Shown piece by piece: positions 1 to 30,458 of a DNA stretch of 30,458 nucleotides (positions within the stretch are counted from its first letter, which is position 1; each line of letters begins with the position of its first letter). The notes beneath the pieces are model-generated. The model searched no databases, was not told the DNA's origin, and saw only the letters and a program-made list of their open reading frames with translations. This stretch comes from a virus: the IMG/VR virus record IMGVR_UViG_3300047457_000932, positions 1-30,458 of that record; one strand, 5' to 3'. The position numbers and the translations under genes were made by a program.

Positions 1-52
1 AGGAAATCATATAGAATCTAGAAATAGATTTTGTATGATTTATATCCATTTA

Positions 53-127
53 TACGCACTAGTTCGTAGATGCTTATACGCACTTTGGTGAATGAAACAT
101 AACCAAAATAATACGAACTAGTGCGTA
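53..127. repeat. 16-bp perfect inverted repeat with third half-site
   Basis: TACGCACTAGTTCGTA at 53-68 is repeated in exact inverse at 112-127, with a 43-bp spacer. The spacer has a third partial copy: TATACGCACT at 75-84 equals 51-60. The spacing is too long for a tight terminator hairpin. The arrangement (two direct half-sites and one inverted) is more like a protein-binding site, a replication or partition site, or a recombination site. Function unknown. Confidence 0.6.
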
Positions 128-264
128 AGGATTTTTCTCACCCCCAAGTTTTCAAATAAAACCACAATAGATTGTGTTCTAAAATCAGACCCCCAATCCC
201 TTGTGGTGAGCCGAAATCTAGCCTACCCCCTCCAAACCGCAAGGGGTTTTTTGGGATTTTTTTG

Positions 265-354
265 GGAAAAGTTGGGAGAAGTGTAAACCCTTGTCAAATA
301 AGGGGTTGGGTTTATGGGGCCCCCCGGGCTTGACGCAAGTCCTTTGTTTTCAAG
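265..354. repeat. GGGGCCCC intergenic repeat, copy 1 (double-armed)
   Basis: The core GGGGCCCC is at 316-323. The left arm has the family pattern (GAAAAGTTG-like, then GTGTAAACCCTTG). Unlike all other copies, the right side (329-354) carries a second arm in inverted orientation, containing TTGACGCAAGTCC and TTTTCAAG. It looks like two oppositely oriented copies joined at the palindromic core. Confidence 0.7.
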
Positions 355-374
355 CACTTACGCCACCGCGAGCC

Positions 375-1058
375 TCAATGCTGAATAAATCGAATAGGTT
401 GGGAAATATTCTTATTCCAACACAATCCACAATCTGCACAAGATTCAGTCTTTCCAAGCTGTTCGGGGCAAGTAATCGAATCTCCCTCTTCCTCGAAAAC
501 ATTAGCTGAATAGATACCATTCTCGGGGAAGGATTCATTGCTATTGGAGAATCGAATCAGACACCGATTTGGGAAAAGTCTATTAGCATGACTAATATCT
601 CGCCCAATATTGGTATCATACTTATGCGCCGTGTATCCCCAAACATAAAGATTAGGATACATAATCAAATGGCGAATCCAAAATTCTGTATATTCGACAG
701 AAAAGAAATCCCCAAGCACATGGAGACGAATAGCCACTTTCTGATAAGTAGCACACAGTCCATCAATCTCTTTTGCCAGTCTAGCCATCAATTCACTATT
801 AGGCATTGCCATACGGTGAGCGAATGGCATATTATTCCCATAGCACTTCTCCCACATCGCACAATAGGCGGGGCAAGTATTCCGCTCCTCCAGCGTCAAA
901 GTATAAATAATTGCACCCTTCCACGGGCCTTTCCTAATCTTCTTTCCCAGCTTCTTATTGGTACTAGGCTTCAGGACGCTATGAGTATAGTCCGAGCCCT
1001 TGAGGGATTGAAGATAGACCGTGCGCCCACTCTCGATTGCTTCGCTAGTCTTGCTCAT
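375..1058 (-). CDS. GP88-like cysteine-rich phage protein
   Basis: This 227-residue protein resembles a family of phage/proteobacterial proteins related to mycobacteriophage 'gene product 88', recognised by eye and not by search. The visible marks are a Cys cluster C62-x3-C66-x5-C72 followed by YGNN and HR, and a C-terminal cluster with four Cys ending in CGLCW. This suggests metal binding (zinc or an iron-sulfur cluster). The function is not known. The start at 1058 is set by a promoter whose -10 box (GATACT, 1065-1070) ends 6 nt before the ATG, so translation is probably leaderless; there is no SD. It is the last gene of its unit in the window, with repeat copy 2 upstream and copy 1 downstream. 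Confidence 0.75.
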   Translation of the reverse strand: MSKTSEAIESGRTVYLQSLKGSDYTHSVLKPSTNKKLGKKIRKGPWKGAIIYTLTLEERNTCPAYCAMWEKCYGNNMPFAHRMAMPNSELMARLAKEIDGLCATYQKVAIRLHVLGDFFSVEYTEFWIRHLIMYPNLYVWGYTAHKYDTNIGRDISHANRLFPNRCLIRFSNSNESFPENGIYSANVFEEEGDSITCPEQLGKTESCADCGLCWNKNISQPIRFIQH

Positions 1059-1064
1059 GCCCTA

Positions 1065-1093
1065 AGTATCGGCTATCCAACAAGAAAACACAA
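1065..1093 (-). promoter_or_regulatory. Leaderless-type promoter for the 1058 gene
   Basis: On the - strand it reads TTGTGT (1088-1093), 17 bp, GATACT (1065-1070), then 6 nt to the ATG at 1058. The expected transcription start falls on the A of the ATG. It shares boxes and spacing with the promoter at 4355-4383. Confidence 0.6.
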
Positions 1094-1104
1094 GAAAAAA
1101 ATGG

Positions 1105-1154
1105 GAAAAGTTGTAACCCCTTGCAAATAAAGGACTTGCGTCGAGTGGGGCCCC
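1105..1154 (-). repeat. GGGGCCCC intergenic repeat, copy 2
   Basis: The + strand has GAAAAGTTGTAACCCCTTG, then AAAGGACTTGCGTC, then the core GGGGCCCC at 1147-1154. It lies 89 bp upstream of the start of the 1058 gene and directly upstream of its promoter. Confidence 0.8.
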
Positions 1155-1183
1155 CGCGGATGCCATTTTGGCAGGAATAGTGC

Positions 1184-1241
1184 AAAAGAAAACCCCTAAT
1201 ATTCGAACGAGCCCCATCTAGACTTGCGCGAATATTAGGGG
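1184..1241 (-). terminator. Intrinsic terminator after the DUF932 gene
   Basis: On the - strand a 13-bp perfect stem (1193-1205 with 1229-1241, CCCCTAATATTCG/CGAATATTAGGGG) is followed by TTTTCTTTT. It ends the unit of the 1275-2069 gene. Confidence 0.85.
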
Positions 1242-1243
1242 AA

Positions 1244-1269
1244 GGGGAGGGCCAACGACAACCCTCCCC
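1244..1269 (-). terminator. Second GC-rich hairpin after the DUF932 gene
   Basis: An 8-bp perfect stem GGGGAGGG/CCCTCCCC (1244-1251 / 1262-1269) lies between the stop codon and the main terminator. It has no U-tract of its own. It may be part of a double terminator or protect the mRNA 3' end. Confidence 0.5.
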
Positions 1270-1274
1270 CAGTT

Positions 1275-2069
1275 TCACTTCACCGAATATTCGGTGAAAG
1301 TGGCCTCGGCCAGAGCCCAAAGCTCTTGATTGATTCGCAGATTCTCGCGGATGTTGTTGACCGTGCGCGTCTTACGCTTGCTGCGATCATATCCACCGCG
1401 CAGGATGTTTTCTTGGGCGACATTGAAAGTAGTCCAGAGATCGTTTCCGCTGTCTGCCGTGCGGACAGGTTGGAGAATGTGGACGGAATCAGGAATGATA
1501 TCTTCCGGCTTGTTCCAGCGAATGCGTGCCGCCTTAGTTGCGAATGCGTTACGCTGTTCGGAATCGAGGGGCAATTGCGCCCATGCGGTCACCTTCCCGC
1601 TCATGCCTTCCATCGAATCGGTGAGTTGGGAGATGTGGGATTGCGCGTCTTCAATCGAAAACTTAGTGTGCCGCTGCCGGAACTCACCAACCGAACCCCG
1701 CGAGACGATCAGGCCATTGGTGCAGATGAGAGCGTAGAGGCCCGCAAACACCGAAATGGGGCTAGTGCCGTTGTGGGAGTTGATGATATGCAGCCGAGGG
1801 TAAATCAGGCCGCTACGGGGATCCTGAATGGCCGTCTGGATGCGCGCTTGGAACACAAGCTGGTGAAGCCCGAAGTCCCTAGACCGTTGGACGCGAGCCT
1901 TGGGAACCTTGGCCTCCACAACGCCCCAGCCCTTAGCGTCCATGGCTTCAATGATCGTGCGAGTCGGGATGAAGGAATAACGCTCCGAGCGGTGGCCGTC
2001 ATGCGACTCGGCAATGGCAGACGGGACGGTACGGGCGATCTGTTCGAAAGTGAGGAATGTGGTGCTCAT
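1275..2069 (-). CDS. DUF932 family phage/plasmid-related protein
   Basis: This 264-residue protein looks like the DUF932 (PF06067) family of phage- and plasmid-borne proteins. Recognisable parts are SERYSFIPT near residue 29, the central HIINSHNGTSP segment, and FAGLYALICTNGLIVS in the middle. The family is common on mobile elements; its role is unsettled, and links to DNA metabolism have been proposed. A longer frame reaches 2189, but the first 40 codons run through the promoter and repeat copy 3. The -10 box TATAAT at 2076-2081 ends 6 nt before the ATG at 2069, so I choose that start and expect a leaderless mRNA. Two terminator hairpins follow the stop. Confidence 0.8.
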   Translation of the reverse strand: MSTTFLTFEQIARTVPSAIAESHDGHRSERYSFIPTRTIIEAMDAKGWGVVEAKVPKARVQRSRDFGLHQLVFQARIQTAIQDPRSGLIYPRLHIINSHNGTSPISVFAGLYALICTNGLIVSRGSVGEFRQRHTKFSIEDAQSHISQLTDSMEGMSGKVTAWAQLPLDSEQRNAFATKAARIRWNKPEDIIPDSVHILQPVRTADSGNDLWTTFNVAQENILRGGYDRSKRKTRTVNNIRENLRINQELWALAEATFTEYSVK

Positions 2070-2075
2070 GCCCCT

Positions 2076-2103
2076 ATTATACGCCGCAAAGCTCGAAATG
2101 CAA
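2076..2103 (-). promoter_or_regulatory. Leaderless-type promoter for the DUF932 gene
   Basis: On the - strand it reads TTGCAT (2098-2103), 16 bp, TATAAT (2076-2081), AGGGGC, ATG. The transcription start should coincide with the ATG. It is nearly identical to the promoter at 3878-3905. Confidence 0.75.
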
Positions 2104-2132
2104 CACCAAAAAGTGAAAAAAGGAGAAAGTTT

Positions 2133-2187
2133 GCGAAAGTTGTAACCCCTTGCAAACAAAGGACTTGCGTCAAGCGCGGGGGGCCCC
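2133..2187 (-). repeat. GGGGCCCC intergenic repeat, copy 3
   Basis: The + strand has AAAGTTGTAACCCCTTG, AAAGGACTTGCGTCAAG and then GGGGGGCCCC, with the core at 2180-2187. It lies 111 bp upstream of the DUF932 start. On the - strand the arm contains the small hairpin CTTG-ACG-CAAG. Confidence 0.8.
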
Positions 2188-2206
2188 AAAAGAAAAATAT
2201 GTGCAT

Positions 2207-2238
2207 AAAAAAACCCACCTAGTAGCTACTTAGGTGGG
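2207..2238 (-). terminator. Intrinsic terminator after the structured RNA
   Basis: On the - strand an 8-bp stem CCCACCTA/TAGGTGGG (2214-2221 / 2231-2238), with GTAGCTAC inside the loop, is followed by seven T residues (2207-2213). It closes the transcript that carries the 2430-2657 gene and the structured region 2239-2429. Confidence 0.85.
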
Positions 2239-2429
2239 CCGAAAACTTGCGGGGGTGATCTTTCCCCGATTATTTTCTAACTTTTACGAAGGTTTACTCC
2301 GTTTCGCGTCCTAGCATAAGTGGCTGGCTCTGGTTAGGTCAAACAGTTTCCCGGGGTAACTGGGCCTAACTGATCGCGGGTGCTTTATCTACGGAGAGGC
2401 AGGGGTCTCTGTCAATCGGTAAAAGTGTT
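2239..2429 (-). ncRNA. Candidate structured RNA 1
   Basis: About 190 nt with no credible gene separate a stop codon from an intrinsic terminator. Nested complementary segments are visible: 2297-2302 CTCCGT with 2391-2396 ACGGAG, 2305-2308 with 2375-2378 (CGCG), 2333-2338 GTTAGG with 2365-2370 CCTAAC, and 2344-2348 CAGTT with 2358-2362 AACTG. They form one long coaxial arm. A further CGGGG/CCCCG hairpin lies nearer the terminator. It could be a stable ncRNA processed from the mRNA 3' end or a structured 3' UTR. I do not recognise a known RNA family. The strand is inferred from the terminator and the flanking genes. Confidence 0.5.
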
Positions 2430-2657
2430 TCAAAGATCGTAGAATCGTCCGTCGAACTTGTTGGAGTTGAGCCACTCCTCGACCTCATCGCGGAACTTTC
2501 GACGGTCGAGCGCAACTCGCATCTCCCAGTCCTTACGGTGAGCTTCCATCTCGGCCTCGCTCATCTCAGCTTGAAGGGGCGACTGCTCCCAAGCTTGGAT
2601 GCGCTCTTCGGGTTGAACTTGGCAGTCCATCGGGTCGTGGTAGTCGTTGTTGCTCAT
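2430..2657 (-). CDS. Small acidic hypothetical protein (75 aa)
   Basis: I do not recognise this gene. It encodes a soluble, strongly helical 75-residue protein rich in Glu, Arg and Trp (QAEMSEAEMEAHRKDWEMR), probably a short coiled coil. The start at 2657 is fixed by the promoter: TATAAT at 2664-2669 ends 6 nt before the ATG, and no SD is present. The upstream in-frame ATG at 2672 would overlap the -10 box, so I reject it. It is the first and only gene of its unit; the candidate structured RNA and its terminator follow. Confidence 0.7.
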   Translation of the reverse strand: MSNNDYHDPMDCQVQPEERIQAWEQSPLQAEMSEAEMEAHRKDWEMRVALDRRKFRDEVEEWLNSNKFDGRFYDL

Positions 2658-2663
2658 GCCCCT

Positions 2664-2691
2664 ATTATACACCCTAGGGAGGCTTAGTCAA
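2664..2691 (-). promoter_or_regulatory. Leaderless-type promoter for the 2657 gene
   Basis: On the - strand it reads TTGACT (2686-2691), 16 bp, TATAAT (2664-2669), AGGGGC, ATG. This is close to the sigma70 consensus, with +1 predicted at the ATG. Confidence 0.75.
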
Positions 2692-2711
2692 CAGGGAAAA
2701 ACGGAAAACTT

Positions 2712-2766
2712 GAAAAAGTTGTAACCCCTTGAAAACAAAGGACTTGCGTCAAGTGCGGGGGGCCCC
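2712..2766 (-). repeat. GGGGCCCC intergenic repeat, copy 4
   Basis: The + strand has AAAAAGTTGTAACCCCTTG, AAAGGACTTGCGTCAAG and then GCGGGGGGCCCC, with the core at 2759-2766. It lies 102 bp upstream of the 2657 start. A TGTTAC/GTAACA hairpin adjoins it at 2768-2785. Confidence 0.8.
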
Positions 2767-2767
2767 A

Positions 2768-2785
2768 TGTTACCTTTTCGTAACA
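2768..2785 (-). other. Hairpin adjoining repeat copy 4
   Basis: A 6-bp perfect stem TGTTAC/GTAACA has a hexamer loop and lies between the stop of the 2808-3038 gene and the GGGGCCCC core. The same hairpin, extended to 7 bp, adjoins copy 7 (5631-5650), and half of it is left at copy 5. It may be a terminator lacking a U-tract or part of a mobile cassette. Confidence 0.55.
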
Positions 2786-2807
2786 CAGAGCCCCAATCAT
2801 TCATTTT

Positions 2808-3038
2808 CTATTCGGGATTGACTACGAATCCGTCCTTGTCCAATTGAATTTCATCGTCATCAATAATATCTGCGAGTTTGTGGGGATTGCACCCACAATA
2901 ATATTCGTCTTCCATAACAAAAACGAACTTTCTGGACTTGTCCTTCAATTGCTCTCGGACACCGAGATTAGGATCGACCCAGAAGCTCACACGCGCCTTG
3001 ATGTTTTCGTCAGATTTGCAATTAGCACACCGAATCAC
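2808..3038 (-). CDS. Small zinc-ribbon-like hypothetical protein (76 aa)
   Basis: This 76-residue protein carries two Cys pairs, CANC near residues 4-7 and YYCGC in the middle, which would suit a small zinc ribbon; the C-terminus is acidic. It starts with GTG at 3038, which overlaps the TGA of the upstream gene (GTGA). A GGAGG SD lies 8 nt upstream, so translation is coupled to the preceding gene. It is the last gene of the 3609-2808 unit. The function is unknown. A zinc-binding nucleic-acid or protein adaptor is one possibility. Confidence 0.7.
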   Translation of the reverse strand: MIRCANCKSDENIKARVSFWVDPNLGVREQLKDKSRKFVFVMEDEYYCGCNPHKLADIIDDDEIQLDKDGFVVNPE

Positions 3039-3313
3039 GCTTCTTCCTCCATTTCATTCCAAAGAGAATCGAAACATTCACCACAGGTGCGGGAGATCAG
3101 AAACTCCCGCGAGTCTGAATCCATGTCGGGGAAGATTTCTTGAATCAGGTTTTCCCCCTTAACCCATTGCCGGAATTGCTCAAGATTCATAGACACGACT
3201 TGGAATCCTTGGCACATTTTACAGTATCCACCAACCTCTGCCGAGGTTTGATAGGTTCCTTCCACGAATGAGCCACAGATTGACACTTCCAGACCTTCAA
3301 GCCGATTGATCAT
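3035..3313 (-). CDS. Cys-pair hypothetical protein (92 aa)
   Basis: This unrecognised 92-residue protein has two CxxC pairs (CKMC near residue 32 and CGEC near 78), consistent with a zinc-binding knuckle. It has an acidic tail. A longer frame starts at 3355, but the ATG at 3313 has a GGAGG SD 8 nt upstream and lies just past the stop of the preceding gene (3316), so I use it. It overlaps the next gene by a GTGA motif. The two neighbouring zinc-knuckle proteins may act together. Confidence 0.7.
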   Translation of the reverse strand: MINRLEGLEVSICGSFVEGTYQTSAEVGGYCKMCQGFQVVSMNLEQFRQWVKGENLIQEIFPDMDSDSREFLISRTCGECFDSLWNEMEEEA

Positions 3314-3315
3314 GA

Positions 3316-3609
3316 TTACTTTCCTCCGTTTACGATCTTGTACGCTTCGGTGCATCCCAAGTGCTTACCGTTTGAAAGAAGCGGAAGCGCACGCCGAGAG
3401 GCCACATAAGCATCCCGTGCAGCTTCCATTTCTTGCTTAGTAGCCTTGCCCATGCGCCACTTACCGTACACCGAATGGAAGTTTCGAGCGTGGACTAGGC
3501 TAGCATCTTGCAGCACGGCCCATTCGTTAGCTTGTTCGGAGTACATGGCGGGAAGGTGAAGGGTGACAGGCTTAGGCTTGCGGAACAGGGTGAGAAGTTT
3601 TTGAATCAT
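3316..3609 (-). CDS. Small hypothetical protein (97 aa)
   Basis: I do not recognise this basic 97-residue protein. It has a Lys/Arg-rich N-terminus (MIQKLLTLFRKPKP) and a helical middle with KQEMEAARDAYVASRR. The start at 3609 is placed by a promoter whose -10 box TACAAT (3616-3621) ends 6 nt before the ATG; there is no SD. The frame extends to 3831, but that part is antisense-like sequence over the next gene and its promoter. It heads a three-gene unit (3609 to 2808) whose downstream members have strong SDs. Confidence 0.7.
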   Translation of the reverse strand: MIQKLLTLFRKPKPVTLHLPAMYSEQANEWAVLQDASLVHARNFHSVYGKWRMGKATKQEMEAARDAYVASRRALPLLSNGKHLGCTEAYKIVNGGK

Positions 3610-3615
3610 GGGTGT

Positions 3616-3644
3616 ATTGTACCTTTCGAGAGAGGGTCTGTCAA
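3616..3644 (-). promoter_or_regulatory. Leaderless-type promoter for the 3609 gene
   Basis: On the - strand it reads TTGACA (3639-3644), 17 bp, TACAAT (3616-3621), ACACCC, ATG. The consensus -35 box overlaps the stop codon of the upstream gene. No GGGGCCCC repeat accompanies this promoter. Confidence 0.75.
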
Positions 3645-3871
3645 GAGCGTTGGTTGAGAACCGACTCCCGCAGGGCAGTAGTTTTGATTTCGGGAACCTT
3701 TTCGTCCCCATAGAGGGTGACGGTGAGAAGCGTGATGCCTTGCTCGTTCTGGAAGTTGAAGCGAGTGCAGATCCAGAAAGTGCCATCGGCGTTGTCGTGC
3801 TTGATGTCCTCGCGGGAGATGCGGTTGACATAGGAGAGGGTCAGATTGGGGAAGCCGTTGTTGTTGCTCAT
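3641..3871 (-). CDS. Small hypothetical protein (76 aa)
   Basis: This unrecognised 76-residue protein is predicted to be mainly beta: alternating strands around GTFWICTRFNFQNEQG and ITLLTVTLYGDEKVPEIKTT. The start at 3871 follows TATAAT (3878-3883) by 6 nt, so it is a leaderless candidate. It begins MSNNNG, like the 2657 gene (MSNNDY). The two share the first bases of the coding region together with the promoter, which suggests the cassette includes the initiation region. The stop overlaps the -35 box of the next promoter. Confidence 0.7.
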   Translation of the reverse strand: MSNNNGFPNLTLSYVNRISREDIKHDNADGTFWICTRFNFQNEQGITLLTVTLYGDEKVPEIKTTALRESVLNQRS

Positions 3872-3877
3872 GCCCCT

Positions 3878-3905
3878 ATTATACACCGTAAAGCTCGGAA
3901 TGCAA
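3878..3905 (-). promoter_or_regulatory. Leaderless-type promoter for the 3871 gene
   Basis: On the - strand it reads TTGCAT (3900-3905), 16 bp, TATAAT (3878-3883), AGGGGC, ATG. Apart from a few bases it duplicates the DUF932 promoter, including the spacer and the run of purines upstream. Confidence 0.75.
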
Positions 3906-3934
3906 GACCAAAAAGTGAAAAAAGGAGAAAAATC

Positions 3935-3989
3935 AAAAAAGTTGTAAACCCTTGTCAATAAAGGACTTGCGCGTGTCGCGGGGGGCCCC
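3935..3989 (-). repeat. GGGGCCCC intergenic repeat, copy 5
   Basis: The + strand has AAAAGTTGTAAACCCTTG, AAAGGACTTGCGCG and then GCGGGGGGCCCC, with the core at 3982-3989. It lies 111 bp upstream of the 3871 start. It is followed by CATGTTACC, half of the hairpin seen at copies 4 and 7. Confidence 0.8.
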
Positions 3990-4004
3990 ATGTTACCTTG
4001 TGGG

Positions 4005-4094
4005 CTACTCACTTCTTCGGACATAGGCTCCGCTGCACTTGCACTTGCAGGGCGTTTCCACGATCCCGAACGGGTAGTGTGCATTGTCCTTCAT
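4005..4094 (-). CDS. Cys-rich 29-residue microprotein
   Basis: This short gene is supported by context. Its ATG overlaps the TGA of the upstream gene (ATGA), and a GGAGG SD lies 7 nt upstream. The product is 29 residues, with a CKCKC cluster in the middle and a basic end (YVRRSE). It could bind a metal. No homologue is recognised. The stop lies 15 bp before repeat copy 5, so the gene fits exactly between the neighbour's stop and the cassette boundary. Confidence 0.55.
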   Translation of the reverse strand: MKDNAHYPFGIVETPCKCKCSGAYVRRSE

Positions 4095-4348
4095 TTCACT
4101 TCCTCCAAGTGGTACAAGATTCTGGCAAGAAAAAAGTCTTCAGCCAGCTTCTTAGCTTTTTCTACAGTTTTGGCCTCATCAATATATTCCACCTCGCCGC
4201 CGTCCTTATACTCTAGAACTTCTACACGGATGGGATTATCCACGGGGCCGTACACTTGCAGGAAAATATCCGTCCTAACTAGCCTCTGATTGCTTAGGTG
4301 ATCCACTTCCCAAATGAGAGGCTTGATACGATAGCAGGTGTTTTCCAT
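4091..4348 (-). CDS. Small hypothetical protein (85 aa)
   Basis: I do not recognise this 85-residue acidic alpha/beta protein (beta-rich start, then a helix EAKTVEKAKKLAEDFFLARILYH). The start at 4348 follows GATAAT (4355-4360) by 6 nt, with no SD, so it is leaderless. The frame continues to 4450 through the promoter and repeat copy 6; that part is not coding. It heads a two-gene unit with the 29-residue microprotein. Confidence 0.7.
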   Translation of the reverse strand: MENTCYRIKPLIWEVDHLSNQRLVRTDIFLQVYGPVDNPIRVEVLEYKDGGEVEYIDEAKTVEKAKKLAEDFFLARILYHLEEVK

Positions 4349-4354
4349 ATACTT

Positions 4355-4383
4355 ATTATCGGCTATTGGAGCGCGAAACACAA
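4355..4383 (-). promoter_or_regulatory. Leaderless-type promoter for the 4348 gene
   Basis: On the - strand it reads TTGTGT (4378-4383), 17 bp, GATAAT (4355-4360), AAGTAT, ATG. The sequence around it (ATAGCCGATA) matches the promoter at 1065-1093. Confidence 0.65.
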
Positions 4384-4394
4384 GAAGAAAATCA

Positions 4395-4448
4395 GAAAAG
4401 TTGTAAACCCCTATAAATAAAGGACTTGCGTGTGTCGTGGGGGGCCCC
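4395..4448 (-). repeat. GGGGCCCC intergenic repeat, copy 6
   Basis: The + strand has GAAAAGTTGTAAACCCC, AAAGGACTTGCGTG and then GGGGGGCCCC, with the core at 4441-4448. It lies 93 bp upstream of the 4348 start. Confidence 0.8.
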
Positions 4449-4453
4449 ATAAC

Positions 4454-4503
4454 AATACCTTAGCAATTCTGCATTTCTAAGGTATTGCTAAGATATTAGC
4501 AAT
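4454..4503 (-). promoter_or_regulatory. Pair of mutually exclusive hairpins
   Basis: AATACCTTAG (4454-4463) pairs with CTAAGGTATT (4477-4486), 10 bp. The overlapping segment ATTGCTAA (4484-4491) pairs instead with TTAGCAAT (4496-4503), 8 bp with a 4-nt loop. TTAGCAAT also occurs at 4460-4467. The two folds cannot both form fully, which is attenuator-like architecture. It lies just downstream of the terminator of structured RNA 2. Confidence 0.45.
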
Positions 4504-4509
4504 CCTAAT

Positions 4510-4542
4510 AAAAAAAGCTCGAAAGGAGATAGCCCTTTCAAG
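4510..4542 (-). terminator. Intrinsic terminator of structured RNA 2
   Basis: On the - strand CTTGAAAGG pairs with CCTTTCGAG (4534-4542 / 4518-4526, one G-T pair), followed by seven T residues (4510-4516). The G-T pair would be A-C on the + strand, so this fold favours leftward transcription. Confidence 0.8.
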
Positions 4543-4710
4543 TAAAACATCCAGCTACCGATGTTTTCATAATGTCCTCGGGAGCGTCTCCCCTTCAATC
4601 AAGTTGGTTTAGGAGTAATAGGCAGATAACCAGTCTAACTATTGCTCCATCTTGATAACGGTACGCGACTAATAGTCGCCGCTTCCAGCCTAAACCCTAT
4701 TTATACTCGC
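4543..4710 (-). ncRNA. Candidate structured RNA 2 with possible pseudoknot
   Basis: About 170 nt lie between the last gene of the 5521-4728 operon and an intrinsic terminator, with no gene visible. Complementary segments: CCTAAACC 4689-4696 with GGTTTAGG 4606-4613; hairpin GCGACT/AGTCGC 4665-4679; AATAG 4617-4621 with CTATT 4639-4643; GGGAG/CTCCC 4580-4592; AAAACATC/GATGTTTT 4544-4567. CTTGAT 4651-4656 can also pair with ATCAAG 4598-4603, crossing the first helix to give a pseudoknot. A late-promoter-like TATAAATA (- strand, about 4698-4705) sits at its 5' edge, so it may have its own promoter. I recognise no known family (not tmRNA, not RNase P RNA). Confidence 0.55.
4698..4705 (-). promoter_or_regulatory. 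TATAAATA late-promoter-like box
   Basis: TATAAATAGGG reads leftward directly before the GGTTTAGG stem of structured RNA 2. TATAAATA is the T4 late promoter consensus. In an AT-rich phage this can occur by chance, but its position at the RNA's 5' edge is suggestive. Confidence 0.35.
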
Positions 4711-4727
4711 TGGAACGAGTTTCTTTT

Positions 4728-4862
4728 TTACTTTTCCTCCACGATCTTAGGTTCGAAGGCGTGATCTCTAGGCCCCCACTTATGCACGCTACCATAGAAA
4801 CTATAGGTGGGCTTTCCTGCGGTATCTTCTCCGCAAATGGCACATACAATCTTCGTTTTCAT
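4728..4862 (-). CDS. Zinc-knuckle microprotein (44 aa)
   Basis: This 44-residue protein starts MKTKIVCAICGEDT, a CxxC knuckle followed by a Tyr/Trp-rich middle (TYSFYGSVHKWGPRDHA). The ATG overlaps the TGA of the previous gene (ATGA); the junction reads GAAACAATGAAA, as in the two junctions upstream. It is the last gene of a four-gene operon (5521-4728). An ACTCG/CGAGT hairpin lies right after the stop; read on the + strand it is followed by a T-rich run and could stop rightward transcription. Function unknown. Confidence 0.65.
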   Translation of the reverse strand: MKTKIVCAICGEDTAGKPTYSFYGSVHKWGPRDHAFEPKIVEEK

Positions 4863-5026
4863 TGTTTCAACTCGAACTCCCGGATAATAGTCTTTGTTTT
4901 TTTGAACGATTTTTTCTCATTTTGAGCCGCTTCTATTGTTGCACAGATTTTCTCCAAAAACTCTATCTCGTAGCTCACATACTCATTACCTACGATTTTG
5001 ATGCTTAGTAGTGCGTAAACTTTCAT
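4859..5026 (-). CDS. MKVY-type small hypothetical protein (55 aa)
   Basis: This 55-residue protein begins MKVYALLSIKIVGNEYV and ends with a basic helix and EFELKQ. It resembles its upstream neighbour in its first residues (MKVY), its start region and its final LKQ/VKQ. The two may be diverged duplicates of a small phage family in which a beta hairpin is followed by a helix. It overlaps both neighbours by ATGA, so the three genes are translationally coupled. Function unknown. Confidence 0.6.
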   Translation of the reverse strand: MKVYALLSIKIVGNEYVSYEIEFLEKICATIEAAQNEKKSFKKTKTIIREFELKQ

Positions 5027-5193
5027 TGTTTCACCTCGTGCTCTTCAATAGTGATCCCATGGTGAAAGCGGGACATAGGGGTTCCGTGCACCTTCTCTGC
5101 TGCCTCTCGGCTCAAGTAGACTCCAACAACCTCATTTTCATATCCACTATCAAACATGGATTTGATTGCTTGTACTACGATGTAAACTTTCAT
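5023..5193 (-). CDS. MKVY-type small hypothetical protein (56 aa)
   Basis: This 56-residue protein starts MKVYIVVQAIKSMFD, then GVYLSREAAEKVHG. The pattern of a beta strand, a loop, then 'LSREAAEKV' recurs in many small phage proteins of unknown function. The ATG at 5193 has a GGAG SD 6 nt upstream. It sits 13 bp after the stop of the 5521 gene and overlaps the next gene by ATGA. It is probably paralogous to the 4859-5026 gene. Confidence 0.65.
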   Translation of the reverse strand: MKVYIVVQAIKSMFDSGYENEVVGVYLSREAAEKVHGTPMSRFHHGITIEEHEVKQ

Positions 5194-5206
5194 TGTTTCT
5201 CCTCTT

Positions 5207-5521
5207 TTAGTACGGAGCGGGGCATTGACTGAAGTCCAATTCTACGGCCTCTCCCCAGATCTTTCGAGCCTTTTCCTCGATTTCTTTCTTGATACGCTGA
5301 GAGAATCCCAAGGTGTCCGGGGCGAGGTTGTAAACCTTACCCTCACGCACAGCGTAGAAGCTGTAGCGGTAGCCTTCGCCGTAACCGACGAAGTCCCGAT
5401 CCCAGAGCACCACCACCTTGAGCGGAGGAGTAGCGGGAGCCTTGAGAGGAGCAGGCTTGATACCGTACGAAGGAGCGAGGATCTGGTTAAGCGTTTCAAA
5501 CAGAGAAGTTTTGTTTTCCAT
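5207..5521 (-). CDS. Hypothetical protein (104 aa), operon head
   Basis: I do not recognise this 104-residue protein. It has a Pro/Ala-rich linker (KPAPLKAPATPPLK), then a compact alpha/beta part (VVVLWDRDFVGYGEGYRYSFYAVREGKVYNL) and a charged helix (QRIKKEIEEKARKIWGEAVE). The start at 5521 follows TATAAT (5528-5533) by 6 nt, giving a leaderless mRNA. It heads the four-gene operon that runs to 4728, with structured RNA 2 in its 3' region. Confidence 0.75.
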   Translation of the reverse strand: MENKTSLFETLNQILAPSYGIKPAPLKAPATPPLKVVVLWDRDFVGYGEGYRYSFYAVREGKVYNLAPDTLGFSQRIKKEIEEKARKIWGEAVELDFSQCPAPY

Positions 5522-5527
5522 GTGTGT

Positions 5528-5555
5528 ATTATACCATCTATCGGCTCAGGTGCAA
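5528..5555 (-). promoter_or_regulatory. Leaderless-type promoter for the 5521 gene
   Basis: On the - strand it reads TTGCAC (5550-5555), 16 bp, TATAAT (5528-5533), ACACAC, ATG. No SD is possible in the 6-nt gap. Confidence 0.75.
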
Positions 5556-5574
5556 GATAAAAATAGAGGGTTTC

Positions 5575-5630
5575 TACAAGTTTTCCTAAGTGCTTGTGAA
5601 TAAAGGACTTAGGCTATGCGCGGGGGCCCC
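5575..5630 (-). repeat. GGGGCCCC intergenic repeat, copy 7 (diverged)
   Basis: The arm is diverged (CCTAAGTGCTTG, then AATAAAGGACTTAGGC) but ends in GCGCGGGGGCCCC, with the core at 5623-5630. It lies 102 bp upstream of the 5521 start. TAAGTGCTTG is shared with the inverted arm of copy 1, so two sub-types of the arm exist. Confidence 0.75.
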
Positions 5631-5650
5631 GTGTTACCTTTTCGTAACAC
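5631..5650 (-). other. Hairpin adjoining repeat copy 7
   Basis: A 7-bp perfect stem GTGTTAC/GTAACAC directly abuts the GGGGCCCC core and lies after the stop of the 5661-5939 gene. The stem and loop are the same as beside copy 4, which indicates that hairpin and core travel together. Confidence 0.6.
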
Positions 5651-5660
5651 TACCCCCTAA

Positions 5661-5939
5661 TCAATCTCTATAGTATTCGTATTTATAATCTCCGAGTTTA
5701 TCCCACGCTTCACAGATCCAATTAGCAGCAAAGTTCTTTGCCATAATAAAGTTTGGCAATTTCTTAGTTTCCAATCGAGTTCCAGATTCAAAACGCTGTA
5801 CCATCCAGCGGCCATCGTCTTGCAGAAAGAGTTCCGCAGTATATCGAATACCACAGATTATCTTTTCAGTACGATAGCCATGAATACCGAACTTAGGGAA
5901 TCCCGGAATGATTTCAAATTTGATTTCGTAGTAGTTCAT
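5661..5939 (-). CDS. Hypothetical protein (92 aa)
   Basis: This unrecognised 92-residue protein is rich in aromatic residues (MNYYEIKFEIIPGFPKFGIHGYRTEK, GDYKYEYYRD) and probably alpha/beta. There is no clear SD before the ATG at 5939. A GGGGGAG/CTCCCCC hairpin lies 8-30 nt upstream and may separate it from the 6270-6007 gene. No leaderless-type promoter is evident, so it may be read through from upstream. Repeat copy 7 follows it. Confidence 0.6.
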   Translation of the reverse strand: MNYYEIKFEIIPGFPKFGIHGYRTEKIICGIRYTAELFLQDDGRWMVQRFESGTRLETKKLPNFIMAKNFAANWICEAWDKLGDYKYEYYRD

Positions 5940-6006
5940 TTTGTAATTGGGGGAGAGATTATTAGCCCCTCCCCCATCTCCAATCCACTAGTGGCTTCTC
6001 ACTCCT

Positions 6007-6270
6007 CTAGTTGGTCTCAAAGTTTTGCTTGAACAGGTTGTTGGACGCATTCTCCCACTTGTCAGAGCGGTCCTTCAGAGTGGGCAGATAGGCTTCCGAG
6101 AACGCGATAATCACGGTAGAGATGGCATTCTCATAGCCTTCCTTCCATTGCTCGGACTGCTTGGAGTGCTTCAGCTTCTCCACCGATGCTTCGTGCAGGG
6201 TCATGAGGAGCATGGCGATTTCTGAGCCGACTTCGGCGTAAGGGTTATTCGGTGCAAGGTTGCGCTTCAT
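6007..6270 (-). CDS. Hypothetical helical protein (87 aa)
   Basis: This 87-residue protein is probably all-helical (MLLMTLHEASVEKLKHSKQSEQWKEG, then NAISTVIIAFSEAYLPTLKDRSDKW). It is not recognised. The start at 6270 follows TATAAT (6278-6283) by 7 nt; there is no SD. Its promoter's -35 box (6300-6305) lies next to and partly inside the 3' end of the HNH gene, so the endonuclease gene ends right at this transcription unit's promoter. Confidence 0.7.
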   Translation of the reverse strand: MKRNLAPNNPYAEVGSEIAMLLMTLHEASVEKLKHSKQSEQWKEGYENAISTVIIAFSEAYLPTLKDRSDKWENASNNLFKQNFETN

Positions 6271-6277
6271 GTTTCCT

Positions 6278-6305
6278 ATTATACCCTTTCTAGGCTCACT
6301 TGCAA
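6278..6305 (-). promoter_or_regulatory. Leaderless-type promoter for the 6270 gene
   Basis: On the - strand it reads TTGCAA (6300-6305), 16 bp, TATAAT (6278-6283), AGGAAAC, ATG. The gap is 7 nt. An AGGA is present but only 3 nt from the ATG, too close to act as an SD. Confidence 0.7.
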
Positions 6306-6748
6306 ACCTTTTCTAGATTTTTTTTGTACTTCTTGTTGATCCCGTAGTCTTTTTCTTCTTCATGGAGTTCCGCATGGCAGTTGAAGCATAGTAAAATACA
6401 TTTTTTTATTTCCTCTTCTATTACCTCTAAACTAGCTAATTTACTTACTAAATTAGATATGTTATCTAATTTTGTTGCATCGTTTATATGGTGGAAAGTA
6501 AGAGCTTTTTCACATTTAGAGTAGCCACAGCGCGCACATCCTGATTGTTTTTTTAGAGAAACATAATCTGATCTTATTTTTCTATGTTTTTTAGTATATG
6601 CAATATGTTTTGGGTTTTGTCTAATGTTATCCCGTCTTTTTTTATTTACACACTCACGGCATCTAGTATCCACCCCATCCTTAGTTGCAGTTCTTTTATT
6701 ATAATCTACTAATGGTTTTTCAATCTTACATTTTATACATTTTTTCAT
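6296..6748 (-). CDS. HNH endonuclease (probable free-standing homing endonuclease)
   Basis: This 150-residue protein has an N-terminal four-Cys zinc knuckle (C4, C7, C30, C33) and a C-terminal HNH nuclease fold. The HNH part has C71xxC74, H86-H87-x-N89 (TFHHIND), then C121xxC124-H125 and H129. These would form the metal-coordinating beta-beta-alpha active site. It probably nicks or cuts phage or competitor DNA. The gene is strikingly AT-rich among GC-richer neighbours, a sign of recent acquisition. It sits between the lysin and the 6270 gene without a repeat cassette. A GGAG SD lies 8 nt before the ATG inside a perfect palindrome, so translation may be blocked by a hairpin. Confidence 0.85.
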   Translation of the reverse strand: MKKCIKCKIEKPLVDYNKRTATKDGVDTRCRECVNKKRRDNIRQNPKHIAYTKKHRKIRSDYVSLKKQSGCARCGYSKCEKALTFHHINDATKLDNISNLVSKLASLEVIEEEIKKCILLCFNCHAELHEEEKDYGINKKYKKNLEKVCK

Positions 6749-6754
6749 ATAATC

Positions 6755-6782
6755 ACTCCATAACTATATATAGTTATGGAGT
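6755..6782 (-). promoter_or_regulatory. 28-bp perfect palindrome sequestering the HNH SD
   Basis: The palindrome is perfect over 28 bp (arms ACTCCATAACTATA and its complement). On the leftward mRNA it folds into a hairpin whose 3' arm contains the GGAG SD of the HNH gene, 7-8 nt before its ATG. It also lies right after the lysin stop. RBS-sequestering hairpins are established for T4 intron and free-standing homing endonuclease genes such as I-TevI. Confidence 0.7.
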
Positions 6783-6784
6783 AG

Positions 6785-7207
6785 TTATTTTGAGAGATTT
6801 TTTTTGACCTTGGCCCAGTATCCATTAGTCCTAGAGGTCTTTTTCTTCCAGTTAGGGCCAGAGTTATGCAACCGAGCCAGGGTCTCCCAATCTCCAGCCT
6901 CCAGAGCTTTAGGAGCATACCGTTTGAAGTATGCAAGCATAACAGATTCCGAATATGCTTTATCATTCAAGCACCGATCCCACGACCCCGAAACTTTGGA
7001 ATCAATCCAATACACTTTCTGGATTTGGTAAGGCCCATAGGAGCGTCCCTTATCTCCAATCGCTCCCAATCCATTATCTTTCATTCCTCCAGTCTCTACT
7101 TGACGAATAGCATTTACAAACTCATTCCACCCTTTCGGTGTCTGAGCGTGCCCAATGCCAGAGAACAGGAACAGGAACAGGAACAGAATCACGATTGCTT
7201 GCTTCAT
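6785..7207 (-). CDS. Secreted lysozyme/transglycosylase-like endolysin
   Basis: This 140-residue protein has a clear Sec signal: MKQ, a 15-residue hydrophobic core rich in Leu/Phe, and a cleavage site after GHA (residues 19-21). The mature part carries E38 in RQVETGG, then GDKGRSYGPYQI and a Tyr/Trp motif, typical of a small lysozyme-like or lytic-transglycosylase fold with Glu as catalyst. It would cleave peptidoglycan from the periplasm. An in-frame ATG 9 nt upstream (7216) would overlap the -10 box. I use the ATG at 7207 because TACAAT (7215-7220) ends 7 nt before it. Holin-independent (Sec) export is possible. The HNH gene follows in the same transcript. Confidence 0.75.
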   Translation of the reverse strand: MKQAIVILFLFLFLFSGIGHAQTPKGWNEFVNAIRQVETGGMKDNGLGAIGDKGRSYGPYQIQKVYWIDSKVSGSWDRCLNDKAYSESVMLAYFKRYAPKALEAGDWETLARLHNSGPNWKKKTSRTNGYWAKVKKNLSK

Positions 7208-7214
7208 GTTATAC

Positions 7215-7220
7215 ATTGTA
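7215..7220 (-). promoter_or_regulatory. Leaderless-type -10 box for the lysin gene
   Basis: TACAAT (- strand) ends 7 nt before the ATG at 7207. No good -35 box is visible at 16-18 bp, so this may be weaker or depend on an activator. Confidence 0.45.
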
Positions 7221-7384
7221 TCGGTATATCCGAGCCTAGGCTTGAGAATGTTTTATATATTTTATATTATAATGCGCTTTTCCCTATTGCCGGAAAATAT
7301 CGCGAAAAAAAAATTTACATTGGGTTTACAGGGGAGCCAGATGAGCCTCAATAGTTAATAAGCCACTACTAACTTTTTTTTAAA

Positions 7385-7414
7385 CTCTAACCTTCTCTAA
7401 CCTTCTCTAACCTT
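7385..7414. repeat. Three tandem copies of CTCTAACCTT
   Basis: The 10-mer occurs at 7385-7394, 7395-7404 and 7405-7414 without a mismatch. The period is close to one DNA turn, so a protein would meet all copies on the same helix face. It is iteron- or operator-like. Confidence 0.6.
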
Positions 7415-7550
7415 TTCCAAAAATTCCAAAAAAGCTTAGGAGTCCCATAGGGGAGGTATGACACCCCTTATAAGTATTCAAAAAAACTAACGGGTCCCCT
7501 TTTTTGTAAATATTTATATTTTTTAAAAATAAAAAATTGTATATAAGAAT

Positions 7551-7581
7551 GAGCCTCGTAGTAGGCTCCTTTATAAAGGAG
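7551..7581 (+). promoter_or_regulatory. Two overlapping 5' UTR hairpins hiding or exposing an SD
   Basis: GAGCCT (7551-7556) pairs with AGGCTC (7563-7568). CTCCTTTATAAAGGAG (7566-7581) is a palindrome whose 3' arm is the SD AAAGGAG of the 7591 gene. The two stems compete for 7566-7568, so hairpin 1 frees the SD and hairpin 2 hides it. Confidence 0.55.
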
Positions 7582-7590
7582 AATTTTTAT

Positions 7591-8457
7591 ATGCCAGTTA
7601 CAATTACACCAGTCCCTGTATCGGGACTTAGCACTTCTTCTGGATCTTTCTTTACAGATACATCAGGTTCAGTAAGCGGTCCATTCTATGTTTTAACACA
7701 GTCAATCAGAGTTCTATATGCTAGAACTCCATCAAACTTCATAACCCCATTACAGGGTCCAAGTTCACTATCAGCTACTTATGCACCTTCAATTGTGGTT
7801 GGAGGAACTGATTTGAACTATATCGTACAAGCTACTGTATCGGTTTCAAAAGTCTTAGCTTCTTATGCTACTTCATCTTATCAGCAACCTCAGAAGTTCA
7901 CTACGCTTCCTGATGCTGACAAGTTTGGGAACACTTATGGAACAACTTCAGGAACAGGTATACTAGGTCCTGCGGGAACTATTATTACTTCTCAACCCTT
8001 TATTTACAGAAGACCTTGGGTTGAGGGAACTGATGCTGAATCTGTAACCACCATCATTGGTACTAACAGAATGTTTATAAACTTCGGAACTGATGGAACA
8101 TTACTAAGCTTTGAGGGTCCTGGTGCTCAAGGTAACTTAGTTGACTTCAAGCAAGGCGTTGATCCAAAGTTTGCTTTAAGCCACATCGGAATCTATGATA
8201 CTCGCAAGAATCCCTACTCATGGGGTCCCGATTATCAGTTGTTTGGTCCATACTCAACAACTCAAGAGAATTTTGTGAACTTCACAAACTTCATGGATAG
8301 CCTTGGAGATGCTATTACTACCTCTAAGCTACTCAAGCCTAATCTCGTACCAACAACAGATGCCACTGGAAGTTTCTTCACTGGAATAACTAATGTTAAT
8401 TCAACGGCATTTACTGGTATCTCTGGTTACGACAAATCAAGACACTCATATACTTGA
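7591..8457 (+). CDS. Unknown probable virion protein (288 aa)
   Basis: I do not recognise this protein. It is 288 residues, rich in Ser, Thr, Gly and Pro, with low charge and no Cys, and looks mainly beta, like phage structural or decoration proteins. It contains FGTDGTLLSFEGPGAQGNLVDF in the middle and repeated 'FFTG/AFTG' turns at the end. The frame begins at 7537, but I choose the ATG at 7591 because AAAGGAG lies 9 nt upstream. Codons appear optimised (many C-ending Phe/Thr) compared with neighbours, and it has the strongest SD on this strand, so high expression is likely. The structured 5' UTR and the pseudoknot region after its stop suggest heavy RNA-level control. Confidence 0.7.
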   Translation: MPVTITPVPVSGLSTSSGSFFTDTSGSVSGPFYVLTQSIRVLYARTPSNFITPLQGPSSLSATYAPSIVVGGTDLNYIVQATVSVSKVLASYATSSYQQPQKFTTLPDADKFGNTYGTTSGTGILGPAGTIITSQPFIYRRPWVEGTDAESVTTIIGTNRMFINFGTDGTLLSFEGPGAQGNLVDFKQGVDPKFALSHIGIYDTRKNPYSWGPDYQLFGPYSTTQENFVNFTNFMDSLGDAITTSKLLKPNLVPTTDATGSFFTGITNVNSTAFTGISGYDKSRHSYT

Positions 8458-8488
8458 TAACTAACTCTTAGGTAACTAAGAAATAAAT

Positions 8489-8515
8489 GAGGCCCTAGAT
8501 TAACTCTAGGGCCTC
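8489..8515. terminator. 11-bp perfect hairpin after the 7591-8457 gene
   Basis: GAGGCCCTAGA/TCTAGGGCCTC has a 5-nt loop. The + side lacks a U-tract; the - side is followed by ATTTATTTC. It may be a bidirectional terminator. Its right arm (8511-8515) also can pair with 8597-8601, so it competes with the pseudoknot's outer stem. Confidence 0.6.
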
Positions 8516-8601
8516 TGTGGTATCAGGATCACCTCCTTCGACTCGGCGGGTAACGGATTATTTTGTGAAATTAGATACCACGAAGAACCCGCCAGAGAGG
8601 C
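8511..8601 (+). ncRNA. Candidate pseudoknot RNA displaying a 16S anti-Shine-Dalgarno sequence
   Basis: GGATCACCTCCTT at 8526-8538 exactly matches the conserved 3' end of bacterial 16S rRNA. It lies between two helices that cross: GTGGTATC 8517-8524 with GATACCAC 8574-8581 (8 bp) and GGCGGGT 8545-8551 with ACCCGCC 8587-8593 (7 bp). An outer stem GCCTCT 8511-8516 with AGAGGC 8596-8601 can close the whole. The anti-SD would be single-stranded in loop 1. Strand is the main doubt: on the - strand it would be a perfect extended SD, AAGGAGGTGATCC, but no start codon or reading frame follows it. It lies 53 nt after the 7591-8457 gene and may be processed from that mRNA. Confidence 0.5.
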
Positions 8602-8705
8602 TAGAACTTGTTTTTATCTTTTTTGTTGTAGGTCAACCAAAAGAAGAACATAATTCCTAGCCAACAAGTGCTAACTATCCAAACTGTTGCGAGTACAGCT
8701 TGCAT
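8601..8705 (-). CDS. 34-residue transmembrane microprotein
   Basis: This short frame starts 4 nt after the stop of the 8710-8898 gene. The product has one strong hydrophobic helix (residues 3-25, with Trp and Phe clusters) followed by a Lys-rich tail NKKDKNKF, the charge pattern of a single-pass N-out membrane peptide. The SD is weak, but tight coupling to the upstream gene could suffice. Possible roles are a holin/antiholin-like factor or a superinfection protein. Function unknown. Confidence 0.5.
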   Translation of the reverse strand: MQAVLATVWIVSTCWLGIMFFFWLTYNKKDKNKF

Positions 8706-8709
8706 TTTA

Positions 8710-8898
8710 TCACGCACTCATTAGATCCGAACGCAGTTGCTTGATAAATCTCTCAGCACGCTTTCGGCTCTTTGAGTATATGGCAAGCTCTCTAGGCTCA
8801 CTGTAACGGTTTTGACGATACATCACCATGTAGTAAGTTGCCATACCAGCGCGTTCAGATTCGATCCAGATTTTTTTATTTTTATTTTTGTTTGTCAT
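8710..8898 (-). CDS. Small basic hypothetical protein (62 aa)
   Basis: This 62-residue, strongly basic protein has an N-terminal Lys/Asn run (TNKNKNKK), a Tyr/Met-rich middle (ATYYMVMYRQNRYSEPRELAIYSKS) and an Arg/Lys helix (RKRAERFIKQLRSD). The SD AAGGAG lies 8 nt before the ATG at 8898, the best SD among the leftward genes in this block. A TATGAT box about 20 nt upstream could be its -10. The 'YSKSRKRAERFIKQL' pattern is like small phage proteins with a strand-helix fold. Function unknown; nucleic-acid binding would fit the charge. Confidence 0.65.
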   Translation of the reverse strand: MTNKNKNKKIWIESERAGMATYYMVMYRQNRYSEPRELAIYSKSRKRAERFIKQLRSDLMSA

Positions 8899-9028
8899 AG
8901 GGATATCTCCTTGATTTTATCATAGTCCCTTCTCGGAAAAATCTACATACTTCTGAGGTTTTTTATGTGGACTAGTAAAAATTATATGTTACGCCCGATA
9001 GCTCACTGCTGAAGGGGAAGATGTATAT

Positions 9029-9053
9029 AGCCCTTCCTAGTGTAGGAAGGGCT
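9029..9053. terminator. 11-bp perfect hairpin after the membrane-protein gene
   Basis: AGCCCTTCCTA/TAGGAAGGGCT has a 3-nt loop and lies 5 nt past the stop of the leftward 9430-9059 gene. There is no U-tract on either side. It has the same long-stem, short-loop style as the hairpin at 8489-8515. Confidence 0.6.
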
Positions 9054-9058
9054 TAAAC

Positions 9059-9430
9059 TCATTCTTCTGTTTCTTCTGCTTTTTTATTACAACCGCCACA
9101 CTTACCTTGGCGTTGTTCCTTGCACTCAAGCTTCGACAGGATAGCTCCAATGATAACTGTGGTTGCTGAAGCTAGGACTCCGTTTGTTATTAGATAACCT
9201 GTAATTGGAATCGCTCCCATGGAGTAAGGAATAAGAATACCTAGCCAGAAAGAAGTACACATCTGGCAAGTAATTAAAAACCATCCCCACTTACAAAAAA
9301 AGTTAGTATGGAATCTCTTAGCTAAGAAAGTTCTTAGGGGTTCAAAGATTGTTGATTGAGCTAGAAGCATACTAGCACCAAAAATAACTAACGCTGAAAT
9401 AACAAAACTTAAAAAAATACTTTCTATCAT
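9059..9430 (-). CDS. DUF1360-like small membrane protein
   Basis: This 123-residue membrane protein has an N-terminal transmembrane helix (about residues 5-25), a loop with FFCKWGWFLITCQMCTSFWLGI, then two more hydrophobic segments. The motif CxMCxSFWxG resembles the DUF1360 family found in many phages and in Bacillus. The tail has a second Cys set (LECKEQRQGKCGGCNK), so a metal site at the cytoplasmic face is possible. It lies 6 bp after the glycosyltransferase gene in one operon. It may serve lysis or surface modification; neither is proven. Confidence 0.6.
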   Translation of the reverse strand: MIESIFLSFVISALVIFGASMLLAQSTIFEPLRTFLAKRFHTNFFCKWGWFLITCQMCTSFWLGILIPYSMGAIPITGYLITNGVLASATTVIIGAILSKLECKEQRQGKCGGCNKKAEETEE

Positions 9431-9436
9431 ATTAAA

Positions 9437-10129
9437 TTAATCCTCTTTTAAGATTATAGGTAAGGTATTATGTTTTATAAACGCTTCCCTGTTCTTGTGC
9501 CAAGAGTCCCTACCCACTAGTTGCCCACTTGAGTGATGCACCATGGTAATAGGCACTGCTCTGTTGACCATTCCTGCCTTTAAAGCTGAAGAAGTATAGT
9601 GAATATCATAAAAATCCCACTTTCCTTCAAAAATTTCTGGCTTCTCTAAGCTTATTTTTCTTAAATTTCCTGCTTTAGCAGCTAAAAATAGTCCGTCCAA
9701 TACGGCTACATTGCCAAAAGGACCATAATATGTAGGGTAAGGCTTTCCATCTGGGTTAATATGCACTACTAACCCTTTATGATACCCTTGTTCTTGCCTC
9801 TTCCAGTCCCACCAGACGGCATCTTTGCCTAAATTAGTGGTTCCTGCTGGTCCAATAAAACAAACTTTAGGATTTTCTAGCTCAGTTTTAAGAATTTTTT
9901 CGAAATCAGAGTTTTTTAAAGAGATTTCGATGTCATCGTGACAAAATATACAAATATCATCATCATTAGGCTTCACTTTTTCAAAGGCTGCGGCATAGGC
10001 TTTAAAAATTGATGATTGATTTACTAATAAGTGGACTATAATCTTACTATTAGTATAATAAGTAAGTAGTTTAGTAGTTACACTACTTATATCTTTACTT
10101 CTAGTACATATAAAAGCATATATATTCAT
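9437..10129 (-). CDS. GT-A-type glycosyltransferase-like protein (StrF/Glyco_tranf_2_5 type)
   Basis: This 230-residue protein looks like the StrF-type glycosyltransferase family (PF13712). It begins with a beta-strand Rossmann start (YAFICTRSKD). The acidic motif IFCHDDIEI (D65-D66) would bind the nucleotide-sugar metal. FEGKWDFYDIHYTSSALKAG near residue 168 and the C-terminal VHHSSGQLVGRDSW follow, as expected for the family. It could glycosylate phage DNA, a virion protein or a host surface glycan. No SD is seen. TATTAT ends 6 nt before the ATG at 10129, so a leaderless start is again possible. The gene diverges from the terminase across 32 bp. Confidence 0.7.
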   Translation of the reverse strand: MNIYAFICTRSKDISSVTTKLLTYYTNSKIIVHLLVNQSSIFKAYAAAFEKVKPNDDDICIFCHDDIEISLKNSDFEKILKTELENPKVCFIGPAGTTNLGKDAVWWDWKRQEQGYHKGLVVHINPDGKPYPTYYGPFGNVAVLDGLFLAAKAGNLRKISLEKPEIFEGKWDFYDIHYTSSALKAGMVNRAVPITMVHHSSGQLVGRDSWHKNREAFIKHNTLPIILKED

Positions 10130-10134
10130 GTACT

Positions 10135-10141
10135 TATAATA
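10135..10141 (+). promoter_or_regulatory. TATAATA box between glycosyltransferase and terminase
   Basis: TATAATAG (+) lies 20 nt before the terminase ATG, and its complement CTATTATA serves as the -10 for the divergent gene. The same core occurs before the 13482 and 23547 genes, so it may be the phage's late promoter. Confidence 0.4.
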
Positions 10142-10161
10142 GTAAATAGAAATAAATTATT

Positions 10162-11688
10162 ATGGAAAAAGCGGAATTAGCTGCCGAGTTTAAATTATGT
10201 AAAGAAAACCCAGTATATTTTATTTCTAAATATGTTAAGGTTGTTCACCCTGTTCGTGGCTTAGTTCCATTTAAACTTTATCCATTCCAAGAAAAAATCT
10301 TAAAAGATCTAGAAGCTCACAGATTTAATATTCTCCGTAAGTTTCGTCAGGCAGGATGTACAACGATTGCTGCTGCTTATTCTCTCTGGTTTATTATATT
10401 TAACAAACATAAATCAGTTGTAATCTTGTCTAGAGGGGATGCTGAATCAACTGAGGTTTTAGATAGAATAAAAGTTATGTACGATGAGCTTCCAGCATTT
10501 CTTAAGCCTGGAATTATTGAGGATAACAAACACACTTTTAAGTTAGCTACTAACTCTACGATAAAATCTAGGCCATCAGGCAAGCAATCAGGTCGTTCAC
10601 TAGCTGGTTCTTTGCTTATAATCGACGAGGCTGCGTTCATTGAGAACATTGATACCATTTGGGCTGCTGTATACCCGATTATTTCTACAGGTGGTAGAGC
10701 GTTCGTTCTTTCAACTGTTAATGGTGTGGGTAATTGGTATCACGATGTTTACAGCAAGGCTATAAACAAAGAAAATTCTTTCAATCCAATAGATATTCGT
10801 TGGCAAGACCACCCCGAATATAAACGCCATGATGGATTTGATTGGCTTTATAAAGAAATGGAAGAGAAGGGGTTGGATGTTGATAAATGGGAAAAGACTA
10901 CCCGAGCTAATATGCCTATGCGTCAATGGATGCAGGAATATGAAGGGGCTTTCCTTGGAACGGGCGAGACTTTTATTGCTGGAGAAATTTTAACTAGAAT
11001 TAATTCTCAGACGGCAACTAATTATATTCAGAAATATGAAAATAAAATGAGAGTTTTCCAAGAACCTCAACCTTATTATACTTATATTCTAGGTTGCGAC
11101 ACTTCTTTGGGGGGAAATCGAGATTATTCTGCCTTTCATATAATTAATTGTTATAATGGGCAGCAAGTTGCAGAATTTTATTCGAATAATACGCCAATAA
11201 ACGAGTTTGCATCAATTATAGCTACTGAAGCAAGTATATATAATATGGCTTATGTTTTGCCCGAACGAAATACGATTGGAAATAACTTAATAGACTGGCT
11301 TTTTAATGTTTTGGAATACGAAAACCTATGGTCTGATGAACGAGGTAAGTTTGGATTTCAATTAACATCTCAAAATAGAGAACAACTGCTTGCACTTCTA
11401 GAAGAGGCTATTCGAACTGACATGATTAAGATTAATTCAACAAGAACTTGTGACGAATTATTAACTTTCATCGTAAATGAATCGGGAAAAGCTGTAGCAG
11501 AAAAAAATAAGAATGATGATTTGGTTATGAGTTTAGCTTTGAGTGTTTATGGATATAAAAATCTTATGGACACACTTCCACGGGATATATTACAAGCAAA
11601 TTCCACGGAAGAGCAAAGAATGCCTATGCCAACTAAAGGAAAAAGCCCTATCATCACTGAGGAAGATTACAAATGGCTGATGAGATAA
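10162..11688 (+). CDS. Terminase large subunit (gp17-like packaging ATPase/nuclease)
   Basis: This 508-residue protein is the DNA-packaging motor. The N-terminal ATPase has RKFRQAGCTT (about residues 59-68, the T4-type Walker A), LLIIDEAAF (151-159, Walker B with catalytic Glu) and STVNG (184-188, coupling motif). The C-terminal RNase H-like nuclease has GCDTSLGG (D313), PERN (about 368) and KNDDLVMSLAL (about 453). T4 gp17 is 610 residues, so this version is compact. No SD precedes the ATG; the short leader is AT only. The small terminase subunit is not visible next to it. The gene overlaps the portal gene by 16 bp. Confidence 0.95.
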   Translation: MEKAELAAEFKLCKENPVYFISKYVKVVHPVRGLVPFKLYPFQEKILKDLEAHRFNILRKFRQAGCTTIAAAYSLWFIIFNKHKSVVILSRGDAESTEVLDRIKVMYDELPAFLKPGIIEDNKHTFKLATNSTIKSRPSGKQSGRSLAGSLLIIDEAAFIENIDTIWAAVYPIISTGGRAFVLSTVNGVGNWYHDVYSKAINKENSFNPIDIRWQDHPEYKRHDGFDWLYKEMEEKGLDVDKWEKTTRANMPMRQWMQEYEGAFLGTGETFIAGEILTRINSQTATNYIQKYENKMRVFQEPQPYYTYILGCDTSLGGNRDYSAFHIINCYNGQQVAEFYSNNTPINEFASIIATEASIYNMAYVLPERNTIGNNLIDWLFNVLEYENLWSDERGKFGFQLTSQNREQLLALLEEAIRTDMIKINSTRTCDELLTFIVNESGKAVAEKNKNDDLVMSLALSVYGYKNLMDTLPRDILQANSTEEQRMPMPTKGKSPIITEEDYKWLMR

Positions 11689-13445
11689 AAAATAAAATAA
11701 ATGAAGGCTACACTGAGTTTGGAAATGTAACTCAGCCTGAATTCTATTACCCAACAGGGCCTATCGGTCGTTTTTTTGCTAAATTTTTTGCTAGAAAAGC
11801 TGTAATTCCTCTTCAAAAAGAGTTAGAGGGCAAATCTGGCGATACCATCATTAATGCTGATGTAATTAAGACTGGGGAGCCTACAGACAGTCCCGCAGGA
11901 TCAATTCTTGTTAATAGAACTCCTCTAATACCTCAACTTGAGCTAAATCGTAAAAGAAGATATAAAGAGTATGAGGAGATGGATGGGTATCCAGAGATTT
12001 GCGCTGCGTTTGATATTTATGCAGATGACAGCACTCAAAAAAATAGCCGTAATGATGAGTGGTTAGTAAAATCTAGCAGTCAAGATATAGTTGAAGAAAT
12101 AAATGATCTATTCACTAAGATTGCATTAGATCGTCTTCTTTGGGACATAACAAGAAACACTGTTAAGTATGGGGACTGCTTCGCTGAAATAGTTATTGAT
12201 GTGAACAAGCCTGAACAAGGTGTTCGCAAAATTAAGATACTTAATCCTGGGTATATCTTACGAGTTGAAGATGAATACGGTTACCTAAAGGAATTTTTAC
12301 AAGAGGTTCCAGACAGGATTAGCTTAGAATCAATCGGATCTAATATGTATGGTGGAAATAAACCATCTCAATACATAAAATTAGATAAGAATCAAATTCT
12401 TCACTTCAGACTTCACACATCAGATCCAGCGTTCTATCCTTACGGAAAATCTATAGCTGCTTCTTGCCATCGTACATTCAAATCTCTGCGTATGATGGAA
12501 GATGCAATGATGATTTATAGATTGTCTCGCGCACCAGAGAGACGCATATTCTACATTGATACAGGAAATCTTCCTACACAGAAAGCCGAACTTTTTGTTG
12601 AAAGAGTAAAAGAAAAACTCAAGAAAGAGAAGTTTTATAACACAGTTGCCAATACAGTAGATGCTCGTTACAACCCAATGAGCGTTGATGAGGATTACTT
12701 CGTTGCAACTCGTAATGGAGCAGGAACAAAAATTGATACTCTTAAAGGTGCAGAGAACCTTGGAGAAGTTGACGATGTAAAATACTTTAGAGATAAACTC
12801 CTAGCATCATTAAAAATCCCTAAAGATTATATTGTTGAGTTTGATAAATCTCCAGAAAGAAAAGCTAACTTAGCACAATTAGATGTTAAGTTTGCAAGAG
12901 TAATCATTCGTGTTCAGAAAAACATTGAAGTTGGATTAGAAAATTTAGCTAAACGCCACCTTCAATTAAAAAAATATCCCCCAAGCTTAATTAAAGAACT
13001 TAAAATTAAGTTACCTGATCCTTCTGATATGTTTGCAAAGCGTAAGTTGGATCTTGATGAGCAAAAGACAAGAGTAATTCAAGCTGTAAAGGGATTACAA
13101 ATGTTATCTCAAAAGAGGTTATACAAAGAATATTTTGATATGACTGATTTAGAGATAGAGCAAGTTATGGGAGAGCTAGAAGAAGAGCAAGCACAGGCTT
13201 CAGAAGCTCAAGCGGAGGCCATGCAGACCACTCAACCTATGGCTGGGCCTGGGTATGGTGAGGCAGGGGGTCAAGAAGGGGCTGAAAACGCTCCTCCCAC
13301 AGCCCCTTCCCCAGGACAACAGCCCCCAGTTCAAGAAAGTTTAAGTAAATTATCTTCTATTTTAGATATTTCGGGAAATGATAAGCTAATTTTGGAAAGA
13401 ATTATAGCTAAACAATCCAATAAACTTAAAAATTGTCAAAAATAA
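11673..13445 (+). CDS. Portal vertex protein (gp20-like)
   Basis: This 590-residue protein matches T4 gp20-type portals: RKRRYKEYEEMDGYPEICAAFDIYADDST (about residues 90-118), YGDCFAEIVID, IKILNPGYILRVEDEYG, FYPYGKSIAASCHRTFKSLRMMEDAMMIYRLSRAPERRIFYID, and a distal helical domain. It forms the 12-subunit ring for DNA entry and docking of the terminase. The C-terminal 90 residues (Gln/Ala/Pro/Gly-rich, 'PPTAPSPGQQPPVQ') form a low-complexity extension beyond the usual fold (T4 gp20 is 524). Its start lies inside the terminase gene (16-bp overlap), so expression is coupled. Confidence 0.93.
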   Translation: MADEIKNKINEGYTEFGNVTQPEFYYPTGPIGRFFAKFFARKAVIPLQKELEGKSGDTIINADVIKTGEPTDSPAGSILVNRTPLIPQLELNRKRRYKEYEEMDGYPEICAAFDIYADDSTQKNSRNDEWLVKSSSQDIVEEINDLFTKIALDRLLWDITRNTVKYGDCFAEIVIDVNKPEQGVRKIKILNPGYILRVEDEYGYLKEFLQEVPDRISLESIGSNMYGGNKPSQYIKLDKNQILHFRLHTSDPAFYPYGKSIAASCHRTFKSLRMMEDAMMIYRLSRAPERRIFYIDTGNLPTQKAELFVERVKEKLKKEKFYNTVANTVDARYNPMSVDEDYFVATRNGAGTKIDTLKGAENLGEVDDVKYFRDKLLASLKIPKDYIVEFDKSPERKANLAQLDVKFARVIIRVQKNIEVGLENLAKRHLQLKKYPPSLIKELKIKLPDPSDMFAKRKLDLDEQKTRVIQAVKGLQMLSQKRLYKEYFDMTDLEIEQVMGELEEEQAQASEAQAEAMQTTQPMAGPGYGEAGGQEGAENAPPTAPSPGQQPPVQESLSKLSSILDISGNDKLILERIIAKQSNKLKNCQK

Positions 13446-13452
13446 ACGCATA

Positions 13453-13460
13453 TATAATAA
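13453..13460 (+). promoter_or_regulatory. TATAATAA late-promoter candidate
   Basis: TATAATAA lies between the portal stop and the next gene. If transcription starts about 6-7 nt further, the leader would hold GGAG and then the ATG at 13482, which supports that start. Confidence 0.35.
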
Positions 13461-13481
13461 ATGACATCTATGGAGTCGAAT

Positions 13482-15140
13482 ATGTTTACAACTTTATATG
13501 AAAATCGGGACAAGAAAATATCCCAGTTAGTTAAATTAGGGGATTGCATTGGCAGATCCCTCCGCGAAAATGTATCTTTATTCGCTATTGATGGCTCAAA
13601 CCAAATAGTTACTTACATAACCGAAAGCAATAAGGTTATTAGTGGTAACTTCTCTATAGGTGCAGAGACCTCTATAACTAATATTCGAATTCAGGATAGT
13701 GAAATCTTTGAAGATGACAGTGTTTATCAAAAGTTCATCAATTCAAAAGTTTCTAGCTTTGTAAAAGACATTTATGAGAATGACTACAAGTCTGCTAACT
13801 CAAACTTTGGAGAAATCCTGAGTCTTTGGGAAAATAGACTTAAGTTTGATAATGTTCAAAACAAACTTAATGAAAAGACTGAGAAACTTCGCAAGGTTGA
13901 GAAGATTATGGAGTCCGACGAGTTCAAGAGATTCCTTGAACTTGAGCCTCAAATAGTCCAATTCTTAAAGACTAACTTTAAGAAGATCAGCAGAGTTCCA
14001 GAGATTAGAAATGCTGTTAATCTATCTAATACTATCTCAGAAGCTTTCAATCTACAGCGTCTTGACTACAAGACTCTAGAGGAACAAAAGACTTTTGTTT
14101 TACAGGACGGTCCTACCTCCACGATGTATGACATGATTTGTAGACAAGAACTCGTTAAAAAAGAGTTACTCGAATCAAAGAAAGAATTTGATACGATCTG
14201 GGCTTCAAATCAAGCAATTCAAAAATTGGCTAGTTGCATCTTTGAAGAGGATGCTAAAGTTATAGCTGCTCTATCAGAAGCCATTAAGGAAGTTCCTTAT
14301 GTTGCTTTAGCTTCAAAGAACAATCTATATAAGACTTTCTCAAGCTGCTTGGCCTCGGTTGAAGGTCTCGGAGTTACTGAAAAAGATATTCAAAAGTATG
14401 CTTCAAAGATATTTGAAGCCAAAAAGGAAGTTCGTGAATACCTAATAAACTCCTTGAATGAGAAGTTTGGTATTAATGTTTTAAATCTTCAGGATCCTCC
14501 AAGCTTTAAGAGTTTAGTAAACACGCAAATTATAATCTTTGAAACTCTTTCACGCCTAGCTCCTAATGGTGGAGCAGTCAAAAAGACTCTATCTGAACTA
14601 GCGGAATCTCTCAAGAATAAGTCTGGAGTTGAAGCCATAGATGTAAACGACTTCATTTACAATATGTTCATTAGCTCAGGATACGGTCAGATTCTTGATG
14701 AGAATCGTTTAGTAAGCAAGTACGCTACAATAGATTTTAAGAGAATAGCTAAAGATCTACAAGCTATGTCCTCAGTTGTTGCAGGAATGAGAGACAACCT
14801 AGGACCTAGTGTTGAGCAAGATGATCAATATGAAACAGATGAAAATCTCGACCAAGGTGAGATGGAATCTGAAGAAGGCGAAGAGGAAGCACCAGAGATG
14901 GAGCAGGAGCCAGAAGAAATGGAGGCTCCAGAGCCAGAAGTTCCTCAAGGGCAAGAGATGCCCCCTATGGAAGGAGAACAGGCTCCTGAAGAAGAAATGG
15001 GGGAACAAGTGCCAACAGAAGAAAAGAATCCAGAGCAAATAAAAGCCGATATAGCTAAACTAGAAGCTATGATAAAAGATTTAGCGGATGAGCTAAACAT
15101 GGCTGAAGGCGATACTCCAGAAGAAGAGGAGAACGATTAA
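13482..15140 (+). CDS. Acidic coiled-coil protein, scaffold-like (about 552 aa)
   Basis: I do not recognise a family. The body is helical with coiled-coil stretches (DNVQNKLNEKTEKLRKVEKIME near residue 130). The C-terminal about 110 residues are extremely acidic and Met/Pro/Gln-rich, repeating EEMEAPEPEVP-like blocks, then a helical tip. Position right after the portal, with an acidic extended tail, suits a prohead core or scaffold protein; T4 places its core proteins here. The frame opens at 13461 (559 aa), but I prefer the third ATG at 13482, which has GGAG 6 nt upstream and lies after the promoter-like box. No protease or major capsid gene follows in this window. Confidence 0.7.
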   Translation: MFTTLYENRDKKISQLVKLGDCIGRSLRENVSLFAIDGSNQIVTYITESNKVISGNFSIGAETSITNIRIQDSEIFEDDSVYQKFINSKVSSFVKDIYENDYKSANSNFGEILSLWENRLKFDNVQNKLNEKTEKLRKVEKIMESDEFKRFLELEPQIVQFLKTNFKKISRVPEIRNAVNLSNTISEAFNLQRLDYKTLEEQKTFVLQDGPTSTMYDMICRQELVKKELLESKKEFDTIWASNQAIQKLASCIFEEDAKVIAALSEAIKEVPYVALASKNNLYKTFSSCLASVEGLGVTEKDIQKYASKIFEAKKEVREYLINSLNEKFGINVLNLQDPPSFKSLVNTQIIIFETLSRLAPNGGAVKKTLSELAESLKNKSGVEAIDVNDFIYNMFISSGYGQILDENRLVSKYATIDFKRIAKDLQAMSSVVAGMRDNLGPSVEQDDQYETDENLDQGEMESEEGEEEAPEMEQEPEEMEAPEPEVPQGQEMPPMEGEQAPEEEMGEQVPTEEKNPEQIKADIAKLEAMIKDLADELNMAEGDTPEEEEND

Positions 15141-15141
15141 T

Positions 15142-15597
15142 ATGGCAGGGGTAACTCTTTGTCAAAGAACATTTTCTAAGATGGTATTTATTCCTACAAA
15201 TACCAGTGGATTAGAATTAACTTGCACAGATTCTTCAGGAAACACTATAAATTGCAACTATATTAATGTTCAATTTAGCCCCTCTGCAACTTCAACAGGA
15301 CTTGCTACTCTTTTTGTTGAACCTAGTGGAGGGGTATCTTATACTCAAAATGTTAGTTCTTTATCAAATACTAACTTAAGCGGTGCGGCAGGTTCTGGCG
15401 CAGGAGGGTTCGCCATGGCTGCAATTTTTGGTGATTCTACTTGTTATGAGTATGTTTGTTTACCAAATGAAAATTTTAATAAAGTAATATTTAGAAATTT
15501 GATTATGGGAGGAACTGCGGCTGTAACTTTTGGCACTGTTGTTCCACTAAATCCAGTAAAATTAGGGGATAGGTTCTCTTACACTAAAGGAAGTTAA
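15142..15597 (+). CDS. Small beta-rich virion protein, paralogue A (151 aa)
   Basis: This 151-residue protein is paralogous to the next gene. Both share xxCQRTFSK at residues 6-13, DSSGNTINCNY at about 30-40, a Ser/Thr-rich centre, and YEYxCLPNExFN near 108-120, ending in a VxPxNPxKxxDxxxY motif. The Cys at the same positions suggest a conserved structure. It is likely an ordered beta-sandwich virion protein such as a decoration, neck or fibre-attachment subunit. Start 2 nt after the previous stop; GGAG lies 11 nt upstream. The exact virion role is unknown. Confidence 0.75.
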   Translation: MAGVTLCQRTFSKMVFIPTNTSGLELTCTDSSGNTINCNYINVQFSPSATSTGLATLFVEPSGGVSYTQNVSSLSNTNLSGAAGSGAGGFAMAAIFGDSTCYEYVCLPNENFNKVIFRNLIMGGTAAVTFGTVVPLNPVKLGDRFSYTKGS

Positions 15598-15598
15598 T

Positions 15599-16096
15599 AT
15601 GGCATCAACAACAGTTTGTCAAAGAACTTTTTCTAAAAATTTTCTTAGTAGAGAAGTACCCACTGCAACTCCTGAAATAAGATGTTTTGATAGCAGTGGG
15701 AATACTATAAATTGTAATTATTTTAGTGTATCTATAAGTACAGCATCAGGAACTACTGCTACAAACCCAAGCCCAGTAGTTTTTGTGTCTCCTCATAGTG
15801 GTACTATTAGTATTACAAATGCATTAAGTTCCGTAGCTTTTGCTACCGCTGTTAGTTCTTTAACAGCAGGAAGTTTATCACCTTTAGGAGTTTGCTTATT
15901 AGTCACATCGGGTGTTTCTACTTATGAATACTTATGCTTACCAAATGAATCATTTAATTCAATTCGGATATTGCCCTTTACTCAAAATCCTGCCGGAACA
16001 AATAGTGCATTTAATGTTACTTTAACTTATGGTGTAGTAACTCCTTTTAATCCCATAAAAGCAAAAGATATATATCAATACGATTTAGGTCGATAA
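15599..16096 (+). CDS. Small beta-rich virion protein, paralogue B (165 aa)
   Basis: This 165-residue protein is the second copy of a tandem duplication with 15142-15597. The motifs VCQRTFSK, DSSGNTINCNYF, YEYLCLPNESFNS and VVTPFNPIKAKD align in order with the first copy, while the centre differs (Ser/Thr/Ala-rich, one possible hydrophobic stretch). The start has AAGGAAG 6 nt upstream, in the same AAGTTAATATGGC context as its neighbour. Lying directly before the giant fibre gene, the pair may form a hetero-oligomeric collar or fibre-base element. Confidence 0.75.
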   Translation: MASTTVCQRTFSKNFLSREVPTATPEIRCFDSSGNTINCNYFSVSISTASGTTATNPSPVVFVSPHSGTISITNALSSVAFATAVSSLTAGSLSPLGVCLLVTSGVSTYEYLCLPNESFNSIRILPFTQNPAGTNSAFNVTLTYGVVTPFNPIKAKDIYQYDLGR

Positions 16097-16109
16097 TAAA
16101 AAAATATGT

Positions 16110-19100
16110 ATGGCAACAGTATCATCACTAGTAACTGTATTTTTAGATCCAGATAGTAATGAACCTTTAGCTCTTTCAGCTTTAGGTGAAGGAGATGTTA
16201 TTTCAGAAAGAATCGGAGGCACAGGCCGAACCGATATTTCTGGTTTAGTATCTTCTGTTGGAAATGTTAACATTTCCTATAACTCAACGACTAGACAATT
16301 CGTTGTAGATGAAGTTTCTGGAGTTTCCGCTGAAGTTACTTTTGAATCTGTCAGAGATGCTTTAGCTAGTGGTAGCGGTGAATTAGCTTTCTCTGGAGAT
16401 TTTGTAATCTCTGGTGGTGGTAAGTTTAGAGGGGATTTATCAGGTAATTTATCAGGAACAGCTTTAAGTGCAACAAATGCTATTGCTGTTCCTGGGGTTA
16501 GTATTAATGGTATTGCATTAGAAGCGAACGCTGGAGCGTTTACAACAGGAGATCCAACTAATGAATCCTCTGTTCGAGCAGCTTTAGCTTCCGCTACAGC
16601 AGCGGTAACTTTAAATAATAAAAATTTAAGTGGTGTGGGGGAAATCAGAGCTTCTGTTGTTTCAGCTACAACCTTATCAGGTAACTTATCAGGAGTCGCA
16701 ACAAGAGCGGAAGCAGTTACAGGAGTTTTAATTAATTCAACTTCTTATAACTTATCCTCTGGAACAAGTATAAATATTTCTACTACGGCTACAGTGGATT
16801 TCCCCTCTGTAAGCTCTGCTATATTTTCTGCTACTGGGCCTCTGTTTTTTAATAACCAAGATGTTTCAGGAATAGGTGCTGTAAGAGCAAACAATGTTTC
16901 GGCTACTAATCTTTCTGCTTCTAATAGACTAGCAGCCCCAAGTATTTCAGGAACTAATGCTAGTATAACTAGTAATATTACTGTAACAGGCAATGTTTCT
17001 TCTTTAGGATCTTTTTCTGGTCCTAGTGCAACTATTACAAGCTTTACTGGAACTGATATAAGAGCTACTAATTCAGTATCAGCAGAAAGCTTTAGTGCGA
17101 CTAGTGGTAGAATTTCAACCTTAAGTGCGTTAACTAGTTTTTCTGCTCCAGCAATAAACACAGGCAGTTTAAATGCTACCGCTGGAATGAATGTTACTTC
17201 TACAGCTAGTTTTATTAATAATATTTCAGTAACAGGGTCTATTTCAACTACAGGAGTAGGGGTATTTACAGGAGGCTTAAATGTAACAGGAACAATGAGT
17301 GCTACTGATGTCAGAGGAACCACATCAGTTTCTGCTGCATCTGTTTCTGCTGCTAATACAATTGATGCTCCAATTGTAAGAACTTCAAATTACTTCTCAG
17401 GAAACTTATCAGGAAATGCAGTAAGTGCAAATTATGCATCTGCTATAGAGAATGTAATCATTAATGGAACTTCAGTAAATTTAAGGTCGGGACAATCAAC
17501 AACCATAGCTGCAACAGGCACAGTGTCCTTCAGTGGTGTCAAAGACGCTTTAGAAGCCGCTAGTAGTGGAGTAGGATTTAATAGTCAAGAAATAAGCGGA
17601 ATTAGTACAGGTAGATTTGGTGATCTTAGAGCATCAGCTAGTGTTTCTTCTGCTTCTGCTTTTTCTCCTTTTGCTTCTTCAACTGACATTAGATTTACTA
17701 ATACTGCTTCTGGAACAACTATTCTTGCTTCGGATTCAGTTAGAAGTGATATATTTAGAAATCAAAGCAACACAACATTAGTAATTTCCTCAATTAGTAA
17801 TAATAATATAGATATAAACTCTAATGGAACTGGAATTGTACGAATAATTCCAACTGCCGGAAATGGAGTTGAAATAGGTAGAACAGGAATAACCACAACA
17901 ACTAAAGGTTTACTAAGAGTAAACGAAGCAGCAACTTTTGATAGTTCTCTTTCTGCTAATAGCGTAAGTGGGCTTACAGGAATATTTAATACTAGCTTAG
18001 AAGCTCCAATTGTTAGAAGCACAAACTACTTCTCAGGAAACCTTTCTGGATTAGCAACAAGTGCTGATAATGCTCGATTAATTCCTGGTTGTTTGATTAA
18101 TGGAAGTGCTGTTTCCGCTAATGCATCAATAACAATCGCTGCTGGTTCTGTTGATTTCACTTCGGTTAGCGGTGCTATATTTACTGGCATTGGTCCTTTA
18201 ACATTCAATGGAAAAGATTTGAATGGTGTAGAGGATATATCAGCAAGTGGTGACCTAAGAGCTAGTTCTGTTTCTGCTACTAATGTTAGTGGACTCACAG
18301 GAAGATTCAATACCAGTCTAAGCACCCCTTCATTTACAGGGACTACGACAAATGCGGGAACTCTTTCAGTAACCTCAACTTCTACTTTTGGAAACAATAT
18401 TTCTGTAACTGGAAATACTACAACACTAGATTTTAATGGGGCTAATGCTTCGATTACTTTGGGAGGTGCTAATGCACAAATCTCCTTAACAGGAACAAAT
18501 TCTCATGTTAGTTTGCTTGGTGCAGCATCTTATATTGACACTAGAGATTTAAATAGTGCTGCTATTTATAATACAGGTACAGTTTCTTCACAAGGTCTGA
18601 CAATTAATGGAACTTCTACATTTAATAATACAGTATCTGTAACTGCAAATGGATTAAATGTAACAGGTAACTCAACATTTAATGATGATGTAAATGTTAC
18701 AGGAACAGGAAAACGAATAAAGGCTACTTCTGTTTCTGCAACTAATCTTTCTGGAACATATATAACTGCTGATTTTGGACTAACTGCTCTTGCTCCAGTT
18801 CAAGTTAACTCAACCATAACAACTAATGATTTAGTTTCAAACACTTCAATAAGAGCACCTTCAGTATCAGCAACTACACAGTTCTCTGCTCCTAATGCTG
18901 TTTTAACTGCTGCTACTATTGGAACTGCTAGTATAACTACTGCTAATATTACTAACAGTGTAAATGTAACTGGTGATATTACTGCTGATACAGTAAAAGC
19001 TAGAACTCAATTCTCTGGAGTTAGTGCTACTATTAATGGTAGTGCTACAATAACTGGAGGGCTCACTACAACTTCCTTACAATTAAATGGATCAGGAACA

Positions 19101-21572
19101 ATTACTGGAGCTTTAACAGTTAATGGAAATCCTACTTTTGGATCACTAGCTACTTTTAATGGTGGACTAAAGGTAGATTCTGGAAATACGATTGCGGAAG
19201 GGAATGCGTTTTTTGGCGGTAATGTTAGTTTAAGTTCCGCTAATAAGTTATTAAATGTCACTGCTACAGGTGGAAAAATAAATGTTCTGGATCTATCTGT
19301 TTTACAAGATACTCAAATAGATGGTGATTTATATGTTGACAATGCTGGCAGCGGTTATATTAGTTATGTAAGTGCTGGGTATCTAAAAGTTGGGGATATT
19401 ATTGTTGTTGGAACTACTGGAGGGGCATTAGCAGAAGGTCTATTAACTTTTGGAAATCAAACTAACTTTACCTCTGACATAAATGTCTCTGGAGACTTAT
19501 ATGTAACTTCGTTAGCTCCAACATCTACTGGAACCCATGTATTAACAGTTTCTTCAGGTGGAAGTGGATTAGTATCAAGTAAGAAGTTGGTAACGGGTGC
19601 GGTGCTTCCTGCGGGTGGAGTAGAGCCAGCTTTCTTTGATGGTTCTTTGATTAGATATGAACAAACAGGGGGGTTCTATCAACCAGCACAATATGTTAGA
19701 GTAACGGCCTCTGATGCTGGATTAGAACTCTCTCAAGGTGTTGGAATCAGTATTGCAGATGCTGGTTATATAGCTATTGGAGGTGGTGGAACCTTATCAG
19801 TTAGTGGAGTTTCCACACTAAGCTCTCTCTTAGTTCCAAGTTCAGTCTCTGCGACTACTTATTTAAATCTTCCTTCTTCTACTCTAGTATGGTACGAAGC
19901 TAACAATGCTCAAAGAGTTTTAAAATATGTAAAGAATGGCACGGCTGCTTCAATGCCAAAAGGAACTCCAGTTACAGTAACTGGAACTACAGGTGATGTT
20001 GCAAATGTCGCTGTTCTTTCTTCAATTAATACCCATGTTCCCGAAGCAACGGGTTTTTCAAACCATGTCTTTGGTTTAACTGATACAACTATAGCAGCAG
20101 GAGCATTTGGTTACATTGTAACAGAGGGAGCAGTTAGTGGAGATGGGGGGGATATTTTAGATACTAGTTTATTCTCAGGTGGAGATATACTGTATGTATC
20201 AAGCAATGGTCAATTAAACAATGTCAGACCTCCTGCTCCATATGAAGCTCACCCTGTTGGCTATGTTGTTCGTAGTCAGGCAAATAATGGAATCATTTAT
20301 GTAAAAGTAGAAACAGTTCCTGAGATTAATGATATAGTAGGAATGAACTTAGCCTCAAGTCTAGTGAGTGGAGACTTGATTAGTTATGATTTAGCTACTA
20401 GTACATTCAAGAATGTTCAGTCTATAGATATTTCAGGAACTATAAAAGGTGGAACAGTTTCTGCAACTAATTATGCTAATCTTCCATATGCTTCTGCAAT
20501 TTGGAATGCTAATAAAATTCAAAGCACTACTGTAAATTCCACTGCTCCATCAAAAAGCCATAACTTACAATATGTTTCTACTGGAGAATGGAAACCAAAT
20601 TGGAATGAAGTTTCTACTATTACTGCAAGTTCAGTAACTTTAACAACTGATATTGACTATTGGTTTGCAAGTGCAGAAAATGGCCCCATGAATCTAACTC
20701 TTCCAGATGCATCTACTTGTCAAGGTAAAGTTATGAGTATCATAAAATCTGATACAAGTGGTCAAGTAGTTACAGTTTCTGGAGGATCAATAAACACTAT
20801 TCTCAATAGAGTAAAAATGAGAATGCCTAGAGAACAAGTAGAACTTCTTTCTAATGGAAGTAGTTGGGTAGTTTTATCTCACGATAGAGACTACGGTGGA
20901 GATACAATGGATTCTGATACTAACGCAGTATTTGATGATTTCATTCAGGGATCTACTGAAACAGGGGAAGCTGGATATGCAGGATGGTCATTTACAAACG
21001 GATCTATAACTGCATTAGCTTCTACTACTTTCTCTGGTTCAATGGGAGCTTTTAGAAGAACTTCAGGAACTACAGCCAACCAAGTAGCATCTTTCTATCC
21101 TCTTAATGCAGGAACCAACACTACAGTATTAACAGAACATTGTGTTGAATTTAAACTTAGAGGAAGAGCTTCAACTACAGGTACTGATCATACCGTGCAA
21201 CTTGGCTTAACTTCAGATATGACTACAATAACACCAGCAAACGGATTCTATTTTGAAAGAGCAGCAGCAAGCGGAACTTGGGACGCTGTAACTAGAAGAG
21301 CCTCTTCCGAAAGAAGAATAAATACTGGAATTACTTATCAAAATACTAATGCACCAGATACTTTTAGAATTTTTATAAAAGATTTAAATAATGTTCAATT
21401 CTATATAAATGATGTGTTAGTTGCTAATGAAACCAATGTTTCAAATACAATACCCCTAGCTGGAATAGCTGTCCTTCCAGGATTCAATGTAACTCCGACA
21501 ACTACAACAGCCAGGAACTTTGATGTAGATTACATTGCATACACCTTTGATGCAATTCTAGAGAGATATTAA
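16110..21572 (+). CDS. Giant repetitive tail fibre / receptor-binding protein (1820 aa)
   Basis: The 1820-residue product is rich in Ser, Thr, Ala, Asn and Gly, almost free of Cys and Trp until the end. It carries imperfect modules of roughly 90-200 residues, each with SGNLSGxA, xxINGxxxN, a VxFxSVxxAI segment, xFNxxxxxG and repeated SVSATNLSG turns (module starts near nt 16426, 16677, 17395, 18030). Residues about 350-1150 are dominated by SxTGxxTxxG beta-helix-like repeats (distal shaft). From about residue 1280 comes a GTPVTVTGTTGDV module seen in other phage tail proteins. The tip holds a DYGGDT linker and a beta-sandwich with WSFTNG and DNVQFYINDVLV patterns, like a concanavalin-type lectin domain. 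No SD precedes the ATG. It probably binds the host receptor. Confidence 0.85.
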   Translation: MATVSSLVTVFLDPDSNEPLALSALGEGDVISERIGGTGRTDISGLVSSVGNVNISYNSTTRQFVVDEVSGVSAEVTFESVRDALASGSGELAFSGDFVISGGGKFRGDLSGNLSGTALSATNAIAVPGVSINGIALEANAGAFTTGDPTNESSVRAALASATAAVTLNNKNLSGVGEIRASVVSATTLSGNLSGVATRAEAVTGVLINSTSYNLSSGTSINISTTATVDFPSVSSAIFSATGPLFFNNQDVSGIGAVRANNVSATNLSASNRLAAPSISGTNASITSNITVTGNVSSLGSFSGPSATITSFTGTDIRATNSVSAESFSATSGRISTLSALTSFSAPAINTGSLNATAGMNVTSTASFINNISVTGSISTTGVGVFTGGLNVTGTMSATDVRGTTSVSAASVSAANTIDAPIVRTSNYFSGNLSGNAVSANYASAIENVIINGTSVNLRSGQSTTIAATGTVSFSGVKDALEAASSGVGFNSQEISGISTGRFGDLRASASVSSASAFSPFASSTDIRFTNTASGTTILASDSVRSDIFRNQSNTTLVISSISNNNIDINSNGTGIVRIIPTAGNGVEIGRTGITTTTKGLLRVNEAATFDSSLSANSVSGLTGIFNTSLEAPIVRSTNYFSGNLSGLATSADNARLIPGCLINGSAVSANASITIAAGSVDFTSVSGAIFTGIGPLTFNGKDLNGVEDISASGDLRASSVSATNVSGLTGRFNTSLSTPSFTGTTTNAGTLSVTSTSTFGNNISVTGNTTTLDFNGANASITLGGANAQISLTGTNSHVSLLGAASYIDTRDLNSAAIYNTGTVSSQGLTINGTSTFNNTVSVTANGLNVTGNSTFNDDVNVTGTGKRIKATSVSATNLSGTYITADFGLTALAPVQVNSTITTNDLVSNTSIRAPSVSATTQFSAPNAVLTAATIGTASITTANITNSVNVTGDITADTVKARTQFSGVSATINGSATITGGLTTTSLQLNGSGTITGALTVNGNPTFGSLATFNGGLKVDSGNTIAEGNAFFGGNVSLSSANKLLNVTATGGKINVLDLSVLQDTQIDGDLYVDNAGSGYISYVSAGYLKVGDIIVVGTTGGALAEGLLTFGNQTNFTSDINVSGDLYVTSLAPTSTGTHVLTVSSGGSGLVSSKKLVTGAVLPAGGVEPAFFDGSLIRYEQTGGFYQPAQYVRVTASDAGLELSQGVGISIADAGYIAIGGGGTLSVSGVSTLSSLLVPSSVSATTYLNLPSSTLVWYEANNAQRVLKYVKNGTAASMPKGTPVTVTGTTGDVANVAVLSSINTHVPEATGFSNHVFGLTDTTIAAGAFGYIVTEGAVSGDGGDILDTSLFSGGDILYVSSNGQLNNVRPPAPYEAHPVGYVVRSQANNGIIYVKVETVPEINDIVGMNLASSLVSGDLISYDLATSTFKNVQSIDISGTIKGGTVSATNYANLPYASAIWNANKIQSTTVNSTAPSKSHNLQYVSTGEWKPNWNEVSTITASSVTLTTDIDYWFASAENGPMNLTLPDASTCQGKVMSIIKSDTSGQVVTVSGGSINTILNRVKMRMPREQVELLSNGSSWVVLSHDRDYGGDTMDSDTNAVFDDFIQGSTETGEAGYAGWSFTNGSITALASTTFSGSMGAFRRTSGTTANQVASFYPLNAGTNTTVLTEHCVEFKLRGRASTTGTDHTVQLGLTSDMTTITPANGFYFERAAASGTWDAVTRRASSERRINTGITYQNTNAPDTFRIFIKDLNNVQFYINDVLVANETNVSNTIPLAGIAVLPGFNVTPTTTTARNFDVDYIAYTFDAILERY

Positions 21573-21573
21573 T

Positions 21574-21921
21574 ATGCCAATAAATTCAGTAACTCAAGAT
21601 ATGGTCAAAATGACTTTGGTGGTGATAGCTTGCGTGGGATCTGTTGCTGGATATATTGAATATCGTGCAACTGATCACTGTGACTCAGTAAAAATAGAAG
21701 TAGAACAAAAACTTATTTCTCTTAAAAATGAAATAAACGCTGATTTAAGAGGAAAATATGATGCTCAAGCCGGAATTAAAATGGAGCAAATACTTGAGAA
21801 TCAAAAAGAGTTGCTGAAAGTTGCATTAGAGAATCAAAAAGAACTTCAAGAAACTACACGGGAAGTTCTTAAGATTTCTCAAAGACTTGAGATGGAAATA
21901 GATAAAATAAAATCTAAGTAA
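21574..21921 (+). CDS. Membrane-anchored coiled-coil protein (115 aa)
   Basis: This 115-residue protein has one N-terminal transmembrane helix (about residues 9-28, MVKMTLVVIACVGSVAGYIEY) followed by a long charged coiled coil (VEQKLISLKNEINADLRGKYDAQ to the end) that includes a repeated ENQKELxxxxLENQKEL. This layout is like XhlA/holin-associated or spanin-type lysis proteins, or a virion-internal membrane tether. It follows the fibre gene by 1 bp with a weak AGAGAGA as SD. A lysis role is only inferred; the true lysin is far away at 6785-7207. Confidence 0.65.
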   Translation: MPINSVTQDMVKMTLVVIACVGSVAGYIEYRATDHCDSVKIEVEQKLISLKNEINADLRGKYDAQAGIKMEQILENQKELLKVALENQKELQETTREVLKISQRLEMEIDKIKSK

Positions 21922-22149
21922 TCAATCAATCATATGATTTTGTTTGGCCGCTCTAAGCAATCTCCAAAAATAAGATTCTTTGAGTCCATTCAATTGAGTG
22001 ATTACATTTGTTAGTCTATGAACAACATCCTCTGATAGCTGATTGCTAGATAATATTGATTCTAACTCTTTTTCTGCAAACTTAAATGTTTGTTTTTCAG
22101 CATCGGTAAAAGAAGTTAGTTGTTTCTTGATATCTCCATCGGTAATCAT
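21922..22149 (-). CDS. UvsW.1-like small protein (75 aa)
   Basis: This 75-residue acidic helical protein starts in an ATGA overlap with the uvsW stop, so the two are translationally coupled. In T4 the uvsW gene is followed by uvsW.1, a protein of 76 residues with a known fold. The length, position and coupling match, though I cannot confirm sequence similarity by eye. It would act with UvsW in fork remodelling. The gene ends exactly at the stop of the rightward 21574 gene. Confidence 0.5.
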   Translation of the reverse strand: MITDGDIKKQLTSFTDAEKQTFKFAEKELESILSSNQLSEDVVHRLTNVITQLNGLKESYFWRLLRAAKQNHMID

Positions 22150-23510
22150 ATTACTGTAACCTCGTGCCCTTCGTCTTCGTAGTATTTTTTGCGTTTCTTG
22201 GAGTGCTTTACTAAATATTTTTCTTTGTCCATGAAATCGTAAATAAAAACTTTTTCTTTGGACTCATGCTTTCTTAAAGCACGACCTAAAGCTTGCAAGG
22301 TAGCAATTTCACTCATAAGACCTCTAGCATTAATAAAGTGAGTGATCTCTTTAATATTTACTCCCGTTTGTAGAATGTTTGTTCCAATAAGAACTGAAAC
22401 TTTACTGGATTTCCTAAACTTGTTTATAGTTTTGTATCGGGTAGCAATATCGTCAGCACCTTCAAGGAACTGTGAGTTGGGAATCTTTCTTTCCAAAAGT
22501 CTGCCATGTTCCAGAGACTTGGTTAATATTAATATTTTAGCTTTTGGATGAGAAGTATGAATCGTATTTACGATGTTTACGATTATTTCATTTCGCCCAT
22601 CGTTGTTTACGATATATGCATCGTAAACTTCTCTATAGGTCATTTGATCGTCTAATCCGCTGGCATCATACTTTCTATTTATTAGCTGGATAATTGGCTT
22701 GGTTAAGTGTCCTTCTTCTACCAAAGTATTGGTGTCCACAACCTCTAGGATTGGCCCTAAAGCCCCCTCTAAGGAGTATAGGCGCATATCATCACTAGGT
22801 GGGGTTGCGGTAAGGCCAAAACGGTAGGAAGCCTTAGGGAACGATTCTATTGCGGCTAGAGCCATCTTACCTTTGGAGAATTCATGGCACTCATCAACAA
22901 AGACAACCTCTGCTTCTAAAAGGTGCGTATCTATGATTCTCTCTATGCTTTGAACCGTGCAAAGCATTATTTTCCCTTCAATATACCCCTCACCAAAACA
23001 AAGACCAACATCAGAGAATCCGATCTCCTTCTTTAGGAAATCGTATGTTTGGGTTAGAAGTTGTTTAGAGTTGAATAGGATTACCATGCGTCTGGGTGCT
23101 AACGCCTGAATCAACCCAGCTAGAATTAAAGTTTTTCCTGAACCAGTAGGAGACTTTATGACACCCCGCTTGGCTTGCAGAGCTTTCTTTATTAGATCTT
23201 CCTGATAGTCATAAAATTTATAATTTGGAACGATGTAATCACTAACTTTTTTTTGATCGTTCTCTAGATAGACTACTTCAGGGGTACATTCAATCTTTTT
23301 CAGGTCGGATAACAATCTTTGAAGTAGTCCACTATGAAAGCTCCCATTTTTAGTTATGAAGTGTTTATTTCCATCCCAGTGGTGTGAGCGGTAGGCTGTT
23401 GAATACTCGGCTCCTGGGATTTTAAATGTATATAGTTTGTAAAGAGCTTCTAGTAACTGTGGGTTATCAGTTTCTATCTTTGAAGTTGTATTTTTGACTA
23501 TAATTTTCAT
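22146..23510 (-). CDS. uvsW: UvsW-like recombination/fork-reversal helicase
   Basis: This 454-residue superfamily 2 helicase carries motif I SPTGSGKT (120-127), motif II DECH (206-209), motif III GLTATP (232-237), GTNILQTGVNIKEI (motif V, 376-389) and QALGRALRK (motif VI, 406-414). The N-terminal about 90 residues match the small substrate-specificity domain of T4 UvsW (T4 503 residues). UvsW remodels R-loops and stalled forks and drives the switch from origin- to recombination-dependent replication. No SD is seen. TATTAT lies 7 nt before the ATG. The start diverges from the gp26-like gene across 36 bp. Confidence 0.92.
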   Translation of the reverse strand: MKIIVKNTTSKIETDNPQLLEALYKLYTFKIPGAEYSTAYRSHHWDGNKHFITKNGSFHSGLLQRLLSDLKKIECTPEVVYLENDQKKVSDYIVPNYKFYDYQEDLIKKALQAKRGVIKSPTGSGKTLILAGLIQALAPRRMVILFNSKQLLTQTYDFLKKEIGFSDVGLCFGEGYIEGKIMLCTVQSIERIIDTHLLEAEVVFVDECHEFSKGKMALAAIESFPKASYRFGLTATPPSDDMRLYSLEGALGPILEVVDTNTLVEEGHLTKPIIQLINRKYDASGLDDQMTYREVYDAYIVNNDGRNEIIVNIVNTIHTSHPKAKILILTKSLEHGRLLERKIPNSQFLEGADDIATRYKTINKFRKSSKVSVLIGTNILQTGVNIKEITHFINARGLMSEIATLQALGRALRKHESKEKVFIYDFMDKEKYLVKHSKKRKKYYEDEGHEVTVI

Positions 23511-23546
23511 TCATACTATAATAGTATAGTTCAGAAAAGGAGTTTT
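23511..23546. promoter_or_regulatory. Palindromic divergent promoter between uvsW and the gp26-like gene
   Basis: ATACTATAATAGTAT is an odd palindrome with TATAATAG on the + strand and CTATTATAGTATGAATG on the - strand. The rightward gene has AAAGGAG upstream; the leftward gene has none and may be leaderless. The same TATAATAG core lies in the glycosyltransferase/terminase divergent gap. Confidence 0.45.
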
Positions 23547-24284
23547 ATGAACGATTTAATACCTAATAATAAACAAGAGATGATTGATAAGTTGTTGGAA
23601 AATCTTCCAGCAAATGTTGAAATAGAGGTTGAGCTTCCTACAAAAAATAAGGTTTCTTGCAAACAAGACCCCACAAAACCTGTCACCGTTCGTCCGATGA
23701 ACTTTGAAGATGAGAAGGCGATAGCGTCTCAAAAGGGAAAGATGGATCCTATAAACATGATCCTTTCTAGGTGTGCAACAAATATTAATGTTGCAGAGCT
23801 TATAACTCCAGACAAGTTATTTTTACTAATTAAACTTAGAGAAGTTTCTTATGGGGAAAATTATGAGTGTGAGCTTCCTTGCCAACATTGTGATGCCTTA
23901 ACTAAAACAACTATTAAGTTAGGAGAACTGCCAATAACCTATGCTGGGGATGATTTCTGTGATCCATCAGAAGTATTTTTAACTGGTATTAAAAAGAAGA
24001 TTAAAGTTCGTTTAATTAAAACCAAGGATGAGGCTTATTTTAAAGATCCATCAATGATTATGAATCATATTTGGAGATTCGTAGAGGAGATTGATGGAGT
24101 TAAAGATAAAACGATTATCTCGGCTGTTATTGAAAAAATGCCATCCAAAGACATTAAAAAGATAGTTAATGCTATGAGATCAGATCTTGGCATTAATACA
24201 AAGATAGCTTTTGATTGTGCATCCTGTCAAAAGGAGAGTGTAGTAGAACTACCAATTGGTGCGGATTTTTTCGAAGAGAGCTAG
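23547..24284 (+). CDS. gp26-like baseplate hub / tail assembly protein, frame 0 of a frameshift pair
   Basis: This 245-residue protein resembles the T4 gp26-type baseplate family (PF12322) by its position next to uvsW and by its layout. It has an N-terminal helix, a beta domain, a C-x3-C-x2-C site (C108, C112, C115) plus a later C224xxC227 that together could bind zinc, and a helical tail. AAAGGAG lies 7 nt before the ATG. Near its 3' end the codons GAT TTT TTC contain T TTT TTC (24266-24272), a textbook -1 slippery heptamer, 9 nt before the stop. It may therefore make two products, like the G/GT tail chaperones. Confidence 0.7.
   Translation: MNDLIPNNKQEMIDKLLENLPANVEIEVELPTKNKVSCKQDPTKPVTVRPMNFEDEKAIASQKGKMDPINMILSRCATNINVAELITPDKLFLLIKLREVSYGENYECELPCQHCDALTKTTIKLGELPITYAGDDFCDPSEVFLTGIKKKIKVRLIKTKDEAYFKDPSMIMNHIWRFVEEIDGVKDKTIISAVIEKMPSKDIKKIVNAMRSDLGINTKIAFDCASCQKESVVELPIGADFFEES
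24266..24272 (+). promoter_or_regulatory. T TTT TTC slippery heptamer (programmed -1 frameshift candidate)
   Basis: In the zero frame it is read X-XXY-YYZ (T TTT TTC, F241-F242). A -1 slip enters the open frame that runs to 24466 and bypasses the TAG at 24282-24284. A weak 5-bp AGGGA/TCCCT stem lies at 24288-24309. Confidence 0.6.
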
Positions 24285-24466
24285 AAGAGGGATTAAATTT
24301 AGATTCCCTGTATTTAGAAGCCTATATACTTGTGCATAGAGTTGGGTTTACATACGCAGATGTAAAATCAATGCCTAGATTAGAGAGAACAGTATATATT
24401 AAACTTCTAAAAGAAGAAGTGGAAAGAGAAAACGATGCAGTTGAACGGAGTAAGTCTCGTAGATAG
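24272..24466 (+). CDS. -1 frame extension of the gp26-like protein (64 aa)
   Basis: The -1 frame continues as FRRELEEGLNLDSLYLEAYILVHRVGFTYADVKSMPRL and ends in KEEVERENDAVERSKSRR. The fusion would be 306 residues. The extension is helical and ends in a charged coiled coil, as in the T domains of tail assembly chaperones. The frame opens upstream at an ATG at 24215, but that start lies deep in the gp26-like gene and has no SD, and the first residues of that frame have no family logic. So frameshifting explains it better than separate initiation. T4 places gp51 after gp26, but I see no gp51 likeness in sequence. Confidence 0.6.
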   Translation, partial: RRELEEGLNLDSLYLEAYILVHRVGFTYADVKSMPRLERTVYIKLLKEEVERENDAVERSKSRR

Positions 24467-25388
24467 AAACAGTCGCCCAGGAGTGCTACAAAAAGTAGCA
24501 CTCCGAACATTCTTCGTTAATAATGGTGAATATTTTGACCCTTACGACATCAGTGGGGTTACTATCTTTGACAGACTTGCGAACATTTCTCCTAGCACCG
24601 TTATTGATACCAGCACAGGATTAATTACTTCTGGTCTTCCTTCTAGCTTAATACTGATGCACTTTGGTGCTTCTGCTAATGACTCTGGTGCTGCTTTAGC
24701 ACCTAGCTCCTATGACCCAACAGGTAATGTTGCTTCCACTAGTGGGATCTATAGAGTGGCAAAAGGTGAGTATGTTTGTGTTTTAGATGGAACAATAGCC
24801 CTATCAGGATATTACAACTTAAATGGCTCTGGTTTTGCTGTCGCTAATGGAGCTTCTGCGGCTTCCGATTACTTCGATATTTGGACTGTTAAGATGGTGT
24901 CGAACTCAGATTACCAAGCAATGGCAAATGAGTTCAGCCTGTATCGGGACACAATCTTTACTTACACAGAGCCCTTATTACTAACAGCGTCTAATCGTTT
25001 AATAAATAAGCATATAAGATTAGACTCCATCGTGGATCTACAAGTTACTACAGATGTTAATATTGGTAATAGAACCATAGATGAGTCTTTGAGAAATGTT
25101 TTCAAGGATGCAGCAATAACTTCGGCAATGTTTAAAATTGAAAAAATCAATGAAGACACAATGACCTTGCCTTCTAGAGTCGAAGTTTCTAGTTTTGCTA
25201 CTACATCCGGGCTAGTAGATGTTACAGATGGTAACACATTAGTTCTTCTATTTGATACCACAAAACTAGCAACCCACCCAAGTGTTGCTAACTTTGGTGG
25301 GCTTACTGGAACTTACTGCCTAACCTGTAAGTATAACTTACTGAATCAGACTATAGTAACTCAACCGATGTACTTTATCATTTCCTGA
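24435..25388 (+). CDS. Unknown virion protein (317 aa)
   Basis: I do not recognise this 317-residue protein. It is Ser/Thr/Ala/Gly-rich with a beta-rich middle (YRVAKGEYVCVLDGTIALSGYYNLNGSG) and a helical C-terminal half (NRTIDESLRNVFKDAAITSAMFKIEKIN), low in Lys at first. It lies between gp26-like and gp29-like genes, so it is probably a tail or baseplate component. The ATG overlaps the end of the frameshift extension by 32 bp. The last 28 bp overlap the primase gene on the other strand. Confidence 0.65.
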   Translation: MQLNGVSLVDRNSRPGVLQKVALRTFFVNNGEYFDPYDISGVTIFDRLANISPSTVIDTSTGLITSGLPSSLILMHFGASANDSGAALAPSSYDPTGNVASTSGIYRVAKGEYVCVLDGTIALSGYYNLNGSGFAVANGASAASDYFDIWTVKMVSNSDYQAMANEFSLYRDTIFTYTEPLLLTASNRLINKHIRLDSIVDLQVTTDVNIGNRTIDESLRNVFKDAAITSAMFKIEKINEDTMTLPSRVEVSSFATTSGLVDVTDGNTLVLLFDTTKLATHPSVANFGGLTGTYCLTCKYNLLNQTIVTQPMYFIIS

Positions 25389-26350
25389 ATCTTGTGGAAA
25401 TAATCAAATTTGGTTGAGTTCTTTTCAACCCAATCATGTAAATCAACAAATTTACAGTGAGCGGAGTTCCAGTCCTTGTGACCTTTTGGAACTGGGCAAA
25501 TCCACAAGTCTGGCATTCTAAGGTTCTTTCTGATAGTGTCGAACCTTTCCTGCCCGTGTAGTCCTGCTGCATCGTTATCATATGCCAGGATAACTCTGCC
25601 TTTGAAGTCCCTAAGCGTTTCTAGTTGATTATAGCTGACGCTGCATCCTTGTGTTGATGTTGCATTCACTCCCTGTATTTGGAGGGAGATAGCGTCAATA
25701 GGGCCTTCACAGATCACTACATATTCAGCATCCTCATCAAAAGGATACAGTACATCAGAAACCTTAAGATTATTGTAGTATGTCGGGTTTAGATACTTAG
25801 GCTTCTGATCGGTCAGGGTCCGCGCTTGAAAGTAGTACATAAAGCCATCTTTTTCAAAAGGTATTATTACTCTACCCGCAAAACGAGGGTTACTAGAAAT
25901 AAAGTATTTTTTAGAGTTAATATCAGTTAAGATAGCTCTTGATACTAAGTAATTCCAAGCTCTCTTCTCCAGTTCAGTCTTTGGTTCGTTGTCGATGCTT
26001 ATCATAGTAAGCTCGCCCAGATTTTCGTTATTTATTTCCTTATTCGCGCTAAGGGTATAATCTTCTTCAAGTTTGATCGCGTCAAACGATTTAATAAGAA
26101 GTTTTACCTGAGCTTTCTGGTAGGTTAAGTTCTCTACATAAGCATAGAGAGTAATGAAATTTCCTTTCTCACCAGACTTAAAATCCTGCCATAATCCTGT
26201 ATCTAGGTTTATGCTCATATGCCGTTTCCAGTCATTTTCAAGGAATACGGATTCCATGATAAACTCTCTACCACTGGCAGAAATCTTTCCCTTATCAGAG
26301 AATTTTGTGGTAATATAGTCTTTAATGAATTCAGGAGTAACCATGCACAT
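25361..26350 (-). CDS. DNA primase with TOPRIM domain and Cys-less CHC2-like region
   Basis: This 329-residue primase has a TOPRIM core: VVICEGPIDAIS (E215, then EGxxD) and ILAYDNDAAG (D258-x-D260), the metal-binding residues of the active site. The region MSINLDTGLWQDFKSGEKGNF (about 45-65) looks like a CHC2 zinc-finger core but lacks the zinc-binding Cys, so the ribbon appears metal-free. In T4 the primase gp61 works with helicase gp41. Start could be 26350 or the second ATG at 26344. The 5' end is interlocked with the nuclease gene on the + strand (ATGCACAT carries both starts), and the 3' end overlaps 24435-25388. Confidence 0.88.
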   Translation of the reverse strand: MCMVTPEFIKDYITTKFSDKGKISASGREFIMESVFLENDWKRHMSINLDTGLWQDFKSGEKGNFITLYAYVENLTYQKAQVKLLIKSFDAIKLEEDYTLSANKEINNENLGELTMISIDNEPKTELEKRAWNYLVSRAILTDINSKKYFISSNPRFAGRVIIPFEKDGFMYYFQARTLTDQKPKYLNPTYYNNLKVSDVLYPFDEDAEYVVICEGPIDAISLQIQGVNATSTQGCSVSYNQLETLRDFKGRVILAYDNDAAGLHGQERFDTIRKNLRMPDLWICPVPKGHKDWNSAHCKFVDLHDWVEKNSTKFDYFHKIQEMIKYIG

Positions 26351-27125
26351 AGATAAGATATCAGAGTCGAAGTATAAGACTTTTAAGCAATGTAAGTTGA
26401 AATATCGTTATAAGTATGTAGATTATATACCAGAGCCTGAGGATGCCAACACAGACGCGCTGCATTTTGGGTCATACATCCACAAGATCTTTGAAGAGGG
26501 TTATAAGCTATCTGAAGAAGCACAGTTAGTAAAACTTTCTGAAGAGATTAAAGGCCAATATAAACTTTCTTCTGATTATACAGGCAAAGAACTTGTTTGT
26601 ATTAAAAATTTCTTAACCTTCAACAAGAAGCTGGAAGAAACGATAGCTACCGAGATGTCCTTCGAGGTTAATTTTGGAAAGGACATGAAACTAAATGGAA
26701 TCATAGATAGAGTTATCAAAGGGAAGAATAACACTTATCTTATCATTGACTACAAGACTTCTAAGAAAGAAAAAACAAAAGTAGATCTTTATCAGGATAC
26801 GCAAATGAAGGGCTATACCTACGCCATTCATAAGCTATACGAAGTTCCTATAAAGAACATAACTGTGGCCCACTACTACCCAATAACTGGAAACTTAGTA
26901 CCCATACAATACACTCAGAGCCAAATAAATGCTTATCTGAGATCTATAGAGGAAGAGGTGTGGAGAATCCGCAAATCAAAAAAAACCGATCTAACAGCCA
27001 CAAGAAACGAATTTTGTAACTGGTGTCCCTACAAGAGTCTATGTCCTGAATTTAACGAACCAAGAGTCATAGAGGAGAGCCTGAAGAAGATAAAGAGTTC
27101 TTCAAAGGCTTCAAACGACCAGTAA
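26343..27125 (+). CDS. PD-(D/E)XK nuclease with Fe-S-type cysteines (RecB/Cas4-like)
   Basis: This 260-residue protein is a RecB-family exonuclease-like protein. It has GSYIHKIFE (H47), NGIIDRV (D122), IIDYKTS (D136, K138) and QMKGYTYA (Q154, Y158), the sequential active-site motifs. One N-terminal Cys (C17) and three C-terminal Cys (C225, C228, C234; FCNWCPYKSLCPEF) match the 4Fe-4S layout of Cas4/AddB-type nucleases. It would process DNA ends in recombination or host DNA breakdown. The frame opens earlier, but the ATG at 26343 has CAGGAG 7 nt upstream. Its start interlocks head-to-head with the primase start. Confidence 0.88.
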   Translation: MHIDKISESKYKTFKQCKLKYRYKYVDYIPEPEDANTDALHFGSYIHKIFEEGYKLSEEAQLVKLSEEIKGQYKLSSDYTGKELVCIKNFLTFNKKLEETIATEMSFEVNFGKDMKLNGIIDRVIKGKNNTYLIIDYKTSKKEKTKVDLYQDTQMKGYTYAIHKLYEVPIKNITVAHYYPITGNLVPIQYTQSQINAYLRSIEEEVWRIRKSKKTDLTATRNEFCNWCPYKSLCPEFNEPRVIEESLKKIKSSSKASNDQ

Positions 27126-27396
27126 TAAAAGGTCTGTAAAGATCAATATCTACGGAATCAAAGAAGTTTAAAACTTGTTCTGGGGCATACTTACATTTCT
27201 TTGTCAAGTAAGTATACAAAATGTTTATTTTAAGAGGCTTTTGTTTATTTAATGAATCAAGAAGCTTTAGCTGGAAGTGCTTTATAAATCTCTCAGAGTA
27301 TTTATGTTTCCACCTCTCAACAAACTCAGAACTTAATGTATCATTTATTAAATCTATAAAATCTACTATATCTATATTTATATTGTTGTTTGACAT
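27067..27396 (-). CDS. gp33-like late-transcription factor candidate (109 aa)
   Basis: This 109-residue protein starts MSNNNINIDIVDFIDLIND, and the second half reads INILYTYLTKKCKYAPEQVLNFFDSVDIDLYRPFITGRLKPLK. The pattern of helix, 'Y-x-EA-like' helix and a basic C-terminal helix resembles the late coactivator gp33 of T4 (112 aa) and its cyanophage relatives, but I rate this low. The gene's last 59 bp overlap the end of the nuclease gene (convergent). The upstream region has an AT-rich divergent promoter shared with 27451. If gp33-like, it would tie late RNA polymerase to the sliding clamp. Confidence 0.4.
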   Translation of the reverse strand: MSNNNINIDIVDFIDLINDTLSSEFVERWKHKYSERFIKHFQLKLLDSLNKQKPLKINILYTYLTKKCKYAPEQVLNFFDSVDIDLYRPFITGRLKPLKNSLSSSGSPL

Positions 27397-27420
27397 TCTT
27401 ATTTACTATATTAATCATTA

Positions 27421-27433
27421 TATAATATAAATA
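27421..27433 (+). promoter_or_regulatory. T4-type late promoter candidate TATAAATA
   Basis: TATAATATAAATA contains TATAAATA at 27426-27433, the exact T4 late consensus, 17 nt before the ATG at 27451; AGAGG lies 8 nt upstream of the ATG, within the expected leader. AT-rich sequence makes chance matches likely, but the position fits well. Confidence 0.5.
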
Positions 27434-27450
27434 TATTAGAGGTTACTTAA

Positions 27451-27828
27451 ATGGCTTTTTCTCAACAAATCCTAAAAAATATAAAAAATAAGTTATACGG
27501 GGATAAAATTATCTCTTACCCAGTATCTAAAAGCTCTGCTGGTATTAAAGTTGGCGATATTTTAGTCTTCAAGTATAAACTTTTAAATAGAGTTAAAGAA
27601 AGAACCGTGCTTGTTGTAAGACCTGTTGAGAAGGATGCCAAAACAGGAAACTCTCTTCTTACTTGTGTAAAAGTTACTCTGCCTAATCAAATAACCTTAG
27701 ATTATATTAAGAATCTATATACGGATAGAAGATCCTTAGGAGAGGATCAATATAGAACTTACATAATGTCTAAAATTATAGGTAACCCTCAAAAGATAGA
27801 TTATTTAAAGACAAAACAAAAGAGGTGA
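27451..27828 (+). CDS. Hypothetical basic protein (125 aa)
   Basis: I do not recognise this 125-residue basic protein (about a quarter Lys/Arg). A beta-barrel-like core VGDILVFKYKLLNRVKERTVLVVRPVEKDAKTGNSLLTCVKV suggests an SH3- or OB-like fold; the end is helical and Lys-rich (KTKQKR). It lies directly before the tape measure gene (stop overlaps its SD region), so it may be a small tail or baseplate component. It occupies the position of T4 gp28, but no likeness can be shown. Confidence 0.6.
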   Translation: MAFSQQILKNIKNKLYGDKIISYPVSKSSAGIKVGDILVFKYKLLNRVKERTVLVVRPVEKDAKTGNSLLTCVKVTLPNQITLDYIKNLYTDRRSLGEDQYRTYIMSKIIGNPQKIDYLKTKQKR

Positions 27829-27831
27829 TAA

Positions 27832-29583
27832 GTGGATCCTGATCAATTACAAGAGATTGCTAATAACTTTAGAGCTTCTTTAAGTCGTTTAGAATCTGTT
27901 ATTTCAGCGTTTACTGCTAAGGTAAATACTGTTGTTGATGATTTTAATGATTTAAACAATAAAGCTTTAAGTATTAATAGATCCTATACAGATGTGGCTG
28001 GTAGAGGGTTAGCTGCTACGGAAGGATTAAATTTAACTTTAAATAGTAAATTTTCAATTGGGTTAGAATTAAATAGACAAGCATTGTTTGGGAATAATAG
28101 GGAATTGATAAAACTAGCTGCCGCCCAGGAGGCATTAGGAAAATCAAGTGCTCCAACTATAGCTGCATTTAGAGAACTTCAAGTTGCTTTGAGATTATCT
28201 GAGAGTCAGACTAATGCCCTTGCAAAAGCTACTTTGGATTCTGCGTTAAGATATGGAATTTCTACAGAAGTTTTAGTTAATCAATTACAAAAACTTCAGC
28301 CTGTAATGGAAACTCTTTCCTTAGCTGGGCAAGACACTTCTCAGTTTGCATCTTTTGTAAGTCAACTAACAGCTAAATTAGGAGGGGAACGCAATGCAGA
28401 TAATGTTGCTAGAGCGTTAACAATCCTAACCGATGTCTCTAGTAAAAATCAAAATATGCTTGCTAGATTCGGAGTTCAAGACCTATCTAGAAGATTGATC
28501 TCTGGTCAAGGATCTCCAGAAGAACAATCTGCACTAGCAATTGAAGCAATTAGAAGATTTTCAATGGGAGTGCAATCTATGCAAGGTTCTCAAATAGAGA
28601 ACATTAGATTGTTACAAGAAATGACAGGGGGGAGTGCTGGGTTATTCTTATCCTTAAATACAGAACTTGAAAGAACAGCAAATAATATAAAGGAAAACGA
28701 TCCAACAAAAGCATTTGATCAAGTAATTAATAATTTTAAAAATTTAATGGACTCTTTGTTTGCTCCAATAAAACAGTCGGTGATGGATGCTGTTAAAGTT
28801 TTGATTGATGGGGCGATTCCTGTAATTAAATTTATAAGTGAAGTAATTAAGTCTATTACTTCACTTAGCCGTTTTACAGATCTTCTTATTATTGGATTTA
28901 TAAGCATAACTACTCTAGTAGTTGCTTTCCTAATTCCAACATTAACAGCATTAGTACAGGCATTTATTGCTTTATTATCTCCACTACTTCCACTTATTGG
29001 AGTAGTAGTTGCATTGGGATTAGCTTTATATGCTGTAATGAATATTTTTGATTTTGGATTTTCTGACATCTTTTCTGAACTTAAAAAAGTTTTTAATAAC
29101 TTTGGAGACTATATGATGCTAATAGTTTACAGATTAGCTCAAGGATTTTATAGCGTTCTTTCTTCTATTACTTTTGGAGATTGGTCAACTGGTTTTGAAA
29201 ATGATTCATTAGAATATCAGAAAAAAGCAGACGCATTAAGACAAAAAATAGATCAATCTGCTTTAACAACATCCGAACAAATTGAAAAAAACACAAGAAA
29301 AGAAATTAAAATTCCTGAGTTTATAAAGACTACTAATAAAGAATTAGAGGATGCTTTTAGAGTGATGTTAGGATTGCAATCAACAAATCCAGTTGCATCA
29401 CAAATGGTCGTGCTTAATGACAGAATAGAAAAATTAGTAGATAATTCAAATGTGCAAACAGAAAACTCTACTCAAACTGTACAAGCTCAAACTCAGACCG
29501 TACAAAAGTTAGAATTAGTGAACCAGAATGTAAAACAAACAAAGCCACTTCTAAGACCTCCAAGTTCATCTAGGACTTATTGA
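27832..29583 (+). CDS. Tail tape-measure protein (gp29-like)
   Basis: The 583-residue protein starts with GTG; AGAGGTG just upstream serves as SD and overlaps the previous gene's stop. It is long, helical and Ala/Leu/Gln-rich with coiled coils in the first 350 residues, two hydrophobic segments (about 361-415, IIGFISITTLVVAFLIPTL and ALLSPLLPLIGVVVALGL), and a Gln/Thr-rich tail. This is the profile of a tape measure. T4 gp29 has 590 residues, so a tail of T4-like length (about 90-100 nm) is expected. It also sits directly before a gp48/gp54-like gene, as in T4. Confidence 0.85.
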   Translation: MDPDQLQEIANNFRASLSRLESVISAFTAKVNTVVDDFNDLNNKALSINRSYTDVAGRGLAATEGLNLTLNSKFSIGLELNRQALFGNNRELIKLAAAQEALGKSSAPTIAAFRELQVALRLSESQTNALAKATLDSALRYGISTEVLVNQLQKLQPVMETLSLAGQDTSQFASFVSQLTAKLGGERNADNVARALTILTDVSSKNQNMLARFGVQDLSRRLISGQGSPEEQSALAIEAIRRFSMGVQSMQGSQIENIRLLQEMTGGSAGLFLSLNTELERTANNIKENDPTKAFDQVINNFKNLMDSLFAPIKQSVMDAVKVLIDGAIPVIKFISEVIKSITSLSRFTDLLIIGFISITTLVVAFLIPTLTALVQAFIALLSPLLPLIGVVVALGLALYAVMNIFDFGFSDIFSELKKVFNNFGDYMMLIVYRLAQGFYSVLSSITFGDWSTGFENDSLEYQKKADALRQKIDQSALTTSEQIEKNTRKEIKIPEFIKTTNKELEDAFRVMLGLQSTNPVASQMVVLNDRIEKLVDNSNVQTENSTQTVQAQTQTVQKLELVNQNVKQTKPLLRPPSSSRTY

Positions 29584-29595
29584 TAAGGAAAATAT

Positions 29596-30458
29596 ATGCC
29601 AAGTTATAATACAAATAGACAACTTCCCGAAAGATCTAGAGTAGTATTTTATTATCCTAGTCCTAAAGAAGGAGAGAGTTTTGTTCAAGTAGTTCTACCA
29701 TTCTATGAGAATATTGATATTAGAGAAAGTAAATCCGCTAGATATACAGAGTTTAAGTTACTTTCTAGGTCTAGTAATTTATATGGTTATACAGGTGCGG
29801 ATTCAAGACAGTTCGAATTAACATTTACTATAAATCTACCTCACATTATTTACGAACATCCAGGAGCACTAAAAGATCAATCTGGGCCTACAACTAGAGA
29901 TTGGGCAGATACTTTAAGAAATGCTACTGTGGATCCTTTAGCTAGACAATCTAGTAGATTAGCTAATAAGTTTTTACAAAAAGCTAAAACAGAATATCCA
30001 AATGTGCTTTCATTTCATAATGGTAATGGGAATGCTTCAAATTTTAGAGGATTATCAATTGTTGGCCCATCCCCTGAATTAGAAACACAGAAAAATTTAA
30101 TAAATGTGAAAGCAGCCGAGCTTGGATTATACTGGACTAATATTGTTAGAACTTCTGTTGTTACTAATTCTAAAAACCCAGTTTTAGGTCCCCCAATAAT
30201 TAGATTTACTCATGGGCTTCTTTATCAAGATGTTCCATGTATTTGTAAGAAATATTCAATAACTTATGATGATAAATCTGGGTTTGAGATGCAGACCTTA
30301 TTCCCAAGAATAATGAAGTTTTCTTTAAGCTTAGAAGAGGTTAGGGCTGGGGATTTCGGTAAATTCCAAAGAGGCCAAGTAGTATCTAGAGATAATTTAT
30401 CTGGATACGAAGCAATGTTCACAGAAGAGCCAAGTATGGATCCAGGAGAGTTATTATG
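29596..30458 (+). CDS. Baseplate tube-cap protein (gp48/gp54-like), 3' end missing
   Basis: This gene is cut by the window end; 287 codons are seen. It encodes RVVFYYPSPKEGESFVQVVLPFYENIDIRESKSARYTEFKLLSRSSNLYGYTGADSRQFELTFTINLPHI, the tube-type beta domain found in T4 gp48/gp54 and related tail-tube initiators, then a helical middle and LYWTNIVRTSVVTN, THGLLYQDVPCICKKYSITYDD. T4 gp48 follows gp29 and caps the baseplate to start the tube. AAGGAAA lies 6 nt before the ATG. The rest of the gene is not in the window, so gp48 versus gp54 is open. Confidence 0.75.
   Translation, partial: MPSYNTNRQLPERSRVVFYYPSPKEGESFVQVVLPFYENIDIRESKSARYTEFKLLSRSSNLYGYTGADSRQFELTFTINLPHIIYEHPGALKDQSGPTTRDWADTLRNATVDPLARQSSRLANKFLQKAKTEYPNVLSFHNGNGNASNFRGLSIVGPSPELETQKNLINVKAAELGLYWTNIVRTSVVTNSKNPVLGPPIIRFTHGLLYQDVPCICKKYSITYDDKSGFEMQTLFPRIMKFSLSLEEVRAGDFGKFQRGQVVSRDNLSGYEAMFTEEPSMDPGELL

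Follow-up and report, generated by a model that had tools for sequence, protein, structure and literature searches.

A small operon in a T4-like phage fragment ends in a noncoding RNA that measures about 115 nt with its terminator; it would form the 3' end of the cassette's mRNA and might also be released as a small RNA. It is predicted to fold as an H-type pseudoknot whose third loop presents GGAGGUGAUCC (13 nt in the sequence analysed here, AAGGAGGUGAUCC), a perfect extended Shine-Dalgarno (SD) sequence without a start codon. We put at about 50% the probability of a ribosome-binding function for this RNA, and likewise of its being a phage 3'-terminal pseudoknot RNA that holds the 30S subunit via the anti-SD and acts as a ribosome decoy. 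The window referred to throughout is the whole stretch of DNA analysed (30,458 nt; IMG/VR record IMGVR_UViG_3300047457_000932, positions 1-30,458).

Occurrence and conservation of the RNA

The window encodes a terminase (10162-11688), a T4-type portal protein (11673-13445) and a T4 baseplate protein; in the annotated phage collection, even the best terminase matches have only ∼34% of residues in common. A nucleotide-level search with the RNA region returned no relatives from the phage collection, only short chance matches, and no match was found in the bacterial genome collection. Relatives of the RNA were gathered in IMG/VR through terminase relatives and sequence-pattern searches. The RNA is present in nine IMG/VR contigs with three stem-arm types: L007, L009 and L010 carry an RNA identical to that of the window, L011 and L012 have an arm type of their own, and the L016-L018 and L019 types have stem arms in common. 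The sample thus comprises only 3-4 distinct sequences from two close clades.

All contigs that encode a terminase at least 82% identical and reach far enough contain the RNA; those of L008, L013, L014 and L015 stop before the locus and are uninformative on its presence. Among relatives with terminase identity of 71% or less the RNA is absent, and a covariance model search gave nothing convincing, so the RNA appears to be confined to the two close clades. A weak covariance model match in record L031 (17 bits) was rejected, being without the conserved loops or the pseudoknot, and looser IMG/VR patterns returned the same nine contigs together with sequences that lack the rest of the RNA and mostly look protein-coding. 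No tRNAs were found in the window, L118, L010 or L009. The window also contains, between 1087 and 5666, a direct repeat of 38-74 nt in five to six copies that includes CTTGCG...GGGGGCCCC and may represent promoter or terminator modules.

Four-fold degenerate sites of the terminase and glycosyltransferase genes are 38-48% identical between the window and the L016/L011 clades. Between the window and L010, which belongs to the same type, 0 of 116 nt differ in the RNA and terminator, as against 7/108 and 13/189 in the adjoining ORFs, and between L016 and L011 the RNA can be aligned and the peptide ORF cannot. Within its locus, the RNA is therefore more conserved than any other part.

Two crossing stems are maintained by compensatory changes

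In minus-strand order the RNA consists of CUC, a bulged U, GGCGGGU, L1, GUGGUAUC, L2, ACCCGCC plus GAG, L3, GAUACCAC and the terminator (Table 1). Loop lengths on this strand are 5-8 nt for L1, 19-22 nt for L2 and 17-21 nt for L3 across all types, and those of L1 and L3 suit a classical H-type pseudoknot.

Table 1. Features of the RNA and its cassette in the window
Feature	Position	Strand	Sequence or remarks
Promoter-like motif	8918..8926	-	ACTATGATA; upstream of the 62-aa gene; similar AT-rich sites in L010, L011, L016
62-aa protein gene	8710..8898	-	Found in exactly the nine contigs that carry the RNA
Hydrophobic peptide ORF	8601..8717	-	34-38 aa, Lys-rich tail; ends beside the RNA
P1 extension, 5' arm	8595..8597	-	CTC, bulged T at 8594; CTC/GAG in window, CCC/GGG in relatives
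Stem P1, 5' arm	8587..8593	-	GGCGGGT; pairs with 8545-8551; GACAGGT/ACCTGTC in relatives
Stem P2, 5' arm	8574..8581	-	GTGGTATC; crosses P1; GTAGTGTC or GTAGTACC in relatives
Loop L2	8552..8573	-	Contains AAATAATCC, invariant in the relatives' alignment
Stem P1, 3' arm	8545..8551	-	ACCCGCC
P1 extension, 3' arm	8542..8544	-	GAG
Loop L3	8526..8538	-	AAGGAGGTGATCC, 13-nt exact complement of the 16S 3' tail; core GGAGGTGATCC at 8526-8536
Stem P2, 3' arm	8517..8524	-	GATACCAC
Intrinsic terminator	8489..8515	-	11-bp stem, then ATTTATTT

A sequence-only reading of this DNA had noted two crossing perfect stems, of 8 and 7 bp, and suggested that relatives be examined for covariation. Both stems are confirmed and covariation is present, with the pairing kept by compensatory change in two diverged clades. 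The arms of the other types are GACAGGU/ACCUGUC and CCC/GGG, with GUAGUGUC/GACACUAC or GUAGUACC/GGUACUAC in P2. All 28 pairs of the crossing stems and the terminator form in each of the three arm types (100%); eight of the 28 are changed on both sides and none is broken. None of 500 shuffles equalled the real pairing, and controls in which the arms were slid paired at 33-47%; because the arms were chosen by hand, slid controls are expected to lose, and it is the compensatory changes that constitute real evidence. On an unguided MAFFT alignment P1 was again 100% paired, with three two-sided changes. Stems held by compensatory changes are what a structured noncoding RNA would display.

The same reading had proposed a possible 6-bp outer stem (8511-8516/8596-8601). 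It could form in the window, where 8511-8520 and 8592-8601 are 90% complementary, but it shares positions with the terminator, and relatives can form only part of it. What is conserved as an extension of the 7-bp stem is 8542-8544/8595-8597, beyond the bulged base.

HDV-like ribozymes have the same order of P1 (7 bp, beginning with G after U), P2, P1' and P2', and minimal forms of them are known in phages (PMC10879173); a pistol ribozyme also occurs in the same phage. It is nevertheless improbable that the RNA is a small ribozyme, of the HDV-like or a new kind, cleaving itself just past the peptide gene. No HDV family covariance model matched the window region or L016 up to E = 10, for L2 no P3 is predicted in any type (0.0 kcal/mol), the covarying P1 extension spans the would-be cut site, and HDV ribozymes have no counterpart of the invariant GGAGGUGAUCC. 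As to the catalytic C expected in J4/2, a junction definable only with P3/P4, every type has C residues ahead of P2'. The pistol model (RF02679) found no match at this RNA element; its match in the window lies at 4659-4720 on the minus strand (56.9 bits), and the relative L004 has one at 7786-7848 on the plus strand.

The RNA is most probably read from the minus strand

The RNA always lies ∼9-13 nt past the stop codon of a small minus-strand peptide gene and is followed at once by the terminator hairpin. On the minus strand the run after the hairpin is U7-8 in L011, L016 and L019, AUUUAUUU in the window and AUUUUUAAG in L009; the plus side of the hairpin has no T run, and no plus-strand terminator was found near the RNA in L016. 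Because the terminator and the conserved operon are on the minus strand, and the plus-strand gene is not conserved there, we place the RNA on the minus strand with high confidence.

The sequence-only reading had taken the opposite strand, envisaging an RNA that displays an anti-SD and binds the SDs of mRNAs. A real, selected, pseudoknotted RNA tied to the 16S tail is what it described, but the strand was wrong and with it the logic. The stems would form equally on the plus strand, all changes being Watson-Crick to Watson-Crick, and a plus-strand gene lies upstream in the window. This gene (7537-8457), offered as the context of the RNA, is however absent there in L009 and L010 and is therefore outside the RNA's unit, while the minus-strand operon and terminator are conserved; combined with the lack of plus-side termination signals, this leaves the plus-strand version very improbable. 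Coding on the plus strand was rejected as well, since the ORF across the RNA is not kept between clades. The region to the left of the RNA (7499-8484) is variable, its 306-aa plus-strand gene being missing or replaced in L009 and L010. Read from the minus strand, the supposed anti-SD becomes an SD, which would bind ribosomes rather than mRNAs.

The position of the terminator, which in the window begins 1 nt past P2, also raises the possibility of a cis-acting attenuator or riboswitch, with the pseudoknot as a sensor of a ligand, or of free 30S via the SD, that sets stop versus read-through at the terminator. The outer stem would compete with the first arm of the terminator, L009 has a minus-strand ORF shortly beyond it, and aptamers typically have conserved unpaired loops. 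Yet the downstream genes differ among L009, L010, L011 and L016, in the window their place is taken by a converging gene, the other clade can form only part of the outer stem, and no Rfam riboswitch matched, so that we regard such regulation as unlikely.

The third loop is an exact complement of the free 16S rRNA tail

The reported exact match to the 16S tail, GGATCACCTCCTT at 8526-8538 (+), is borne out and is the sole exact copy on either strand of the window; within two mismatches a single other site occurs, at 8153-8165. The quoted chance of about 1 in 1000 windows is right (2 x 30458/4^13, or ∼0.0009 expected). Conservation narrows the match to an 11-nt core, GGATCACCTCC on the plus strand, that is invariant in all relatives, the final TT (AA on the minus strand) being variable; its minus-strand form, GGAGGUGAUCC, is the complement of the free 16S tail. 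The partner of the core we take to be E. coli 16S 1529-1539, the single-stranded tail after helix 45. The longest invariant run in the RNA between clades is the 12-nt GGAGGUGAUCCU, of which the first 11 bases complement 16S GGAUCACCUCC and the twelfth has no match to 16S. The 16S partner of that twelfth base would presumably fall inside helix 45; on this assumption the match spans the single-stranded tail and stops where helix 45 starts.

In a scan for duplexes with the 16S tail (60,882 windows of 18 nt, both strands), the L3 site ranked first at -25.3 kcal/mol, followed by a site at -19.4 kcal/mol; the best gene SDs reach ∼-9 kcal/mol, a value obtained with a slightly shorter 16S tail. The match had been proposed to be displayed single-stranded. 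It does sit in L3, but with P1 and P2 formed roughly half of this loop is predicted to pair, forming weak hairpins of ∼-3 kcal/mol that differ between clades, and free display is not assured. Pairing with 16S (-21.9 to -24.1 kcal/mol) would outweigh these hairpins. A conserved L3 hairpin was ruled out, the two clades using different pairings, and an L2-L3 helix (AUCAA/UUGAU) is possible in one clade only. Since the hairpins differ, it is the sequence of L3 that is conserved and not a hairpin, as expected of a loop that pairs with another molecule.

That the opposite strand carries a perfect extended SD lacking a start codon holds true for AAGGAGGUGAUCC: none is found at a usable distance (about 5-10 nt) in any type, and the terminator follows at once. 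Although the sequence is both a perfect SD and a perfect complement of the 16S tail, the ordinary SD of a minus-strand gene, which the sequence-only reading had raised as a test of its proposal, is therefore hardly credible. The same grading applies to a fragment of a 16S gene, as the base beside GGATCACC differs from the 16S gene in all types (AGGATCACC, not TGGATCACC).

Another possibility is that the RNA is a structured 3' end serving to protect the mRNA of the cassette, or has a protein-binding role, and that its match to 16S is coincidental. A pseudoknot directly before a terminator at an operon end would fit a stabiliser, and the invariant run, seen in 3-4 sequence types only, may serve another purpose. 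Against this, the chance of an 11-mer match at a given place is 4^-11, the match falls exactly on the invariant run, and a plain stabiliser needs no invariant loops; we consider this explanation rather unlikely. Pairing with 16S does not explain the second conserved loop, AAAUAAUCC in L2.

The RNA belongs to a two-gene cassette

The minus-strand operon is ordered 62-aa protein, 34-aa membrane peptide, RNA and intrinsic terminator. Relatives carry peptides of similar character (33-38 aa) at the same place, which cannot always be aligned. The 62-aa protein (62-77 aa in relatives) is predicted by AlphaFold to adopt a beta-beta-beta-alpha arrangement (mean pLDDT 80), and a fold search with the family gave no confident match. 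The case for ACTATGATA as a promoter is weak, the count of promoter-like motifs in the window not being significant. Further upstream on the minus strand are a DUF1360-like gene and a glycosyltransferase gene. This region (9059-10129) is conserved opposite the terminase in many such phages, the glycosyltransferase (PF13712) more widely than the DUF1360-like membrane protein.

The segment 8485-8927, comprising the motif, both genes, the RNA and the terminator, is 97% identical to L005 (the contig of L009), compared with 75% over the 6 kb beyond the cassette. Homology with L009 stops just upstream of the promoter-like motif at 8926, and similarity to L010 extends to ∼9052 (92%). Overall, the block is 92-97% identical between phages whose neighbouring terminase regions are 75-76% identical. 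It looks as though the cassette is exchanged as a unit between related phages, like a 'moron', with the RNA family travelling along with the two genes.

A possible ribosome decoy

The most likely role we see for L3 is pairing with the single-stranded 3' tail of 16S rRNA, by which the RNA would hold 30S subunits without a translation start; the outcome would be a ribosome decoy during infection or, less likely, an anchor for the RNA's own mRNA. From these features we infer accumulation of the RNA, 30S binding and competition for initiation. An 11-nt invariant core gives the RNA conserved exact complementarity to an accessible 16S site, as a decoy would have. We favour a decoy over an anchor because nothing translatable follows. 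Counting against a decoy, bulk inhibition of ribosomes would need many copies of the RNA, and SDs are used by other genes of the phage, the cassette's 62-aa gene among them.

A more specific version, in which the RNA blocks the host anti-SD late in infection and lowers SD-dependent host initiation while SD-less, perhaps leaderless, phage late mRNAs are still translated, is unlikely, given that other genes of the phage do have SDs. In the window, the terminase gene, the 559-aa and 1820-aa late genes and the glycosyltransferase gene are without an SD. If true, such a block would be a translational takeover by RNA instead of protein. Several of these genes have AT-rich promoter-like sequence close to their starts. 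Such sequence (e.g., ACTATNATA) stands a few bases before the start codon, with no SD, at 10129, 10162, 13461, 23510 and 23547, and the genes concerned perhaps give rise to short-leader or leaderless late mRNAs.

Comparison with known systems

No Rfam family matched the RNA above the gathering threshold, and a literature search, mainly outside subscription papers, brought up no phage RNA directed at the anti-SD; in a 2025 review of phage small RNAs, '16S' occurs nowhere (PMC12197685). In line with the earlier remark that no described example was known, neither Rfam nor the collections of phages and bacterial genomes nor the available literature yielded a relative or precedent.

Several systems share single features with the RNA. 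Extended SDs of S. aureus mRNAs likewise pair with the 16S tail beyond the GGAGG core, but they precede a start codon, whereas the phage sequence has none, lies in a pseudoknot loop and is followed by a terminator (PMC13009471). Phage-encoded bS21 is also a phage factor at the anti-SD, but a protein; in other phages its genes lie on the strand opposite to those for terminase, portal and further structural proteins (PMC9723584), much as the RNA does, and no bS21 gene was found in the phage records studied here. A Val-tRNA fragment occupies 30S and blocks initiation, as proposed for the phage RNA, but is reported to bind the decoding site and is unrelated in sequence and source (PMC11009984).

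The Caulobacter SisA family of small RNAs also uses the SD/anti-SD code, with the opposite polarity: these RNAs carry an anti-SD and bind mRNAs, as the sequence-only reading had supposed for the phage RNA (PMC12559287). Phage HDV-like (theta) ribozymes also have two stems that cross with the same strand order; they differ from the RNA, which has no P3, no model match, a covarying P1 extension and an invariant SD loop (PMC10879173). CsrB/GlmY-type decoys work on the same principle, showing a recognition sequence and titrating its reader, but titrate proteins, whereas the proposed target here is 16S rRNA (PMC8058203). We rate the RNA as a family outside the known kinds.

The anti-SD tail is the most general handle on bacterial translation. 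If 30S binding is true, this would be, to our knowledge, the first natural phage RNA aimed at the anti-SD tail itself, and would provide a small testable model for phage redirection of ribosomes and possibly a part for translation control. Even without a ribosome function, it would be a new, strongly selected, covariation-supported family of phage RNA.
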